Of a stretch of DNA of 64,000 nt, positions 1 through 64,000 are shown piece after piece; position 1 is the stretch's first letter, and the number at the start of each line of letters is the position of its first letter. The stretch comes from Planotetraspora kaengkrachanensis (GTDB lineage Bacteria > Actinomycetota > Actinomycetes > Streptosporangiales > Streptosporangiaceae). Below the pieces are notes generated by a model. That model did no database searches. It was not told the DNA's origin and saw only the letters and a program-made list of their open reading frames with translations. Made by a program: the position numbers and the translations under genes. The DNA lies in the NCBI RefSeq assembly GCF_016862895.1, contig NZ_BONV01000002.1:186001-250000 (forward strand), given 5' to 3'.

Positions 1-333
1 GAACGGACCCTCGAGAATGAGAGTCACCTTCCGGTCGATCGAGGCCAGCATCGCGACCTGGGCTCCGCCCGTTCCCAGCAACGCCTCGAGGACGCGCATC
101 CCGGAAGCGGCACCGGGAACCTGGGCGACCTCGAGCCCGAAGGCGGCCACCGCCCGGCTCAGCGTGAACCACTGGTCGAGCTCGGATCCGGCCTCCGGCG
201 TGACGAACGGCAGCCGGGAACCGTCATCGGGGCCGGACTTCTGCTGAGCCCATTGCGCGAATCTCGCCATCCGTCCGTCGATCCAGTCTCCGGCGCCCTG
301 ACGCGGGGCGCCGTCCGGCGGTTGCGCATTCAT
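1..333 (-). CDS. Unknown protein, N-terminal part only (runs off the window)
   Basis: Only the first 111 codons are visible; the gene continues past the window start. ATG at 333 is preceded by a GGAAAGAAGAGG ribosome-binding stretch, which fixes the start. The visible part looks soluble, with no signal peptide or membrane segment. It opens with a Pro/Gln/Gly-rich tail, then an amphipathic stretch (WIDGRMARFAQWAQQ) and a hydrophobic stretch around LSRAVAAFGLEVA. I do not recognise the family. It lies 139 bp behind the NifU-like gene on the same strand, so it may be the third gene of that operon. Confidence 0.6.
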   Translation of the reverse strand, partial: MNAQPPDGAPRQGAGDWIDGRMARFAQWAQQKSGPDDGSRLPFVTPEAGSELDQWFTLSRAVAAFGLEVAQVPGAASGMRVLEALLGTGGAQVAMLASIDRKVTLILEGPF

Positions 334-472
334 GGGCCTCTTCTTTCCGCGCCGGCCCGGCGCAGAAGGGCGATCGGCGGCTCTGTCCCCCGATGATGAG
401 CCGATCAGCATCATCCCGATATAGGGAGATCCCGAATATCGATTTCATGAAATGAAGAGCGACTGGTCGCCG

Positions 473-799
473 TCACCCGTTCTCTTCGCGCGGCATGGAT
501 GGGCGAGGCCACTTCTCCAGGTCCGCCACGAGGCGGGCCCGATTGCCCTCGTCGATCCGGCCGCCATGGATCTCCACCGAGACGACACCCTCGAGTTCGA
601 GGAGAGCGGGCCGAACGGTCACCTCGGAGCAGACGGGACGGTAGGTGCACCCGGTGCACATGCCGGTGTACCTCACCTCGACGGTGCCCTGGTCGTCGAC
701 GCCGGCGAGCTCGACGCCGCCGCGGTGGACGGACATCATCCGGCCAACGGATCGGACCCGACGCTCGACCGCCTCACGGTCGACGCCTTCGCCGCCCAT
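473..799 (-). CDS. NifU C-terminal-domain-like Fe-S protein
   Basis: A 108-residue protein made almost entirely of a NifU-C/Nfu-like domain, a fold that holds or transfers iron-sulfur clusters. The expected cluster ligands appear as MCTGC near residues 47-51, and a third Cys follows in RPVC. The usual Nfu pattern CxxC followed by S..TL is changed here to CTGCTYRPVC, so cluster binding may differ from classical Nfu. The start ATG shares its A with the TGA stop of the upstream amidohydrolase gene (TGATG), so the two are translationally coupled. The context suggests a cofactor or partner role for that enzyme; this is inference. Confidence 0.75.
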   Translation of the reverse strand: MGGEGVDREAVERRVRSVGRMMSVHRGGVELAGVDDQGTVEVRYTGMCTGCTYRPVCSEVTVRPALLELEGVVSVEIHGGRIDEGNRARLVADLEKWPRPSMPREENG

Positions 800-1842
800 C
801 AGTTCCCGCCGATCACCCGCGACGCCGGATCGCCGGACGCCGCGAGCTCGGCCTTCTTGGCCTCGACGTCGACGCCGAACAGGCGGGCCATGTTGAGACC
901 GAGGATCTTCTCCTTGTCGGAGCGGGTGATCTGCGGGTAGCCGTACCCCTGGCGCAGGTCGTCCGGGATCTCCAGGCCGACGAAGTCCTCGAGGAACGGA
1001 GCGGGAGCGCCCGTCATCGCGGCCTCGGAGCCCCACATCAGCTTGTCGGGACCGACCTCCATGAGAAGCCGTCCCAACTGCTCCTGCACCCGGCGCGGCG
1101 CGACCTTGTAGAAGCTCAGGACACCGGACAGGGCGAGGTAGACGTTCGGGAACCGCGACGCGATCGAGACGACCTCGTCGAAGTACGGCAGCGCGAGGTG
1201 GTGGATCACGAACTTCGCGTCGGGAAAGTCCCGTGCCGGCCTCTGAAGGTCGACCGGCCGCAGGACGTCGACGTCCCACATGCCGAACGGGAGGCCCTTG
1301 TGGAACTGGAGCACGTCGACGCCCAGGTCGAGCGCCTGCTCGTAGAGCGGGTAGGCGAGTTCGCGGTCGTCGCAGCGCCACGACATGTCGATGTGACCGT
1401 TGTAGAACTTGAACGAGCGGGCGCCGAGTTCCTCCTTCTGGCGGATCATCTCGACCTTCGCTCCGTGCAGACCGTGATGGATCGGGTCCACGCCGCCCGA
1501 GAGCAGCACCCTCTCCGGGTACGCCGAGGCGAAGGCGTGCTGCGCCTCGATGGACGAGAACGAGTCCTGGAACCAGTCCCACACGGGGACCGCGCAGGCC
1601 ATCGCCATGTCGACCGGCGACTGGACGAACTCCATCTCGTACATCTGCTCGGTGGTGAACTTCGTCTCCCAGTCGAAGTCGCCGGCGAACTGCCCCATCT
1701 GCGGCTCGTACTTCATGGAGTCCATGGCGACGCGCCAGCCGTACAACATCGGCTCCATCTCCCGCAGTTCCCTGCGCTGGTTCGCGGGTGAGAAGTCGTA
1801 TGCGTGGCATACGCAGTCGAAGACGAACATGTCGCCGATCAT
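799..1842 (-). CDS. Amidohydrolase-2 family (ACMSD-like) metal-dependent hydrolase or decarboxylase
   Basis: A 347-residue TIM-barrel amidohydrolase of the Amidohydro-rel type. Recognisable landmarks are an N-terminal FDCVCHAYDF segment in place of the classical HxH, a central FHKGLPFG, a metal-ligand-type IHHLALPYFDE at roughly two-thirds of the protein, and LMWGSEA near the C-terminus. This subfamily includes ring-cleavage decarboxylases (ACMSD-like) and non-hydrolytic lyases; the substrate here is unknown. ATG at 1842 is preceded by AAAGGGAG at good spacing. A 17-base dyad (TGAGGCG, GAT, CGCCTCA) lies 20 bases upstream of the start and may be an operator. The gene is first in an apparent operon with the NifU-like gene. 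Confidence 0.8.
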   Translation of the reverse strand: MIGDMFVFDCVCHAYDFSPANQRRELREMEPMLYGWRVAMDSMKYEPQMGQFAGDFDWETKFTTEQMYEMEFVQSPVDMAMACAVPVWDWFQDSFSSIEAQHAFASAYPERVLLSGGVDPIHHGLHGAKVEMIRQKEELGARSFKFYNGHIDMSWRCDDRELAYPLYEQALDLGVDVLQFHKGLPFGMWDVDVLRPVDLQRPARDFPDAKFVIHHLALPYFDEVVSIASRFPNVYLALSGVLSFYKVAPRRVQEQLGRLLMEVGPDKLMWGSEAAMTGAPAPFLEDFVGLEIPDDLRQGYGYPQITRSDKEKILGLNMARLFGVDVEAKKAELAASGDPASRVIGGN

Positions 1843-1862
1843 TGGGGGACTCCCTTTCGTGC

Positions 1863-1879
1863 TGAGGCGGATCGCCTCA
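1863..1879. promoter_or_regulatory. Dyad upstream of the amidohydrolase operon
   Basis: TGAGGCG and CGCCTCA are perfect 7-base arms around GAT. The element lies 20 bases upstream of the amidohydrolase ATG in the divergent intergenic region, where an operator or leader hairpin would sit. No regulator gene is adjacent. Confidence 0.35.
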
Positions 1880-2069
1880 CGGGACGGGCTGCTTTTCCAA
1901 CGTAGGAGTCCGGATATCGGGGCATCCAATAGCGATTCCGCGCGGCCCGACTGACTTTCGTTATGACCGGCGCCCTCGGGTACCGACGAGCAGGGCATGA
2001 CGGTTGCGAAGCCGGTGATGGCCTTGGAGCATCTGTTCACCGACGCATGCGACGTTCCGGGAGTGCCCT

Positions 2070-4052
2070 GTGATCATCGGCGATCTGTTCGAGCCGGAAC
2101 TCGTCCTCTGGGAGGCGTTTCCCACAGCGCGGCCTGTAGATCTTCCCGGCACTCCCGTTCGGGCCGCCGTCATCGCAAAGATGCTGCTCGGCGCCCGGGA
2201 ACGCCTTCCAGGGCAGACGCCCGGGCTGCACCTGTCCGGGGCCCGGATCACCGGCCGGTTGGACCTGTCGTACGCCGAGGTTCAACACCCTCTGGTCCTG
2301 ACCACGTGCGATTTCGAGGAAACACCGGTCTTCACCGGAGCCCGCACCGGCCTGGTCGACCTCGCGGCTTCCCGGATGCCCGGACTGCAGGCCGCGGACG
2401 CCGTGATCGGCGGAGGCCTGCGCCTGGAAGGCTGCGTGATGGATGGCCCGATCCAGCTGGCCGGGGCTCACGTGTCGGGGACGATGAATCTCAGCGGCAC
2501 GAGGATCCACGCGGATCTGGCCGTCCATGCCGACGGCCTGATCGTCGACCGTGATCTTCTGGGTGCGAACGCCGTCATCGACGGTGAGTTACGCGTCGCG
2601 GGCGCCAGGATCGGCGGGACGATGACCCTCAATGGGGCCCAGGTCGGGCGGTCAGGCGGCCTCAGCCTCACCGCCGAGGGGATCGTCATCGACGGCGGGT
2701 TGTCGTGTGGTCACGGCTTCCACTCCTACGGCGAGCTGAGCGTGCAGGATGCCCGGGTGGGACGCCGGTGCGTGTTCAGCGGAGCCCGGCTGTCCAACCC
2801 CGACGGCATCGCCCTGAACGCGGAAAGGCTCACCGTCGAGGGTGGGCTGCTCATCGATGAGGGCTTTGCCGCCGAGGGCGAAGTCCTCTTGCGCGGGGCC
2901 CACGTGGCCGGTTCGCTCTCCTTCGCTCATGCGAGTCTCGTCAATCCGGGAGGACACGCGCTGAACGCGCCGCTGATGGAGGTCGGCAGCGGGCTGCGAG
3001 CCACACCGGGCTTCGTGGCGACCGGAGTGGTCTTCCTGGACTCGACGCAGGTCCGCGGATCGGTCAACCTTGACGGCGGGAAGCTGTCCAACCCGGGTGC
3101 GACGGCGCTTTCACTGCGGCGGCTGGGGGTCACCGGGAGGCTCAGCTGTAGCGAGGGCTTCAGTGCCGATGGGGAGATCGTGCTCATCGACGCCAAGGTC
3201 GAGGGCAGCATGCATTTCCACGGTGCCGCCCTCAGCAATCCCGGGGGGCGGGTCCTGGCTCTGTGGCAAGTGATCGCGGGCGGTGCCGTCGACTGCTGCG
3301 AAGGCTTCACGGCCAAGGGGACCCTCTCGATCAGAGATTCCCGGATCGCCGCCACACTGTGCTTCGCGGAGACCACCATCGACGGTGACCTTCACCTGCG
3401 TGGCGTCCAAGCGGCTTCACTGAAGATCGGGCCGGAGACCGTACTGCTGCGCACCGTCGACCTTCGCCACACCCGAGTCGGCGTGCTCGATGACGTTCCT
3501 GGCCGGTGGCCCGCCCACCTCCTGATGAACGGCTTCACCTACGACAGCCTGGAGGCTCCCCTGCCTGTCCAGGAGCGTCTCGACTGGCTGGCCAAGGAGG
3601 CCTACCAGCCCCAACCGTATGAGCAGTTGGCCGCCGTCTACCGCAGGCATGGTCACGATGAGGCCGCTCGGGACGTGCTGCTGGCCAAACAGCGTCGCCG
3701 TCGCGCGGGGCAACGACTCGGGGCGCGATTGTGGGGGTACCTGCAGGACTGGACCGTTGGGTATGGCTACCGCCCATTCCGTGCCGCGCTCTGGCTCGCA
3801 GCCCTTCTCCTCATAGGCACGGTCGTTTTCACCGTCCACCAGCCACCGGCCTTCAAGCCGGGCGAGGGGCCCCCCTTCAACGCCTTGCTCTACACCCTGG
3901 ACCTGCTTCTCCCGATCATCAGCTTCGGACAGGAGACCGCCTTCGGTCCGCGCGGCTTACAGCAGTGGCTCGCCGCCACGATGATCGCTGCGGGGTGGAT
4001 CCTTGCGACGACCATCCTGGCAGGCCTCACTCGCGCACTCTCCCGCCAATGA
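2070..4052 (+). CDS. Beta-helix (pentapeptide-like) repeat protein with C-terminal membrane anchor
   Basis: A 660-residue protein. Residues about 50-450 are a long array of imperfect repeats of the type G-x-L-x-L-x-G-A-x-I-x-G, characteristic of a right-handed parallel beta-helix. From about residue 555 a hydrophobic helix follows GYGYRPFRAALWLAALLLIG, and one or two more helices end the protein, so the helix domain is probably tethered to the membrane. Actinobacterial relatives are often labelled membrane-associated oxidoreductase, but I see no redox motif and would not carry that name over. The start is GTG at 2070 with CGGGAG about 7 bases upstream. Function is unknown; a scaffold or surface role is possible. 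Confidence 0.8.
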   Translation: MIIGDLFEPELVLWEAFPTARPVDLPGTPVRAAVIAKMLLGARERLPGQTPGLHLSGARITGRLDLSYAEVQHPLVLTTCDFEETPVFTGARTGLVDLAASRMPGLQAADAVIGGGLRLEGCVMDGPIQLAGAHVSGTMNLSGTRIHADLAVHADGLIVDRDLLGANAVIDGELRVAGARIGGTMTLNGAQVGRSGGLSLTAEGIVIDGGLSCGHGFHSYGELSVQDARVGRRCVFSGARLSNPDGIALNAERLTVEGGLLIDEGFAAEGEVLLRGAHVAGSLSFAHASLVNPGGHALNAPLMEVGSGLRATPGFVATGVVFLDSTQVRGSVNLDGGKLSNPGATALSLRRLGVTGRLSCSEGFSADGEIVLIDAKVEGSMHFHGAALSNPGGRVLALWQVIAGGAVDCCEGFTAKGTLSIRDSRIAATLCFAETTIDGDLHLRGVQAASLKIGPETVLLRTVDLRHTRVGVLDDVPGRWPAHLLMNGFTYDSLEAPLPVQERLDWLAKEAYQPQPYEQLAAVYRRHGHDEAARDVLLAKQRRRRAGQRLGARLWGYLQDWTVGYGYRPFRAALWLAALLLIGTVVFTVHQPPAFKPGEGPPFNALLYTLDLLLPIISFGQETAFGPRGLQQWLAATMIAAGWILATTILAGLTRALSRQ

Positions 4053-4116
4053 CCCGGCCGGAAGCGTTCACCCCGGCACTCCGGAATCCCGGACCAGCAG
4101 TGCGGCCCCCGACCAG

Positions 4117-4269
4117 GTCGGCATGGTCGTCATGCATCTCGCCGGGCCGCAGGACGATCCGCGCTGGGCCCGCGACTACGGCCCGTGGACCGGGCTCGGC
4201 ATCCTGGTGCTCTGGACCGCCCTCACGCTCGTCGGCGGCCTCCTCGTGCTGCGCCGCCGGGACGCCTGA
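4117..4269 (+). pseudogene. Relic of an ABC-2 transporter permease (C-terminus only)
   Basis: About 48 codons ending in a hydrophobic helix and the tail LVLRRRDA. This is the typical end of actinobacterial ABC-2 permeases: a GPW motif, a W-T-A-L hydrophobic segment, then LRRRDA and stop. No ATPase or rest of the permease is present upstream, where the beta-helix gene ends at 4052. I read it as a truncated remnant. A small membrane ORF from ATG 4123 or 4132 could still be translated. Confidence 0.6.
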
Positions 4270-4281
4270 CCTCCGCCCACT

Positions 4282-4317
4282 GCTGGTGCGAGGCCCGCAC
4301 GGCTGGTGCGAGGCCCG
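4282..4317. repeat. 20-bp-period tandem duplication
   Basis: GCTGGTGCGAGGCCCG occurs at 4282-4297 and again at 4302-4317, directly behind the ABC-permease relic. It is a short replication-slippage type duplication in the intergenic stretch before the LUD gene. Confidence 0.7.
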
Positions 4318-4447
4318 GGCGGGGTCGCGGTCGCGCGAACGGCGATCACGACCTCGCCCGGCACGTCGGCGGGGACGCCCGGGGGCGCCGCGGGAACGTC
4401 GTGCCGATGACGCCGGCGGCGTCACCGACGGTCGCCCGCCAGATCGG

Positions 4448-5074
4448 TCAGAAGCCGACGACCTGCCGGATCAGGATGATGTGGATGCGGCCGGGCAGTT
4501 CCTGGTGGATCTCGAGGATCTTGCCGATGCTGCTGTGCTGGCCGTAAGCGGCCTGCGCCCGGATGTCCTCCAGCTTCAGGCTGTGCAGGCGGATCCGCTC
4601 GTGAGCGACCTCCAGCGTGGGGACCAGCTTCTGCGCCCCCACGACGAAGATCACGTTGGCGGCTCCCCACGCGTACGTCGCGAGCTGGCTGCCGGAGAAC
4701 GACGCGATGGCGAGCGTTCCGTCACGCGTGACGGCGTGCACGCTGCCCAGGGCGTATTCGGCCTGGCCGGCGATCACCTTCATCTCCTGCGCCTGGGTCT
4801 GGAAGTCCAGCGCCATCATCTTGTTGCGCGCCGACTCGTACGGACCGTCGGCGTTGACGGCGTCCTCGATGCCGGTCTCCTGCAGCGTCACCGACGTGTT
4901 GGTCATCACGGACGAGCCGTGCGGGATGCGTGCCAACGCCGCACGGCGGGCGGCGTCGAAGTCGTCGACGACCTCCACGCTGAACCCGTGTTCCTCCAGC
5001 GCCACCACCGTCGCCGAGAGCGTCGCGTCGTCGGGCAACGTGCCGAAGCGCTCCGATGTGTCAATCGTGGTCAT
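4448..5074 (-). CDS. LUD domain protein (LutC/YkgG family, DUF162)
   Basis: A 208-residue single-domain LUD protein. The family includes LutC of the lactate utilisation complex, but most stand-alone LUD proteins have no known reaction. Visible family features are the HGSSVMTNTSVTLQETG segment near residue 52 and the GTLAIASFSGSQLA and GAQKLVPTLEVAHERI stretches in the second half. The lutA and lutB partners are not next to it, so lactate oxidation cannot be assigned. ATG at 5074 has AAGGAG upstream. It is divergent from a TetR gene starting 134 bp away, which probably controls it. Confidence 0.85.
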   Translation of the reverse strand: MTTIDTSERFGTLPDDATLSATVVALEEHGFSVEVVDDFDAARRAALARIPHGSSVMTNTSVTLQETGIEDAVNADGPYESARNKMMALDFQTQAQEMKVIAGQAEYALGSVHAVTRDGTLAIASFSGSQLATYAWGAANVIFVVGAQKLVPTLEVAHERIRLHSLKLEDIRAQAAYGQHSSIGKILEIHQELPGRIHIILIRQVVGF

Positions 5075-5208
5075 GAGTTTCTCCTTGTCAGCGATACGGA
5101 GCCGCACACGGCCAGGAGGTCGGCGCCATCGGCGTCGGGGAGCCCTGAGCCGCGAGCGGCGTAACCGGACTTTACCCCGCTTATTCGGCCGACGGTAGGG
5201 TGGGTCGC

Positions 5209-5823
5209 GTGAAACAGTCCGACGCGTCGTGGGGGCCACCGCGCCCGGAGCGCGCCGACGCCGCGCGCAACCGGCAGCACCTGATCGCCACGGCCCGCGA
5301 GATGCTCGCCGAACTCGGCCCGGACCGGCTCACGATGGACGCCCTCGCCGAACGCTCAGGGCTCGGCAAGGGAACCGTGTTCCGCCGCTTCGGCACCCGC
5401 GCCGGCATCTTCGGCGCCCTGCTGGACGACGGCGAACGCGTTTTCCAGGAGCAGGTGCTCTGCGGCCCGCCCCCGCTGGGTCCCGGCGCCCCGCCGCTGG
5501 ACCGGCTCGTCGCCTACGGCCACGCCCGGATCCGCTTCCTTTTGGAGCATCGGGAGATCGCCCGCTCCGCCCTCGACGGCCGCCAGGCCGTCCCCGCCGG
5601 ATCCCAGTCGCCGCTGTCGCGCACCCACATCCGGATGCTGCTCGGCCAGATCGACCTCGGCCCGGCCAACCTGGACCTCCTCGCCGTCCAGCTCACCGCC
5701 GCGCTCGACGGCCCCCTGCTGCTCTACCTGTCGGCGACCACGCTCACCCGGTCCCCCCAGCAGTCGGAGCGGCAACTCAGCGACAGCTGGCAGGACCTCG
5801 TGCGGCGCGTCTGCCGCCCCTGA
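5209..5823 (+). CDS. TetR family transcriptional regulator
   Basis: A 204-residue regulator with an N-terminal TetR helix-turn-helix (LTMDALAERSGLGKGTVFRRF at about residues 43-63) and a variable ligand-binding C-terminal half. GTG at 5209 is chosen because GGTAGGGTGGG lies just upstream; an in-frame GTG at 5200 would overlap that site. It is divergent from the LUD gene and is most simply its repressor. The intergenic region has an AT-richer patch near 5163-5185 that would suit promoter and operator, but I could not define a clean palindrome. Confidence 0.88.
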   Translation: MKQSDASWGPPRPERADAARNRQHLIATAREMLAELGPDRLTMDALAERSGLGKGTVFRRFGTRAGIFGALLDDGERVFQEQVLCGPPPLGPGAPPLDRLVAYGHARIRFLLEHREIARSALDGRQAVPAGSQSPLSRTHIRMLLGQIDLGPANLDLLAVQLTAALDGPLLLYLSATTLTRSPQQSERQLSDSWQDLVRRVCRP

Positions 5824-5851
5824 CGGTCACGGCGGCGCGGCGGCCGTCGCC

Positions 5852-6001
5852 TCAGCGGGGATCCCGGTCCAGGGAGCAGTCCCCGCACCTCCGGGCGCCG
5901 GGTACGCGGTAGTACAGGCAGCAACTGCGGCGCCGGAACTGAAGGTCCGGACCCATGACGACGCCGGTGTCTCGCAGGTCGCCGGTGTCGAGCAGGCTCA
6001 T
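5852..6001 (-). CDS. Stand-alone FhuF-type [2Fe-2S] C-terminal module (49 residues)
   Basis: The small protein matches only the C-terminal iron-sulfur signature of FhuF ferric-siderophore reductases. It has Cys27-Cys28, ten residues, then Cys39-x2-Cys42, embedded in RRRSCCLYYRV and CGDC. Full FhuF proteins are about 250 residues, so the N-terminal domain is missing. Just upstream a GTG at the ATPase stop opens a 20-codon frame that reads like an FhuF N-terminus and ends in TGA overlapping this ATG. The locus is therefore either an internally deleted fhuF or a minimal ferredoxin-like protein kept as the fourth gene of the riboswitch-controlled operon. Confidence 0.65.
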   Translation of the reverse strand: MSLLDTGDLRDTGVVMGPDLQFRRRSCCLYYRVPGARRCGDCSLDRDPR

Positions 6002-6056
6002 GACCAGCCGGCCAGCGCGGCGGCGACGGTCGCGCGTGGCGCAGGCTGCGGCGGCG

Positions 6057-6880
<824 letters not shown>

Positions 6881-6884
<4 letters not shown>

Positions 6885-7960
6885 CGGGCCGCCTTCCGCC
6901 GCATCAGCCAGAGGAAGAACGGGCCGCCGGTCAACGCGGTCAGGATGCCGATCGGGATCTCCTCTGGCGCCGTCAGGGTGCGTGCGGCCAGGTCAGCGGC
7001 GATCATGAAGGCCGCGCCCAGCAGCGCCACCGCGGGCAGCGCACGGCGGTGGTCCGCTCCGACGAGCAGGCGCACCACGTGCGGCATCATCAGGCCGACG
7101 AATCCGATCGAGCCGCTGACCGCCACGATCGCCCCGACGAGCAGGGCGACGAGCACGAACAGCGCGGCGCGGAAGCGGTGGACGTTCAGCCCAAGGGACG
7201 CGGCGGCCTCCTCGCCCGCCAGCAGCAGGTTGAGCGGGCGGCTCACACCGAGCAGCGCACCCGTCCCCAGCAGGACCGCCGCCGCGGGAATCCACACGAG
7301 GTCCCAGGTGATGCCGGCGAGACCTCCGAGCATCCACCTGAGCGCAGATTCGGTCTTGCGCGGGTCTCCGGAGGAGACGATGAGATAACCGGCGACGGCC
7401 GACAGCACCTCCCCCGTCGCCACCCCGGACAAGACCAGCCTGACCGTGGTCATCCGACCGCCGGTGCGGGCCAGGAAGTAGACGAGCAGCAGAGCCACGA
7501 GAGCTCCGGCGAAGGCCGCCACGGGAAGCGAGAACGCGCCGAGCAGTGACACGTTGACCACAAGCACGAGCACGGCCCCGACCGTGGCCCCCGACGAGAC
7601 GCCCAGCAACATCGGGTCGGCCAGCGGATTGCGAACGACGGCCTGCAAGGCCATTCCGCAGACCGACAGGCCTGCGCCGACGACACCTCCCAACACGACC
7701 CGCGGCAGGCGAACGTCCATCACGATCGTCTCCCTGACCGGCGGCCACGCCGGATCGACCAGGGACGGCACGAGCCGGTGCAGCAGGATGCCCCAGACCT
7801 GGCCGGGCGGCAGCGGTACGGACCCGAACGCGATCCCGGCAGTGGCCGCGGCCACGACGAGGATCCCGAGCAGGACCAGCACGGGCACGTACGGCAGCCG
7901 CCCGCGCCGGGCGACGGCCGGCACGGGCGCCGGCCGCACGCCGGTCGTCGTTCCGGTCAC
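6881..7960 (-). CDS. btuC: ABC transporter permease, FecCD/BtuC family
   Basis: A 359-residue polytopic membrane protein of the FecCD family with about nine or ten hydrophobic segments. It carries the conserved RLPRVVLGGVVGAGLSVCGM region, the GVSSGATVGAV loop and the ATPase-coupling region LGLNVHRFR. It forms the channel through which the BtuF-like protein delivers substrate. The start overlaps the binding-protein stop by 4 bases, so it is translationally coupled within the operon. Confidence 0.87.
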
Positions 7961-8997
7961 GCGAAGCGGTCCGGGTGCAGTTGCTGGGCGAGCGACCGCA
8001 CGCCCACCGGCACCCGGACTCCCAGCACGGTCGACGACAGCGGCAACACCGCGAACCGCCGATTCTTGATCGCGGGCACGTCCTTGAGCGCCGGGTTGCC
8101 GAGCAGGAACGCCTTCTTCTGCTCCACGGACTCGTCGCCGTAGTCGTAGATGACGATCGCGTCGGGCGCCCGCTCCGCCACCTGTTCGAAGGAGACGTCG
8201 CCGAACGCCTTGCCGAGGTCGGCGAACACGTTCGTCCCGGCCGCCAGCTTGATCATCTCGTTGCCGATGCCGGCGCCGCCCGCCGTGAAGGCCGTCTTGT
8301 CGCCGCTGTCGTAGACGAACACCGTGACGGGATCGACCCCGTCGATCTTCACGCGGACGTCGTCGAGGACGTCATGCATCGCCGTGATCTGCCGGTCGGC
8401 GCGGTCGGAGACGCCGAAGATCTTTCCGATGTTCCGGACCTCCTCGTCGACCTGGGCCGTGGTCACCGGGCCCTCGGTGCATCCCTCCGTGTTGAGGTAG
8501 GTGCCGATGCCGGCCTTCATGAGAGCGTCCCGGCCGCGTCCCTCCTTCTCGTCGAAGGCGCTGGCGAACCCGCCGTACACGAAGTCGGGCTCGGCCGACA
8601 GCAGCGCCTCGTACGACGGGTAATCCTCGGCCAGCACCTTGACGCCGTCGTACGCCGCCTTGTACTCGGGCAGGATCGAGTCGTCCAGGTAGGCCGTGCC
8701 GACCATCGACTTCTCCAGCCCGAGAGCGAGCATGATCTCGGTGGCGTGCTGGTTGAGCGACACCGCCCGCCGCGGCGGCCCCTGGTAGGTGGCCGTCACG
8801 CCGCAGTCGGCGACGGTCACGGGGAAGCCCGCGACGGAACCGCTCGCCGGCGACGGACCGGCCGCCGACGGCGGGACCTGCTGCGCACCGCATCCCGCGA
8901 GCAGCAGCAAGGCCACCGCGATCGGCGACAGCGACCGGAGCGGACGGAACGCGTGGCCGGCGCGGCCCGCACCGCTCACCCGGTGGGGAAGGCTCAT
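7957..8997 (-). CDS. btuF: ABC transporter substrate-binding lipoprotein (BtuF/FepB-like)
   Basis: A 346-residue lipoprotein: basic start, hydrophobic segment SPIAVALLLLAG and lipobox cysteine at residue 36. The mature part is a class III periplasmic-binding-protein fold, with the PRRAVSLNQHATEIMLALG opening typical of vitamin B12 and siderophore binders. ATG at 8997 is used because AGGAG lies 7 bases upstream; a longer open frame reaches into the riboswitch and is not expected to be translated. It is the first gene of btuFCD, about 170 bases downstream of the B12 box. Confidence 0.85.
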   Translation of the reverse strand: MSLPHRVSGAGRAGHAFRPLRSLSPIAVALLLLAGCGAQQVPPSAAGPSPASGSVAGFPVTVADCGVTATYQGPPRRAVSLNQHATEIMLALGLEKSMVGTAYLDDSILPEYKAAYDGVKVLAEDYPSYEALLSAEPDFVYGGFASAFDEKEGRGRDALMKAGIGTYLNTEGCTEGPVTTAQVDEEVRNIGKIFGVSDRADRQITAMHDVLDDVRVKIDGVDPVTVFVYDSGDKTAFTAGGAGIGNEMIKLAAGTNVFADLGKAFGDVSFEQVAERAPDAIVIYDYGDESVEQKKAFLLGNPALKDVPAIKNRRFAVLPLSSTVLGVRVPVGVRSLAQQLHPDRFA

Positions 8998-9157
8998 CGA
9001 CGGTCTCCTGACGACGGGCCGCGGCCACCGTTCCTCGACGGCGACCACGGCGAGCGGGAGACGAACCGCCCCGAGAGCGTCGGCGTCCGCAGCGCAAAGG
9101 AGCGCGGCACACGACCCACCGTCCTCTCTTGGGGAGATCCGCCCCAATTCCTGAGGA

Positions 9158-9309
9158 GGCGACCGCGTGAGTCTCCTGGCTCTCGGGTCGATGCTCGCCC
9201 CGGCCTTCCCACCCGGGAATCCGGGCAGTGGCATCGTCGGGGTCCGCTCGCCGATCACAGTGGCGGGACCGCGCCGGATTCATACCGGCTTCCTCGTTCC
9301 GCCGTCGCC
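9158..9309 (-). promoter_or_regulatory. Cobalamin (AdoCbl) riboswitch
   Basis: Read on the minus strand, the closing stem P1 is GGCGAC (9304-9309) paired with GTCGCC (9158-9163). Inside are the conserved GGAAGCCGGT, GAATCCGGC and GCGGTCCCGCCACTGTGA blocks, a variable arm, the GGGAAGGCCGG block and the B12 box AGCCAGGAGACTCACG. All canonical parts are present in the right order. It precedes the BtuF-like gene and so represses transporter expression when cobalamin is plentiful. The sequence between B12 box and start codon probably carries the expression platform. Confidence 0.93.
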
Positions 9310-9345
9310 TACGCGGATCATCTTCGCATAAGGGGTCGCGCAGAA

Positions 9346-10134
9346 TTAAGTCGTCTTGACTTGGCCGCCGTCGAGGGTGAACTCGGCGCCGGTGGTGTTG
9401 GCGGAGCGGGCGGAGGCGAGGAACAGCACAAGGTCGGCGACCTCGGCGGCCTCGGTGATCCGGCCGGTGCTGATCGCCATGTTCCGCGGCACCACCTCGT
9501 CGAGCGCTTGCTGGGCGGTGACTCCGGCGCCGGCGGCGACGGCGTCCGCGAACCCGCCCGGGGCGGTCCAGAACGGGGTACGCACCGGGCCGGGCGAGAC
9601 GGCGTTGACCCGCACTCCGCGCGGCGCGAACTCCTCCGACAGGGCCTTGGTCAGGTTGGTCATCGCCGCCTTCGCCGCGGAGTAGTCGACCACCATCGGG
9701 AACGGCAGCCGGGCGTTGATGCTGCTGATGTTGACGATCACCCCGCCGGTGTCCAGCAGAGCGGGCAGGGCCGCCCTGCTGGTGCGCACGGCGCTGAAGA
9801 ACGTCACGTCGAACATCCGCGCCCACTCGGCGTCGTCGACGTCGAGGAAGCTCGACCGGACGCTGCCGGTGCCCACGTTGTTGACCAGCACGTCCAGCCG
9901 CCCGTACGTCGACAACGCGGCGTCGATGAGCCGCTGCGGCGTACCCGCGTCGGTGATGTCGGCCGACACCACGGTTGCGCCGCGTGCGGCCAAGGCGTCG
10001 AGTTCGGGGGTGCTCGTGCGACTGCTCGCCACCACGTTCGCGCCCTCATTGAGCAACGCCGCCACTGTGGCCAGGCCGATGCCCTTGCTCGCGCCGGTCA
10101 CGACGGCGACCTTGCCCTGCAGTTCGAGATCCAC
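9346..10134 (-). CDS. SDR family NAD(P)-dependent oxidoreductase
   Basis: A 262-residue classical short-chain dehydrogenase/reductase. The cofactor site TGASKGIG is at residues about 14-21, NNVG follows, the catalytic Ser lies in NISSI, and Y-x-x-x-K is in DYSAAKAAM. The substrate is unknown. GTG at 10134 is used because TAGGAG lies 5 bases upstream. The same operator that precedes the neighbouring tetR lies 19-28 bases upstream of this start, so the TetR probably represses it. Confidence 0.88.
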   Translation of the reverse strand: MDLELQGKVAVVTGASKGIGLATVAALLNEGANVVASSRTSTPELDALAARGATVVSADITDAGTPQRLIDAALSTYGRLDVLVNNVGTGSVRSSFLDVDDAEWARMFDVTFFSAVRTSRAALPALLDTGGVIVNISSINARLPFPMVVDYSAAKAAMTNLTKALSEEFAPRGVRVNAVSPGPVRTPFWTAPGGFADAVAAGAGVTAQQALDEVVPRNMAISTGRITEAAEVADLVLFLASARSANTTGAEFTLDGGQVKTT

Positions 10135-10152
10135 TGTTACTCCTAGTTGTTG

Positions 10153-10162
10153 ACTGATCGGT
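10153..10162. promoter_or_regulatory. TetR operator copy 1 (SDR promoter)
   Basis: The core ACTGATCGGT is a near-palindrome with consensus ACYGATCNGT. It lies in the SDR leader and matches the copies at 10239-10248 and 10869-10878. Confidence 0.6.
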
Positions 10163-10238
10163 TCCCAATTGGGGTGACAAAAAGCAGGTGGGGACTGCGG
10201 CCTTGCCCTGCGGTTCAAGGTCGGCCGCCCAGTTGTTG

Positions 10239-10248
10239 ACTGATCGGT
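10239..10248. promoter_or_regulatory. TetR operator copy 2 (in the duplicated relic)
   Basis: A second copy of ACTGATCGGT with the same flanks, located between the SDR leader and the tetR stop. It now precedes no intact gene. Confidence 0.5.
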
Positions 10249-10270
10249 TCCTAATTCGGGCGGCAAAAAG

Positions 10271-10846
10271 TCAGTCGAGGGCGCGCACGGCCACCTCGAC
10301 GGCGTTTTCGAGGAACGCGCGATTCGCGCGGGCCTTGCCCATCACCCGCAGACCCTGCAGGAACGTGGTCAGGAACTGGGCCAGCTCCCTCGGTTCCTTG
10401 TCGGCCGCGATCTCACCGCGGGCCCGGGCCCGCTCCAAGGCCCCGGCCAGGGCCGACTCGACCTGGCCCATGGTGCTGGAGACCTGCTGCACCGTGTCCG
10501 CATGCGCCGAGCGCTCCGTGGCCGCGTTGACCAGTAGGCACCCTGGCACCGGATCGGCCAGGTCGGCCTCCACCAGCTCCAGCAGTGCCGCCCGGATCGC
10601 CGGACGCACCTGCTCCGCCCGGTCCAGCATCTCGATCAACCCCGCCGCGTGGTGCTGACAGTAACGGCGAAGCGCCATCGCATAGAGCTGCTCCTTGGAT
10701 CCGAACGCCTTGTACAGGCTGCCTCTGGTGATCCCGAGACCCTCCACGAGATCCTCCGTCGAGGTCGCCTCGAACCCCTGACGCCAGAACAACGTCATCG
10801 CGCGATCCACCGCCGCGTCGATGTCGAACGTTCTTGGCCTGCCCAT
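10271..10846 (-). CDS. TetR family transcriptional regulator
   Basis: A 191-residue TetR protein with the N-terminal signature GRPRTFDIDAAVDRAMTLF, the helix-turn-helix STEDLVEGLGITRGSLYKAF and a TetR_C-type ligand domain with GCLLVNAATE. This subfamily usually represses a neighbouring oxidoreductase. It is upstream of the SDR on the same strand, and its own promoter carries operator copy 3, so it is likely autoregulated and controls the SDR and perhaps the divergent gene pair at 10978-12203. Confidence 0.88.
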   Translation of the reverse strand: MGRPRTFDIDAAVDRAMTLFWRQGFEATSTEDLVEGLGITRGSLYKAFGSKEQLYAMALRRYCQHHAAGLIEMLDRAEQVRPAIRAALLELVEADLADPVPGCLLVNAATERSAHADTVQQVSSTMGQVESALAGALERARARGEIAADKEPRELAQFLTTFLQGLRVMGKARANRAFLENAVEVAVRALD

Positions 10847-10868
10847 GCGACGACCATACAAATAAGGA

Positions 10869-10878
10869 ACCGATCTGT
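10869..10878. promoter_or_regulatory. TetR operator copy 3 (tetR promoter)
   Basis: ACCGATCTGT inside AAGGAACCGATCTGTCCACAA, the inverted version of the element before the SDR. It lies 23-32 bases upstream of the tetR ATG and also faces the divergent small ORF at 10978. Confidence 0.6.
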
Positions 10879-10977
10879 CCACAATTGTGAGCCGTGTCGC
10901 CCAACTTCCGGTCAAAAAGTGGCCGGAATCCTCTTTAGCGTCGATCTCGAAGGCCGTACCGACCTGAGGACCAAAAA

Positions 10978-11106
10978 ATGATCACCCGTGAGATCCAGCC
11001 GGCCGCGCAGGGCCGCTTCGTCCACCCGCAGCCGGACGTCAAGGGCGGGTTCTTGTCCCTGCTCCAGGGCTCCTGCCGGGGCAACGTCTCGGTGCGGCTG
11101 TCATGA
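10978..11106 (+). CDS. Small ORF (42 residues) coupled to the winged-helix gene
   Basis: ATG at 10978 follows TGAGG at fair spacing, and the frame ends in TGA overlapping the next ATG at 11103 (ATGA). The peptide starts MITREIQPAAQ and ends GNVSVRLS. The opening resembles the first residues of zinc-independent NADP-dependent oxidoreductases, so it may be a stump of such a gene or a leader peptide. No function can be given. Confidence 0.35.
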   Translation: MITREIQPAAQGRFVHPQPDVKGGFLSLLQGSCRGNVSVRLS

Positions 11107-12203
11107 CGACCCTCTCGAACAGGGCCCTGAACCGGGCCCTGCTGGACCGCCAGTTCCTGCTGGTCCGCACCGATCACACCCCGCTGGAGGTGATCGGGCG
11201 CCTGGTCGCGCTGCAGGCGCAAGAGCCCAACTGGCCCTACGTCGGGCTGTGGAGCAGGATCCACGGCTTCACCCACTCCCGGCTCACCACACTGCTGCAG
11301 GATCGGACGGTGGTCCGCTCCGGCCTGCTCCGCAGCACCCAGCACCTCGCCGCGGCCGACGACTTCCGCCGGCTGCGGCCGCTGCTGCAGCCCGTGCTCG
11401 ACCGCACCGCCCGCTCGGCGTACTTCGCCCGCAACAGCGCGGGCCTGGACCCCGCCTCACTGGTCGCCACCGGGCTTGAGCTGCTGGCGGACGGAATGAC
11501 ACCGCGAAAGGAGCTGGCCCGACGGCTGGCCGAACGCCACCCGGGCCGGGACGGGCGCACCCTCGCCGGAGAGGTCGAGCTCAGAACGCCTCTCATCCAC
11601 AACCCGGCCACCGGCGCATGGGGCTCTTGGGGCACCCGGTCGGCCGTCTCCGTCACACCCGCCGAGATCTGGCTCGGCCGGCCCATGGCCCCGGCGACCG
11701 CCAAGGACCTGATCCGCCGCTATCTGGCGGCGTTCGGGCCGGCCGGGACCATGGACGTACAGGCCTGGTCCGGGCTGACCCGCCTCGGCGAGATCGTCTC
11801 CGACATGCGCGCCGAGCTGCGCCACTACCGCGGCCCCGACGGCAGGGAACTGATCGACCTGGCCGACGCGGAACTGCCCGATCCCGACGCGCCCGCCCCC
11901 GTGCGACTCCTGCCCGCCTTCGACAACGCCCTGCTCGGTCACGCCGACCGGACCCGCATCATCAGCCACGAGGACCGCAATCACGTGATGCCCGGCCAGG
12001 CACGGGTACGGCCCACCTTCCTCGTGGACGGCCACGTGCGCGGAAGCTGGTCCCTCGAAGGCGACACCCTGCGCCTCACCCCGTTCCGCCCGCTGTCCGC
12101 GACCGATCGCGCGGCCTTGGAGCAGGAGGCGGAGCGCCTGCTGCCGTTCGTGGGAGGTGAGAACGTGGCCTATGGCGGTCCGGGCGCGACCAGGTCGCCC
12201 TGA
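11103..12203 (+). CDS. Winged-helix DNA-binding protein, HTH_42 / YcaQ-AlkX-like family
   Basis: A 366-residue member of the HTH_42 family, related to the AlkZ/YcaQ and AlkX DNA glycosylases that act on alkylated or cross-linked DNA. Landmarks are the N-terminal LVALQAQEPNWPYVGLWSR with the family's conserved LQAQ, a central TPAEIWLG and RYLAAFGPAGTMDVQAWSGL, and a C-terminal DNALLGHADRTRI. Actinomycetes carry several paralogues and most are uncharacterised, so a repair role is a family-based inference. The start overlaps the stop of a 42-codon ORF. The gene is convergent with the hydrolase at 12251. Confidence 0.8.
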   Translation: MTTLSNRALNRALLDRQFLLVRTDHTPLEVIGRLVALQAQEPNWPYVGLWSRIHGFTHSRLTTLLQDRTVVRSGLLRSTQHLAAADDFRRLRPLLQPVLDRTARSAYFARNSAGLDPASLVATGLELLADGMTPRKELARRLAERHPGRDGRTLAGEVELRTPLIHNPATGAWGSWGTRSAVSVTPAEIWLGRPMAPATAKDLIRRYLAAFGPAGTMDVQAWSGLTRLGEIVSDMRAELRHYRGPDGRELIDLADAELPDPDAPAPVRLLPAFDNALLGHADRTRIISHEDRNHVMPGQARVRPTFLVDGHVRGSWSLEGDTLRLTPFRPLSATDRAALEQEAERLLPFVGGENVAYGGPGATRSP

Positions 12204-12250
12204 GCACGGCGTCGGCCACCGGGATCCGGGCCAGGGGCGGACGGACCGGT

Positions 12251-13081
12251 TCAGCTCTCCTGGTCGAGGAAGGCGAGGGTGACCGCCGCGAAGAGCGGTG
12301 ACAGGAAGATGTCGTAGTGCGTGAGACCGGGCAGGATCGCCAGTGCGTGGCCTCCCTTGGGCCGGGCCTCGCCCTGCCAGCCGCCGTCGCGCAGCCCGCC
12401 GTCGAGGCGCTTGAAGACCTCGACGAAGTGGCTCGGCGGCGCCATGTCGGCGTCGGCGGCGACCACGAGCGTCGGCATCCGCAGGCCACCGACGTCTTCG
12501 GAGAAGTCGAAGTCCTGCGCCATCGCCTCTCCGATCTTGTCGAGCAGCTTCGGGAAGTACTCGGGATGGGGGGCCACCCGCTGGTAGAGCTCGTACATCG
12601 GGGTGTCCTTCATGAACTCGGCCGCGGCCCCGCTCACCTGGCCCTGCTGCTCGAGGATCTCCCGGTGGATCGCGTCGCGGCTGACGTGCGCCGACGCCAT
12701 GACCAGGCGGCCCACCTTCTCCGGGTGCCTGATCGCGACCTGGAACGCCACCCCGCCGCCGAGGGAGTAGCCGACCACGCTCGGCTTCCGCAGGCCGAGG
12801 TGGTCGATGAGCGCGGCGACGTCATCGGCCATCAGCCGGACGTCGAGCGGCCGGTCGATGTCGGCTGTACGGCCGTGCCCCTGCAGGTCGACGAGGACGA
12901 CCTGGTGGTGGTCGGCCAGCGTGGGGATGATCGGCCCGAACATCTCCCCCGAGCCGAGACCTCCGTGCAAAAGGATCATCGGGGATCCCGTCCCGTACGT
13001 CTCGTAGTACAGGTTGATTCCGTTGACTTCGGCGTACCGACCCGAGCCGGCGCTCTCCGCGGTCCATTCCGTGGCGGTCAT
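12251..13081 (-). CDS. Alpha/beta hydrolase
   Basis: A 276-residue alpha/beta hydrolase. It has the oxyanion segment ILLHGGLGSG near residue 38, nucleophile elbow GYSLGG with catalytic Ser near residue 107, a late acid in VVAADADMAPP and a His in GLTHYD. It resembles peroxidase-like or ester hydrolases of the 3-oxoadipate enol-lactonase type; the substrate is unknown. ATG at 13081 has GGGAG six bases upstream. It is divergent from the ECF sigma factor gene, whose regulon often includes its neighbours. Confidence 0.85.
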   Translation of the reverse strand: MTATEWTAESAGSGRYAEVNGINLYYETYGTGSPMILLHGGLGSGEMFGPIIPTLADHHQVVLVDLQGHGRTADIDRPLDVRLMADDVAALIDHLGLRKPSVVGYSLGGGVAFQVAIRHPEKVGRLVMASAHVSRDAIHREILEQQGQVSGAAAEFMKDTPMYELYQRVAPHPEYFPKLLDKIGEAMAQDFDFSEDVGGLRMPTLVVAADADMAPPSHFVEVFKRLDGGLRDGGWQGEARPKGGHALAILPGLTHYDIFLSPLFAAVTLAFLDQES

Positions 13082-13137
13082 GATTGCTCCCTGCGTAGGT
13101 CCCGTTCGGCTTGACGTGCTTTCAGACCGGGCGGGCC

Positions 13138-13174
13138 CGGAAAACTCATCGCCCGGGGCGGGGCGACTTTTCCG
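13138..13174. promoter_or_regulatory. Inverted repeat in the hydrolase/sigma-factor intergenic region
   Basis: CGGAAAA and TTTTCCG are perfect 7-base arms about 23 bases apart. A related CGAAAAAGTCG occurs near 13284, close to the sigma gene start. The element could serve a shared divergent promoter. Confidence 0.3.
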
Positions 13175-13318
13175 CACGCTCGTAAGCATCCACGTCATGA
13201 GCACCTGGTGCGGTTCGGCCGTCGGCATGGTGGCAGGCGTGGCCGACCCCGACCCCATGTCGGGGAGGATGCCACTTCGCCCCCGAAAAAGTCGTAGTCG
13301 CCCGCTAGGTTCGACAGA

Positions 13319-14296
13319 GTGAACGATGTGGCGACCAATGCACCGATCGAGTCGCGGCTGGAGGAGTACCGGCCTGAGCTGACGGGCTACTGCTACCGGA
13401 TGCTGGGGTCCGCCTTCGAAGCCGAAGACGCCGTACAGGACACCTTGGTACGCGCCTGGCGTGGTTTCGACCGGTTCGAAGGACGCTCGACGCTGCGGTC
13501 CTGGCTGTACCGGATCGCGACGAACGTCTGCCTGAACATGCTCTCCAGCGCTCAACTGCGGGTCCGGCCCATGGATCTCGGACCGGCCGGGTCGGGCCGC
13601 GCCACCGATCCCGGCGAGCCGCGCCCCGACCAGATCTGGGTGGGCCCGGTGCCGGACGGCCGGGTGCTGGCGGAAGTCGCCGATCCGGCGAACGTGGTGG
13701 CCGAGCGCGAGTCGATCCGGCTGGCGTTCGTCGCCGCGCTGCAGCACCTGCCACCTCGGCAGCGGGCCGTGCTGATCCTGCGGGAGGTGCTCGCCTGGTC
13801 GGCCCAGGAGGTCGCCGAACTGCTCGACACCTCGGTGGCCGGCGTCAACAGCGCACTCCAGCGCGCCCGGGCCACCATCGCGGCCACCGACACCGCAGCC
13901 GACGTCCACGAGCCTCTGGACGAAGAGCAGAAGGCCCTGCTCGCTCGGTATGTGAAGGCGTTCGAAGACTACGACCTCGAGGCGCTGACGACGCTGCTGC
14001 ACGACGACGCGACGCTGTCGATGCCGCCGCTCCCGCTGTGGTTGCGCGGCCCCGACGACATCGTCGCCTGGATGGCCGGCACGGGCAGCGGCTGCCGCGG
14101 CTCGCGCCTGGTGCCGGTGGTGGCCAACGGCATGCCGGCGTTCGGGCAGTACCGGCCCGCCCTCGGCGGCTCCGGTCACGACCCGTGGGGGCTGACGGTG
14201 CTGGAGATCTCAGCCGGGCGGATCGCGGCCATCAACAACTTCCTCGACACCGCACGCCTCTTCCCGCTGTTCGGACTGCCGGCCCACCTCGAATAG
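13319..14296 (+). CDS. ECF RNA polymerase sigma factor with C-terminal SnoaL/NTF2-like domain
   Basis: A 325-residue sigma factor of the SigG/SigX5-like type. Region 2 contains [20 protein letters not shown] and [17 protein letters not shown]; region 4 contains [14 protein letters not shown] and the recognition helix [12 protein letters not shown]. The last 115 residues are an NTF2-like domain starting near [18 protein letters not shown], the fold that replaces an anti-sigma factor in such groups and controls activity. The start is GTG 13319. No anti-sigma gene is adjacent. The end overlaps the convergent STAS gene by 87 bases. Confidence 0.88.
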
Positions 14297-14602
14297 CACG
14301 TCGGTCAACCCGAGCAGGCGTACGAGCTCGAGCAGGTCCGGCCCGGCGCCGGCGACCGCCAGACGCCAGCCGTGCCTCCGCGCGGTGAGGCGCAACCTGG
14401 CCAGCGCCTCGACCGTCACCACGCCCGGGTGGACCACATGGGCCACGTCGCAGACCACGACGCCGCCGACGCGTCCGCGGACCAGTTCGGCGAGGTCGGC
14501 GCACAGGACAGGGATGTCCGCACGCGTGAGCGTCGCGCCGATGGCGAAAGTGGTCGCGGAGGCCGCCATGTGAATAGGACCGCCGGCATCGCGGGAACTC
14601 AT
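14210..14602 (-). CDS. STAS domain protein (anti-sigma-factor antagonist-like)
   Basis: A 130-residue protein with a STAS fold: [14 protein letters not shown], then [25 protein letters not shown], where the antagonist phosphorylation site would be, and [26 protein letters not shown]. The last 30 residues lie on the strand opposite the sigma factor's C-terminus. Such proteins bind anti-sigma kinases. The usual Ser/Thr in the DxSxxxxxG loop is not obvious, so phospho-control is doubtful. The start could be ATG 14602 or 14569. Confidence 0.7.
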
Positions 14603-14896
14603 CGCCGCGGTGCCGGGAACCTCTGCGCTCCCGCCGGCCGGCGGCGTCGCGGTCGCATTCCGGCAGGCAGATCGTCACCGCCGCGCCCGCCCAGTGCAAG
14701 GCGGTGAACGGCTCGGCGGACGAAGGGTGGTGCACCCGGTCGTGGCTCGCAGATTCCGATCTCAATGGGTACCTGGCATCGCATCAGCACGGTGATCCAC
14801 GGAAATCTCATCGCATCTGCTCGACAACGCCCATGCCGTCGATCAAGATCTGTCTAAGTATGGATCTCCCTGACAAGGGGTCCGGCCGGGCGGCCG
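14603..14896. other. Intergenic stretch without a supported gene
   Basis: Minus-strand frames reach into this stretch, one ending in an ATGA overlap with the STAS start, but none shows a recognisable domain. Nothing firm is called. Confidence 0.3.
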
Positions 14897-16156
14897 TCAG
14901 CGGGGGGCGGCCGCCGGGAGATCGTCGGGTGCGCCGGTTCGACGGCGTCCGAGCGCCGTGCCGAGCGCCGCGCCGCCGACCGCACCCACGCCCCAGAAGA
15001 CGATCATGACCACGATGAACTCCGGACGCAGCACGTCGAGGACCGCCGCCTGCCACGTCGGCGGGACGGCGTCGCCGGTGCTCAGGTAACCGCCTCGCTC
15101 GCGCATCCAGAACACGGCCTCGGGTATGCCGACGGCGATCACCGCCACCAGTGCCGCGATCCCTCCCAGGGCTCCGGCGCGCAGCCCTGACCCGAAGGAT
15201 CGGTCACGCCAGGCCGTGGCGAGCGCGACGGCGAGCAGCAGTGCGCTCGGGGCGGGCACCCAGAAGCCGAGTATGCCGCCCCGGTCATGTGCGAGCGACC
15301 AGCGCGAGGCGGCGAACGACCCACCCGCCACGAGGAGCGCCACCCCGGCCGCCTGCATCCACGCGCCGTGCGGCCGCCCGGACCGCAGCGCGGCCCACGC
15401 TCCTCCGAAGGCGAACCTGCGGCGCTCGGCCGGCGGGTCGATCGCCGCGAGCTCGGACCGCAGCGCGGCTCCCCACGCGGACCGGCTCTCGGGCAGGTCG
15501 GCGGTGGCCAGGTCGAGCAGGAGTTGCCAGGCGTCGCGTACCGCGCGTCGGCGGCCCGCGGTCTCGGCGCGGGCGCCGAGCGCGGCTCCGAGGACGGGCC
15601 ACGGCAGAGCCCAGACCAGAGCGGCGAGGAACACCTCGAACGGTATGAGCAGGTCGGCGGCGGCGAGGTTCACGACGACGGGAAAATCGCCGGGCGCACC
15701 CAGGTAGGCGGCACGCAGCGGCAGATGCACGGACGCGGTGCCCGCGGCTACGGCGACGATGGCGAGCAGCCCCGCGACGGTCCCGGCTCCGAATCCGCGG
15801 GCGCGGGCCACCGCGGCGGCGGCCAGACCGGCGAGCCCGCCGCACCCGGCCGCCGCGAGCAGTCCGAGCACCATGGACAGCAGCACCACATCGAAGCCCC
15901 AACGCGGGCCGTTCTCGACCGAGGCCAGGTACGCGCGCCCCAGGCCGAAGGCGAGCAGCGCCGCACCGGCGGCGACACCGATCAGTGCGAGCCACACGGG
16001 GCGTCGGGTGCCGCCCCGCCACGCCGCGCGGACGCGGGCGGCGAGCGTCCCCGCACCGCCCTGGCGTACGGCGCCACGCAGCCGGGCCGTGAGCACCACG
16101 ATCGCGAGCAGGGGCGCGGGCGCGAGCACCCCCAGGAAGAGGAGGAAGTCGAGCAT
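14897..16156 (-). CDS. Polytopic membrane protein of unknown function
   Basis: A 419-residue membrane protein with an N-terminal helix (LLFLGVLAPAPLLAIVVLT) and about eight more hydrophobic segments. They are split by a soluble loop near residues 205-260 that contains ESRSAWGAALRSELAAIDPPAERRRFAFGG in pieces. The loop resembles that of actinobacterial membrane proteins encoded next to PadR regulators. No transport motif is recognised. The gene is downstream of padR on the same strand, separated by a 130-base repeat-rich spacer, and is probably its target. Confidence 0.7.
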   Translation of the reverse strand: MLDFLLFLGVLAPAPLLAIVVLTARLRGAVRQGGAGTLAARVRAAWRGGTRRPVWLALIGVAAGAALLAFGLGRAYLASVENGPRWGFDVVLLSMVLGLLAAAGCGGLAGLAAAAVARARGFGAGTVAGLLAIVAVAAGTASVHLPLRAAYLGAPGDFPVVVNLAAADLLIPFEVFLAALVWALPWPVLGAALGARAETAGRRRAVRDAWQLLLDLATADLPESRSAWGAALRSELAAIDPPAERRRFAFGGAWAALRSGRPHGAWMQAAGVALLVAGGSFAASRWSLAHDRGGILGFWVPAPSALLLAVALATAWRDRSFGSGLRAGALGGIAALVAVIAVGIPEAVFWMRERGGYLSTGDAVPPTWQAAVLDVLRPEFIVVMIVFWGVGAVGGAALGTALGRRRTGAPDDLPAAAPR

Positions 16157-16233
16157 CGGGGGCCTCCGAACGGCAGGGCTGGCCGGTGGTCGAGAAGTCG
16201 GGGGTCGGGCGGCCGCGGGTCAGGCGGTCCGCA

Positions 16234-16300
16234 CGTCGGGTGGTTCTCGGGTGGTTCTCGGGTGGTCCAGGTCGGGTGGTCGCGGGTCAGGTGGTCCTGG
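16234..16300. repeat. Degenerate CGGGTGGT repeats
   Basis: Five or more imperfect copies of CGGGTGGT with spacers of about 4-12 bases, including CGGGTGGTTCT twice in tandem, fill the spacer between padR and the membrane protein gene. It may affect read-through, or be simple slippage. Confidence 0.6.
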
Positions 16301-16616
16301 GCGCGAGCCGGGCCGCGCCGGGGGCGGGTGCGCCGTCATCGGCGGGCGCCGGCACCGCGACGGTGCGCGCGAGTTCGGCGCCCGCCGTGGTGAGCCGGTA
16401 CAGGTGCCGGGCCGGTCGCCCGCGCGGCGGGTCGGTCTCCCAGGAGGTCTCCACCAGCCCGCGCTCGAAGAGCCGGATGAGGATCGGGTAGACCGTGCCC
16501 GCCTTCAGGTCGAGGGCGCGGCACAGGTCGTAGCCGTGGTTCCATCCCGCGCCTGACTCGGCGAGTGCGATGAGCACCGCCGCGGTCTGCGGGGACGGGC
16601 GTCGCGTGCGTGCCAT
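16287..16616 (-). CDS. PadR family transcriptional regulator
   Basis: A 109-residue PadR protein: the winged helix includes GYDLCRALDLKAGTVYPIL and LFERGLVETSWE, then the wing PRGRPARHLYRLTTAGAEL. The C-terminal dimerisation helix is short, ending in a Pro/Ala-rich tail. It lies directly behind a perfect dyad (TATCTA, CC, TAGATA) that ends 9 bases upstream of its ATG, so it is autoregulated in all likelihood and controls the membrane protein. Confidence 0.87.
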   Translation of the reverse strand: MARTRRPSPQTAAVLIALAESGAGWNHGYDLCRALDLKAGTVYPILIRLFERGLVETSWETDPPRGRPARHLYRLTTAGAELARTVAVPAPADDGAPAPGAARLAPRTT

Positions 16617-16624
16617 GACCCCAA

Positions 16625-16638
16625 TATCTACCTAGATA
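16625..16638. promoter_or_regulatory. PadR operator
   Basis: TATCTA-CC-TAGATA, a perfect 6-base inverted repeat, sits just upstream of the padR ATG at 16616 and overlaps the likely -10 region. It is AT-rich in a GC-rich genome. Position and symmetry fit PadR autorepression. Confidence 0.7.
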
Positions 16639-16720
16639 GAGTTAGTGCGCAAGCCCTACTCGGAACCGGTTGCGGAGCTGCCGGCGGCTGATCGGCCCCC
16701 GACCCTGCATCAAATGACGT

Positions 16721-18337
16721 TCAGCGCTGCGCCAGGATGCGCAGTTGCAGCATCGCCGCGAACCGCTGCTCCGGGTCGTTCAGGTCGAGTTCGCCCACCT
16801 CGACGACCCGGCGCAGGCGGTAACGCAGCGTGTTCGGGTGGATGAACAGGGCGGCCGCCGCCTTGCCCACGTCGCCGAGCGCGTCCAGCCAGGCCTCGAG
16901 GGATTCGACCAGGCCCGCGTTGTTGCGCTCGTCGTACTCCATCAGGCGGGCGATCGCGCCGCCGGGGCGTTCGTCGCGGGCGGCGGCGAGGTCGCGCAGT
17001 TCCAGCATCAGGGCGAGCGTCTGGACGTCGTCGAGGCGGGCCACCCGAAGGCCGGTGTGACCCTCACGCATCACCCGCAGCACGCGGTCGGCTTGCGCCT
17101 TGCCGTGGACGATGGCGCTGATGTCCGAACCCGCCGGGGCGACCGCCACGACCGCGTGCAGATTGCCGTCCACGCGGTCGACGAAGTCGGCGGCCAGCCG
17201 GGCGACCCGTTGCTCGGGGCCGGCCGTCGCCGTGACCACCGGCAGCAGGCCGTAGACCGTACCGCCGACGGCGGCGACAGCGGAGGACGGCACGGTCGCC
17301 GACAGGTGCACCGACAGGGCGTCGGCCAGGCGTTCGAGGTCGGCGTGCGCGTGGTCGTCGCCGGCGAGCAGGCCGGCGCTCACGATGACCAGGCGGCGGC
17401 CGGACAGGCCGAGCCGGGCCAGCGCGTCCCGCGCCCCGGCGCCGCCTTCCAGGACGGTGCCGATCAGGTCCGTCCGCAGTCTGCGCTGGACGTCGGCGCC
17501 GCCCCGCAGCCGCAGCAGGTGCAGCGCGACCAGTTTCGACGCGTCCAGGAGGGCCTGGATCCGTTCGCCGTCGACCTCGCCGTCCATGGCGGCCCAGATC
17601 GAACCCAGGACCTCGTCGCCGGCGCGGACCGCGATGGCGACGCGTTGCACCGTCATGCCGTCATAGCCCAGGTCCAGGGGGCTGACGACGACCGGGGCGT
17701 GGTAGCGGTAGAGGTCGCGGAAGACCCCCATCTCGGTGAGCCGGGTGGCGTACCGTTCGGGCACCTGGCGGCCGATGACGGTCTCCACCCGGGAGGGGTC
17801 GGCCTCGTCCTGGCGGCCGGAGAAGGCGAGCACCCGCGAACTGCGGTCCTCGATGGTGATGGGTGCGTCGAGGAGGGCGGCCACGGCGTTGGCCACCGCG
17901 AACAGGTCACCGGACGGCAGGCCGCCGAGGGACTCGTGGCCGGTGACCCCGATGTCGCCTTCGGCGAGCATCGCGCGGATGAGGGCGGTGAGCTGCGCCC
18001 AGGTGGCGCCCCGGCGCAGTCCGATCAGGGCCACGCCGCTGTCCTGGACCGCCGCGCGCACCTCCGGGGTCAGGGCGACCGGCGCCCGTACGACCAGGCC
18101 CGCCGTACCGTCGTCACCGAGTGCGCGCAGCAGCGGCGCCAGGTTGCCGCCCGCCGGGTCGACCCCGACGCCCAGCACCAGCGAGCGGGGGGCGAGTACG
18201 GGTTCGTCGAGCGGGTCGAAGATGGCCAGGGCGCTGATGCCCTCCGGCTGGTCGACGTCGCCGGCGACGAGCTCGAGGAGGGTGGAGCCCAGGTCGTCCA
18301 GGACCCGGCCGAGGCTGGCACGCGGTCGCTGACCCAC
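16721..18337 (-). CDS. PucR family transcriptional regulator
   Basis: A 538-residue PucR-type regulator with a GAF/PAS-like N-terminal sensor half, a central GGDEF-like segment and a C-terminal HTH_30 domain (KAAAALFIHPNTLRYRLRRV at about residues 500-519). PucR proteins activate purine, amine or amino-acid catabolism genes. It is the last gene of the peptide/D-amino-acid cluster, 23 bases behind the racemase, and so is the best candidate regulator. Start is taken as GTG 18337; the ribosome-binding site is weak. Confidence 0.85.
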   Translation of the reverse strand: MGQRPRASLGRVLDDLGSTLLELVAGDVDQPEGISALAIFDPLDEPVLAPRSLVLGVGVDPAGGNLAPLLRALGDDGTAGLVVRAPVALTPEVRAAVQDSGVALIGLRRGATWAQLTALIRAMLAEGDIGVTGHESLGGLPSGDLFAVANAVAALLDAPITIEDRSSRVLAFSGRQDEADPSRVETVIGRQVPERYATRLTEMGVFRDLYRYHAPVVVSPLDLGYDGMTVQRVAIAVRAGDEVLGSIWAAMDGEVDGERIQALLDASKLVALHLLRLRGGADVQRRLRTDLIGTVLEGGAGARDALARLGLSGRRLVIVSAGLLAGDDHAHADLERLADALSVHLSATVPSSAVAAVGGTVYGLLPVVTATAGPEQRVARLAADFVDRVDGNLHAVVAVAPAGSDISAIVHGKAQADRVLRVMREGHTGLRVARLDDVQTLALMLELRDLAAARDERPGGAIARLMEYDERNNAGLVESLEAWLDALGDVGKAAAALFIHPNTLRYRLRRVVEVGELDLNDPEQRFAAMLQLRILAQR

Positions 18338-18360
18338 GCCCGGCAGTATAGGCGCGCTCC

Positions 18361-19485
18361 TCAGAAGTCGATCCACTCCACCGAGGTCGTCACCCGCTCC
18401 AGCACCTCCGGTACGGGGGTGACGCCGAGACCTGGGCCCGTGGGCACCGGGACGTGGCCGTCCACCAGGACGACCGGCTCGGTGATGTCGGTGCGGTAGA
18501 AGCGGTCCGACGCCGAGACGTCGCCGGGCAGGGTGAAGCCGGGCAGGGCGGACAAGGCGATGTTGGCGGAGCGGCCGAGGCCCGTCTCCAGCATGCCGCC
18601 GCACCAGACCGCGATCCCGTGGGCTGCGGCCAGGTCGTGGATCTTCCTGGCCTCCAGGTATCCGCCGACCCGGCCGGGCTTGATGTTGATGATCTGGCAC
18701 GCGCCGAGCGTGACGGCCGCGGCGGCCGTCTGCGCGGACACGACGGATTCGTCCAGGCAGATCGGCGTCGCCAGCTCCCGCGCGAGCGCGGCGTGCCCGA
18801 GGACGTCCTCCTCCTCCAGCGGCTGCTCGATCAGCAGCAGGTCGTACGCGTCGAGCTTGGCCAGGTGACGGGCGTCGCGCAGGGTGTAGGCGGTGTTGGC
18901 GTCGACCTGTAGGGGCAGGTCCCCGCCGAACCGGTCGCGTACAGCGGCCACCGGAGCCAGGTCCCAGCCCGGTTCGATCTTGAGCTTGATCCGGACGTAC
19001 CCCTCGTCCAGATAACCCTCGACGGCGGCCAGCAGCTGGGGGATCGAGTCGTGGATGCCGACCGACACTCCGCTGGGGACCCGGTCGGCGACGGCGCCGA
19101 GTTCGCGGCCGAAGGAGCGGCCGAGGGCGCGCAGTTCCGCGTCGAGGACCGCCATCTCCACCGCGGCCTTGGCCATCCGGTGCCCCTTGACCGCGTGCAG
19201 CAGCCCGGCGACGGCGGCGGCGCCGAACCGGGCGAGCTCGGCCCGGCTCTCATGCGCGGCCAGTCGCGGCAGCAGGAACCGGCGCAGGACGTCCTGCTGG
19301 GAGTCGACGTACTCCGCCGAGTAGAGCGGATCGGCCAGCGCGACGCATTCGCCCCAACCTTCGGCGTCGTCGGTCACCACCTTGATCAGCAGGATGTCGC
19401 GCTCGGTCTGCGTGCCGAACGAGGTACGGAACGGCGACACCAGCGGCATCGAGACACGGCGGAGTTCGATTCCGCGCAGCTTCAT
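18361..19485 (-). CDS. N-acylamino acid (N-succinylamino acid) racemase / OSBS-like enolase superfamily enzyme
   Basis: A 374-residue member of the MLE subgroup of the enolase superfamily, the normal length for NSAR/OSBS. All catalytic residues are visible: KLK at 167-169 (base Lys169), metal ligands Asp195, Glu220 and Asp245, and the second base Lys269 in NIKPGRVGG. These enzymes racemise N-acylamino acids by proton exchange and some also make o-succinylbenzoate. No menaquinone genes are near; the GNAT and M20 genes directly upstream match the N-succinyl D-to-L amino acid pathway. ATG shares one base with the GNAT stop. Dipeptide epimerase is the main alternative. Confidence 0.85.
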   Translation of the reverse strand: MKLRGIELRRVSMPLVSPFRTSFGTQTERDILLIKVVTDDAEGWGECVALADPLYSAEYVDSQQDVLRRFLLPRLAAHESRAELARFGAAAVAGLLHAVKGHRMAKAAVEMAVLDAELRALGRSFGRELGAVADRVPSGVSVGIHDSIPQLLAAVEGYLDEGYVRIKLKIEPGWDLAPVAAVRDRFGGDLPLQVDANTAYTLRDARHLAKLDAYDLLLIEQPLEEEDVLGHAALARELATPICLDESVVSAQTAAAAVTLGACQIINIKPGRVGGYLEARKIHDLAAAHGIAVWCGGMLETGLGRSANIALSALPGFTLPGDVSASDRFYRTDITEPVVLVDGHVPVPTGPGLGVTPVPEVLERVTTSVEWIDF

Positions 19486-20252
19486 CAGTACTCCAGATCG
19501 ACGAGGTAACCGAGGTCGAGATCGAAGTCGACGACGCGCCCGCCGGAGGCCATCAGCGGCTCCAGTTCGGCGCGGAGCCCGCGGCGCCAGGCCGCGGCGG
19601 CGGCCGGGTCCGCGGCGCGCAGGGCCTCGATGTCGGGCGGGGTGGCGACCCGGCGGCTCGACGGGCCGCCCGTGGGACGGTCGAAGCGCGTCCCCGCGCA
19701 GGCGGCGACGACCCTCGGCGCGAGCAGGCTCCAGCGCACCAGCAGCCGGTCGGAGTCGTCGGCGCCGTTGATCGCGTCGTGCATCGCGCCGTAGAAGTTC
19801 GGCAGGTACTCCACCGGCAGCGCACCCAGTTTGACGATGTTGAAATAGGCGTTGCGGCCGACCAGCGGGTCGTACGTCCACTCGATCGTCGTGATGCCGC
19901 GGGTCAGGGCCCAGGCGCGCTGGTGCAGCTTGAGCGCCATGCCGACGCTGCGGCCCTCCATGCCGGGGGCGACCCCGGCGACGTGACTGTGCAGGGTACG
20001 GGCCGCCGGCGCCTCGTGGAAGCCGATGCAGACGCCGACGAGCCGGTCACCGTCGTAGGCGCCTGCGGCGTAGTTGCCCGCCTTGGTCAGCGCGCGCAGG
20101 AACTCCATCGTGATCAGCGGGCGGCCCCAGATCTCCAGCAGCAGGTCGATCATGGCCTGGGCTTCGTTCAGGTCCTGGAGTTCCCTGATCACCACGCCCG
20201 CATTCTCGGCCCGTCTGCCCGCGTCCCGCGCCGCCAGGTCGAGCATGCTCAC
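19485..20252 (-). CDS. GNAT-superfamily acyltransferase (COG3375 type), predicted D-amino acid N-succinyltransferase
   Basis: A 255-residue protein of the COG3375 GNAT group, known from gene clusters with N-acylamino acid racemases. It opens with a helix and VIRELQDLNEAQAMIDLL; the acyl-CoA region is around VAPGMEGRSVGMALKLHQRAWA; then TIEWTYDPLVGRNAYFNI. In the characterised pathway the GNAT partner succinylates the D-amino acid before racemisation. GTG at 20252 overlaps the M20 stop by 4 bases and has GGAGG upstream. The exact acyl donor is an inference from context. Confidence 0.75.
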   Translation of the reverse strand: MSMLDLAARDAGRRAENAGVVIRELQDLNEAQAMIDLLLEIWGRPLITMEFLRALTKAGNYAAGAYDGDRLVGVCIGFHEAPAARTLHSHVAGVAPGMEGRSVGMALKLHQRAWALTRGITTIEWTYDPLVGRNAYFNIVKLGALPVEYLPNFYGAMHDAINGADDSDRLLVRWSLLAPRVVAACAGTRFDRPTGGPSSRRVATPPDIEALRAADPAAAAAWRRGLRAELEPLMASGGRVVDFDLDLGYLVDLEY

Positions 20253-21355
20253 GACTCGTCCTCCAGAAGTTCGGCGACCAGCTCGCGCAGCAGCGCGGTG
20301 CGGCCGGGAAGCAGGTCGACGACGACGTGCTCATGGTCGGCGTGGGCTCCGGCGCCGACCGCGCCCAGGCCGTCGAGGGTCGGGGTGCCGGCGCCGGCGG
20401 TGAGGTTGCCGTCGGAGGCGCCGCCGACGGCCGTGCCGGACAGGGGCGGCAGGCCGAGCCGGGCCGCGACGGCGGCGGCCCGGCCGAACAGCTCCCGGCT
20501 GGACGGCTCCTCCAGCGGGGGCCGGTTGACGCCTCCCCCGATCTCGATCACGGCAGCGGGGTCGAGCGGGACCAAAGCGCGCAGCGCGTGGTCGACGCGC
20601 AGTTGCTCGCGGTTGGTCCACGCGCGTACGTCGACGGCGAACGAGCCGTGGGCGGGCACCGTGTTCGCCGTGGTGCCCGCGGCGAACACCGTCGGGGTGA
20701 CCGTCGTCCCGGCCGCCGGGTCCGACAGGGCGCTCGCGGCCAGGGCCAGGCGCGCCAGTTCGAGAGTGGCGTTGACGCCCTTGTCCGGTTCCAGCCCGGC
20801 GTGGGCGGCCCGGCCGGTGACGCGCACCTCGTACAGGGACACGCCCTTGCGGGCCGTCTTGAGGGCGCCGCCGTCGGCCGAGGCCTCCAGGACGAGCGCC
20901 GCCTTGGACCGCCGGGCCTCCTCCTCGATCAGGGCGGCCGAACTCGGCGAGCCGAGCTCCTCGTCCCCGGTCACGAGCAGGGTGACGCCGGTGCGCTCGG
21001 CCAGGCCGGCGACGGCGTGGATCGCCATCACCAGGCCGGCGAGCATGTCGAAACAGCCGGGGCCGCGCACCACCCCGCCGGTCAGCCGGTACGGCCGGGC
21101 GGCCAGCGTGCCGATGGGCCAGACCGTGTCGTGATGGGCCAGGAGCAGTACCTGGCGGTCGCCGTCCCCGAACCGCCACCGCAGGTGCGACCACCCGTCC
21201 AGGGTGATGCGCTCGGGCGCCACGCCGAGTCGCGTGGTGCCGACACGGGCGACCAGGTCGGCCGACCGGGCGACCGCGGCCCGGTCGGCGGAGGGCGACT
21301 CGCACTCGACGAGCGCCCTGAGGTCGGCGAGGAACGTCTCGATGCTGACGGGCAC
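20249..21355 (-). CDS. M20 family metallopeptidase / amidohydrolase, predicted N-acyl-L-amino acid hydrolase
   Basis: A 368-residue M20 protein close to the carboxypeptidase G2/ArgE type. Metal and catalytic sites are visible: LLLAHHDTVWPIGTL, GPGCFDMLAGLV, the TGDEELGSP catalytic Glu pair, and AHADHEHV near the C-terminus. A dimerisation domain with TGRAAHAG sits in the middle. In the cluster it would remove the acyl group from the racemised amino acid, releasing the L form. Start GTG 21355 is two bases behind the previous stop. Confidence 0.85.
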   Translation of the reverse strand: MPVSIETFLADLRALVECESPSADRAAVARSADLVARVGTTRLGVAPERITLDGWSHLRWRFGDGDRQVLLLAHHDTVWPIGTLAARPYRLTGGVVRGPGCFDMLAGLVMAIHAVAGLAERTGVTLLVTGDEELGSPSSAALIEEEARRSKAALVLEASADGGALKTARKGVSLYEVRVTGRAAHAGLEPDKGVNATLELARLALAASALSDPAAGTTVTPTVFAAGTTANTVPAHGSFAVDVRAWTNREQLRVDHALRALVPLDPAAVIEIGGGVNRPPLEEPSSRELFGRAAAVAARLGLPPLSGTAVGGASDGNLTAGAGTPTLDGLGAVGAGAHADHEHVVVDLLPGRTALLRELVAELLEDES

Positions 21356-21357
21356 GG

Positions 21358-22739
21358 TCAGCCGTGCTTCTTCGGGGTCGCGCGGGCGCCGTAGTGCACG
21401 TATTCCTCGCCGGTGGGCAGCGAGTAGAACGTCACGGGGACCCACGACTCCATGCCCTCGGGGCGGACCGCGTACAGGGCCGGGGCGACGGGGGTCATCT
21501 CGTAGATCTGGACGGGGGTGCCCTCCAGCTCGGCGATCGGCCCGATCACCGTGACGCGCAGGGTCGGCTTGCCGTCCTCCTCCAGCACCTCCATGCGGAC
21601 GGATTCCCGAGCGTACGTGCCGGCGTACGGGGCCAGGTCGGTGGTCACCGGCTCGGCCGGAGGCTCGAACGGCTCGGGCAGCCGGACCCCGGTGAGGTCG
21701 GAGAAGATCTCGTCGTACAGATCGACGTGCAGGTCGTGGGTGTGGCCGCCGTTGGTCGTGAGCGCGACCGCGACACCGGCTTCCGGCAACACCCGCAGGA
21801 ACGCCGCCTGGCCGATGGTGTTGCCGTCGTGGCCGTAGGCGCGGTGGCCGTGCCAGTCGCAGCGGAACCAGCCCAGTCCCCACGAGTCGCCGAGCAGGAG
21901 CTTTTCCGGGCAGTCTGTCTGGTACGCGGACATCGCCTCGGCGCTGTCCGCCGACAGGACGCGGGTGCCGTCGGAGGCTAGCCCGCCCAGCAGGTGCATG
22001 CGAGCGAAGGCGAGCACGTCCGAGACGGTGGACGTGATCAGCCCGGCCGGGCCGACCGCGCGGGGCAGCCCCCACACCGGGGCGATCACCGGGTCGTCTC
22101 CGCCCTTGACGTGACCCATCGCGTGGGCGAAGACCATCGCCTCCTCGGGCAGCGTCGTGGTGTGGGTCAGGCCGAGCGGCGCGAACAGCTTGGCCTTGAT
22201 CGCCTGGTCCCAGGTCTGGCCGGTGAGGACCTCGATGATCCGGCCGAGTACGGAGTAGCCGGCGTTGCAGTAGGACCAGGTGGCGCCGATGGGGTGGTTG
22301 TGCGCCACGTCGGCCAGCAGGGCGACGTACTTCTCCAGGGCGTCGTCGCCCCGGCCGGTGTCGGTGAACAGGTCGCCGTCGATGCCGCTGGTGTGGGTGA
22401 GCAGGTGCCAGACGGTGACCGCGGCGGTGGTCTCCGGGTCGCGCAGCCGGAACTCCGGCAGGACCTCGGCGACCGGGGTCTGGAGGGTGAGGGCGCCCTC
22501 GTCGACCAGCTGCATGATGACGGTCGCCGTCCACACCTTGGAGATCGAGCCGATCTGCCAGACGGAGTCGGTGGTGGCGGGCTGGCCGGTGCCGGCGTGC
22601 AGCACGCCGGTGGCGGCGGTGAGCAGTTCGTCGTCCGCGCCGTCGGTGCCGAGGCGGAGGATGCCGAGCTGGGCACCGGGGACGCCGTGCTTGGCGGCGA
22701 GTTCGTCGAGACGGTTCTGCCAGTGGGCCTGGTCGAGGG

Positions 22740-22743
<4 letters not shown>
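21358..22743 (-). CDS. Beta-lactamase-fold serine hydrolase (D-aminopeptidase/esterase-like)
   Basis: A 461-residue class C beta-lactamase-type serine hydrolase. SxxK is SISK at residues 66-69, the Y-x-N motif is in SYCNAGY, and HDG in YGHDGN takes the KTG position. After about residue 355 comes a further domain of about 100 residues, mostly beta, comparable to the lipocalin-like additions of D-aminopeptidases. There is no signal peptide, so it acts in the cytoplasm on imported substrate, unlike a resistance lactamase. Its place between the peptide transporter and the M20 gene supports cleavage of D-residue peptides. GTG overlaps the dppF stop. Confidence 0.82.
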
Positions 22744-23479
<736 letters not shown>

Positions 23480-23483
<4 letters not shown>

Positions 23484-25312
23484 ACCGGGACCTCCGTGGC
23501 TTTGTGGCACGCCACACCGGCCACCAGCGCGGGCGCGACCGCACGGCAGTGGTCGTCGGCGAGCGGGCAGCGGGGCGCGAACGCGCACCCGGCCGGAACA
23601 TGTACGGGGTCGGCGGGCAGCCCGGGGATGACGGCGAGCGGGCGGCTCAGGTCGGTGTCCATGTCCGGCACGGCCGCCACCAGCGCCCGCGTGTACGGGT
23701 GCCGCGCGAGCGTGCGCAGGTCCTTGGCGGGCAGCTCCTCGACGACCCGGCCGGCGTACATCACCAGCACCCGGTCGCACACGTCGGTCACGACCGAGAC
23801 GTCGTGGCTGATGAGCAGGAGGGCGGCGCCGGTGTCGCGGCGTACCTCGGCGAGCAGTTCCAGGACCTGCCGCTGCACGGTGACGTCCAGGGCGGTGGTC
23901 GGCTCGTCGGCGATGATGAGCCGGGGGTCGCCCATGAGGCCCATGCCGATCATCGCCCGCTGCCGCATGCCGCCGGAGAACTCGAAGGGGTACTGGCGCG
24001 CGCGCCGTTCGGGCTCGCGGATCCGTACCGCGCGCAGGCGGTCGACGGCGCGCGCGAGGGCGGCCCTGCGGCCAATGCGCTGGTGGAAGCGGCTCACCTC
24101 GGCCAGCTGCGGCCCCACCCGGTGCGCCGGGTTGAACGACGTCATCGGGTCCTGGAAGACGATCGCCAGCGAGGTGCCCAGGCGCCGGTGGGCGCCGGCG
24201 GCCATGAGGTCCTCGCCCGCGACGACGAGGTGGCCGGCCTCGACGCGTACCGGCGGCTCGATGAGCCCGGCCAACGCCAGCGCCGTCAGCGACTTGCCCG
24301 AGCCGGACTCGCCGACCACTCCGACGGCCTCGCCGTCGGAGACGGAGAACGTGACCCCGCGCACCGCACGGATCGGGCCGGCCGGGCCGGGGATCGTCAC
24401 GCGCAGGCCCTCCACCGACAGGACCGTCCCGGGGACGGCAGGTGTGGCGGCGACCGGTTCGCGGGGCTCCTCCAGGGAGCGGGACCTGCCGGGCGAGTCG
24501 CCGAGGCCGAACATCGCCGCGAACGCCTCACCGGTGAGGTTGAACGCCAGACCGGCCAGGACGACGGCGATGCCGGGGCCGAGCGCGGCCAGCGGGTGGA
24601 CGTAGATTCCGTTGAGCCCGTCCTGCATGAGCTTGCCCCAGTCGTAGGACGGCGCCTGCACGCCCAGCCCCAGGAAGGACAGCCCGGCGAAGGTCAGCAG
24701 CACCCCGCCGGCCGCCATCGTCGCGTTCACGACGAGCGGCTCGGCGACGTTCGGCAGCACATGGCGAAGCAGCACCCGGATGCGGCTCACCCCGGCGATG
24801 CGCGCCACCGCGATGTAGTCCCGCTCGGAGACTGCGGCCATCAGGGTGTGGCACAGCCGGGCGAACGCGGGCGCCCCGGCCACGCCGACCGCGAGCACGG
24901 CCCCCCGGGCGCCGACGCCGAAGACGACGGCGAAGAACAGGACGAGCAGCAGGCCGGGAAAGGCCACCAGCACGTTGACGGCCGAGGTGACCAGGCGGCC
25001 CAGCCGCCGTCCGAGCAGCATCGGCGCGGCCCCCAGAAGGATGCCCAGCAACAGGCTGATCGCCGTCGCCGCCACCGCGAGCAGGATCGACAGCCGGGCG
25101 GCCACCAGCACCCGGGCGAACAGGTCGCGGCCGAGGTTGTCGGTGCCGATCCAGTGCTCGGCCGACGGTCCGGCCAGCAGGTTGCCGGTGTCGACGGCCG
25201 CGGCCCGCCCACCCCACAGGACGGGCCCGAACGCGGCGGCCAGCAGTACCAGGGTCAGCAGCCCGAACCCGGCGAAGCCGACCGGCCTGAGCAGAACACG
25301 TGCCGCCCGCAT
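23480..25312 (-). CDS. Fused peptide ABC transporter permease (DppC) and ATPase (DppD)
   Basis: A 610-residue fusion. Residues 1 to about 270 are a DppC/OppC permease: N-terminal helix, GTDNLGRDLFARV and the EAA loop near AARIAGVSRIRVLLRHVLPN (split here as ARIAGVSRIRV and LLRHVLPN). A linker of about 25 residues rich in Pro and Glu follows. Residues 297-610 are a DppD ATPase with Walker A GESGSGKS at 334-341, signature FSGGMRQR, and the C-terminal CAFAPRCPLADDHC iron-sulfur-type tail. Fusion keeps permease and ATPase at one-to-one stoichiometry. It continues directly from dppB with one base between stop and start. Confidence 0.9.
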
Positions 25313-25313
25313 G

Positions 25314-26276
25314 TCAGCTCTCTCCGATCGCCGAACGGGGGTCGAGCAGCGCGAGCACCACGTCGACGAGGGTGTTGACCAGCAGGACGCCGACGCCGTA
25401 CACCAGGACGGTGCCCTGGACCATCGGGTAGTCCTTGGCGACGATCGAGGAGACGATCGAGGAGCCGAGCCCCGGCCAGGCGAAGACGTTCTCCACCAGC
25501 ACCGTCCCGGCCACCAGCGAACTCAGCAGCAGCCCGCCGAGCGTCAGGGTCGCCGTCACCGCGTTCGGCAGGGCGTGCACGAGGTGCACCCGCAGCGACG
25601 CGAGCCGCTTGGCCCGCGCCGTGCGGACGTAGTCGGTCTCCAGCACCGCGAGCATCTCCACCCGGACGATGCGCGACAGCACCGCAGCCGGGCCGATCGC
25701 CAGCGCGAGCACCGGCAGCACGTAGGAGTCGAGCCCGTCGCGTCCCGCCACCGGGAAAAGGTGCGTCTGCACCGCCAGCAGGTAGACCAGGCCGACGCCG
25801 AGCAGGAAGTCGGGGATCGCGCCGATGACGACGTTCGTGCTGGTGAACGCCAGCTCCACGCGTCTGCCGCGGCCGCGGCGGGTGAGCGTCGCCATCGCCA
25901 CGCCCACGGGGACCGCGACGGCCACCGCGAGCAGGAACGCGGCCACGGCGAGCTGGGCCGTGGCGGGCAGCCGCTGGGCGATCGTCTCGCCCACCGGGAG
26001 CCGGCTGGAGATCGACACTCCCAGCTCGCCGCTCAGCAGGTGGCGCAGGAAGGTGACGTACTGCCGCCAGAGGGGTTCCAGCAGGCCGAGCTCCTGTTTG
26101 CGGGCCAGCACCAGGTCGGCCGGCGCGGTCGGGCCGAGCGCCGCGCGTACGGGATCGCCCGGGACCAGGTGGATCATCAGGAACGCGGCGGTCACCAGCA
26201 CCCAGAGCGACACCAGCAGCCGCGCGGCGCGCCGGAGCGCGAAGCGCGGCCACCGGCCGCTGGTCGGGATCTTCAT
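25314..26276 (-). CDS. dppB: Peptide ABC transporter permease (DppB)
   Basis: A 320-residue permease with a basic N-terminus, helix LLVSLWVLVTAAFLMIHL followed by PGDP, the periplasmic-loop sequence ELGLLEPLWRQYVTFLRHLL in two parts, and the EAA loop DYVRTARAKRLAS. Six hydrophobic segments are visible. It forms the channel with the DppC half of the fusion. ATG at 26276 is 2 bases behind the dppA stop. Confidence 0.9.
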   Translation of the reverse strand: MKIPTSGRWPRFALRRAARLLVSLWVLVTAAFLMIHLVPGDPVRAALGPTAPADLVLARKQELGLLEPLWRQYVTFLRHLLSGELGVSISSRLPVGETIAQRLPATAQLAVAAFLLAVAVAVPVGVAMATLTRRGRGRRVELAFTSTNVVIGAIPDFLLGVGLVYLLAVQTHLFPVAGRDGLDSYVLPVLALAIGPAAVLSRIVRVEMLAVLETDYVRTARAKRLASLRVHLVHALPNAVTATLTLGGLLLSSLVAGTVLVENVFAWPGLGSSIVSSIVAKDYPMVQGTVLVYGVGVLLVNTLVDVVLALLDPRSAIGES

Positions 26277-26278
26277 CG

Positions 26279-27874
26279 TCAGCCGAGCATCCGGATGCTG
26301 GTGGGGATGATGCTGCCGGCGATGTCCAGCTCCGCGCCCTTGAGGAAGGTGGGGATGACGTTGTTGGCGAACGGCACCAGGTCCGCGGCCTTGTACAGCG
26401 CCTGCTCGGCGGCGAACCAGTCCGCGCATCCGGCGTTGCCGGTCGCGGCCTTCGCCTTGGTGGCCAGGGCCAGGTAGTCGGCGTTGTCGATGGCGGCGAA
26501 GTTCGTGCCCTCCGGCGCGGCGGGGCCGGAGACGAACGGCATGACCTGGTCGGGAGTGCTGAGGTTCAGGGCCTCCCAGGCGATGTCCCAGTCGCCGGTG
26601 CCGAAGAGGGCGCCCGAGATCTGTGTCGTGTTCTGCTGAGTGGCCTTGACCTCGACGCCGATCGCCTTCCAGGCCGCGGCGGCCAGTTCGGCGGCCGCGC
26701 TGCCGCCGGTGCCGAGCCCGGCGTCGTAGACGAAGGAGACCGTGAGCGGCTTGCCGTCCTTGACGCGGACGCCGTCGGCGCCCTTGGCCCAGCCGGCGGC
26801 GTCGAGCGCGGCCCCGGCCGCGGCGGCGTCGAAGGCCGGCAGGTGACCGGTGACGGAGTCGCCGCTGCAGCCGGTGGGCTCGAGGGCGGCCAGCTGGGTC
26901 GCGGCCGCGCCCTTGCCGGAGGTGAGGGCGGTCTGGAGCTGCTTGAGGTCGAGCGCCTGGGTCAGCGCCATGCGCACGGCCGGGTCCGAGGTGGGGTGAC
27001 CCTCGGCGTGGTTGTACCACTGCTCGCCGATCAACGCCTGTGTGCCGACGGACTTCAGGCCCGCGGCCGCCAGGCGGGCGGCGTCAGGGCCGTTGATCAG
27101 GACCGCGTTGACCGTGCCCGCGAGCAGCTCGTTGGCGGCGGTGGTCTCGTTCGCGACGATCTTGACGATGACCTTGGCCGGCATGCCCTTCTCGGCCGTG
27201 GTGGCGCCGCCGGGTCCCCAGGTGTAGCCCTGACGCAACTCGTACGTGTAGTGGTCGGAGGGGACCGCTTCCTTCAGCACGTACGGGCCGGTGCCGTTCG
27301 TGGCGGCCTTCAGGCTCGACCGGTCCTTCATGCCGGCGTCGCACACCATCGGCAGGTTCGCGAACGCGTTCAGCGCGAACGGCGCGGGGGCCGCCAGCTT
27401 GACGGTGACCTTCGAGCCGGATGCGGAGGCGGTGGCGCCGGCCGGGATGAAGGCGCCCAGGAACGGGCTCTTGTTGTCCGGATTCTCCACGTAGGCAATG
27501 TTGTCGACCACGGTCTGCGCCGTGAACGGGGTGCCGTCAGAGCAGGTGACGCCCGGCTTGATGTCGAAGGTGAGGGTGGCACCTTCGACGGTCCACGCGG
27601 TGGCCAGGTGCGGCTTGATCGTGCCGTCCTTGGCGACGGCGACCAGGTTGTCGTAGGCGTACTGGGTCATGCCGAACAGGGCGCTGACCGCCGACCCCTG
27701 CGGGTCGAGGGCGCCGGGATCGGTCGCCAGGTCCAGGGTGAAGGTCTTGCCGCTGGCGTAGGCGGCGGCCGTGCCCGCGCTCGGGGAGGGAGAGCTCGCG
27801 CCGCCGCAGGCGGTCAGCCCGACCGAACCGGTCAGGGCCAGGGCCGTGAGGGCCCTCGTGCGGAAGGGACTCAT
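26279..27874 (-). CDS. dppA: Peptide ABC transporter substrate-binding lipoprotein (DppA, SBP family 5)
   Basis: A 531-residue extracellular lipoprotein: signal RALTALALTGSVGLTAC with lipobox cysteine at residue 23, then a family 5 solute-binding domain starting TFTLDLATDPGALDPQG. These proteins bind peptides or nickel; the enzymes encoded downstream favour peptides with D-residues. It is the first gene of the operon running to pucR at 16721. The upstream 129 bases contain a long inverted repeat. The start coordinate may be off by one base. Confidence 0.88.
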   Translation of the reverse strand: MSPFRTRALTALALTGSVGLTACGGASSPSPSAGTAAAYASGKTFTLDLATDPGALDPQGSAVSALFGMTQYAYDNLVAVAKDGTIKPHLATAWTVEGATLTFDIKPGVTCSDGTPFTAQTVVDNIAYVENPDNKSPFLGAFIPAGATASASGSKVTVKLAAPAPFALNAFANLPMVCDAGMKDRSSLKAATNGTGPYVLKEAVPSDHYTYELRQGYTWGPGGATTAEKGMPAKVIVKIVANETTAANELLAGTVNAVLINGPDAARLAAAGLKSVGTQALIGEQWYNHAEGHPTSDPAVRMALTQALDLKQLQTALTSGKGAAATQLAALEPTGCSGDSVTGHLPAFDAAAAGAALDAAGWAKGADGVRVKDGKPLTVSFVYDAGLGTGGSAAAELAAAAWKAIGVEVKATQQNTTQISGALFGTGDWDIAWEALNLSTPDQVMPFVSGPAAPEGTNFAAIDNADYLALATKAKAATGNAGCADWFAAEQALYKAADLVPFANNVIPTFLKGAELDIAGSIIPTSIRMLG

Positions 27875-27956
27875 GCGGTTCCTTTTCTGGTACGGCCGCT
27901 CAACAGCGCGACGTCATGCGCAGAGGCTAGATCGCCACCAGGGAGCGCGTACTCGG

Positions 27957-27996
27957 CCGATCGCACAACCGCGTGCGGCTGGGGTTGTGCGATCGG
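27957..27996. terminator. 14-bp perfect inverted repeat between the M19 gene and dppA
   Basis: CCGATCGCACAACC at 27957-27970 and its exact complement at 27983-27996 flank a 12-base loop. On the minus strand it begins 7 bases after the dipeptidase stop, where a terminator belongs, and lies about 83 bases upstream of the dppA start. There is no U-tract. The symmetrical GTTGTGCGATCG element could also be the PucR operator. Confidence 0.6.
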
Positions 27997-28003
27997 ACAA
28001 GGG

Positions 28004-28963
28004 TCACCTCCAGACCTGGGCGGCCACCCGCCGGAAGTTGCCGCCGAGGATGCCGCGGACCGCCTCCTCCGGATAGCCGCGCCCCACCAGTTCGCGCTCG
28101 ACCAGCAGCGTCGTCTCCGGCTCGACGAACTCGATGACGCCCCAGCGCGTGTACTCCTCGGGGAACAGGTCGGGGTTGTCCGCCAGCTCCGCCGTCAGGT
28201 CCTCGGCGTCGAAGGAGTAGTCGCTGCCGATGCCGACGTGCTCGGGGCCGACCAGGTCGACGGCGTAGTCGATGTGCGCGATGAACGCGTCCAAGGTCGC
28301 GGTGTTGGGCCCCAGGAAGATGCCGACACCGGGGATGCCGATGACGCCCCCGGTAGCGGCGCACTCCCGGGCCTGCTCGTCGGTGATGTTGCGGGCGTGC
28401 TCCCACAGGCCGCGCATCGCCGAATGCGAGTAGATCATCGGCTGCTCGGTGGCGGCCGACAGGTCCAGCCCCGTACGGGTGCCGCAGTGCGACCCGTCGA
28501 CCAGCATGCCGACCTCGTTCATCCGCCGGACCAGGTCGCGGCCGTAGGCCGTCAGGCCGGTGTCGACGGCGTCCAGGCAGCCGCCGCCGGCGGCGTTGCC
28601 GTTGTTGTAGCTCGGCAGCAGCGACTTCACGCCCAGGTCGGAGAAGACGCGCACCATGTCGAGGTCCCCCTCCAGCGGGGCGGAGTCCTCCAGGTCGAAC
28701 GCGACGACGATCCGGTCGTCCGGCACCGCCGCGTCGACGTCGGCGACGCTCGTCGCGAGCGTCAGGTCGGGGTGCGCCTCGATCGCGCGGGTGAAGTGGC
28801 CGATGTAGGAGAGCGCGTCCGCACGGGAATGCGGCGCGTAGCCGACGTTGACGCACACGTAGGCCCCGCCGGTACGGCGGTAGCGCAGCAGGTCGGTCAC
28901 GTCGGCGTCGAGCGTGAGGGGCAGGCAGGCGTGCTGCTCCCAGAAGGCACGGGCGGAATTCAT
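28004..28963 (-). CDS. M19 family membrane (renal-type) dipeptidase
   Basis: A 319-residue zinc dipeptidase. Landmarks are VAFDLEDSAPLEGD, LVDGSHCG with a metal His, the paired-ligand region MIYSHSAMRGLWEHARN and the late active-site GIGSDYSFD. M19 enzymes hydrolyse dipeptides, including those with a C-terminal D-residue, which fits the downstream D-peptide cluster. No signal peptide, so probably cytoplasmic. ATG 28963 is preferred over GTG 28969 because AGGA lies about 7 bases upstream. Confidence 0.88.
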   Translation of the reverse strand: MNSARAFWEQHACLPLTLDADVTDLLRYRRTGGAYVCVNVGYAPHSRADALSYIGHFTRAIEAHPDLTLATSVADVDAAVPDDRIVVAFDLEDSAPLEGDLDMVRVFSDLGVKSLLPSYNNGNAAGGGCLDAVDTGLTAYGRDLVRRMNEVGMLVDGSHCGTRTGLDLSAATEQPMIYSHSAMRGLWEHARNITDEQARECAATGGVIGIPGVGIFLGPNTATLDAFIAHIDYAVDLVGPEHVGIGSDYSFDAEDLTAELADNPDLFPEEYTRWGVIEFVEPETTLLVERELVGRGYPEEAVRGILGGNFRRVAAQVWR

Positions 28964-28982
28964 GCGCACATCCTGGTGGATG

Positions 28983-29849
28983 TCACGACTCCCCGATGGC
29001 GTCCAGTCCGGCGATCGCGTCGGCAGGCAGGGTCAGTTCGGCCGCCTTGATGTTCTCCTCCAGGTGGGCGACCTTCGAGGTGCCCGGGATCACCACCGAG
29101 GTGGCAGAGCGCCGCAGCAGCCAGGCCAGTGCGACCTGCTGCGGCGAGGCGCCGACGCGGGCGGCGACGTCGCTCAGCGTGTCCGACTGGATCGGGCTGA
29201 AGCCGCCCAGCGGGAAGAACGAGGCGAATGCGATGTTCTCCCGTGCGCAGCGCTCGAGCAGCGCGTCGTCCTGCCGGTTGACCAGGTTGTAGAGGTTCTG
29301 GATCGCCACGACCGGGGCGATCCGCTGTGCCTCGGTGAGCTGCGTGTCCGAGGCGCCTGACAGACCGAGGTGCCTGATCAGGCCCTCCTGGCGCAGTTCG
29401 GCGAGCGCGCCGAACTCCTCCGAGATCGGGTCGTCGGTCGTGGTGTCGCGGTTGGGCAGACGCAGGTAGACGACGTCGAGCACGTCGAGGCCGAGGGTCT
29501 TCAGGTTGGAGTGGACCTGCTCCTTCAGCGAGGCGGGCGTGATGCTCGGGATCCACGAGCCGTCGTCGCCCCGCAGCGCACCGACCTTGGTGAAGATGTG
29601 CACACCCTCGGCGTACGGCGCCAGCGCTTCTCTGATGATCTCGTTGGTCACATGCGGGCCGTAGAAGTCGGAGGTGTCGATGTAGGTGACACCCCGCTCG
29701 ACGGCGGTGCGGACCACGCGGACGGCCTCGTCCCGGTCCTTCGGCGGTCCGAAGACGTGCGGGCCGGCCAGTTGCATGGCGCCGTAGCCCATGCGGTTGA
29801 CGGTGAGGCCGTCGGCGAGAGCGATGCTCCCCGCGGATGTCGCGGTCAT
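28983..29849 (-). CDS. Aldo/keto reductase
   Basis: A 288-residue aldo/keto reductase with the NADPH-dependent TIM-barrel landmarks: GYGAMQLAG near the start, the catalytic DTSDFYGP (Asp and Tyr), Lys in FTKVG, and VIPGTSKVAHLEEN at the cofactor site. The expected His is replaced in YLRLPN, where LHxxD-type sequences usually have His, so activity on carbonyls may be altered. It is divergent from the TetR at 29967 across two strong operators, and so likely its target. Confidence 0.88.
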   Translation of the reverse strand: MTATSAGSIALADGLTVNRMGYGAMQLAGPHVFGPPKDRDEAVRVVRTAVERGVTYIDTSDFYGPHVTNEIIREALAPYAEGVHIFTKVGALRGDDGSWIPSITPASLKEQVHSNLKTLGLDVLDVVYLRLPNRDTTTDDPISEEFGALAELRQEGLIRHLGLSGASDTQLTEAQRIAPVVAIQNLYNLVNRQDDALLERCARENIAFASFFPLGGFSPIQSDTLSDVAARVGASPQQVALAWLLRRSATSVVIPGTSKVAHLEENIKAAELTLPADAIAGLDAIGES

Positions 29850-29888
29850 GAGGTTCCCCTCCGGATCGATCGCCTGTGCAGGCGACTA

Positions 29889-29902
29889 ACTAACCAGTTA
29901 GC
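29889..29902. promoter_or_regulatory. TetR operator O1 (imperfect)
   Basis: ACTAACCAGTTAGC, one half of a paired operator between the aldo/keto reductase and tetR. Its centre is 30 bases, about three helical turns, from O2. Confidence 0.75.
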
Positions 29903-29918
29903 CAAAGCCTAGGGTCGA

Positions 29919-29932
29919 ACTAACCGGTTAGT
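29919..29932. promoter_or_regulatory. TetR operator O2 (perfect 14-bp palindrome)
   Basis: ACTAACCGGTTAGT is perfectly self-complementary and typical of TetR targets of the CTAACCGGTTAG kind. It lies 35 bases upstream of the tetR ATG, facing both divergent promoters. Confidence 0.85.
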
Positions 29933-29966
29933 CAAACTGGTAGGGTCGCACCCGGGAGGCGAGAAG

Positions 29967-30581
29967 ATGAGCAAGGCGGAAGCGACACGCGAACGGATCC
30001 TCGACGCCGCGCTGGAGGAGTTCTCGACCTTCGGGGTCGCAGGCGCACGCGTCGACCGCATCGCGCACAAGGCCGGGTGCAACAAGAACTTGATCTACAT
30101 CTACTTCGAGAGCAAGGAGAAGCTGTTCACCACGCTGCTCCAGCGCCATCTGGCGGACGTGAACCTGCATATGCCGTTCACGGCCGACGACCTGCCCGGC
30201 TTCGCCGGCAAGGTGTACGACTTCGCCACGGCGCATCCCGAGATCCTGCGACTGCTCGCGTGGTCGACCCTTGAGCAGAGCGCCCAACTGCCGGAGACCA
30301 GGGCGGAATCGTTCGACTACATGGCCGCGGCGGTGATCGACGGCCAGCGGGAGGGCCGGATCGACCCCGGCTTCGAGCCCGAGTTCCTCGTGACGACGCT
30401 GATGGCGATCGCCACGGCGTGGTCACCCGCGCTCCCGTTCGGCACCTCCACCAGGCACCCGGCTCCCGAGGTGCTGCGCGACAACGTCGTCAAGGCGGTC
30501 ACCCTGCTGGTGCGGCCTTTCACCGACGTCGCGGTATCCGGACCCGGGCCCGAAACCTCGGACGAAGAGGAGCAAAGCTAG
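29967..30581 (+). CDS. TetR family transcriptional regulator
   Basis: A 204-residue regulator with helix-turn-helix ARVDRIAHKAGCNKNLIYIYF and the start EATRERILDAALEEF, typical of TetR. The ligand-binding half contains LLAWSTLEQ, as in TetR_C_33-like members. ATG 29967 follows GGGAGGCGAGAAG, a strong ribosome-binding site. Two operators in the intergenic region indicate autoregulation and control of the aldo/keto reductase. Confidence 0.9.
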   Translation: MSKAEATRERILDAALEEFSTFGVAGARVDRIAHKAGCNKNLIYIYFESKEKLFTTLLQRHLADVNLHMPFTADDLPGFAGKVYDFATAHPEILRLLAWSTLEQSAQLPETRAESFDYMAAAVIDGQREGRIDPGFEPEFLVTTLMAIATAWSPALPFGTSTRHPAPEVLRDNVVKAVTLLVRPFTDVAVSGPGPETSDEEEQS

Positions 30582-30817
30582 GCCGGCTCGCCGCGGGGGT
30601 CCGTGCGCCCGGAGGCGTCCGTTGCCGGCGATGAGCGCGCGCAGCTTGGCCGCCCCGGAGTCCGGCGACGACCGCCACTGCCCGTCAGCCCGACCTGATC
30701 GACGGTGGTGCGCTGGCGACGGGCGCGAAGAAATTCACCCAGAGAACTTCCCATAATGGGCAGAATAGGAAATCTTGGTCAATAATTGGCAAATGCGCCG
30801 ACAGTTCGGACGGCACT

Positions 30818-30901
30818 TCACCGTTTCAGCAGCCCGACGGCCATGAAGTACGCGAGGCCGACGGCGACGATGACGAGCGTGATCCCGAACATCACCCGCA
30901 C
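30818..30901 (-). CDS. Single-helix membrane microprotein (27 residues)
   Basis: GTG at 30901 follows GGGAGG at 5 bases. The frame encodes one hydrophobic helix (MFGITLVIVAVGLAYFM) followed by AVGLLKR, so a basic C-terminus inside the membrane protein end. It resembles the small membrane proteins found with transporters, but no partner is adjacent. It is too short for confident coding assignment. Confidence 0.45.
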   Translation of the reverse strand: MRVMFGITLVIVAVGLAYFMAVGLLKR

Positions 30902-31071
30902 GTCAGCCTCCCGCCATACGCAGGTACGGCTCGTCTCGCCTGGTCACAGACGGCAGTTACCCCGAATCGCCCATCTCATCCTTGGCACTCCCACCGCACC
31001 GGACGACTGTAGCCGCGTCATGGTGAGGGGCGGCCTCGTTTAACCCGCGGCTCAGGGGTACGCGAGCAGGC

Positions 31072-31437
31072 ATGACCGTGACCAGATTTCAGGACCTGCC
31101 CGTGGCCGACCGTGACCGCGAGTGGGACGGCGACGCAGCCGACAAGCGGGTCCGGGCCTGGGCCGACGCGAAGGACGCTCCCAACGCGGCCTACCGGGAC
31201 GCCCACGTCTGGTACGACGGCGACGCCGAGGACAACTTCACCGCGTACAAGTTCCTGATCGCCGACGTCGTCGGCGGCGATCTCAAGGTCGTGCCGAGGG
31301 CGGTGATGTCGGCCGGCGGGATCGTCGAAGGCGCCCGCGGCGGAGTCGACATCCCCAAGCAGGAGATGCCGCGCGTGAAGGCGCATCTGGCGAAGTACTA
31401 CGACAAGTTCGGCGACACCGCGCCCTGGGAGCGGTGA
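31072..31437 (+). CDS. Phage prohead-protease/capsid-associated-like small protein
   Basis: A 121-residue acidic protein. The stretch DAHVWYDGDAEDNFTAYKF, then LIADVVGGDLKVVPRAV and GARGGVDIP, resembles the conserved tail of HK97-type prohead protease/capsid-region proteins, which carry a WYD...YKL.IADV..G.L.AVPRA pattern. Here it stands alone without other phage genes, so it is probably a domesticated fragment or a small host family derived from a phage. Function is unknown. Confidence 0.6.
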   Translation: MTVTRFQDLPVADRDREWDGDAADKRVRAWADAKDAPNAAYRDAHVWYDGDAEDNFTAYKFLIADVVGGDLKVVPRAVMSAGGIVEGARGGVDIPKQEMPRVKAHLAKYYDKFGDTAPWER

Positions 31438-31525
31438 GCCGTCCCAGCGGGCTCTCCGCCTGGCATTTTCGCTGATCAGGGGGCTGAACAGGGGACAAAT
31501 GCGGCGGCCGGTACGGTCGGTTCGC

Positions 31526-32389
31526 ATGGACTTCAGCGCAGAGCGGCTATCCGAGCATCTGTTCGGCAGCACCATCGGCGCCCTGGAGATGAACTCCGTC
31601 TATTTGGACGACCAGTTGGACAGCGTCCTGTTCGCGGGGAGACCCGCGGTGCAGCTCGCTCGGTACGGGCGGCGGCTCCCCGAGATCGTCGCCGCGTACC
31701 GGACCGGCGGGGGCGCCGCCGCCGCTCCCCTGGGAGCCGGAGGGCCGCGTGGACACCAACCGCGCGATCTTCCGCAACCTTCTCGGCGAACGGTGGCTGC
31801 CCTCGCTCGGAGAGCTCGACCACCGGTTGCGCTCGGAGCCGCCCGCCCGCATAGCGGACATCGGCTGCGGCACCGGGTGGGCCGGCATCGCGATGGCGCT
31901 GGCGTATCCGCTGGTCGAGGTCGACGGCATCGATCTCGACAGCCGCGGCGTCGAGACGGCCCGGGCGAACGCGAAGTCGTCGGATGTCGCCGAGCGGGTG
32001 CGGTTCCGCGTCGGCGACGCGGCCGAGTTGACCGGACCGGAGCGGTACGACCTCGTGACGATCTTCGAGGCGCTCCACGACATGGCCCTCCCCGTGGACG
32101 CGCTCAGGGCGGCGCGCACGATGTTGGCCGACGACGGCCGGCTGCTGATCGCCGACGTGAAGGCCGAGGAGGAGTTCACGGCCCCGGCACGGAACGGGAA
32201 CAGTGCGACTACGGCTGGAGCCTCATCGCGTGTCTGCCCGACTCCATGGGGGTCCCCGACACCGCCGCGACGGGTACCGTCATGCGCCCGGCCACCCTGC
32301 GCGCGTACGCCGGCGCGGCCGGCTTCACGGACGTGGAGATCCTGCCCATCGACACGCCGTACTGGCGTTTCTACCGGCTCACCGTTTGA
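31526..32389 (+). pseudogene. Class I SAM-dependent methyltransferase, disrupted
   Basis: The frame starts MDFSAERLSEHLFG, switches after YRTGGG (31704-31730) and continues with RVDTNRAIFRNLLGERWLP and the SAM site IADIGCGTGWAGIAMA. It switches back near 32181-32187, where GCCCCGG appears to have lost a C, ending REQCDYGWSLIACLPDSMG and YWRFYRLTV. The usual N-terminal winged-helix of about 70 residues is also missing, with SVYLDD running straight into ARYGRRLPEIV. Two compensating frameshifts plus a deletion indicate decay, although sequencing error at GC runs could explain the shifts. Confidence 0.75.
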
Positions 32390-32426
32390 CGGGACGGGAC
32401 GGGGAGCGACGGACGGGGAACCGGTG

Positions 32427-33038
32427 TCACCCGCGCAGCGCGCCGTGCACGATGGCGCGGGCGACACCGCGGACGGCGTCCTCGCTGACGCTCTCGGGTG
32501 GGGCGGTCACCAGGGTGAACAGCGCCCCGCCGTAGAGCGCGACCAGTGCGGGGATCCGCTCAGGGGAAATGGGGAGACCGAGGTCGGCGTGATGGCCGGC
32601 GGTGAACCTCATCGAGCCGTCCTGCAGTCCCGCGAGGGCCGACGCGAGCACAGGCCGTCGTACGGCCTCCAGCTGAAGCTCGAAGATCGCCAGATACCGG
32701 TCGCGAAGAATGGTCGCCGCGCCGAACAGTGAGTCGGCCAGCAGATCGACGACGTGTTCCGTGAAGTCCGCCGGAATGCTTTCACCGTGCGCCGCGGCCG
32801 CCTTCTTCTGACGCCGAGCGGCCCGGTCCATGTCGGCATGATGCAGCTCGACGATGCGCTCGGCGGTGGCCACGAGCAGCGCCTCCCTGCTCCGGAAGTA
32901 GTTCGAGGCCGTTCCGTACGGCAGTCCTGCGGCCTTCTCGACCGCGCGGTGGGTCACCCCGTGCGCCCCGGAGCCCGCCAGCAGATCGATGGCGGCATCC
33001 GTCAAGGCTCGGCGGCGGGCTGGGTTGGTCGGCGGCAC
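32427..33038 (-). CDS. TetR family transcriptional regulator
   Basis: A 203-residue TetR regulator: ARRRALTDAAIDLLAGSG, then helix-turn-helix VTHRAVEKAAGLPYGTASNYF. The start is GTG 33038. It is divergent from the FAD monooxygenase gene, with a candidate operator of TetR type near 33063-33084 between them, so it most likely represses that gene in the absence of an aromatic or antibiotic-like ligand. Confidence 0.86.
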   Translation of the reverse strand: MPPTNPARRRALTDAAIDLLAGSGAHGVTHRAVEKAAGLPYGTASNYFRSREALLVATAERIVELHHADMDRAARRQKKAAAAHGESIPADFTEHVVDLLADSLFGAATILRDRYLAIFELQLEAVRRPVLASALAGLQDGSMRFTAGHHADLGLPISPERIPALVALYGGALFTLVTAPPESVSEDAVRGVARAIVHGALRG

Positions 33039-33062
33039 ACGACGATGGTATGACGGTATCCG

Positions 33063-33084
33063 TACTAGAACGATCGTAGTGGTA
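33063..33084. promoter_or_regulatory. Candidate TetR operator (tetR/monooxygenase)
   Basis: The segment from TACTAG to GGTA contains the central palindrome ACGATCGT with partly matching flanks. It lies between the divergent tetR (start 33038) and monooxygenase (33116) genes. Confidence 0.5.
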
Positions 33085-33115
33085 CCAGTCTGTGCGGACA
33101 GGGCGGGTGAGCGGC

Positions 33116-34264
33116 ATGCGGGTCGTGGTGGTGGGTGCCGGGCTGGGCGGGGTGGCGGCCGCGGTGGGGCTGCATCGGCGAGGTCACGAGGTGACGCTGT
33201 ACGAACGCGGCGCCGAGCTTCGGGAGGCGGGCACCGCCGTCGTGGTGATGCCCAACGGCGTCCGGGCACTGGACGAGCTGGGGTTGAGCGACTACGTCCG
33301 CGGCCAGGCCATGCCGGCCGTCAACGGCGGCCTGCGGGACTGGCGCGGACGGCCGTTGCTGGTCACCGACGCCGTCCAGGCGCAGCGGACGGTCGGCCCG
33401 TCGGTGGCCGTGAGCCGGGCGGAGTTGCACCAGGCGCTGCGCGGCCCGCTGCCCGCCGGGCTGGTGCGTACCGCGACGCCGGTTCAGCGGCTGGAGTCCG
33501 ACCACGCCGAAGTGACCGTGATCAGCGACGGTCGGCCCGTGACCAGGGCCGACGCGGTGATCGTGGCCGACGGCATCGGCAGCGCGTTACGCGGCCGGCT
33601 CTTCCCCCGGCATCCCGGACTGCGGCGGGCAGGCCGGCTGGACCTGCGCGGCATGCTGCCCACGCCCTCCGGCCTCGACGTGAGCGAGTTTCTGGCCTGC
33701 ATCATGATCGACCGGCGCACCGGGGCGATGTTCGGCCTGTTCCCGGTCGGCGAGAGTCACCTGTACTGGTTCACCGACTCGGCGCTGCACGGACCGCCGC
33801 CGCCGGCCCGTGAGGCGCGCGGCGACATGCTGTCACTGACGGCCGACTGGCACCCGGTGGTCCCCGCACTCATCGAGGCCACCCTGCCCGCCGACATCTA
33901 CGTCGACGCGATCGCCTGCCTGGCCGGACCGCTGCCGTCGTTCACGATCGGCAGGGTCGCGTTGCTCGGCGACGCCGCGCACGCCATGACCCCCGATCTC
34001 GGGCAGGGAGCCAGTCAGGCGTTCGAGGACGCGGCCGCGGTGACCCGGCACCTGGCCGGCGCCGAGCCGGCGGACGTCGAGGAGCGGCTGCTCCGCTACG
34101 ACGCCGAGCGCCGGCCCCGTACCAGCCGGCTGATGCTGGCGTCGTCGCGGCAGTCGTGGCTGATGTCGCGAACCGGCGCCACGGCGTGGCTGCGCGACGC
34201 CGTGCTCCGCGCGACACCGCGGGGGATGGCCACGCGACGGCTCGCCTCGATGTGGCACGTGTAG
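33116..34264 (+). CDS. FAD-dependent monooxygenase (PheA/TetX/MHPA-like hydroxylase)
   Basis: A 382-residue class A flavoprotein hydroxylase. It has the Rossmann FAD motif VVVGAGLGGVAAAVGL at residues 4-19 followed by YERGAELREAG, the DG motif in VIVADGIGSALR and the second FAD motif RVALLGDAAHAMTPDLGQGA. Such enzymes hydroxylate aromatic or tetracycline-like compounds with NAD(P)H. The substrate is unknown. ATG 33116 follows GGGCGGGTGAG. A TetR gene is divergent and shares a candidate operator. Confidence 0.88.
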   Translation: MRVVVVGAGLGGVAAAVGLHRRGHEVTLYERGAELREAGTAVVVMPNGVRALDELGLSDYVRGQAMPAVNGGLRDWRGRPLLVTDAVQAQRTVGPSVAVSRAELHQALRGPLPAGLVRTATPVQRLESDHAEVTVISDGRPVTRADAVIVADGIGSALRGRLFPRHPGLRRAGRLDLRGMLPTPSGLDVSEFLACIMIDRRTGAMFGLFPVGESHLYWFTDSALHGPPPPAREARGDMLSLTADWHPVVPALIEATLPADIYVDAIACLAGPLPSFTIGRVALLGDAAHAMTPDLGQGASQAFEDAAAVTRHLAGAEPADVEERLLRYDAERRPRTSRLMLASSRQSWLMSRTGATAWLRDAVLRATPRGMATRRLASMWHV

Positions 34265-34345
34265 AAGCCCGGTGTGAAAGCGCTCGTCGCGGCTCATGTC
34301 GGTGCACCCTCGTAGACTCCCGGCCATATGGTCGAAGGGATTGCA

Positions 34346-34945
34346 GTGGAATACCCGACGGATATCGCAGCGCTGGCCGAGATCGTGCCTCCAGATCTCG
34401 GCGCGGACGAGAAGATCGACTGGCCGGCGGCGCAGGCACGCTGGGGCACGCGGTTCCCGCATGACTACATGACCTTCATGTCCGTCTACGGCGCCGGCTC
34501 GTTCGGCGAGGTCGGCGTCCTGATGCCGTTGCCCAAGGAGTACATCCAGTGGGATCCCGGGACCTTCGAGGAGGAGACGGAGAACGCCAGAGACACCTGG
34601 GAGATGCTGGGCGGTCAGGAAGGCCTCGACATCGACCCGGACCACATCCTCGCCTGGGGCATCACCTCGGGCCCTGACATCCTGTGCTGGCTGACCACCG
34701 ACCCCGACCCCGACCGGTGGCCGGTCCTGGTCTGCGGCCGGCACACCAGTGAGGACTTCACGCTCTTCCCCTGCGGCATGGTCGAATTCCTGCGCGGGCT
34801 GCTTCTGGACGAGTACGACCCCTACCCTCTCAGCGTCGACCTGCGTGTCACCTCGCCGCGCTTCGTGCACTGGCTCGAGGAACAGAAGCGCTGGAAGGCG
34901 GGCCGGGACCGGGTCTCCGGCCTGCCACGATCATCCGATCGCTAG
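34346..34945 (+). CDS. SMI1/KNR4 family (SUKH domain) protein
   Basis: A 199-residue SUKH protein with the typical IDWPAAQARWGTRFPHDYM and YGAGSFGEV stretches, then ILAWGITSGPDILCWLT and a DYPLS-like C-terminal region. SUKH proteins are often immunity proteins of polymorphic toxins, but solitary actinomycete copies without a toxin neighbour are common and unassigned. GTG at 34346 is chosen for GAAGGG six bases upstream; an in-frame ATG at 34328 lacks a site. Confidence 0.8.
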   Translation: MEYPTDIAALAEIVPPDLGADEKIDWPAAQARWGTRFPHDYMTFMSVYGAGSFGEVGVLMPLPKEYIQWDPGTFEEETENARDTWEMLGGQEGLDIDPDHILAWGITSGPDILCWLTTDPDPDRWPVLVCGRHTSEDFTLFPCGMVEFLRGLLLDEYDPYPLSVDLRVTSPRFVHWLEEQKRWKAGRDRVSGLPRSSDR

Positions 34946-34959
34946 CGCCCGCTCGCGGG

Positions 34960-35286
34960 TCACCGTCGGTGGGATGTGCGGATTCTCTGGGAGATGTTGC
35001 AGCCGTGCCGTCCGCCGTTGCACAGGGCGGACTGGGTGTTGGTCCTCCCGCTGATGCTGATCGACACCTGCTGCTGGCCGCGCATGATGGTCGGGCTTCT
35101 GACGGCTGAATAGTTCCTGTTCTTGATGCCGTTACCGTTGCGCACGGGCCCGCGGTCGTCGGCGGTGGCGGCCGTCATCCCCGTTCTGGGCGCCGCCGCG
35201 CTCGCGCTCGCCGGCGGCGACACCGCGGCGCCGGCACCCGCCGTCACGAGCAGGGCCAGGGTCAGTCGTCGCACGCCGACGACCAT
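34960..35286 (-). CDS. Small secreted protein with C-terminal cysteine pair
   Basis: A 108-residue exported protein: signal RRLTLALLVTAGAGAAV ending in ASASAAA, then a basic, Asn-rich mature part with GNGIKNRNYSAVRSPTI, QQVSISISG and a tail with Cys-x6-Cys (CNGGRHGC). The repeated KNRN and SISISG pattern resembles small secreted proteins of other actinomycetes of unknown role. Starts at 35322 or 35370 are also open; ATG 35286 gives the most typical signal peptide. It is convergent with the SUKH gene, 14 bases apart. Confidence 0.55.
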   Translation of the reverse strand: MVVGVRRLTLALLVTAGAGAAVSPPASASAAAPRTGMTAATADDRGPVRNGNGIKNRNYSAVRSPTIMRGQQQVSISISGRTNTQSALCNGGRHGCNISQRIRTSHRR

Positions 35287-35619
35287 GCCGGCAAGCGGAT
35301 TGCCCGCGAAGTGCAGATTCATTTCCGTGCTCACCCGCCCTGCGCTCGTGTGCTGAACGACGTTCGACATACGGTGCGGAACTCATACCCCGCGGGTGGG
35401 GATGCCGTCCGCGCCGCGAATGATCGGATGCGTAAATGATTGGTCGTGCCCTGCCATCACGCCGGCCAAGGCCACACTCGTCGTGCGGCGGCGGCCCGTT
35501 TAACGGCCCGCCATGTTGAATCGGCATCAGAGAAGCGTCAACGTCTCTTGCCGGGGAACTTCCCGTACCTCCATAGTGAATTCCCGGACGAAATCAAGCA
35601 CCCGGAGGGGAGGGAACCC
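35287..35619. other. Long intergenic leader, no gene supported
   Basis: No conserved frame found; alternative longer starts of the secreted-protein gene lie at its left end. It contains a small hairpin (CCGTTTAACGG) near 35490-35512. Together with 35704-35955 it forms the long leader before the Ro60 gene. Confidence 0.3.
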
Positions 35620-35703
35620 ATGGCGCCACGGAGTCTCCGTGAGGACGTCTGCCGCGAGCGTGTTCCCTCTCCGTTTGTGCCCGTCCGATGTCGCGTCCCC
35701 TAG
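35620..35703 (+). CDS. Short ORF (27 residues) with a very strong ribosome-binding site
   Basis: GGAGGGGAGGG sits just upstream of ATG 35620. The peptide is basic with two cysteines (VCRERV and RCRVP) and unrelated to anything I know. It could be a leader peptide within the Ro60 transcript, or chance. Confidence 0.35.
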   Translation: MAPRSLREDVCRERVPSPFVPVRCRVP

Positions 35704-35955
35704 CAGGACGCCTGTTCAGGTGACGGACTCTGCCTCGTCGAGGCCGACCCGCACCGCGCCGTGACCACGAGTACGTGATCCGGCGGACATGGCCTCCCGG
35801 TGAACGCCCTTGGCCGGCGAACGGGGACGCGACTGGGCACGGCGCCCCTCTGTCACCATGCCTCCGGCATTCACGGAGAAATCCGGTGACTCATTTCGGG
35901 AGGCCCTTTTCCGAGGGCGGGAACAGGTTTCCCGTCCATTAATGGAGAAAGGTCC

Positions 35956-37368
35956 ATGACCACACCTCACTCCCTCGCACCTTCAGCCGTCACAACAGCC
36001 AAGAGGGAACTGTTCCTGCTCGCCGCGCGCGCTTTGGCCGACGGCGACGCGCGGGATCTGGGCGACCGGTTCGCCGCCCTGACCGGTCAGCTGGCGATCG
36101 CCGAAGACACGTGGGTGCGCGCCCTCATCGACTGGACCCGCCGGCAGCCCGCGCTGCGCCGGCTCGGCATCGCGCTCACCGTGGAGTTCGTCCATGCGCG
36201 GACGGCTGCCGGGGTCGGCACTCCCGGCGAAACCCGCGAGCTGATCGGCACCCTGCTGACCCGCCCCGACGAGCCGGGCGAACTGCTCGCGCAGTGGCTA
36301 CGCAGTCACGGCCGCTCGATCCCCAAGGCGGTGAAGGCGGGCGTGGCCGACGCCGCGGAGCGGCTGTACGACGAAGTGGCGCTCGCCACCTACGACACGG
36401 CGGACACCGAGATGCGCTTCGCCGAGGTGATCGCCCTCACCCATCCCAAGCCCGTGGGCAAGATCCAGAACGAGACGTTCCAGCACGCGGCGCTCCGCCG
36501 GCGCGGCTCGCACCCCGTGCCCGAGTCGCTGACGACCCTTCGGGCGCGGGCCCAGCTGCATGCCGTACCGGCCGACAAGCGTCCGCGCATGCTCGACCGT
36601 CCCGACATCGCCGACGCTTTCGCGCAGGCGGCCATGTCCTGGCGAGAGGTACGCGCCTGGCTGGGCGGCTCGATGACCGACAAGGCATGGGCCACGGTCG
36701 TCGCCCGGATGAGCTACCGCGACCGGATGGAGCACCTGCGCGACTTCGACCAGACCGACCTGGCCGGCGAGGTCGCCGACCGGATCTCGGCCGACCTGGC
36801 CGACAAGGCGTCGGTGGCGCGCGGCGGAGCCCTCCCGGTGGAGATCCTGGCCGCGTACCGGTCGGTCCCCTCGTCACGCTGGTCGTCGGTGCTCGAGCAG
36901 GCCCTGGACCATGCGCTGGCCGAGGTCCCCGCCCTGCCCGGTCGCACGCTGATCCTGGTGGATCGCAGCAAGGCGATGCTCGAACCGTCCTTCGCCGGGT
37001 CGGCCCTGACCCGAGCGGACGCGGCGGCCGTCTTCGGGGCCGCCCTCGCACTGCGCGCCGCCTCCGCCGACCTGGTCGAATGCGGGCAGGTCACCGGGCC
37101 GGTGACGTTCGAAGGCGCCGGCCGCCTGATCGACGCCGTCGGCCGCTTCGGTGAAACGGGTGGCGCTCAGACGGTCGCCGAGGCCCTGCGCGAACACGTG
37201 AAGGGACACGACCGCGTCGTCGTCCTCACCCACCACGGCGCCGCCGTCGAAGCGGCGGAGGCCGTGACCGTGCCCGGTCACGAGCACATCATCACCGACG
37301 TCACCGACGGCTGGTTCGCCGCGATCACGCACATCGAGCGGGCGCGCACCGACGCCTGGCCCTTCTGA
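35956..37368 (+). CDS. TROVE domain protein, bacterial Ro60 orthologue (Rsr-like)
   Basis: A 470-residue Ro60-type RNA-binding protein. The N-terminal ring of helical repeats starts near residue 15 and includes ALIDWTRRQPALRRLGIAL and a TRAQ-like LTTLRARAQLHAVP; the LTHPKPVGKIQNETFQHAAL segment is a TROVE landmark. The C-terminal von Willebrand A domain begins TLILVDRSKAM: the MIDAS Asp and first Ser remain, but the second Ser of DxSxS is Ala, so metal binding may be weak. Ro60 binds misfolded RNAs and Y RNAs. GGAGAAAGG precedes ATG 35956. It forms an operon with the bL37-like gene 10 bases downstream. Confidence 0.88.
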   Translation: MTTPHSLAPSAVTTAKRELFLLAARALADGDARDLGDRFAALTGQLAIAEDTWVRALIDWTRRQPALRRLGIALTVEFVHARTAAGVGTPGETRELIGTLLTRPDEPGELLAQWLRSHGRSIPKAVKAGVADAAERLYDEVALATYDTADTEMRFAEVIALTHPKPVGKIQNETFQHAALRRRGSHPVPESLTTLRARAQLHAVPADKRPRMLDRPDIADAFAQAAMSWREVRAWLGGSMTDKAWATVVARMSYRDRMEHLRDFDQTDLAGEVADRISADLADKASVARGGALPVEILAAYRSVPSSRWSSVLEQALDHALAEVPALPGRTLILVDRSKAMLEPSFAGSALTRADAAAVFGAALALRAASADLVECGQVTGPVTFEGAGRLIDAVGRFGETGGAQTVAEALREHVKGHDRVVVLTHHGAAVEAAEAVTVPGHEHIITDVTDGWFAAITHIERARTDAWPF

Positions 37369-37378
37369 AAGAGAACGC

Positions 37379-37456
37379 ATGTCCAAGCGCGCCCGCAAGA
37401 AGCGCACCCGTAGGAAGAAGAACGCCAACCACGGCATGAAACCCGGCCACGGCTGA
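37379..37456 (+). CDS. bL37-like ribosomal microprotein (25 residues)
   Basis: ATG 37379 is 10 bases behind the Ro60 stop. The peptide opens SKRARKKRTRRKK and ends in NANHGMKPGHG. From memory this is the pattern of actinobacterial large-subunit protein bL37 (about 24 residues, basic stretch then ANHGKRP), first seen in the mycobacterial ribosome structure. Here the Lys-Arg after Gly is Met-Lys and the end differs, so it may be a paralogue. A strong terminator begins 6 bases after its stop, so it ends the Ro60 operon. Confidence 0.7.
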   Translation: MSKRARKKRTRRKKNANHGMKPGHG

Positions 37457-37462
37457 GGTTCG

Positions 37463-37494
37463 GGGGCTCCGGCGCTCCCCTGCGCCGGAGCCCC
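37463..37494 (+). terminator. Rho-independent-type hairpin after the Ro60 operon
   Basis: GGGGCTCCGGCGC and its exact complement flank a 6-base loop (TCCCCT). Thirteen GC-rich base pairs; no U-tract, as common in actinomycetes. It also serves the convergent kdpD end at 37534. Confidence 0.85.
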
Positions 37495-37533
37495 GCGCCA
37501 TCGTCGTCGGTGACGAGGTGACGAGTGCACCCG

Positions 37534-40092
37534 TCACAGGGGCATCGGATCGGGACGCGCCGCCGACGCCATGGGCAGAGACAGCACCATGGTGAGGCCT
37601 CCCCCCGGCGTCTCCTCGGGTATGAGCGTCCCGCCCATCGCCTCGGCCAGTCCCCGCGACAGGGCCAGGCCCAGGCCCACCCCCGAATGGTTGTCGCGGT
37701 CGCCGAGCCGCTGGAACGGCAGGAACACCCGTTCATATGCTTCGCGCGGAATCCCGGGTCCGCGGTCGATGACCCGGATCTCGAGCTGGTCGCCGTACCA
37801 GCTGGCGGTGACCAGCACCTTCTGCCCCGTGGGGGTGTAGCGGACCGCGTTGGACGTGAGGTTGACCAGCACCCGCTCGAGCAGCGCCGGGTCGGCGATC
37901 ACCTCGGGCACGTCGGTGCCGAAGTCGGTCTCGATGGTCGTGCCGAGCGGCCCGAGGTCGTCGACCGCCCGCGGCACGATCTCTTCCAGCGCGACAGGCT
38001 GGAGGGACAGGCCGAGCACTCCGGCCTGCAGGCGGCTCATGTCGAGCAGGTTGGCGACCAGGCGGTCCAGCTTGACCAGGGACTCGTCGGCGGTCGCCAG
38101 CAACTCCTCGCGGTCCTCGGGGGACCACTCGACGTCGGCGCTGCGCAGGCTGTCCACGGCGGCCTTCGCCGAGGCGAGGGGCGTGCGCAGGTCGTGGCTG
38201 ACGGCGGCGAGCAGGGCGGTGCGCATCCGGTCGGCCGCGGCGAGCGGTCTCGCCTGCTCGGCCTCCTCCCTCAGCCGTTCCTGGCGCAGGGCCACGGCGG
38301 TCTCGGCGGCGAACGCCTCCAGCATGCGGCGGTCGGACGCCTCCAGGAGACGGCCGCGTGCGGCCAGCACGAGGTCGTCGTCGATGGCGACGTCGGTGTC
38401 GGCGAGGGCGGGGTACGTGCAGGGAACCCCGCCCGAGGTGGCGACGATGCGCCAGCTGTCCGGGTCGGAGCGGTCGTCCGGCGTCTGCCCCGCCTCGGGC
38501 CGGCGTTCGAGCAGTGCGACCGAGGTCAGGCCGAACGTCTCGCGCATCCGCGCGAGCAGGGACGACACGGCCGAGTCGCCGCGCAGTACGTGGCCGGCGA
38601 GGGTCGAGAGGATCTCGGCCTCCGCTCGGGCCCGCGCGGACTCCCTGGTTCGGCGGGCCGCGAGGTCCACGATGGTGCTGACCGCGGCCCCGACGAGCAC
38701 GAAGACGACCAGGGCGAACAGATTCTCCGGGTCCGAGATCGTGAACTCGTTGACCGGTGGGGTGAAGAAGTAGTTGAGCAGGAGAGAGCCGCCGATCGCG
38801 GCGACGATGGCCGGCCACATGCCCCCGATGAGCGCGACGCCGACGACCATGAGCAGGAAGAACAGGATCTCGCTCGGCAGCGACAGCTTGTCCCTGAACG
38901 GGATGAGTGCGGCCGTGAGCCCCGGCACTCCGGCGAGGGCGACGCCCCACCCGACCAGCCGTCTCGTCCGCGTGAGCGCGGCGGAGGACCTGGCCGCCCG
39001 CCGGCGCCCCTTCCGTACCTCGTCGTGGGTGACCATGTGGACGTCGATGGATCCGGAGTGCGAGGTGGTCTCAACGCCCACGCCGCGGGAGAAGATCTGG
39101 GCGAACCGGCCGCGCCGGGACGCGCCGAGAACGAGCTGGGTGGCGTTCACGCCTCGGGCGAAGTCGAGCAGCGCTCGTGGGACGTCTTCCCCCACGACCT
39201 GGTGGTAGGTGCCTCCCAGGCTTTCCACCAGGGTTCGCTGACGTGCCAGGTTGGCCGGATCGCCTCCGGCGAGGCCGTCGGCCTTGGTGACGTGGACGGC
39301 GAGCAGGTCGGCGCCCTTGGTGCGTGCGGCGATGCGGGTGGCCCTGCGCACCAGGGTGTCGCCCTCGGGCCCGCCGGTCAGCGCGACGACGACTCGTTCG
39401 CGTGCCTCCCACGTCGTGGCGATGCCGTGCTCCGCCCGGTAGCGGTCGAGCTGGTCGTCCACCTTGTCCGCGACCCACAGCAGGGCGAGCTCGCGCAGGG
39501 CGGTCAGGTTGCCCACCCTGAAGTAGTTCGACAGCGCCGCGTCGACCTTCTCCGGCGCGTACACGTTGCCGTGCGCCATCCGGCGGCGGAGCGCCTCCGG
39601 CGACATGTCGACCAGTTCGACCTGGTCGGCTCGCCGGACGACCTCGTCTGGCACCGTCTCTTGCTGAGCCACCCCGGTGATCTGCTCGACGACGTCGTTC
39701 ACCGACTCCAGATGCTGGACGTTGACCGTCGAGACGACGTCGATGCCGGCGTCCAGGATCTCCTCGATGTCCTGCCACCGCTTGGTGTTGCGCGAGCCGG
39801 GGACGTTGGTGTGGGCCAGCTCGTCGATCAGGGCGATGGAGGGCGCGCGTTCGATGACGGCGTCGACGTCGAGCTCGGTGAAGGTCGTCCCCCGGTACTC
39901 CATCGTCTTGCGAGGGATGACCTCCATGCCGTCGAGGAGTTCGGCGGTGTGCGGGCGGCCGTGGGTCTCCACGAGACCCACGACCACGTCCCTGCCGCGG
40001 CCTGTCGCCCGGCATCCCCCTGCGAGCATCGCGAACGTCTTCCCGACACCGGGAGCCGCCCCGAGATAGACACGTAACCGCCCGCGTGGCAC
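37534..40092 (-). CDS. kdpD: Osmosensitive K+ channel sensor histidine kinase KdpD
   Basis: An 852-residue KdpD. Residues 1-210 are the KdpD domain with Walker A GAAPGVGKT at 11-19 and Walker-B-like LIDELAHTNVPG. A UspA-like domain follows to about 360, then four membrane helices (DUF4118), a GAF-like segment, HisKA with VSHDLRTPLASAKAA and HATPase with NAVRYTP and GLGLALSRG. It senses K+ limitation and normally phosphorylates KdpE. Neither kdpE nor kdpFABC is in the window: it is followed by a convergent operon, and upstream is a P450. Start GTG 40092. Confidence 0.93.
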   Translation of the reverse strand: MPRGRLRVYLGAAPGVGKTFAMLAGGCRATGRGRDVVVGLVETHGRPHTAELLDGMEVIPRKTMEYRGTTFTELDVDAVIERAPSIALIDELAHTNVPGSRNTKRWQDIEEILDAGIDVVSTVNVQHLESVNDVVEQITGVAQQETVPDEVVRRADQVELVDMSPEALRRRMAHGNVYAPEKVDAALSNYFRVGNLTALRELALLWVADKVDDQLDRYRAEHGIATTWEARERVVVALTGGPEGDTLVRRATRIAARTKGADLLAVHVTKADGLAGGDPANLARQRTLVESLGGTYHQVVGEDVPRALLDFARGVNATQLVLGASRRGRFAQIFSRGVGVETTSHSGSIDVHMVTHDEVRKGRRRAARSSAALTRTRRLVGWGVALAGVPGLTAALIPFRDKLSLPSEILFFLLMVVGVALIGGMWPAIVAAIGGSLLLNYFFTPPVNEFTISDPENLFALVVFVLVGAAVSTIVDLAARRTRESARARAEAEILSTLAGHVLRGDSAVSSLLARMRETFGLTSVALLERRPEAGQTPDDRSDPDSWRIVATSGGVPCTYPALADTDVAIDDDLVLAARGRLLEASDRRMLEAFAAETAVALRQERLREEAEQARPLAAADRMRTALLAAVSHDLRTPLASAKAAVDSLRSADVEWSPEDREELLATADESLVKLDRLVANLLDMSRLQAGVLGLSLQPVALEEIVPRAVDDLGPLGTTIETDFGTDVPEVIADPALLERVLVNLTSNAVRYTPTGQKVLVTASWYGDQLEIRVIDRGPGIPREAYERVFLPFQRLGDRDNHSGVGLGLALSRGLAEAMGGTLIPEETPGGGLTMVLSLPMASAARPDPMPL

Positions 40093-40615
40093 CTGCGATC
40101 ACTACTCCTCTTCAGGGGCAGAGGTCGGCTCGGGAGCGTCCACCGCAGGCTCGCCCGTCCGAGCCGAGGGCCCTGCCGGTGGGGGTTGACTTCGACGAGC
40201 GACGGCACCTTGCGATGTCGTGACACGACCTTCCCGAAATCACGGACACCGCGATCGCCGGGGTCTTCAGTTACCCGATCCGGCAACTTAAAGGAAAGCA
40301 AGGTACAAAGTGTTTGATTTCCCCTCCCCTTGACGCAATCACTACGGATGTGGCGGGAGTATTGACGCGATCCATACGCGGAACGGCACACGCGAGACTG
40401 ACGTGAGGCCTGCGGCGGCCGAGGCGGCCGTCTTCTGAGGCGTGCCGCGTGGCATGGAGCCGGGACGACCGTACGGAAGCCGGGTATGTGGTCACCGGGA
40501 CGCGTGAGCCACGGGGATCCAGGCAGCGGCCCGATCGAGATTCTCCGAGGGCGGCCCCGGCTCGCGCCGCAGGTCAACGAGCGCCTGCACAGACGATCCA
40601 TTTGGAGGGACGACC
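40093..40615. other. 523-bp divergent intergenic region with direct repeats
   Basis: No gene is supported. It has an AT-rich patch at about 40285-40375 unusual for this genome. Inside are two similar 16-mers, TTGACGCAATCACTAC at 40330 and TTGACGCGATCCATAC at 40362, spaced 32 bases, which could be regulator half-sites or -35 elements for the P450 or kdpD promoter. Confidence 0.5.
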
Positions 40616-41911
40616 ATGACCGGTCCGGTCGAGTCGAACGAGGCCGCCGCCGAGACGGTCGACCTGATGGACCCCGCGTTGATGGGCGACCCGTTCGCCG
40701 GGTTCTCGCGGTTGCGGGAGAAGGCCCCGATGGTGCGCGGCGTCTTTCCCGGCGTCGACACGCCGATCTGGCTGGTCAGCCGATACGACGACGTCAAGCT
40801 GGTGCTGAGCGACCGGCGTTTCGTCAACGACCCCGCGAACGTGCCCGGGATGGACGTGCGGAACATCCGGGAGAGGGCGATCCAGGCGCGTGGAATCCCT
40901 GCCGAATACGCGCGGTACCTGATGGACGGGATCCTGGACGTCGACGGCGCCGACCACATCCGCCTGCGCAAGCTGGTGTCGCGCACGTTCACCGCCCGCC
41001 GGGTGGCCGAGCTCCGGCCACGGGTGGAGGGGATCACCGAGGACCTCCTCGACGGGCTCGCCGCGACACCCGCGGACGGCGTCGTCGACCTCATGGAGCG
41101 CTACGCCTACCCCCTGCCGATCACCGTCATCTGCGAACTGGTCGGCATTCCCGAGGAGTGCCGCCCGCGGTGGCGGGAGTGGGGAAAGGCCCTGGTGTCG
41201 CTGGAACCCGGACGCTTCGGCGACGTCGTCGGCGCGATGGTCACTCACATACAGGACCTGATCGAGCGGCGCCGGGCGGAACCCGCCGGCGATCTGCTCA
41301 CCGGGCTGATCCGCGCCCACGACGAAGACGGCGACCACCTCAGCGACACCGAGATGATCACAATGGTCTTGACACTGGTCCTCGCCGGCCACGAGACCAC
41401 GGCGCACCTGATCGGCAACGGGGTGGTCGCGCTGCTCACGCATCCTGAGCAGCTCGCCCTGCTCAGGGACCGCCCCGGGCTGACGCCCCGCGCCGTCCAC
41501 GAGCTGATGCGCTGGTGCGGCCCCGTCCACGCGACACGGATGCGCTACGCCGGCGAGGACCTCGAGATCGGCGGCATGCCCGTGCGGCAGGGCGAGGCGG
41601 TGATGGCCATGCTCGTGGGAGCCAACTACGACCCCCGCGAGTTCGACGCGCCGGATCGGTTCGACGTCACCCGCGAGCCCGACGAACGCCGGGAGAACCA
41701 CGTCGGGTTCGGGCACGGTTTGCACTACTGCCTGGGCGCGGCGCTGGCCCGCCAGGAGGGCGAGGTGGCGATCGAGGCGCTGTTGCGCCGCTTCCCCGAT
41801 CTCGCCCTGGCCGTCGATCCGGCGGACCTGCAGCGCCAACTCCTCCCTGGCTCGTGGCGCCTTGCCCGGCTTCCCGTGCTGCTCGCGGGGCGGGCGTCGG
41901 CGCCGTCCTGA
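40616..41911 (+). CDS. Cytochrome P450
   Basis: A 431-residue bacterial class I P450. The I-helix AGHETT lies at about residues 257-262, the E-x-x-R motif is ELMR, and the heme-Cys loop FGHGLHYCLG is at about 364-373. It is soluble, of the CYP105/CYP107 kind, and hydroxylates or epoxidises small substrates using a ferredoxin not encoded here. ATG 40616 follows GGAGGGACG. It stands alone between a terminator and a long regulatory region. Confidence 0.92.
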   Translation: MTGPVESNEAAAETVDLMDPALMGDPFAGFSRLREKAPMVRGVFPGVDTPIWLVSRYDDVKLVLSDRRFVNDPANVPGMDVRNIRERAIQARGIPAEYARYLMDGILDVDGADHIRLRKLVSRTFTARRVAELRPRVEGITEDLLDGLAATPADGVVDLMERYAYPLPITVICELVGIPEECRPRWREWGKALVSLEPGRFGDVVGAMVTHIQDLIERRRAEPAGDLLTGLIRAHDEDGDHLSDTEMITMVLTLVLAGHETTAHLIGNGVVALLTHPEQLALLRDRPGLTPRAVHELMRWCGPVHATRMRYAGEDLEIGGMPVRQGEAVMAMLVGANYDPREFDAPDRFDVTREPDERRENHVGFGHGLHYCLGAALARQEGEVAIEALLRRFPDLALAVDPADLQRQLLPGSWRLARLPVLLAGRASAPS

Positions 41912-41930
41912 CCCGCCACCCTGAGAAGAA

Positions 41931-41963
41931 GGCCGGTACGGCTCCGCGTCCGCCGTACCGGCC
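41931..41963. terminator. Bidirectional terminator between P450 and YeiH genes
   Basis: GGCCGGTACGGC and its exact complement flank a 9-base loop; AGAAGAAGGCC on the left and CCTTCTC on the right extend the symmetry. It lies between the stops of two convergent genes. Confidence 0.85.
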
Positions 41964-41977
41964 TCACTCCTTCTCCG

Positions 41978-43156
41978 TCAGGCGACGGAGAAGCCGCTGA
42001 ACAGCAGCGCCGCGAGGCCCAGCGCCAGCGCCACGTTCACCGCCGTCGCGGTGGCGAAGACGCCGACGGGCCGCCAGCCGGCCTCCTTCAGCGACGCCAC
42101 CCGGAACTCGAGGCCGATGCTGACGAAGGCCAGGATCAGGAACCACACCCGCAGGTCGTTGGCCACCCCGATGGTCGCCTTACCGGTGTCGGCGCTCACC
42201 GTGGACAGCCACCAGGTGGCGATCACGGAGGCGGCGACGAACCCGAGCACGAACTTCGGGAACCGCTCCCAGAGGTCCCCCAGACCGGGACGCCGGGCGT
42301 CCGGGCGACGCTCGACCTTGAAGGCGAAGTAGGCGGTGAGCGCGACGGCCACCACGCCCATCAGGGCGTTCTGGGTGACCTTGACGATCGTCGCCACCTG
42401 GAGCGCCTGTTCACCGACGATCGTCCCCGCCGCCGTGACGGCCGCCGTGGTGTCGATGTTGCCGCCGATCCACGCCCCGGCCACCTCGGGGCTCAGGCCC
42501 AGCGCGGTGGCCGCCCAGGGCAGGATGAAGATCGACGGGAGCGCGAAGGCGATGACGAGGCTCGCGCTGTAGGCGAGTTGTTCTCGCTTCGCCTGTACGG
42601 CTCCCGCCGCCGCGATCGCGGCGCTCACCCCGCAGATGGACACGGCCGCCGACAACAACGCGCGCAGCTTGTCGTCCAGGCCGAGCCTGCCGCCGAGCCA
42701 CCAGGTGAACAGGAACACCGTGCTGATCAGCACGATCGCCTGAAGGATGGCGGGACCCGCGGCTGTGGCGATCACCTTGAGGTTGATCGAGGCGCCCAGC
42801 AGGACCAGGCCCGTCTTGATGAAGAACTCCGTACGGAATCCGCCGGCGAGCCGGTCCCGCAGACCCGTGGCCGTGAGCACGGCGTTGCCGAGGAGGCCGA
42901 GGAGGATCGCGTACACCGGGTACTCGATGGCTGCGCCCAGGTCCTCAAGCGCCGTGCCCTCGAGCAGGCCCGGCACGTTCTTGTCCAGCAGTCGGGTGAC
43001 CGCCGCCAGTGCGAGCACCACGACGAGACCCGCCAGCGTCAGGGGCCAGGCCGCTCCCGCCGGTCGGCCCTCCGCCCATCCCGCGGTGGATTCCGGGGCG
43101 GATCGCGCCGCGGGTTCCCCGTCGCGCGGCGTGACGCCCGCTTCCCCGGCGCTCAT
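41978..43156 (-). CDS. YeiH family putative sulfate exporter (UPF0324)
   Basis: A 392-residue polytopic membrane protein of the YeiH/UPF0324 family, with about ten helices, FFIKTGLVLLGASINL and the conserved SICGVSAAIAAAGAV and GGNIDTTAAVTAAG motifs. Members are predicted anion or organosulfur exporters and are often controlled by LysR proteins. The first 35 residues are a soluble, charged extension. ATG shares one base with the stop of the 51-residue membrane protein upstream, so they are coupled. Confidence 0.85.
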   Translation of the reverse strand: MSAGEAGVTPRDGEPAARSAPESTAGWAEGRPAGAAWPLTLAGLVVVLALAAVTRLLDKNVPGLLEGTALEDLGAAIEYPVYAILLGLLGNAVLTATGLRDRLAGGFRTEFFIKTGLVLLGASINLKVIATAAGPAILQAIVLISTVFLFTWWLGGRLGLDDKLRALLSAAVSICGVSAAIAAAGAVQAKREQLAYSASLVIAFALPSIFILPWAATALGLSPEVAGAWIGGNIDTTAAVTAAGTIVGEQALQVATIVKVTQNALMGVVAVALTAYFAFKVERRPDARRPGLGDLWERFPKFVLGFVAASVIATWWLSTVSADTGKATIGVANDLRVWFLILAFVSIGLEFRVASLKEAGWRPVGVFATATAVNVALALGLAALLFSGFSVA

Positions 43157-43311
43157 CAGGGCACCAGCCCGGTCGGGATCACACCGGAGATCACCAGTAT
43201 GAGCAGCAGGAGCCCGATGATCGTGGCTGCCCAGTCCTCATTGATCGCCCTTTTCCAGCCACTGGACTGCGCGGGCGGCTCCTCGCGGCGGACCGCTTCG
43301 GTCTCGCTCAT
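43156..43311 (-). CDS. Small membrane protein (51 residues), partner of YeiH
   Basis: ATG 43311 has AGAGAGG six bases upstream. The sequence has a charged start (SETEAVRREE), an amphipathic middle SSGWKRAINEDWAATIIG, one hydrophobic helix LLLLILVISGV and IPTGLVP. Coupling to yeiH by TGATG implies 1:1 synthesis, as a subunit or regulator. The W-K-x-x-x-x-E-D-W-A element resembles the small proteins that accompany such transporters. Confidence 0.75.
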   Translation of the reverse strand: MSETEAVRREEPPAQSSGWKRAINEDWAATIIGLLLLILVISGVIPTGLVP

Positions 43312-43459
43312 CTCCGACCTCTCTTGTAAGGGTCCGGCACGATTCCATAGTAATGGAGTAGGAATAGGGGGTAAAGAGGGAAGATCGAAGGATGTGACTC
43401 GCGGTCACGAGTGCGGGTGCCGTGCGCCGGCGAAGGAGCCCCGATCTGGCGGTCAGGGC

Positions 43460-44818
43460 CTACTCGGCGCCGCGGTCGTCGACGGGACCACCTCGGTTCA
43501 GCAGGGGAAGCCGGAGGACGAACCTGGCGCCTCGGGGCGAGTCCTCGATGCCCAGATTTCCGCGATGGCCCCGGGCGATGTCGAGCGAGATCGCCAGACC
43601 CAGGCCGCTGCCGCCGGCGTCCCGGCGACGCCCCTCCTCCAGGCGGGTGAACCGTTCGAAGACCCGGTGGCGATCGGCCGGCGCGATGCCCGCGCCGTCG
43701 TCGGTCACGGCCACGACGGCCTGGCCGTCCACGGCTTCGACGGAAACCTCGACGCCGGTCGCCGCGTGCCGCCGCGCGTTGCTCAGGAGGTTGTCCACGA
43801 CGCGGATCAGCTGGATCCGCGAGCCGAGGACCCAGACCTCGGACGGCGCATGCACGACCACCGGCACATCGCCGACTCGCGCCGCCTCCTCGCCCACGAG
43901 CGCTCCGAGTTCGATCGCCTCGTGCGGCGACGGGTCGGCGGCGCGCAGACGGGCCATCAGCAGCAGGTCGTTGACGATCGCCTCCAGCCGGTCGCCGGCC
44001 GCCAGCGCGTCCGTGACCGCGTCGCGCAGATCGACGTCGTCCGGGTAGAGCAACGCCTCCTCCAGCCGTGTGCGCAGGGCGGTGATCGGCGTTCTGAGCT
44101 CATGGGACGTATTGGAGGCGAACTCGCGTTGTTGCTCCACCGCCTCCTCCAAGCGGGCCAGGGTCTGATTCGCGGTTCTGGCGAGAAGCGCGATCTCGTC
44201 GTCGCCGCGAGGCGTGGGCACCCGGAGACTCAGGTCGCTCACCGTGATCTCGGCCATCCTCGCGCGGATGGCCTCCACCGGCCGCAACGTCCTTCCCACC
44301 GCGCACCATGTGGTCCACGCCGCCAGAGCCACGATCAGCGCCGCCCCACCTGCGACGACGTACTCCAGCCTGTGGGTCACGAGAATGGACGGCTCCGCCG
44401 TACCGGCGTAGACCACGGAGGAGTTCGCCGCGGGGGTGACGCGGTTGGCCATGAGGATGAGACATCGGCCGTGCGAGCACTCGATCTGCTGCTGGAGCCG
44501 GTCATCGGCCGGAGGACGGTGCAGGCTCACCGGCGGCCTGCCCGCGGCTCCCGGGCTCGAGTCCACGACCTTGCCGCGGACGTCCACCAACTGGATGAGG
44601 TCGACACCGGTGGAGGCGGGGATCGGGTGCGGCAGGACGCCGTTGCGTTCCGCCGCGCTCCACCGGGCGGCGGCTCGCTCGGCCTGGAAGAAGAGCTCGT
44701 TCTGAACCTTGTAGCGGATCGCGAGGTCGAGGCTCAGGCCGATCGTCGCGAGTAGCACCAGCGACAGCGTGGTCGCGATGATCGTGTAGCGCGCTCGTAT
44801 CGAGTGCAGAGGCGACAC
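43460..44818 (-). CDS. Two-component sensor histidine kinase (orphan)
   Basis: A 452-residue kinase: N-terminal helix, periplasmic domain of about 115 residues with a Cys pair (ECSHGRC), second helix LIVALAAWTTW, HAMP, HisKA with TSHELRTPITALRTR, HATPase with NLLSNARRHA and GSGLGLAI. No response regulator is adjacent on either side, so the partner is encoded elsewhere. The start is GTG near 44818, with weak site. The Cys pair in the sensor suggests a redox or metal-sensing role. Confidence 0.87.
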   Translation of the reverse strand: MSPLHSIRARYTIIATTLSLVLLATIGLSLDLAIRYKVQNELFFQAERAAARWSAAERNGVLPHPIPASTGVDLIQLVDVRGKVVDSSPGAAGRPPVSLHRPPADDRLQQQIECSHGRCLILMANRVTPAANSSVVYAGTAEPSILVTHRLEYVVAGGAALIVALAAWTTWCAVGRTLRPVEAIRARMAEITVSDLSLRVPTPRGDDEIALLARTANQTLARLEEAVEQQREFASNTSHELRTPITALRTRLEEALLYPDDVDLRDAVTDALAAGDRLEAIVNDLLLMARLRAADPSPHEAIELGALVGEEAARVGDVPVVVHAPSEVWVLGSRIQLIRVVDNLLSNARRHAATGVEVSVEAVDGQAVVAVTDDGAGIAPADRHRVFERFTRLEEGRRRDAGGSGLGLAISLDIARGHRGNLGIEDSPRGARFVLRLPLLNRGGPVDDRGAE

Positions 44819-44950
44819 GGGCGTCCTTATTCTTCCTCCGGCGTCACCGCATCACGGTACGACGCGGAACGCCTCGGCGTGGTGGCCCTGCCGCTCCCAG
44901 GATCCCGGACTCACAGTCGAAGGACTCCCAGGTCAGCCCACGACGGAGGA

Positions 44951-45652
44951 TCAGCCGGCGATGACGGCCTGCTGCACCGCGACGCTTCTACGCGCCTCCT
45001 GGAAACGGCTGATCTGCAGGACGACCATGGCGGCGAGCACGGCCGCGACGACGAGCAGGGCGTCGGTGACGGTGCCGACCAGCACCGCCTGCCTGATCGA
45101 TTCGAGCTCGTCGGTGGGGTGGAGGCCGTTGGACACCAGCTTCGACCCCCAGACGGCGCCCAGCCAGGACAGCCACCACGCCCAGACGAGGCCCGATCGT
45201 TGTGCCTCGCCGAAGTTGTGGGCCAGGCCCAGGCCGCCCGGCTTCGACGAGGCCCAGATGTCGTCCATGATCTGCTTCGGGAACCACCAGCAGACCACCG
45301 GGACGACCCACCCGAAGATCAGCCACGGCATGGCGCGGCGGTGCGGCCACATGGCCAGTGGCTCGGCGTTCCTCCTGGCCCGGAAGAGCCAGATCAGGAA
45401 CGTCACGATGGCGACGACATAGGCGACGTACTGGACCATGGCCACGGCGGTGGCGACCGAGTCCGTCGCCTCGACCTCGGCCACGTCCACCGACTCCGGT
45501 TCGGCCATGAGATCGCCGATGAGGACGAGGCGCTGCACGCCGACGACGGCCGACGCCATGGCGGCGAGGGCGTTCAGGCCCAGCGCGGCGGCGGCCACGA
45601 TCGCCCGGCCGTTGATGGGGCGGAGAACATCGGGGGGTGATGCGGGGTGCAC
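44951..45652 (-). CDS. DUF4328 domain membrane protein
   Basis: A 233-residue membrane protein with about six hydrophobic segments and the DUF4328 signatures FLIWLFRARRNAE, MPWLIFGWVVPVVCWWFP and PKQIMDDIW. Its function is unknown; in actinomycetes such genes are usually solitary. The start GTG 45652 has GAGGAGTAATTC upstream. Confidence 0.82.
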   Translation of the reverse strand: MHPASPPDVLRPINGRAIVAAAALGLNALAAMASAVVGVQRLVLIGDLMAEPESVDVAEVEATDSVATAVAMVQYVAYVVAIVTFLIWLFRARRNAEPLAMWPHRRAMPWLIFGWVVPVVCWWFPKQIMDDIWASSKPGGLGLAHNFGEAQRSGLVWAWWLSWLGAVWGSKLVSNGLHPTDELESIRQAVLVGTVTDALLVVAAVLAAMVVLQISRFQEARRSVAVQQAVIAG

Positions 45653-45842
45653 GAATTACTCCTCTACCAAGAAGAACAATGCGGAAATATGCCGCATTCG
45701 CGCATTTCGTGACAATGGGATTTCCGGGCCGGAAGCCCAACCGTGATCACACCGTCGTCATCCCGGCGCCCCCCGCCGAGCGTCACGGCGGAACGTGCGG
45801 GTGCTGGAGCACGGGCCCATGCTCCAGCGTCCCGTCACGGAT

Positions 45843-46907
45843 CTAGGCGATGTAGAAGGGGCCGCCGTTCCCCTCCGTCTGATAGCCGAGGTGGGTCCGC
45901 TCGGTGCGGGTGGTCTCCGCGACCGTCCAGGCGTGATACTTGGTGAACACGGTGGCGCCCGCGAGCCGCTCGGGCCAGGTCTGGCCGTTGGACGTGGTCT
46001 TGGTGAGCGTCTTCTCGGTGACGTAGTTCGCTATCGAGTTGATCCAGTTCTCGGCGCCGACGAGCTGGTTCTCCCGGCCCAGTCCCACGATGAAGCCCTG
46101 CAGGGCCTCGGAGCTGCTCATCTCCCTGAGGGCCTCCTGGGAGAACGCCAGCAGGTCGTGCCAGTACTCACGCACGATCTCCACGTCCTGCCTGGTGCCC
46201 CAGCGGGAGATGTGCCCGCCGATCAGGGCCTTGAAGTCGTAGGACAGGATGTCGTCGTGGGCCTGGTAGAACCCGCTGATGTTCTCCGAGACGTCCGCGT
46301 GCGCGAACGTCACCGAACCGGGACTCACGATGTCGATCTTCGTGAGCACCTTCTGCGCGGGTCCGTAGATGTAGATGTTGCCCGGGCAGTGGTCCGCGCC
46401 CTTGTAGGACAGCTCGAGCCTGGTGCCGCCCACGTCGAGGGTCTCGTCGGTGGTGAACGTCTCGGTGGGCACCGGACGGTACTTGTCGGGGAAACGCGTG
46501 AGCAGTTCCCGGGTGATGTCATGCGCGATGATCTTCACGTCCGGGCCGAACTGGGACGCCGAGCCGATGTGGTCGGAGTGCCAGTGGCTGTAGATCAGGT
46601 GCGTGACGGGCTCGTCGGTGACGGACCTGATCGCCGACTGGAGGTTCTCGCCGAGCGTCGGCGGAGCGTCGATCACGACGACCCCGCTGCCGGTCACCAC
46701 GAAACCCGCGTCGTAACCGGCGGGGCCGGTGACCCAGTAGAAGTTCCCGCCGTCGCCCAGGTTCTCCGTGTGCCAGCCCCTCTCGTAGAAGGACGGGTCG
46801 TCGAGGTAGTCGGGCATGAACTGCTTCGGGGACGGCATGTTCCCCTCCCGCACAGCCTTCGGGAAGCCCCACTTCGACGGGTAGAAATCGCCGTACTTGC
46901 CTGCCAT
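45843..46907 (-). CDS. MBL-fold metallo-hydrolase
   Basis: A 354-residue metallo-beta-lactamase-fold enzyme with the metal site HWHSDH at about residue 105 and further ligands in the region GADHCPGN and ALIGGHISRWG. The N-terminal part is extended by about 60 residues beyond the core. It resembles hydrolases found in aldehyde and lactone metabolism. It is the last gene in the ALDH-MFS-ADH operon, 4 bases behind ADH. Confidence 0.85.
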   Translation of the reverse strand: MAGKYGDFYPSKWGFPKAVREGNMPSPKQFMPDYLDDPSFYERGWHTENLGDGGNFYWVTGPAGYDAGFVVTGSGVVVIDAPPTLGENLQSAIRSVTDEPVTHLIYSHWHSDHIGSASQFGPDVKIIAHDITRELLTRFPDKYRPVPTETFTTDETLDVGGTRLELSYKGADHCPGNIYIYGPAQKVLTKIDIVSPGSVTFAHADVSENISGFYQAHDDILSYDFKALIGGHISRWGTRQDVEIVREYWHDLLAFSQEALREMSSSEALQGFIVGLGRENQLVGAENWINSIANYVTEKTLTKTTSNGQTWPERLAGATVFTKYHAWTVAETTRTERTHLGYQTEGNGGPFYIA

Positions 46908-46911
46908 GGTG

Positions 46912-48030
46912 TTACTCCTTTTCTGAGCCGCCGGAATCCGCGATGCGCAGAACCGGCTTGACGACGTCTCCGCGTGCCGCGTCGGCGAACGCCGCGTCGA
47001 TGTCGCCGAATTCGTAGAACTGCACCAGTCGGTCGATCGGGAACCGGCCGGACTGGTACATCTGGACGAGCTTCGGAATGAACAGCCGCGGAACCGCGTC
47101 CCCCTGGACGATTCCGCGTACCGCCATTCCGAGCCCGAGCTTGGAGGCGGGCACCGTGCCCGGACCGCCGGCGACCAGGCCCACCTGGCCCGTGGGCGCC
47201 AGCGAGTCGATCGCGTGATCGAGCATGTCGGCGCGGCCGGTGGTGTCGAGGACGAAGGCCGCTCCCCTGCCCGTGATGCGCCTGATCTCCTTCGCCACGT
47301 CCACGTGACGGGCGTCGAGCGCGTGCGTGGCGCCCAACTCCTCGGCGAGGGCGAGGCGCCGCGGGTTCACGTCGACGGCCACGATGGTTCCCGCGCCCGA
47401 CAGTCGCGCCGCCATGAGGGCGCCGAACCCGACGGCTCCCACGCCGAGCACGGCGACGGCGGCGCCCGCCGGCACATCCAAGGAGTTCAGTACGGCGCCG
47501 GCCCCGGTCTGCAGGCCGCAGCCGAGGGGGCCCAGCAGTTCGAGCGGGGCGTCGCCGGGAACCTTGACCGTGTTGCGCTCCGTCGCCAGCGCATGCGTGG
47601 CGAACGAGGACTGGCCGAAGAAGTGCCCGTGGACGTCACCGTTTCCGGCTCCGGTGCGGCGCAGTCCGCGGGTTCCGTCGAGCCGGGCCCCCGAGAAGTT
47701 CGCGGCGACGGCGTCGTCGCAGTACGCGGGCCGTCCGCTCAGGCACTGCGCGCAGTGTCCACATGCCAGGAAGGACAGGACGACATGGTCGCCCGGCTTG
47801 AGACCCATGACGTCCGGGCCGACGCGCTCGACCACACCGGCTCCCTCGTGACCCAGCACGATCGGCAGCGGCACGGGGATGTGCCCGCTCCGTACATGCG
47901 CGTCGGTCTGGCAGACGCCCGTGGCCGTGACGGCGACCAGGACCTCGTCGCCCTGTGGCTCGTCGAGTTCCAGTTCCTCGAAGACGAAAGGCCGCGACCG
48001 TTCTTGCGCCACGGCTGCTCGAACCCTCAT
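46912..48030 (-). CDS. Zinc-dependent alcohol dehydrogenase (aryl/benzyl alcohol type)
   Basis: A 372-residue MDR-family alcohol dehydrogenase. Catalytic zinc ligands are Cys in TGVCQTDAH, His in GHEGAG and Cys in GCGLQTGAG; the structural zinc loop is CGHCAQCLSGRPAYC. The NAD site is VLGVGAVGFGAL. The aryl-alcohol type is suggested by the long GRPAYCDD segment and GPLGCGLQTGAG. It oxidises an alcohol to the aldehyde that the ALDH upstream would take to acid. ATG shares one base with the MFS stop. Confidence 0.88.
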   Translation of the reverse strand: MRVRAAVAQERSRPFVFEELELDEPQGDEVLVAVTATGVCQTDAHVRSGHIPVPLPIVLGHEGAGVVERVGPDVMGLKPGDHVVLSFLACGHCAQCLSGRPAYCDDAVAANFSGARLDGTRGLRRTGAGNGDVHGHFFGQSSFATHALATERNTVKVPGDAPLELLGPLGCGLQTGAGAVLNSLDVPAGAAVAVLGVGAVGFGALMAARLSGAGTIVAVDVNPRRLALAEELGATHALDARHVDVAKEIRRITGRGAAFVLDTTGRADMLDHAIDSLAPTGQVGLVAGGPGTVPASKLGLGMAVRGIVQGDAVPRLFIPKLVQMYQSGRFPIDRLVQFYEFGDIDAAFADAARGDVVKPVLRIADSGGSEKE

Positions 48031-49472
48031 CAGGACTTCCTTACTTGGTGGAGTACGGCCGCCGGGCGCTCATGGCGACCGGGCACGGCATCCGCGGTGG
48101 GCTTGCGCCCTGGCACCAGCAGGGCCGCCAGTGCCGCGATGACTCCGGCGGCGCCCAGCGCGGCGAAGCCGTACACGTAGCCGTTCTCGGTGGGCAGACC
48201 GCCCGCAGGGGTGTGGGCGCTGACGATTCCGCCCATCAACGCGGCCCCGAGTGACCCGCCGATCGTCCGGACGTTCACGTTGACCCCGTTGGCCACCCCC
48301 GTCTGCTCGGGACGGACGGCGGCCACGATGACGTTCGACATGGTGGAGAACGCGCTGCCGAAGGCGACGCCGAGCAGCGCCATCGCGACCAGCACCTGCC
48401 ATGGGCGGTCGTGTTCGAACGCGAGCATCGCCAGCGCGATGACGTTGAGCGTCGTCGACGCGGCGAACATCGTGCGCGCGCCGAGCCGGATCACCCACCG
48501 GGCCGACACGAGCCCGGCGACGAACATCATCACGGTCATCGGCAGCAGGAGCAGTCCCGCCTCGGTGACGCTCGCCCCGAAGCCGTAGCCGGCCTCCGGC
48601 GGCGTCTGCACGAAGGCGGGCAGGAAACCGAACACCGAGAAGAGACCGATGCCCAGGAGCAGCGCGACCAGGTTGGTGGTCCAGACGGCGGGGACGCGCA
48701 TCATGCGCATGTCGACCAGAGGGCTGGGCGAACGCGCTTCGACCACGAACCAGGACCCCGCGAGGACGACGGCGGCGACAAGGAGGCCGATCGCCCGGGG
48801 AGACGACCACCCCCAGGCGGGCGCCTTGGCGAGCGGCAGCAGCAGAGCGAGCAGCCAGCCGGCCATGAGGAGTGCGCTCGCCCAGTTGATCGACCCCTCC
48901 TGCCTGGAGCGTGAGGGCGGAACCACGAAGTGGGCGGCCACGGCCGCGAGCGCGGTCATCGCCAGTGGGATCCAGAACAGCGACCGGACGCCGAGCGCGT
49001 CGACTAGCGGACCTGCCAGGACGATGCCCGCTCCGCCGCCCACCGCGGTCAGCGCCGCGGTGGCCCCGATGGCGGCGGGGACCTTCCCCGGCGGCACCTC
49101 GTCACGGATGATTCCGAAGGCCATGGGCAGGACGCCGCCGCCGACGCCCTGGACGGCCCGTCCTGCGATCATCACGCCGATGCCGGGCGCCACCGCGGAG
49201 ACAAGGGAGCCGGCCGCGAGGGCGACGAGGGCCACGATGAGGATCCGGTCCTTGCCGTACCGGTCGCCCAGCCGTCCCATGATCGGGGTGAAGATCGAGG
49301 CGGACAGGAGATACGCGGTGACGATCCAGGTGACCTGGCTCTGCGTCGTGTGCAGGTCCTTCTGCAGCCGGGGCAGCACCGGGTTGACGAGGGACTGGAG
49401 CAGCGCGTACGAGAAGACGGCCAGCAGGACGACCGCGAGCACGCAGGAATGAGACTTCCGAGGAGACGGCAT
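48030..49472 (-). CDS. MFS transporter, DHA2-type exporter (14-helix)
   Basis: A 480-residue transporter with 13 or 14 hydrophobic segments. The signature GRLGDRYGKDRIL in loop 2-3, LLSASIFTPIMG and GRAVQGVGGGVLPMAFGI are typical of DHA2 drug exporters. In this operon it probably moves the aromatic substrate or a toxic intermediate. ATG 49472 is 91 bases behind the ALDH stop. Confidence 0.87.
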   Translation of the reverse strand: MPSPRKSHSCVLAVVLLAVFSYALLQSLVNPVLPRLQKDLHTTQSQVTWIVTAYLLSASIFTPIMGRLGDRYGKDRILIVALVALAAGSLVSAVAPGIGVMIAGRAVQGVGGGVLPMAFGIIRDEVPPGKVPAAIGATAALTAVGGGAGIVLAGPLVDALGVRSLFWIPLAMTALAAVAAHFVVPPSRSRQEGSINWASALLMAGWLLALLLPLAKAPAWGWSSPRAIGLLVAAVVLAGSWFVVEARSPSPLVDMRMMRVPAVWTTNLVALLLGIGLFSVFGFLPAFVQTPPEAGYGFGASVTEAGLLLLPMTVMMFVAGLVSARWVIRLGARTMFAASTTLNVIALAMLAFEHDRPWQVLVAMALLGVAFGSAFSTMSNVIVAAVRPEQTGVANGVNVNVRTIGGSLGAALMGGIVSAHTPAGGLPTENGYVYGFAALGAAGVIAALAALLVPGRKPTADAVPGRHERPAAVLHQVRKS

Positions 49473-49563
49473 TGGGGTGCCTTTTCTGAGGACGGTGAAT
49501 GTTTCTCGCTCGCTCAGCGACACCGGAGGCTGAAACGGGGGGCTCCGCGTGGATGCGCGAGGA

Positions 49564-50979
49564 TCAGGCGATGACGGCGCGCGGCTCCAGGTAGGCCTCC
49601 ATGCCGTAGACACCGTGCTCACGGCCGAGTCCGGACATCTTGACCCCGCCGTGGGGCGCCCGCGGATCCATCCGCGCCCCGTTGATGAGGACGGTCCCCG
49701 ATTCGAGCCGGTCGGCGATGCGCCTCGCCCTCGCCGCGTCGGCGGAGAAGACGTACGCCTGCAGGCCGTAGGGCGTGTCGTTGGCGATCGCCACGGCCTC
49801 GTCCTCGTCGCGGTAGGAGATGACGCACAGGACGGGCCCGAAGATCTCCTCACGCGCGATGCGCATGTCGTTGCTCACGCCGGTGAAGACCGTCGGCCTG
49901 GTGAACCAGCCCTTGTCCAGACCCTCGGGCCTGCCCTCACCACCGACCAGGATCTGGGCGCCCTCGTCCCGTCCCAGGCGGATGTAGCTCTGAACCCGGT
50001 CGTACTGCCTCTGGTTGACGAGCGGGCCCAGGGCGGTCGAGGGGTCGCGCGGGTCGCCCACCTTGAACGTCGGAACGACGGCCCTGACGGCGTCGAGCAC
50101 CTCCTCAAGGCGGCTGTCCGGCGCCAGGATGCGCGTTCCCGCAAAGCACGCCTGGCCGTTGTTGGCGAATCCCACGGCGATGGCGGCAGGCACGCCGGCC
50201 TCCAGGTCGGCGTCGTCGAGGAACACGCTGGGCCCCTTGCCGCCCAGTTCCAGGGTCACCCGTTTCATGGTCTCCGCGCCGTTGCGCATGATCCGCTGCC
50301 CGACGGCGGTCGAGCCGGTGAAGCTGACCTTGGCCACGTCGGGGTGCCGGGAGAGGACCTCGCCGACCACGTCACCCCGTCCGGTCACGACGTTGATCAA
50401 CCCGGCCGGGACGCCGGCGTCGTCGAAGCACTCGGTCATGATCTGGGTTTGGAGGGCGCTGAGCTCGCTCGGCTTGACCACCGTGGTGCATCCCGCGGCG
50501 ATGGCGCTGGACACCTTCTCGCAGATGAATGCGACGCTGTGGTTCCAGGGAGTGATCACGGCGGCGACGCCCACCGGCTGCATCGAGACGATCGCGCCCC
50601 CGGCCGGACGGGTCAGTTCGTACGACTCGAGGGTCCTCGCCGCGTCGAGGAACACCGATGCCGCATGCGGCATGGTCGCGTCCACGAAGTCCTTCGTCCC
50701 GCCGTACTCCTCGATCATCGCCTCCTTCAGTTCGTCGACGCGCTTCGCGATCGCCGCGCTCACCCGTTCGAGGATGTCGATCCGCTCACGTTTGCCCGTC
50801 GTGGAGAAGTTCACTAAGGCCCGTTTGGCGGCCGCGATCGCCGCTTCCGCGTCCGCCTCGTCGGCGAGACGGACCTCGCCGACGACCTCCTCGGTCGCCG
50901 GGTTGAACAGCGGTGAGAGCTCACTTCCATGGGGAGTGACGAACGCGCCGCCGATGTAGACCTGGTCGATCTTCCGCAT
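49564..50979 (-). CDS. Aldehyde dehydrogenase (NAD+-dependent)
   Basis: A 471-residue ALDH superfamily protein. NAD and catalytic sites: FTGSTAVGQRIM, catalytic Glu in LELGGKGPS, catalytic Cys in NNGQACFAGTRI. PWNHSVAFICEKV and EEIFGPVL are also conserved. It oxidises an aldehyde to acid and is first in the operon with MFS, ADH and MBL genes. ATG 50979 follows GAGAAAGAG. A consensus-like promoter lies 117 bases upstream. Confidence 0.9.
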   Translation of the reverse strand: MRKIDQVYIGGAFVTPHGSELSPLFNPATEEVVGEVRLADEADAEAAIAAAKRALVNFSTTGKRERIDILERVSAAIAKRVDELKEAMIEEYGGTKDFVDATMPHAASVFLDAARTLESYELTRPAGGAIVSMQPVGVAAVITPWNHSVAFICEKVSSAIAAGCTTVVKPSELSALQTQIMTECFDDAGVPAGLINVVTGRGDVVGEVLSRHPDVAKVSFTGSTAVGQRIMRNGAETMKRVTLELGGKGPSVFLDDADLEAGVPAAIAVGFANNGQACFAGTRILAPDSRLEEVLDAVRAVVPTFKVGDPRDPSTALGPLVNQRQYDRVQSYIRLGRDEGAQILVGGEGRPEGLDKGWFTRPTVFTGVSNDMRIAREEIFGPVLCVISYRDEDEAVAIANDTPYGLQAYVFSADAARARRIADRLESGTVLINGARMDPRAPHGGVKMSGLGREHGVYGMEAYLEPRAVIA

Positions 50980-51095
50980 GGCTCTTTCTCCGATCGCCTC
51001 GAGTGGGCGGCAGGGGGGCGTGCCGCGGGCAGGCGCCACGGGGGTCGCATGAGTGCTTCACACGCCGCCGGGATGCCCATTGAGCTGTTGGAACT

Positions 51096-51127
51096 ATTAT
51101 ATGCAACACAACTGATCTGACTGTCAA
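51096..51127 (-). promoter_or_regulatory. Promoter of the ALDH operon (-35 TTGACA, -10 TATAAT, 20-bp spacer)
   Basis: On the minus strand TTGACA (51122-51127) and TATAAT (51096-51101) are perfect, but spaced 20 bases instead of 17. Such long spacers are typical of MerR-activated promoters, where a regulator twists DNA. TGTTG and CAACA arms 13 bases apart overlap the -10. A regulator gene is not adjacent. Confidence 0.7.
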
Positions 51128-51244
51128 CATATATTTCGCCCACATGTATCCGGGCCGGGCGAGGACCGGCGGAAGCACTCGCATGGCTCAAGGCCGGATC
51201 TGGTTGAGGAACTGCTTGTCGCAGCCATGTCTTAAGGTGCCCGC

Positions 51245-51711
51245 GTGAGTGACAACGCGTCCCTTCAGCACGGTCTCGGCGACCTCTTCGGAGGGGGAAC
51301 GGGCGAGGACCGATCCCTGTCCGTGTCCCTGCCGCCCGGCCGGATCGTCCTGGCCGATGAAGGCGCCGGCGTGCCGACATCGTGGCTGGCCGCGTGGTGT
51401 GGCCGGTACACGGAAATGGACGCCGAGGACGATCCGCTGTCGCCGGCCGAGCGATTGGCCGTGACCGCGCCCTTCGGCCAGGAGTGGCCGGGCCTCGCCG
51501 CTACGGCGCACGGGTCGTCGGAGTCAGCCGGTCCGAACTGTTCCTGAGCGTCGCGGCGCCCCCGGCGACCATGGACGAGGCGCTCCACATCGCCGCCGAA
51601 CACATCGCGCTGTGCCCGGACGACATCTGGCAGGGCCACAAGCCGTACACGCTGACCGGCTACGCGGAACGACTCATCGGCTTCAGCGCATGGGAATCCT
51701 GGTGGGACTGA
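51245..51711 (+). pseudogene. DUF4253 domain protein, frameshifted
   Basis: The first frame reads MSDNASLQHG up to GQEWPGLA; near 51493-51503 the conserved remainder continues in another frame as RYGARVVGVSRSELFLSVAA and ends HIALCPDDIWQGHKP to SAWESWWD. A single missing base explains it. The C-terminal DDIWQG and WWD patterns are DUF4253 hallmarks. Decay or a sequencing error. Confidence 0.7.
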
Positions 51712-51724
51712 GCCTTCCGCGACA

Positions 51725-52771
51725 TCACCAGAACAGGGCTCCGGATCGGTCGGTCCTCACGCGGTCATGAATCGCACGTAACCAGGGCTGACGGACCTCC
51801 GGCATCCGTGCGAGCGTGTAGAGGAACACGTTCCAGTCGGGCCGGAATCGACCGAACGGCAACAACGGCGGAGGGTCGTCCCGGTGTACGCCGTCGGGCA
51901 GCCCGCCCGTCGCGGGAATGCGCCGCCGAGCGTCGTCGAAGGCCAGATGCATCCACACCTCCGCGGCCAGCGGCACCGCTGCCCGCGTCCCGGACGGCCA
52001 CACGTCACCGGTCTGCGGATGCCGCGGGACCAGGGCGATGTCCGTACCCGTGGCGGACAGGCCGGGCCCCGCCAGGGTGAGGGTCCGTGCCGGTGGGCCC
52101 GGCGGGAGCAGGGCGTCGACCGCCCGACGGAACACGTCGGCGACGTGGCCGCCGGGGACGATCACGGGCACGCCGTCCGACACCGCGATCAGATGGGCCA
52201 GCGCCACTGCGACCGCCGCCTCCCACTCCGGGCTCCACGCCCCGGTCGGCTCAACCGGCGGTTTCTCCGGCCACGACTCCCGCAGTTCCTCCCAGCTGAG
52301 CACCCGGCGAGCGGGCGCGTCGACATCGACCCGACGTACGGCACTCGGATCCAGCCACACCACCTGCCACATCGAGCAGTCGTCGATCAGGCTGGCGACG
52401 GCCTGCCCGCACTGAGCGCAGGCCAAGTTCGGGCCGGACCTGCCGTCCAGGCCGCAGCAGGAGCCGTCGCATCGATCTGGAATCAGAGTCGTTCCGCGTA
52501 TATCGCCTGGGGCGACCGCGACCTCTCCCGGCGGCCCGTACGACAGCGAATACACCGGCGCGTACACGCCACGTGCTTCCGCCTCCTCCGCACCGACCTC
52601 ATCCCACCGCCGCCACGGCGACCCGGAGGGCTCCGGGTCCACCGCATAGGTCCCAGGCTCCAGGAGTGCGGGAAGCAACTTGTAGCCGTACGTCTGATAA
52701 GCGTGAGCGGGAAGCGCGACCGACGAGACCGGCGCGGTCAGAACGGCCTCGCAGTCCGCGCACACGAACAC
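51725..52771 (-). CDS. Zinc-ribbon protein of unknown function
   Basis: A 348-residue protein beginning FVCADCEAVLT, half of a zinc ribbon, and with a second cluster CDGSCCGLDG and CAQCGQAV around residues 100-125. The C-terminal half has EWEAAVAVALAHLIAVSDG and MHLAFDDARRRIP. I do not recognise the fold. It lies 11 bases behind the HEAT-repeat gene, same strand, so both are probably one operon. Confidence 0.75.
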   Translation of the reverse strand: MFVCADCEAVLTAPVSSVALPAHAYQTYGYKLLPALLEPGTYAVDPEPSGSPWRRWDEVGAEEAEARGVYAPVYSLSYGPPGEVAVAPGDIRGTTLIPDRCDGSCCGLDGRSGPNLACAQCGQAVASLIDDCSMWQVVWLDPSAVRRVDVDAPARRVLSWEELRESWPEKPPVEPTGAWSPEWEAAVAVALAHLIAVSDGVPVIVPGGHVADVFRRAVDALLPPGPPARTLTLAGPGLSATGTDIALVPRHPQTGDVWPSGTRAAVPLAAEVWMHLAFDDARRRIPATGGLPDGVHRDDPPPLLPFGRFRPDWNVFLYTLARMPEVRQPWLRAIHDRVRTDRSGALFW

Positions 52772-52782
52772 ACATATGTCTT

Positions 52783-54789
52783 TCAGAATGCGCCCACCGC
52801 CGCCCCTCCGTCGCCGAGTGCCCGCCGTATGAGCAGACGTTGCTCCTCGTCCTCGGTGAAGGCACGCCAGCCGCCGAAGTAGTTGAGCCGTACGTCGAGC
52901 GACTGCGCCGTTTCGAGCAGCGCGACGACATCGCCGGTAGGCGAGCCGATCTCTGCGAGGTATCCAGTCGCCTGGCGCATGACAGGAGTGGCCCTCCCCT
53001 CAGCGAGCGGGCGGATCGTTTCCGCCAGCACCGGGATCGCCTCGGCGGAGTCGCCGGTCACCCGCCACAGGGCGTGGGCAGCCTCCACCCGCTCCCACTC
53101 ACCGGTGCTCTTCAGGAGCCCGCGCAACAGGTCCGCGTGGCGAGCGGCTGTCCGGCCCAGGTCAGCCAGCCGCCAGGCCGCGTCCGTGACCGCCGTGTTC
53201 TGCTCCAGCGCCGCGACGGACAGCTCGAGCATGGGACCGGCCTCGCCGGTGATCCGCCACAGGGCCCAGGCGGCGTCGAACCGCCCGGCGTTGCGCACCG
53301 GTTGCCCCGGAGGAGAAAGCGGGAAGCGCACCAACGGGCGCAGAGCAGGAGCGACCTCGGCCGCGGGTTCGCCGATGGCCCCCAGCGCACGCACCGCCCA
53401 CTGCCGCGCCTCGCCCTCGAGAAGCCCCGCCAGTTCCGGTACGGCAGGCGCCGCGGCAGGTCCCCAGGCCTCCAGCGTCTGCGCGAGGGCTCGGTTCATC
53501 TCCAGCGGACCGCCCGGCCGCAGACGACCGCGCACCGCGGGAAGAAGCTCGTCGGCCCACCTGCTCAACCGGCTGAGAACCTCCTGCAGGCCGGGCAGGT
53601 CGAGCATGTAGACGGAACCACCGAAGTGATTCGCCGTCAACGGGAACCCCGTCCGCTTTCCAGCGATGCGTTCGACCAGTTCGGGCAGGGCGCGTTCATC
53701 GCCCGTCCGAGCCATGCCCCACACGGCGATATCACTGATGCGCGTGTCCTGGCGGCGCGACAGCCTGGTGTCGTCAGCGGACGCGGCGACGATCCGATCG
53801 GCGTGGTCGCCCGCCGATCCACTGGCCACGATGAGATGCGCCGCGAAGGCGCGCAGGGTTTCGTCCGGGCTGTCGAGCCGCTCGGCCAGCAGCGGGAGAA
53901 GGTCCGGCATGGCGGAGCGCCACGTGGTCAGAACGCGGGCGGCCACCTTGACCGCTCCGGCTCGGCGGCCCGGGTCGGCGTGACCGAGCAGCCTCGCCGC
54001 CAGGCGTGTGCGGGCCGGGCGGGACTCCACCAGTTCGGCGTCCACCCAGTAGATCACCGATTCCGGTGTCCCCGAGATCCACGGGTTGTCCCGCCAGGGC
54101 GTCAGGTCACCCGTGTCGATCGCGTCGAGGACGACGTCGAGGTCCTCGCCGGCCCGTCCCGAAGCGATCGTGGCGGCCAGCCGCACCTGCGGCTCCGCGT
54201 GTCCGTGGAGGTCGCGCAGCCAACCGTTCGCGGCTCCCGCCTCACCGCCGACCGGCTCGCCGCGGGTCAACTCGCCGCCGGTCAGTTCGCCGACGGCGAG
54301 CACCAGCCCGAGCCGCACGGCCAGATCGGGCTCGTGCGAGAACCGGTCCATGAGCGGGGGGACCACCTCGCCCGCCTGCGGCCTCGCCGCACCCAGCGCG
54401 TACGGGACCCGGCGGCGGACCTCCACGTCGGCGTCGCCGGCCAACGTCAACAGGCGGGGTACGGCCGCCGCCCACGCCTGTGGCCAGGCCGGATCGACGT
54501 TCCGGCCGGCGAGTTGCTCGGCCTCACGCGCCAGCGAGGCGACGATGCCGACGATCCGGGCCCGCCGCGCGTTCCCCGATGCCGTGGCCAGGTCGACCAG
54601 GAACGGGAGTGCGGCGGGAGCGGCCGAGCAGATCCAGCCGCCCTGATGGAGCAGCAGGTTGCCGAGTTCGTACGGCGCGTCCTCCTGCGCCGGACCAGCC
54701 AGCGTGCGGAGCAGACCGGGGAGGTCCTCGGCCGAGCCGTAGTTGTGCTCGAGCCGATCCCACCGGATCTCGTCCAAACGCTCCAGCAC
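52783..54789 (-). CDS. HEAT-repeat (armadillo-like) protein
   Basis: A 668-residue protein composed of about fifteen alpha-helical HEAT/ARM-like repeats, such as VEVRRRVPYALGAARP, RLGLVLAVGEL and HADLLRGLLKSTG. No enzymatic motif. These scaffolds bind proteins; actinomycete members often occur with unknown partners. The downstream zinc-ribbon gene is 11 bases away. The role is unknown. Confidence 0.82.
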   Translation of the reverse strand: MLERLDEIRWDRLEHNYGSAEDLPGLLRTLAGPAQEDAPYELGNLLLHQGGWICSAAPAALPFLVDLATASGNARRARIVGIVASLAREAEQLAGRNVDPAWPQAWAAAVPRLLTLAGDADVEVRRRVPYALGAARPQAGEVVPPLMDRFSHEPDLAVRLGLVLAVGELTGGELTRGEPVGGEAGAANGWLRDLHGHAEPQVRLAATIASGRAGEDLDVVLDAIDTGDLTPWRDNPWISGTPESVIYWVDAELVESRPARTRLAARLLGHADPGRRAGAVKVAARVLTTWRSAMPDLLPLLAERLDSPDETLRAFAAHLIVASGSAGDHADRIVAASADDTRLSRRQDTRISDIAVWGMARTGDERALPELVERIAGKRTGFPLTANHFGGSVYMLDLPGLQEVLSRLSRWADELLPAVRGRLRPGGPLEMNRALAQTLEAWGPAAAPAVPELAGLLEGEARQWAVRALGAIGEPAAEVAPALRPLVRFPLSPPGQPVRNAGRFDAAWALWRITGEAGPMLELSVAALEQNTAVTDAAWRLADLGRTAARHADLLRGLLKSTGEWERVEAAHALWRVTGDSAEAIPVLAETIRPLAEGRATPVMRQATGYLAEIGSPTGDVVALLETAQSLDVRLNYFGGWRAFTEDEEQRLLIRRALGDGGAAVGAF

Positions 54790-54879
54790 CGGCGCTCACC
54801 TCTCGCGGTCACAAGGGCCAACATCTGGGATCAAGCACCCAAGCTAGACCAAGCGCCGCGATCAGGATCCCCCTGTCGC

Positions 54880-55062
54880 TCAGGAGTCGATCACCTCGGT
54901 GTTCTGACATGCCACGAGAAGCCATCGGCCTTCTTCCTTGGCCATGACGAACAGCGGGCTTCCCTCGCTCAGCCCCTCGATCGGCCTGCGGTCGAGCGTC
55001 ACCACCCTCTGCCGCACCTTGACGGCCGCGACATCCGGCCGGATGAACAGCACGTGCACCAT
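54880..55062 (-). pseudogene. C-terminal remnant of an SgcJ/EcaC (SnoaL-like) protein
   Basis: The 60 codons match only the last part of the SgcJ/EcaC family: VAAVKVRQRVVTLD, then SEGSPLFVMAKEEGRWLLV and ACQNTEVIDS. Full proteins have about 140 residues, so the N-terminal part with VAAWNAGD-like sequence is gone. ATG 55062 has no good ribosome-binding site. It is downstream of a palindrome. Confidence 0.7.
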
Positions 55063-55078
55063 CTCGTAGGTGGCCGTC

Positions 55079-55092
55079 TGAACTTAAGTTCA
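55079..55092. promoter_or_regulatory. MerR-type palindrome
   Basis: TGAACTTAAGTTCA is a perfect 14-bp palindrome, next to TTGACT (55093-55098). CTTGACTT-GAACTTAAGTTC is the style of promoters recognised by MerR regulators. It precedes the truncated SgcJ relic; no regulator gene is adjacent. Confidence 0.55.
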
Positions 55093-55094
55093 AG

Positions 55095-55165
55095 TCAAGC
55101 GGTGAAGACCCCGACGACGTCGCCGCGGGAGATGACGAGCGCCCGCACCACGCGGGTGCGGGCGC
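55095..55165 (-). pseudogene. Short stump resembling the TctA C-terminus
   Basis: After the M28 stop, a frame reads RALVISRGDVVGVFTA, near-identical in DNA (about 36 of 40 bases) to the tctA segment encoding ALIISRGDASVFLTRP at 57090-57140. It may be a scar from recombination between the two, or the end of a lost tctA paralogue. The arms of the terminator hairpin overlap it. Confidence 0.5.
55139..55165 (-). terminator. Hairpin after the M28 peptidase gene
   Basis: GCGCCCGCACC and its exact complement flank a 5-base loop, 11 bp stem, 10 bases after the peptidase stop. No U-tract. Confidence 0.7.
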
Positions 55166-55175
55166 CGTCCGGTGA

Positions 55176-56717
55176 TCAGCTCGCCGAGTCGGCCGGCTTG
55201 TGCCCGTGCGCGGTGCGCGCGGCGCTCTTCGCGGCGGCCGGGGCGCGGTCACCGATCGCCCTGGTGTCGAAGGCGTACGTCGCGGCCAGGGTCGCGATGG
55301 CGTCGGAGTTCACGTCCAGCGCCTTGTCGCTGATGTTGGCGATCGTGTCGCAGACGCTGTGGTAGCACGGGTCCAGCGGGATGCCGGCCGTGCCGCCGAA
55401 GATCTGGGCCTCCTCCTCGGTCTTGAGGACCTCGGCCCCGGTGAACAGGCCGCCGGCCGGGATCCCCGCCGCGATGAACGGCCCGTAGTCCGAGCGTCCG
55501 GTGAACGCCGTCGCCGTGAACGGCAGCTTGCGGCCGGCGAAGAACTTCTCGAAGTCCTCCTCGATCACGTCGGATCCGGGAGGACCGGCGGTGCCGAACG
55601 CGTCGCCGTCGCCGTCGTAGATCCCGAACGTGTAGTTGGGCGAGGCGATCATGTCGAAGTTGAGGTAGAGGGCGATCTTGGCCCGCTCCGCCTCCGTCAG
55701 CGAGGCGACGTAGTGGTCGGAGCCGAGCAGGCCGAACTCCTCGGCGCCCCAGAAGGCGAAGCGCATCTTGTTCTTCGGCTTGGTCTTGGCGAACTGCAAC
55801 GCCACCTCGAGGGTGCCGGCGCTGCCCGAGCCGTTGTCGTTGATGCCGGGCCCCTCCTGGACGCCGTCCAGGTGCGCGCCGAGCATGACGACGTTGTTCG
55901 GGTCGCCCTTCCTGCTCTGGGCGATCACGTTGTAGGTGGTCCGGGTCTCCACGATCGGGTCCCAGTTCATCGTGACCGCGGTGCCCGCGGCGGCCAGCTC
56001 CTGTCCGACCTCGAAGCTGGTGAAGAACGACGGGATCGTCACCCCGGGGCCGCCGAGCACCGGGTTGAGGTCGACCTCCGTGCGGCCCGGCTGCCCCTCG
56101 TTGAACACGATCGCCGCCGAAGCCCCCGCCGCCATGGCGTTGTCCACCTTCACGCGGAAGTTGCAGGTGCCGCGCTGCATCAGCGCGACGCTCCCGGCGA
56201 CGAACCCGGCGAAGTCGCTCGCCTCACACCCCGAACTCGAGGAGTTGGCCGCGGGACCAGGCGGCAGCACCAGGTCCACACCCTGGACTGTGCCACTGGC
56301 GGCCCCCGAAGGCGACTCGCCCATCGCGACGTAGTCGCCGAAGAACCCGTACGCGTACGTCTTCTGCGCCGGGCTGGTCCGCTTCAGCACGGGTGGCGTC
56401 TTGTAGCCGTCGAAGGTGAACTCGAACGGCTGGATCGTCACGTCGTATCCGGCGGAACGCAGCTTGTGGGCCACGTAGTCGCGGGAGGCGTCGAATCCGG
56501 GGGTGCCGGACACGCGGGTGCCGCCGTTGCGGTCGGCGATGGCCTGAAATGCCTGGAGGTGCTTCTTGACGTTCTTGCCGGAGACAGCCTTGACGAGCTT
56601 GCGAACGGAGTTGTTGTTGGAGTGGGCACTGGCCGTGCCCGACAACGCGAGCGGTGACAGGGCCACGGCGACGGCGGTGATCGCGCCGATCGTGCCCTTA
56701 CTCAGGCGGGAACGCAT
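55176..56717 (-). CDS. Secreted M28 family metallopeptidase with PA domain
   Basis: A 513-residue exported aminopeptidase. Signal peptide GTIGAITAVAVALSPLALS to TASA; then LQAFQAIADRNGGTRVSG, a PA insertion (residues about 150-260, with GSVALMQRGTCNFRVKV), and the M28 zinc site: GAHLDGVQEGPGINDNGSG, the GAEEFGLLGS Glu, LNFDMIAS and YHSVCDTI near the end. It releases N-terminal residues from peptides outside the cell. ATG 56717 follows CGAGGAGCAAGT. Confidence 0.93.
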   Translation of the reverse strand: MRSRLSKGTIGAITAVAVALSPLALSGTASAHSNNNSVRKLVKAVSGKNVKKHLQAFQAIADRNGGTRVSGTPGFDASRDYVAHKLRSAGYDVTIQPFEFTFDGYKTPPVLKRTSPAQKTYAYGFFGDYVAMGESPSGAASGTVQGVDLVLPPGPAANSSSSGCEASDFAGFVAGSVALMQRGTCNFRVKVDNAMAAGASAAIVFNEGQPGRTEVDLNPVLGGPGVTIPSFFTSFEVGQELAAAGTAVTMNWDPIVETRTTYNVIAQSRKGDPNNVVMLGAHLDGVQEGPGINDNGSGSAGTLEVALQFAKTKPKNKMRFAFWGAEEFGLLGSDHYVASLTEAERAKIALYLNFDMIASPNYTFGIYDGDGDAFGTAGPPGSDVIEEDFEKFFAGRKLPFTATAFTGRSDYGPFIAAGIPAGGLFTGAEVLKTEEEAQIFGGTAGIPLDPCYHSVCDTIANISDKALDVNSDAIATLAATYAFDTRAIGDRAPAAAKSAARTAHGHKPADSAS

Positions 56718-56982
56718 ACTTGCTCCTCGGGACGTTGCAGGTGAACCGCGGAAAAACGCACACGTAGCCCGCAACGTATTCACTAATACGGCGGACTGGA
56801 AGATTGCGGCATATATCTGTTGGATCACAGACCTCGAACATGCTGCACCTCAGACTCGTCAGGAATTTCGGATGCCCGTATCGGTCCGAATTTCCGGACT
56901 CGCAGGTGTGAATATGGAGTGGCGATCGCCCGAGAAGTGAGTATCGATTTGCTTTCGCCGATTCGATTCAGCTGAACGGGTC

Positions 56983-58488
56983 CTACTCCTCCTCCGCGAA
57001 CACGACCTCGCGTCGCTTGCGGATCGCCGGGAGCACGGTGACGACGAGCGCCGCCACGGTCAGGGCCAGGAGCACCGCGGAGATCGGCCGGGTCAGGAAG
57101 ACCGACGCGTCGCCGCGCGAGATGATGAGCGCCCGCCGCAGGTTCTCCTCGAGCAACGGCCCGAGGACGAAGCCGAGCAGCAGCGGCGCCGGCTCGCAGC
57201 CGCACTTGATCAGGACGTAGCCCAGGATCCCGAAGAACGCGATCGCGTAGACGTCGTACGCGTTGAACCCCAGGGAGTACGTGCCGATCGCGGCGAACAA
57301 AATGATCATCGGGAACAGCACCTGGTACGGGATGCGCAGCATGCGTACCCACATGCCGATCAGCGGCAGGTTCAGCAGCACGAGCAGCACGTTGCCGATC
57401 CACATCGACGCGATCAGGCCCCAGAACAGCGCCGGCTCGTCGGTGATGACGTTCGGGCCGGGGGTTATGCCGTGGACGATGAACGCGCCGACCATCAGCG
57501 CCATCACCGGGTGGGCGGGCAGGCCCAGAGTGAGCAGCGGGATGAACGACGTCTGTGCGGCGGCGTTGTTCGCGGACTCCGGGCCCGCGACGCCCTCGAT
57601 CGCGCCGCGCCCGAACTCCTCCCGCCGCTTCGAGACGCGCTTCTCGACGGCGTACGAGGCGAACGAGGCGAGCACGTGGCCGCCGCCGGGTAACACGCCG
57701 AGCGCCGCGCCGAGTCCGGTGCCCCGCAGGATCGGCCAGACGATCCTGCGCCGGTCCTCGCGGGTCGGCCAGAGGTTCTTCACCTTGCTGACGATCGCCG
57801 TGCGGGTCTGCTCGTTCTCCAGGTTGCGCAGGATCTCGGCCACTCCGAACATCCCGACGGCGACCGACACGAAGTCGATGCCGCCGTACAGTTCGCGCTG
57901 GTCGAACACGAACCGGGGCGTGCCGGTGTAGATGTCCTGGCCGATCGTGCCGAGCAGGACGCCGAGCGCGATCATCGCCAGCGCCTTGAGCGCCGTGCCG
58001 CGCGCCAGGGCGATCGACACGATCAGGCCGAGCAGCACCAGCGAGAAGTATTCGGCCGGGCCGAACTTCAGCGCGACGCGGGCCAGCGGCGGGGCCGCGA
58101 CGGCCAGCGCGACGGTGGCCACCGTGCCCGCGACGAAGGACCCGACCGCGGCGGCGGCCAGCGCCGCGCCCGCCCGGCCCTGCCGGGCCATCTCGTGCCC
58201 GTCCAGCGCGGTGACGGCCGCGGACGACTCACCGGGCAGGTTGATCAGGATGGCGGTCGTCGAGCCGCCGTACTGCGCGCCGTAATAGATGCCGGCCAGC
58301 ATGATCAGCGCCGTCACCGGCTCGAAGTTGAACGTGATCGGCAGCAGCATCGCCACCGTCGCCGTCGGGCCGATGCCGGGCAGCACGCCGACCGCCGTCC
58401 CGAGCAGCACTCCCACGAAGCAGTAGACGACGTTCTGGACGAGGAGGGCGGTCGAGAAGCCCAGCGCGAGGTTGTCGAGAAGTTCCAT
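56983..58488 (-). CDS. tctA: Tripartite tricarboxylate transporter permease, large subunit (TctA)
   Basis: A 501-residue membrane protein with about twelve helices. It has the TctA signature GTAVGVLPGIGPTATVAMLL, the YGGSTTAILINLPGESSAA motif split across the loop and a second GVLPGGGHVLASF. It transports carboxylates such as citrate or aromatic acids, driven by the ion gradient. It is last of tctCBA; the start 58488 is 20 bases after the tctB stop. Confidence 0.92.
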   Translation of the reverse strand: MELLDNLALGFSTALLVQNVVYCFVGVLLGTAVGVLPGIGPTATVAMLLPITFNFEPVTALIMLAGIYYGAQYGGSTTAILINLPGESSAAVTALDGHEMARQGRAGAALAAAAVGSFVAGTVATVALAVAAPPLARVALKFGPAEYFSLVLLGLIVSIALARGTALKALAMIALGVLLGTIGQDIYTGTPRFVFDQRELYGGIDFVSVAVGMFGVAEILRNLENEQTRTAIVSKVKNLWPTREDRRRIVWPILRGTGLGAALGVLPGGGHVLASFASYAVEKRVSKRREEFGRGAIEGVAGPESANNAAAQTSFIPLLTLGLPAHPVMALMVGAFIVHGITPGPNVITDEPALFWGLIASMWIGNVLLVLLNLPLIGMWVRMLRIPYQVLFPMIILFAAIGTYSLGFNAYDVYAIAFFGILGYVLIKCGCEPAPLLLGFVLGPLLEENLRRALIISRGDASVFLTRPISAVLLALTVAALVVTVLPAIRKRREVVFAEEE

Positions 58489-58508
58489 GCCTCAATCCGG
58501 ATGCCGCG

Positions 58509-58970
58509 TCACAACCCCAGCCATGGGCCCCATAACGGGATCCGCAGCTGAAGTCCGACGACGAAGATGAGCGTGGCGGCCGCGGTCAGCCCGGCGGCCA
58601 CCGCCACGGCGGCGAGCGGCCGTACGCGCGAGCTGGCCAGCGTCGTGAGCAGGGCGGTCACCGCCGACGTCGGCACGAATCCGAGGCCCCGGACGGTGAA
58701 GCCGAAGAACAGGACCGCGAGCACGATGACGGCGACCGCCCGCCAGGGGATCGGCCCGAAGGAGATCACCTCGCCGGCGACGAGCCCCTTGACGACGATC
58801 GCCAGGCCCAGCGCGACCACGGCCGCGCCGACCAGCAGCGGGAAGGCGCCGGGGCCCATCCGCAGCGGGGTGCCGAGCTCGTAGCCGAGCGACCCCACCA
58901 CGAACGCGCCACCGATCAGGACGAACACTCCCCCGGCGAGGACGTCAGGGAAGGATCGGCGGCTTTCCAC
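58509..58970 (-). CDS. tctB: Tripartite tricarboxylate transporter small subunit (TctB)
   Basis: A 153-residue protein with four hydrophobic segments (e.g. VLAGGVFVLIGGAFVVGSL, and LLVGAAVVALGLAIVVKGL) typical of TctB. It associates with TctA in the membrane. The ATG lies next to the tctC stop, with no gap. Confidence 0.88.
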   Translation of the reverse strand: MESRRSFPDVLAGGVFVLIGGAFVVGSLGYELGTPLRMGPGAFPLLVGAAVVALGLAIVVKGLVAGEVISFGPIPWRAVAVIVLAVLFFGFTVRGLGFVPTSAVTALLTTLASSRVRPLAAVAVAAGLTAAATLIFVVGLQLRIPLWGPWLGL

Positions 58971-60008
58971 TCAGGAGGCCTTGACGCCGGCGTCGGCGAT
59001 GACCTTCGCCCAGGTCCCCAGCTGCTCTTCGAGCTTGGCCCGGTGCGCCTGCGGAGTCGCGTCCTCGGCCGGCACCGGCGCGGTGCCGAGCTTGGCCATC
59101 TGGTCGATGACCCCCTGGTCGGCCAGTGCCGTCTTCAGCGCGTCCGACAGCTTCTGGACGACGTCCTGCGGCGTGCCCTTCGGGACGTAGAGGCCGTGCC
59201 ACACGCTGACCTCGAGTTGCGGCAGTCCCGCCTCGGCCGTGGTCGGCAGGTCGGGCAGGCTCTTGACCCGTTCCGGCGTGGTGACCGCGTACGCCTTCAC
59301 CTCGCCCGCGGAGATCTGGCCGCTGGTGTTGGTCGTCTGATCGCACATGAAGTCGACCTGGCCGCCGACGAGGTCGGTCAGCGCGGGGCCGGTGCCCTCG
59401 TACGGGACCTCCTGGAGCTTGACACCCGCGGCGGTCTGGAACAGCAGGCCGCACAGGTGGGAGGCGGCGCCGATGCCGGCGTTGGCCAGCGTGACCTTGT
59501 CGGCGTTCGCCTTCACGTACGTCACGAGGTCCTGGAGCGTGGCGGGCGCGAAGTCCTTGCGGGCGACGACGGTCATCGGCACCTCGGTGACGAGCCCGAC
59601 CATCTCGAAGTCCTCGAGCGGCTTGTAGCCCAGGTCCTGGTACAGCGCGGGCGCCGTCGACATGCCGATGTGGTGCATGAGCACGGTGTAGCCGTCGGGC
59701 TGGGCCCGTGCGACCTCGCCGGCGCCGACGGTGCCGCCCGCGCCCTCGACGTTCTGGACGACGATCTTGCCGCCGAGCTTGGCGGCCATCGGCTCGGCGA
59801 TCATGCGGGTGACGGTGTCCGTCGGGCCGCCCGCGCTGAACGGCACCACGATCGTGATGTTCTGGTCGGGGTAGCCCGCCGCCGCCTCGGCTCCGCCGGT
59901 GGCGCCCGCGCCGGTCGTGCCCCCGTTGCCGGAACAGGCGGCGACGAGCGAAACCACGCCGATCGCGGCGATCATCCGCGCGGCCCGGTACCTGCTGGTC
60001 CTTCTCAT
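58971..60008 (-). CDS. tctC: Tripartite tricarboxylate transporter substrate-binding lipoprotein (TctC/Bug family)
   Basis: A 345-residue lipoprotein: signal ARMIAAIGVVSLVAAC with lipobox cysteine 25, then NITIVVPFSAGGPTDTVTR, the Bug-family opening, and TLANAGIGAASHLCGLL plus PYEGTGPALTDLVGGQVDFM. It captures a carboxylate outside the membrane and delivers it to TctAB. It is the first gene of the operon and is divergent from the TctD/TctE two-component genes. Confidence 0.92.
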   Translation of the reverse strand: MRRTSRYRAARMIAAIGVVSLVAACSGNGGTTGAGATGGAEAAAGYPDQNITIVVPFSAGGPTDTVTRMIAEPMAAKLGGKIVVQNVEGAGGTVGAGEVARAQPDGYTVLMHHIGMSTAPALYQDLGYKPLEDFEMVGLVTEVPMTVVARKDFAPATLQDLVTYVKANADKVTLANAGIGAASHLCGLLFQTAAGVKLQEVPYEGTGPALTDLVGGQVDFMCDQTTNTSGQISAGEVKAYAVTTPERVKSLPDLPTTAEAGLPQLEVSVWHGLYVPKGTPQDVVQKLSDALKTALADQGVIDQMAKLGTAPVPAEDATPQAHRAKLEEQLGTWAKVIADAGVKAS

Positions 60009-60183
60009 ATCGCGGCCTCCTCGTCAGCGCGTGCGCGTACGTCGGTACATGCGCGGCCTCAGTCTTGACCGGGAGGAACGCGGATGGTGTCAGAGGAATC
60101 CCAAGGAATGCGCCGGATGTCAGAGAAATCCCAATAACTATGGGTCTAACAAGAGTGTCGATCCGGGCTTACAATCCGCCGGT

Positions 60184-60867
60184 ATGCGGATCACCATCAT
60201 CGAGGATGACGACCGCGTGGCACGGGCACTGGCGACCGTCCTGGCCCAGGCGGGCTTCGAGGTCCACCGCATCGCCACCGCAGCGGAGGCCGTGCGCGCC
60301 GACCCGTCCGATGTGGTCCTCGTCGACCTGGGCCTGCCCGACGGCGACGGGCTCGACGTGATCCGCAAGCTGCGTGACCGCCCGGAGACCGCCGTCATCG
60401 CCGTGACGGCACGATCGGAGGAGCACGAGCGGGTCCGCGGCCTGCGCGCCGGCGCCGACGACTACATCGTGAAGCCGTTCGGCATCCCGGAACTGCTGGC
60501 CAGGATCGACGCCGTCCTGCGGCGCACCCGGGTGGCCCGTGCCCTGACCCACCCGGACGAGCCGCTCGTCCTCGGCCCGATGCGGATCTGCGTCGGCACC
60601 CGCGAGGTCACCGTCGACGGCACACCCGTGACGCTGACCCGCAAGGAGTTCGAGCTGCTCCTGCTGCTGGCCCGGCGGGCGCCGAACGTGGTGAGCCGCG
60701 ACGTCATCCTCGACCAGATCTGGGGCGCGACCTGGGAGTCCTCGAGCCGCACCCTGGACACCCACATCGCGGCCCTGCGGCACAAACTCGGGCCGCCCGT
60801 GCTCATCCGCACGATCCACGGGGTCGGCTATCGGCTCCTGGCCGACCAGCCGGGGCTGGCCGGCTGA
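60184..60867 (+). CDS. Response regulator, OmpR/PhoB family (TctD-like)
   Basis: A 227-residue regulator. Receiver domain: acidic EDDD at residues 7-10, phospho-Asp in VVLVDLGLPDGDG, Lys in YIVKPFG; winged-helix with TLTRKEFELLLLLARR and SSRTLDTHIAALRHKL. The neighbouring tctCBA operon is divergent, which identifies it as TctD-like. The kinase gene follows after 6 bases. Confidence 0.92.
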   Translation: MRITIIEDDDRVARALATVLAQAGFEVHRIATAAEAVRADPSDVVLVDLGLPDGDGLDVIRKLRDRPETAVIAVTARSEEHERVRGLRAGADDYIVKPFGIPELLARIDAVLRRTRVARALTHPDEPLVLGPMRICVGTREVTVDGTPVTLTRKEFELLLLLARRAPNVVSRDVILDQIWGATWESSSRTLDTHIAALRHKLGPPVLIRTIHGVGYRLLADQPGLAG

Positions 60868-60873
60868 CCCGCC

Positions 60874-62364
60874 GTGCACCGTCGCCTGCTCGCCGTCCTC
60901 GTGCCCCTCGCGGTGCTGCTCGTCGCGGCCCTCGGCGTGCCGCTCAGCGTCACCGTGGCCGAACGGGAGATGCAGGAGACCTACGTCGACCGGCTGGGCG
61001 ACGTCGGCCGGTTCGCGTCGCTGGCTGAGACCGCGCTGTCGGCGGGGCGGACCGAGGCGCTCCAGCAGGAGCTTGCGCGCTACCACGAGCTGTACGGCAT
61101 CCCGGTGGCCGTGATCGACACGTCGGGCACGGTGTTGCTCGGACCCGCCGGCGCGTACCAGAAGGCCGCGCGGAGCGAACCGGCGTTGCCCAGGATCGTG
61201 ACCGCCGCGCTGGCCGGGGCGAGGTCGGAGCCGTCCGGCGAGTGGGCGCCGTGGGACGACTCCGCACTCGTGGTCGCGGAGCCGGTGGGCCGGGACAGCG
61301 AGGTCGTCGGCGCCGTCGTGACGATTTCCGACCTGTCGAAGACACGCGATCGCATCCTCGTGCGCTGGGCCCGGCTCGCCGGGCTCGGGCTGCTGCCGTT
61401 GGTCGCGCTGGTCGCCGTCGCATGGCCCGTGTCGGCGTGGGTGCTGCGGCCCGTTCGGGAGCTGGACGCGGCGAGCTCGCGCATCTCACAGGGCGACCTC
61501 ACCATCCGGGCGGACGCCGAAGCCGGTCCGGTCGAGCTGCGGCGGCTCGCGGCGTCGTTCAACACCATGATGGACGCGGTGGAGAACGCCGTGCAGCGGC
61601 AGCGGGCCTTCGTGTCCGACGCGTCGCACCAGTTGCGCAATCCGCTGACCAGTCTCCGGCTCGCCGTTGAGAGCCTGGAACCGCACCTGCGCGCGGGCGG
61701 CGACGGGCGGCAGGTGTTCGACGTCGCCGTCGACGAGCTGAAGGCGATGCAGCGGATGCTGAACTCGTTGCAGGCCAGCGCGCGCATGGAGAGCATGCGG
61801 ACGGCGTCGCCGGTGGATCTCGACGCGGTGCTGGCGACCCGGGTGGACAGGTGGCGGGCGTTGACGGCGACGGCGGGACAGACGCTGGCGGTCGACGTGC
61901 CGCCGGGGCTGCGGTTGCTGGAGCCGCCGGGCGGGCTCGGCAGCGTCCTGGACGAGCTGGTCAGCAACGCGTTGCGGCTGTCGGACGCGCAGGTGGTGAA
62001 GGTCTCCGCCCGCGTCCGCCCGGGCCGTCCGGGTGACGGACGCGGCAAGGCGTTCACGGCCGCCGACGCTGACGTCGACGTGGTGACGATCGCCGTCCGT
62101 GACGACGGTCAGGGGATCGACGCGTCCGAGCGGGCCCAGGCGCTGCGGCGGTTCTGGCGGTCGCCGCGGCACCAGAACGTGCCCGGGACCGGCCTGGGCC
62201 TCGCGATCTGCGCCGACCTGGTCGGGGCCGCCGGAGGCGAGCTGCGACTGGAGGACGGCCTGCCGCGACCTGACGGCTCCGGGCACGGATTCGCCGCCGT
62301 GGTCGCGTTGCCGGCCGTTCCGCGGGAGACGCCGTCCGACGCCACGGGTCCGTCGCCCGTCTGA
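60874..62364 (+). CDS. Sensor histidine kinase (TctE-like)
   Basis: A 496-residue kinase with an N-terminal helix (RRLLAVLVPLAVLLVAALG), an extracytoplasmic sensor of about 140 residues, second helix LAGLGLLPLVALVAVAWPV, HAMP, HisKA SDASHQLRNPLTSLRL and HATPase LVSNALRLSDAQ and GTGLGLAI. H-Q-L-R-N-P-L-T is the form common in actinomycete kinases. GTG 60874 starts 6 bases behind the regulator gene. It likely senses the tricarboxylate substrate together with TctC. Confidence 0.9.
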   Translation: MHRRLLAVLVPLAVLLVAALGVPLSVTVAEREMQETYVDRLGDVGRFASLAETALSAGRTEALQQELARYHELYGIPVAVIDTSGTVLLGPAGAYQKAARSEPALPRIVTAALAGARSEPSGEWAPWDDSALVVAEPVGRDSEVVGAVVTISDLSKTRDRILVRWARLAGLGLLPLVALVAVAWPVSAWVLRPVRELDAASSRISQGDLTIRADAEAGPVELRRLAASFNTMMDAVENAVQRQRAFVSDASHQLRNPLTSLRLAVESLEPHLRAGGDGRQVFDVAVDELKAMQRMLNSLQASARMESMRTASPVDLDAVLATRVDRWRALTATAGQTLAVDVPPGLRLLEPPGGLGSVLDELVSNALRLSDAQVVKVSARVRPGRPGDGRGKAFTAADADVDVVTIAVRDDGQGIDASERAQALRRFWRSPRHQNVPGTGLGLAICADLVGAAGGELRLEDGLPRPDGSGHGFAAVVALPAVPRETPSDATGPSPV

Positions 62365-62409
62365 GGGCACTTGGTCGCCGGCTCGTCGCCTGCTCGTCGC
62401 CGTTCCGGG

Positions 62410-63369
62410 TCAGCGCTTGCGGTCGCGGAACCAGACCGCCGCGCCCGGATGAAGCGGGATCGACGAGGTGGATATCCCAGTGCGCACATTGATCTGCCAC
62501 GCCTCGGGAACGGCCTCGGCGTCGTCGCGCCCGCGGGAGGTGATCGTGCCGGTGTGCGTGAAGATCGTGTCGGTGATGGCGTAGACCAGGTCGTCGGGCA
62601 GGTCGTTGCGCGCGAGGAGCACGTTCGGCACGGCGACGGTGCGGGTGGCGGGAACGCCGGCGTAGGCGGTCGCGGGGATCATGGCCGGGGTGTAGGGGCC
62701 GGGGAACGCCGAGAAGAGCGCGTCGGCCTGCGCGTCCAACGGGATCAGCCGGATAGGGTGCCGCTTCGCCAGCTCCGTGATGGCGGGTGTCGGGACGCCG
62801 GTCAGCGAGAACATCGCGTCGATCTCGCCGTCGCGCAGCGCCGCCGCCGACGCCGCCTGGCTGAGGTACCGGCCGTCGGCGTCGACCCGGCCGAGTTCCA
62901 GGACCCGCAGCGACGTGAACTCCGTGCCGGAGTCGCGGGCGCCGAGCGATATGCGGCTGCCCGCGAGATCCCGGAACTCCTCGATCGCGGAACCGGCCAT
63001 GACGACGAGATGCAGGTGGCTGTCGTAGAGCCGGCATATCGCCGACAACCCCTCGGGCGCGCTGCCGTCACTTGTGATCAGGGCGTCCAGGCTCGTCAGC
63101 CCGAGGTGCACCTCGCCGGCCCGGAGCATCCGGATGTTGTCCGTCGACGCCCCGCTCGGCACGGTGACCACCGTGGCGCCCGGCACCTTCTCGGAGATGT
63201 GCTCGGCCAGCGCACCGCCGATGCGGCGATACACCGCCCCCGCCGGTCCGGTGGCCAGTCGCAGCCGGACCTCGTCGGACTTGGGCTGCTGCGAGCAACC
63301 GACGAGCAGCCCGCCGGCGGCCAGGAGCACCGCCCTCCGGCTGAGCCGTGACTCCGGATTCAGCGCCAT
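62410..63369 (-). CDS. TAXI family TRAP-type solute-binding lipoprotein
   Basis: A 319-residue TAXI-type binding protein. It has a Tat-like start (SRRAVLLAAGG) and lipobox cysteine 25, then RLRLATGPAGAVYRRIGGALAEH and TVVTVPSGASTDNIRML, typical of TAXI proteins that bind glutamate- or carboxylate-like solutes. No TRAP permease (DctQM) is in the window, so it lies alone next to the TTT system; a swap of partner is possible. It is convergent with the kinase. Confidence 0.85.
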   Translation of the reverse strand: MALNPESRLSRRAVLLAAGGLLVGCSQQPKSDEVRLRLATGPAGAVYRRIGGALAEHISEKVPGATVVTVPSGASTDNIRMLRAGEVHLGLTSLDALITSDGSAPEGLSAICRLYDSHLHLVVMAGSAIEEFRDLAGSRISLGARDSGTEFTSLRVLELGRVDADGRYLSQAASAAALRDGEIDAMFSLTGVPTPAITELAKRHPIRLIPLDAQADALFSAFPGPYTPAMIPATAYAGVPATRTVAVPNVLLARNDLPDDLVYAITDTIFTHTGTITSRGRDDAEAVPEAWQINVRTGISTSSIPLHPGAAVWFRDRKR

Positions 63370-63450
63370 GCCGAGATGATACGGACGGCGGCCCGGCTCA
63401 AGCCGCCCGTGTGGAGACTGGAGCGCTCCGGGTTCGCAGGGCTCCGCTGT

Positions 63451-64000
63451 TCACCGGCATTCGCGGAGGGCGGCGAGGTGGTCCGCGACCGGGCCCAGGG
63501 AGAGCAGGCCGCTGCCCGCTCCCGCAAGTTCCCCGGCCGCGGGAGCGAGGGCGTCGCGGGCGCGCAGAATCGCCTCCCGGTCGCCGACGATGACAGCGGC
63601 CCTCGCCACCAGGCACCACATCGCCTCCGTCAGCAGGTCGCGCGGCGGGGCCGGGACCTCGCGCAGCGCCGCAGCCGCCTCCCTGTGGTGGCCGCCCGCC
63701 GCCAGGAGGAAGGGACGGACCCACGGTTCGTACGGCCCCCAGTCCGTCCCGTCCGTCTCGGGTGGGGCCCGATGGGGACGCCGGCGGCCATCAGGGCACA
63801 GGGGCAGGCCGCGTCGCGCCCGCATGCACAGCAGGGCCAGAGGCAGCAGCCCCCGCTCCAGGCCAGGCATGCCGGCGCCGTCAAGGCGGGCGGCGGCCTC
63901 ACGATAGGCGGTCTCCGCCTCGTCCGCCGTCGCCTTGCCGGTCGTGTCCAGCCGTAGTGCCCGGTACCAGCCGGTGAACACGCCGACGAGTGGCCGCTCA
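63451..64000 (-). CDS. C-terminal end of a SARP/AfsR-type (BTAD) transcriptional regulator, partial
   Basis: The gene starts beyond the right edge. The visible 182 codons are helical, TPR-like, with LLPLALLCMRARRGL, LTEAMWCLVARAAVIVGDR and the ending GELAGAGSGLLSLGPVADHL, a sequence typical of the C-termini of actinomycete BTAD/AfsR regulators. The DNA-binding and ATPase parts are outside, so the type cannot be proved. Confidence 0.7.
   Translation of the reverse strand, partial: ERPLVGVFTGWYRALRLDTTGKATADEAETAYREAAARLDGAGMPGLERGLLPLALLCMRARRGLPLCPDGRRRPHRAPPETDGTDWGPYEPWVRPFLLAAGGHHREAAAALREVPAPPRDLLTEAMWCLVARAAVIVGDREAILRARDALAPAAGELAGAGSGLLSLGPVADHLAALRECR

Follow-up and report, generated by a model that had tools for sequence, protein, structure and literature searches.

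A gene for a predicted Ro60/TROVE-fold protein is recurrently followed by a putative bL37 paralog in four genera of Streptosporangiaceae

Background

Animal Ro60 binds misfolded pre-5S rRNA (PMC11277228), and the Ro60 ortholog of Deinococcus assists the maturation of 23S rRNA (PMC4030889, PMC4726728). The vWA domain of Ro60 carries a MIDAS motif of the form DxSxS...T...D (PMC11277228). In Salmonella, a Ro60 homolog is encoded in the rsr-yrlBA-rtcBA RNA repair operon (PMC7790460). The canonical ribosomal protein bL37 occupies a pocket close to the peptidyl-transferase centre, made of the 23S helices H39, H40, H72 and H89 (PMC5876184), and lies under the tip of the 5S rRNA (PMC10085706); a synthetic C. 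acnes bL37 also inhibited Staphylococcus in disk assays (PMC10085706). The portions of the bL37 literature considered here describe structural roles and this antimicrobial test, and no tested ribosomal role. Bacteria are also known to possess zinc-regulated C-/C+ pairs of ribosomal protein paralogs.

Here we describe an actinobacterial locus that combines these known kinds, a predicted Ro60 protein and a putative bL37 paralog. Their combination was not found in print: the literature searched, which had preprints and most subscription papers outside its scope, contained no report of a TROVE/Ro60-bL37 pair, nor of any ribosomal protein encoded with Ro60.

Layout of the locus

The earlier note on this DNA had described a Ro60 gene followed, 10 bp past its stop, by a basic peptide of 25 residues and, 6 bp further on, by a perfect 13-bp terminator. 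In the 64,000-nt stretch of Planotetraspora kaengkrachanensis DNA analysed here (the window), both reading frames are present as claimed, with 10 nt between the stop of the first gene, which we name TROVE-A, and the ATG of the peptide, MSKRARKKRTRRKKNANHGMKPGHG (Table 1). The hairpin was recomputed with 13/13 positions paired and a 6-nt loop; it begins 6 nt past the peptide stop and is without a T-run. Among the 11 copies of the peptide found behind TROVE-A genes (hereafter the linked copies), nine are followed within 70 nt by a perfect repeat of 10-16 bp; that of G210 is a perfect repeat of 8 bp, and none was found downstream in G657. The right-hand neighbour of the pair is a KdpD-type kinase gene (kdpD) on the opposite strand, and a domain search places a SUKH-type gene upstream.

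Table 1. Positions of the features of the locus within the window
Feature	Position	Strand	Basis
TROVE-A (predicted Ro60/TROVE-fold protein, 470 aa, vWA with degenerate MIDAS)	35956..37368	+	phmmer, profile, predicted fold, motif table
Putative bL37 paralog, linked type, 25 aa	37379..37456	+	NF047428 match, solved-ribosome chain matches
Perfect 13-bp inverted repeat 3' of the peptide	37463..37494	+	arms 37463-37475 / 37482-37494
Alignable upstream region of ~435 bp, ending in a start-proximal hairpin (about 35915-35938)	35520..35955	+	

The region ahead of TROVE-A is alignable across the two loci of the source genome (G000) and four other Planotetraspora species. Its start-proximal hairpin is present in seven Planotetraspora copies, six of which were folded, and possibly serves translational control; it is not obvious in G119, G210, G276 and G657, and the G161 sequence starts at a contig edge. 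RNAalifold gave a covariation term of +1.77 for the region, which is no support, with both-sided changes in 12 of 122 pairs, and neither a coding reading nor a Y RNA could be demonstrated there. Rfam at E<=5 returned five matches, none of which reached its gathering score, a result that leaves room for a Y RNA; the best by E-value was BjrC68, at 24.3 bits of 39, over the peptide end and the downstream hairpin. The window gave neither a tRNA nor a tmRNA with ARAGORN.

TROVE-A and its degenerate metal site

The name Ro60, as used in the earlier note, is upheld by matches to a solved TROVE protein and by the predicted fold, and not by any family assignment: Pfam and NCBIfam give no family for the 470-aa protein at E<=10, including PF05731 (TROVE) and the NCBIfam Rsr model. 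With phmmer the protein matches the solved TROVE protein 9l5y/9kop at E=1.1e-5, and a profile of 11 sequences reaches E=2.8e-13 against it. The AlphaFold2 model was built from six sequences only and is of modest quality (pLDDT 61.6, pTM 0.50, mostly low over the first 190 residues). All 13 PDB chains that Foldseek retrieved with it at E<=0.001 are nonetheless Ro60/TROVE proteins, Ro60 with misfolded pre-5S rRNA among them, and VIA-align gave ten Ro60 rows with Z of 13.9-17.9, the next row having 8.1 (rmsd ~5.5 for residues 190-464, but 14-17 for alignments over the whole length). We accept for the window protein a predicted Ro60/TROVE fold, that is, a helical-repeat ring with a vWA domain. The histidine of its THPKP motif presumably corresponds to H187 of Ro60. 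That residue is treated in PMC4030889.

The replacement of the second MIDAS Ser by Ala (DRSKA), reported earlier for this protein, is right and understates the change. D336 and S338 are kept (D336-R-S338-K-A), but in (T/S)DxQ the Asp has likewise given way to His, and the Thr is lost or displaced. In a motif table of 73 distinct TROVE proteins, 16 form such a MIDAS-less set: the first Asp of DxSxS is kept in all, the second Ser in 0/16, the Asp of (T/S)DxQ is His in 16/16, the Thr is missing or shifted (with the alignment unsure in two rows), and the first Ser is altered as well in four. The remaining 57 have DxSxSM without exception and (T/S)DxQ in 56/57, the one deviating protein (L092) diverging from the other rows past the MIDAS. 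Judged from these motifs, the TROVE clade of the window protein has lost most of its vWA metal site.

A tree was computed for 44 rows of this table, namely the 16 MIDAS-less ones and every second of the rest, with L067 and L092 dropped and G657 left out; on it the MIDAS-less proteins form a clade with an SH-aLRT support of 100. The clade divides into TROVE-A (11 rows, 10 of them linked to bL37) and TROVE-B (five rows, all unlinked), both with a support of 99. Linkage to bL37 requires two changes on this tree, which is consistent with one gain and one loss, their order being unproved. TROVE-B genes come after the TROVE-A/bL37 pair in G161 and G119 (L059:1387-3531 and L060:4581-5948) and have no bL37 of their own; in G210 a second TROVE gene after the pair is cut by the contig end. 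A related TROVE-B (L069, G097) carries, where the MIDAS would be, a long insert of repetitive, Pro-, Arg- and Ser-rich sequence.

The linked peptide as a putative bL37 paralog

The peptide had been called bL37-like in the earlier note, which named profile similarity as a test, and its score of 35.3 bits with NCBIfam NF047428 (50S ribosomal protein bL37) exceeds the cut-off of 30 bits. Chains of bL37 in solved ribosomes are matched as well (8crx_V, E=6.4e-4; 7kgb_v, 0.003; 5o60_3, 0.0051). Of six among the ten distinct linked peptides compared by hmmscan, four pass the cut-off (35.3 for the window, 35.2, 34.3 and 31.7) and two fail it (29.0 and 25.4); the stand-alone bL37 of P. kaengkrachanensis, encoded apart from TROVE-A, scores 38.4 bits. 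Linked peptides have 10-13 Lys/Arg per 25 residues and mostly retain the N-terminal half, with ANHG in most copies. S2, K8, R11 and R12 are common to all 11, and position 20 is M, H or R, whereas stand-alone bL37 mostly has G or A at position 2, S or G at 8, K at 12 and K at 20. The C-terminal ANHGKRP occurs in 21/21 stand-alone copies, which we chose from the family scan and all of which were read, as against 0/11 linked copies, and in two of the latter the motif Gly is replaced by Arg. By these sequence features the linked type is a distinct, diverged bL37 paralog, some members of which fall under the NCBI cut-off. Given the missing ANHGKRP and the Arg in two of the 11, the linked peptides may not bind the pocket of canonical bL37.

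This divergence raises the question whether the peptide has left the ribosome altogether and become a basic RNA-binding cofactor of TROVE-A, either an RNA annealer or a partner in the ring cavity. The loss of KRP favours such a departure from the ribosome, the motif being present in 21/21 stand-alone copies read, as do the density of Lys and Arg and the tight pairing with a single TROVE subtype; the largely kept N-terminal half, the ANHG of most copies and a window copy above the equivalog cut-off speak against it, and we regard it as unlikely. Far less probable still is an antimicrobial or other extracellular peptide. Its small size and strongly basic character do recall the synthetic C. acnes bL37 active on Staphylococcus (PMC10085706), but no signal-like hydrophobic stretch is seen by eye in the reading frame, domain searches of a few neighbours revealed no export gene, and its partner belongs to an RNA-binding protein family.

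Distribution of the pair

We scanned 297 and then 341 genomes of the Streptosporangiaceae, scoring the best few candidates per genome, so that all counts are lower bounds. Full-length TROVE-A is present in at least 12 copies and at least 10 genomes of four genera among the 341 (G000 and G002 with two each, G001, G003, G004, G119, G161, G210, G276 and G657); the named relatives, Streptosporangiaceae by NCBI taxonomy, are Planotetraspora phitsanulokensis, P. mira, P. silvatica and P. thailandica. A linked bL37 follows 11 of the 12 copies; the two genes overlap in G210 and G657, with the start codon of the peptide falling within the 3' end of the TROVE-A gene. The pair is thus recurrent in four genera, all but one of the full-length TROVE-A genes having the peptide behind them. 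The association extends beyond the source genome; uniqueness to that genome was one of the findings that the earlier note had named as refuting its idea. Like the source genome, G002 carries the pair at two different loci.

The twelfth copy, in G276 (L061, C49), is full-length and has no bL37 behind it; a reading frame at the place of the peptide, starting MSERAGVEKRR, may be a decayed remnant, and this TROVE-A is also without the THP histidine. Two broken genes, in G097 (C11; L173, only the first 110 positions) and G270 (C477; L174, in separate pieces), stand outside the 12 full-length copies and resemble TROVE-A; no bL37 was found in the 3 kb examined near either. It looks, from these three loci, as if TROVE-A and the peptide decay together.

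Linkage of bL37 to TROVE genes in general was rejected: in a local scan of 90 loci, many of which overlap or repeat one gene, with flanks of ~1.5 kb as a rule and shorter at contig ends, bL37 lay beside TROVE-A genes only. A TROVE match was obtained in 99 of the 297 family genomes. Most of these, and likewise most bL37-bearing genomes, are without the pair, which must therefore be dispensable. Among 394 genomes of the class, some of them from the family, the first profile gave no TROVE match above 390 bits except the source genome's own two.

So patchy a spread (10 of 341 genomes, a lower bound) would suit an accessory cassette without a ribosomal role, and the second TROVE gene after the pair in three genomes, the two different loci in G000 and G002 and the broken copies fit this as well. 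No mobility gene, however, was recognised by eye in the neighbour gene lists, few of whose members were domain-searched, and the neighbourhood is partly common to G161 and Planotetraspora, and we think such a hitch-hiker quite improbable. A bacterial PH-domain protein is encoded behind the C44-type pair, genes with similar starts follow the pair in G003, G002 (C39), G001 and G161 and not in G004, and a Band 7 protein is encoded behind TROVE-B in G161.

Selection and translation of the peptide

Over ten linked copies the pooled pS is 0.37 and pN 0.14, the pairs not being independent; between genera the raw amino-acid-changing differences outnumber the synonymous ones and are lower only as a rate per site. 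Variable sites by codon position number 4/4/12 of 25 in the seven Planotetraspora copies (p=0.013) and 13/10/19 in all 11 linked copies, which is not significant (p=0.07). Translation of the peptide is indirectly supported by the excess of pS over pN, by a purine-rich stretch seen by eye ahead of its ATG and by the two genomes in which it overlaps the TROVE stop. A chance reading frame is ruled out by the recurrence behind 11 of 12 full-length TROVE-A genes, together with pS > pN and the same overlap.

bL37 copies within and among genomes

The earlier note had proposed looking for a second bL37 gene in the source genome, and two were found. Three bL37-like genes there match NF047428 and the window peptide: the window copy, a copy on contig C44 behind a second TROVE-A that is 72% identical to the window protein, and a stand-alone gene on contig C28, MGKRQRKSKARKKKKANHGKRPTGR, which is probably the housekeeping copy. 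A fourth match to the peptide (E 1.29) has an internal stop and was disregarded. The genome's third TROVE gene, on contig C4, is 42% identical and matches Pfam TROVE PF05731; no bL37 was found in the flanks scanned (usually ~1.5 kb, shorter where a contig ends).

NF047428 is matched at E<=0.01 in 148 of the 297 family genomes. More than one match occurs in eight of the 148 (G000-G004, G119, G161 and G210), and all eight carry TROVE-A and the linked peptide. In the class sample, a match at E<=0.001 is found in 261 of 394 genomes, of which nine contain at least two: G000 and eight in which TROVE-A was not found (G341, G424, G457, G498, G600, G621, G626 and G652). Duplication of bL37 therefore also occurs without TROVE-A. 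Because the profile detects no bL37 in half of the family sample, absence of the gene should not be read from these counts. The two matches of G341 are on two contigs.

A stand-alone bL37 is present in all nine TROVE-A genomes tested (G657 being outside that scan). In the five genomes with the stand-alone gene and a 5S rRNA gene on one contig (G016, G264, G050, G172 and G076), the two lie ~18-22 kb apart, and the housekeeping bL37 may occupy a constant position close to one rRNA operon. As to whether 5S rRNA heterogeneity might account for two bL37 types, the Planotetraspora drafts have one 5S rRNA match or none each, and G161, a genome with 7% contamination, has two lower-scoring partial ones.

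The stand-alone copy elsewhere in the source genome provides what the idea of an alternative bL37 requires. On this idea the peptide would be a condition-specific bL37 of the 50S subunit, and TROVE-A would merely be needed at the same time, with no common substrate or contact. The bL37 core retained in the linked peptides favours such co-regulation, and alternative ribosomal-protein paralogs are a known form of bacterial regulation. Against it, the link has outlasted duplication, is found in four genera and goes as far as overlap in two genomes, which is more than loose co-regulation needs, and the KRP motif of the stand-alone copies is gone from the linked peptides. We consider it possible, though not probable.

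Possible function of the pair

Our preferred reading, held tentatively and with somewhat less than even confidence, is that of a two-gene unit in which a Ro60 paralog without the metal site and a dedicated bL37 paralog would act together on 5S/23S rRNA or the 50S subunit. The function of TROVE-A is inferred here by analogy to distant Ro60 proteins (12-20% identity). TROVE-A and the linked bL37 would be translated from a shared mRNA under conditions that call for the assembly, rescue or quality control of 50S subunits; the HEAT-repeat ring of TROVE-A would capture misfolded or unassembled 5S/23S rRNA, and the linked bL37 would then occupy or chaperone the rRNA region of canonical bL37 (5S tip, H89), the vWA domain without its MIDAS serving as a scaffold rather than as a metal-dependent ligand site. 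That both proteins act on the same rRNA region would be the simplest reading, given the site of canonical bL37, the binding of misfolded pre-5S rRNA by Ro60 and the part played by the Deinococcus ortholog in 23S maturation. A more specific form of it, a Ro60-guided assembly or repair of 50S subunits in which TROVE-A recognises misfolded 5S/23S rRNA and delivers bL37 beside the peptidyl-transferase centre to give distinct stress ribosomes, we find rather doubtful.

The pair may point to a unit dedicated to assembling or repairing ribosomes in some soil actinobacteria and could represent ribosome heterogeneity with a built-in RNA chaperone. As a recurrent combination, it makes the action of bacterial Ro60 proteins on ribosomes accessible to direct tests.

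Comparison with known systems

TROVE-A resembles the bacterial Ro60/Rsr of Deinococcus (2nvo) and vertebrate Ro60 (1yvr, 1yvp) in its predicted helical-repeat and vWA fold and, presumably, in the THPKP histidine, with 12-14% identity in the Foldseek alignments. Unlike them, it has no Pfam TROVE or NCBIfam Rsr match, its MIDAS is degenerate and its downstream partner is a putative bL37. The linked peptide is in turn like the NF047428 bL37 of the M. smegmatis, M. tuberculosis and C. acnes 50S subunits in its length, its basic N-terminal half and its ANHG region.

As in the Salmonella rsr-yrlBA-rtcBA operon (PMC7790460), a Ro60 homolog is encoded here with another RNA-related gene, although the TROVE-A locus gave no Y RNA match and neither rtcA nor rtcB was recognised among the few domain-searched neighbours. 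Like the zinc-regulated C-/C+ paralogs, the linked bL37 is a second copy of a ribosomal protein besides one encoded elsewhere. It differs from them in that both the stand-alone and the linked bL37 are without zinc-site cysteines (two linked peptides have a single Cys), and in that its partner is a Ro60 homolog.
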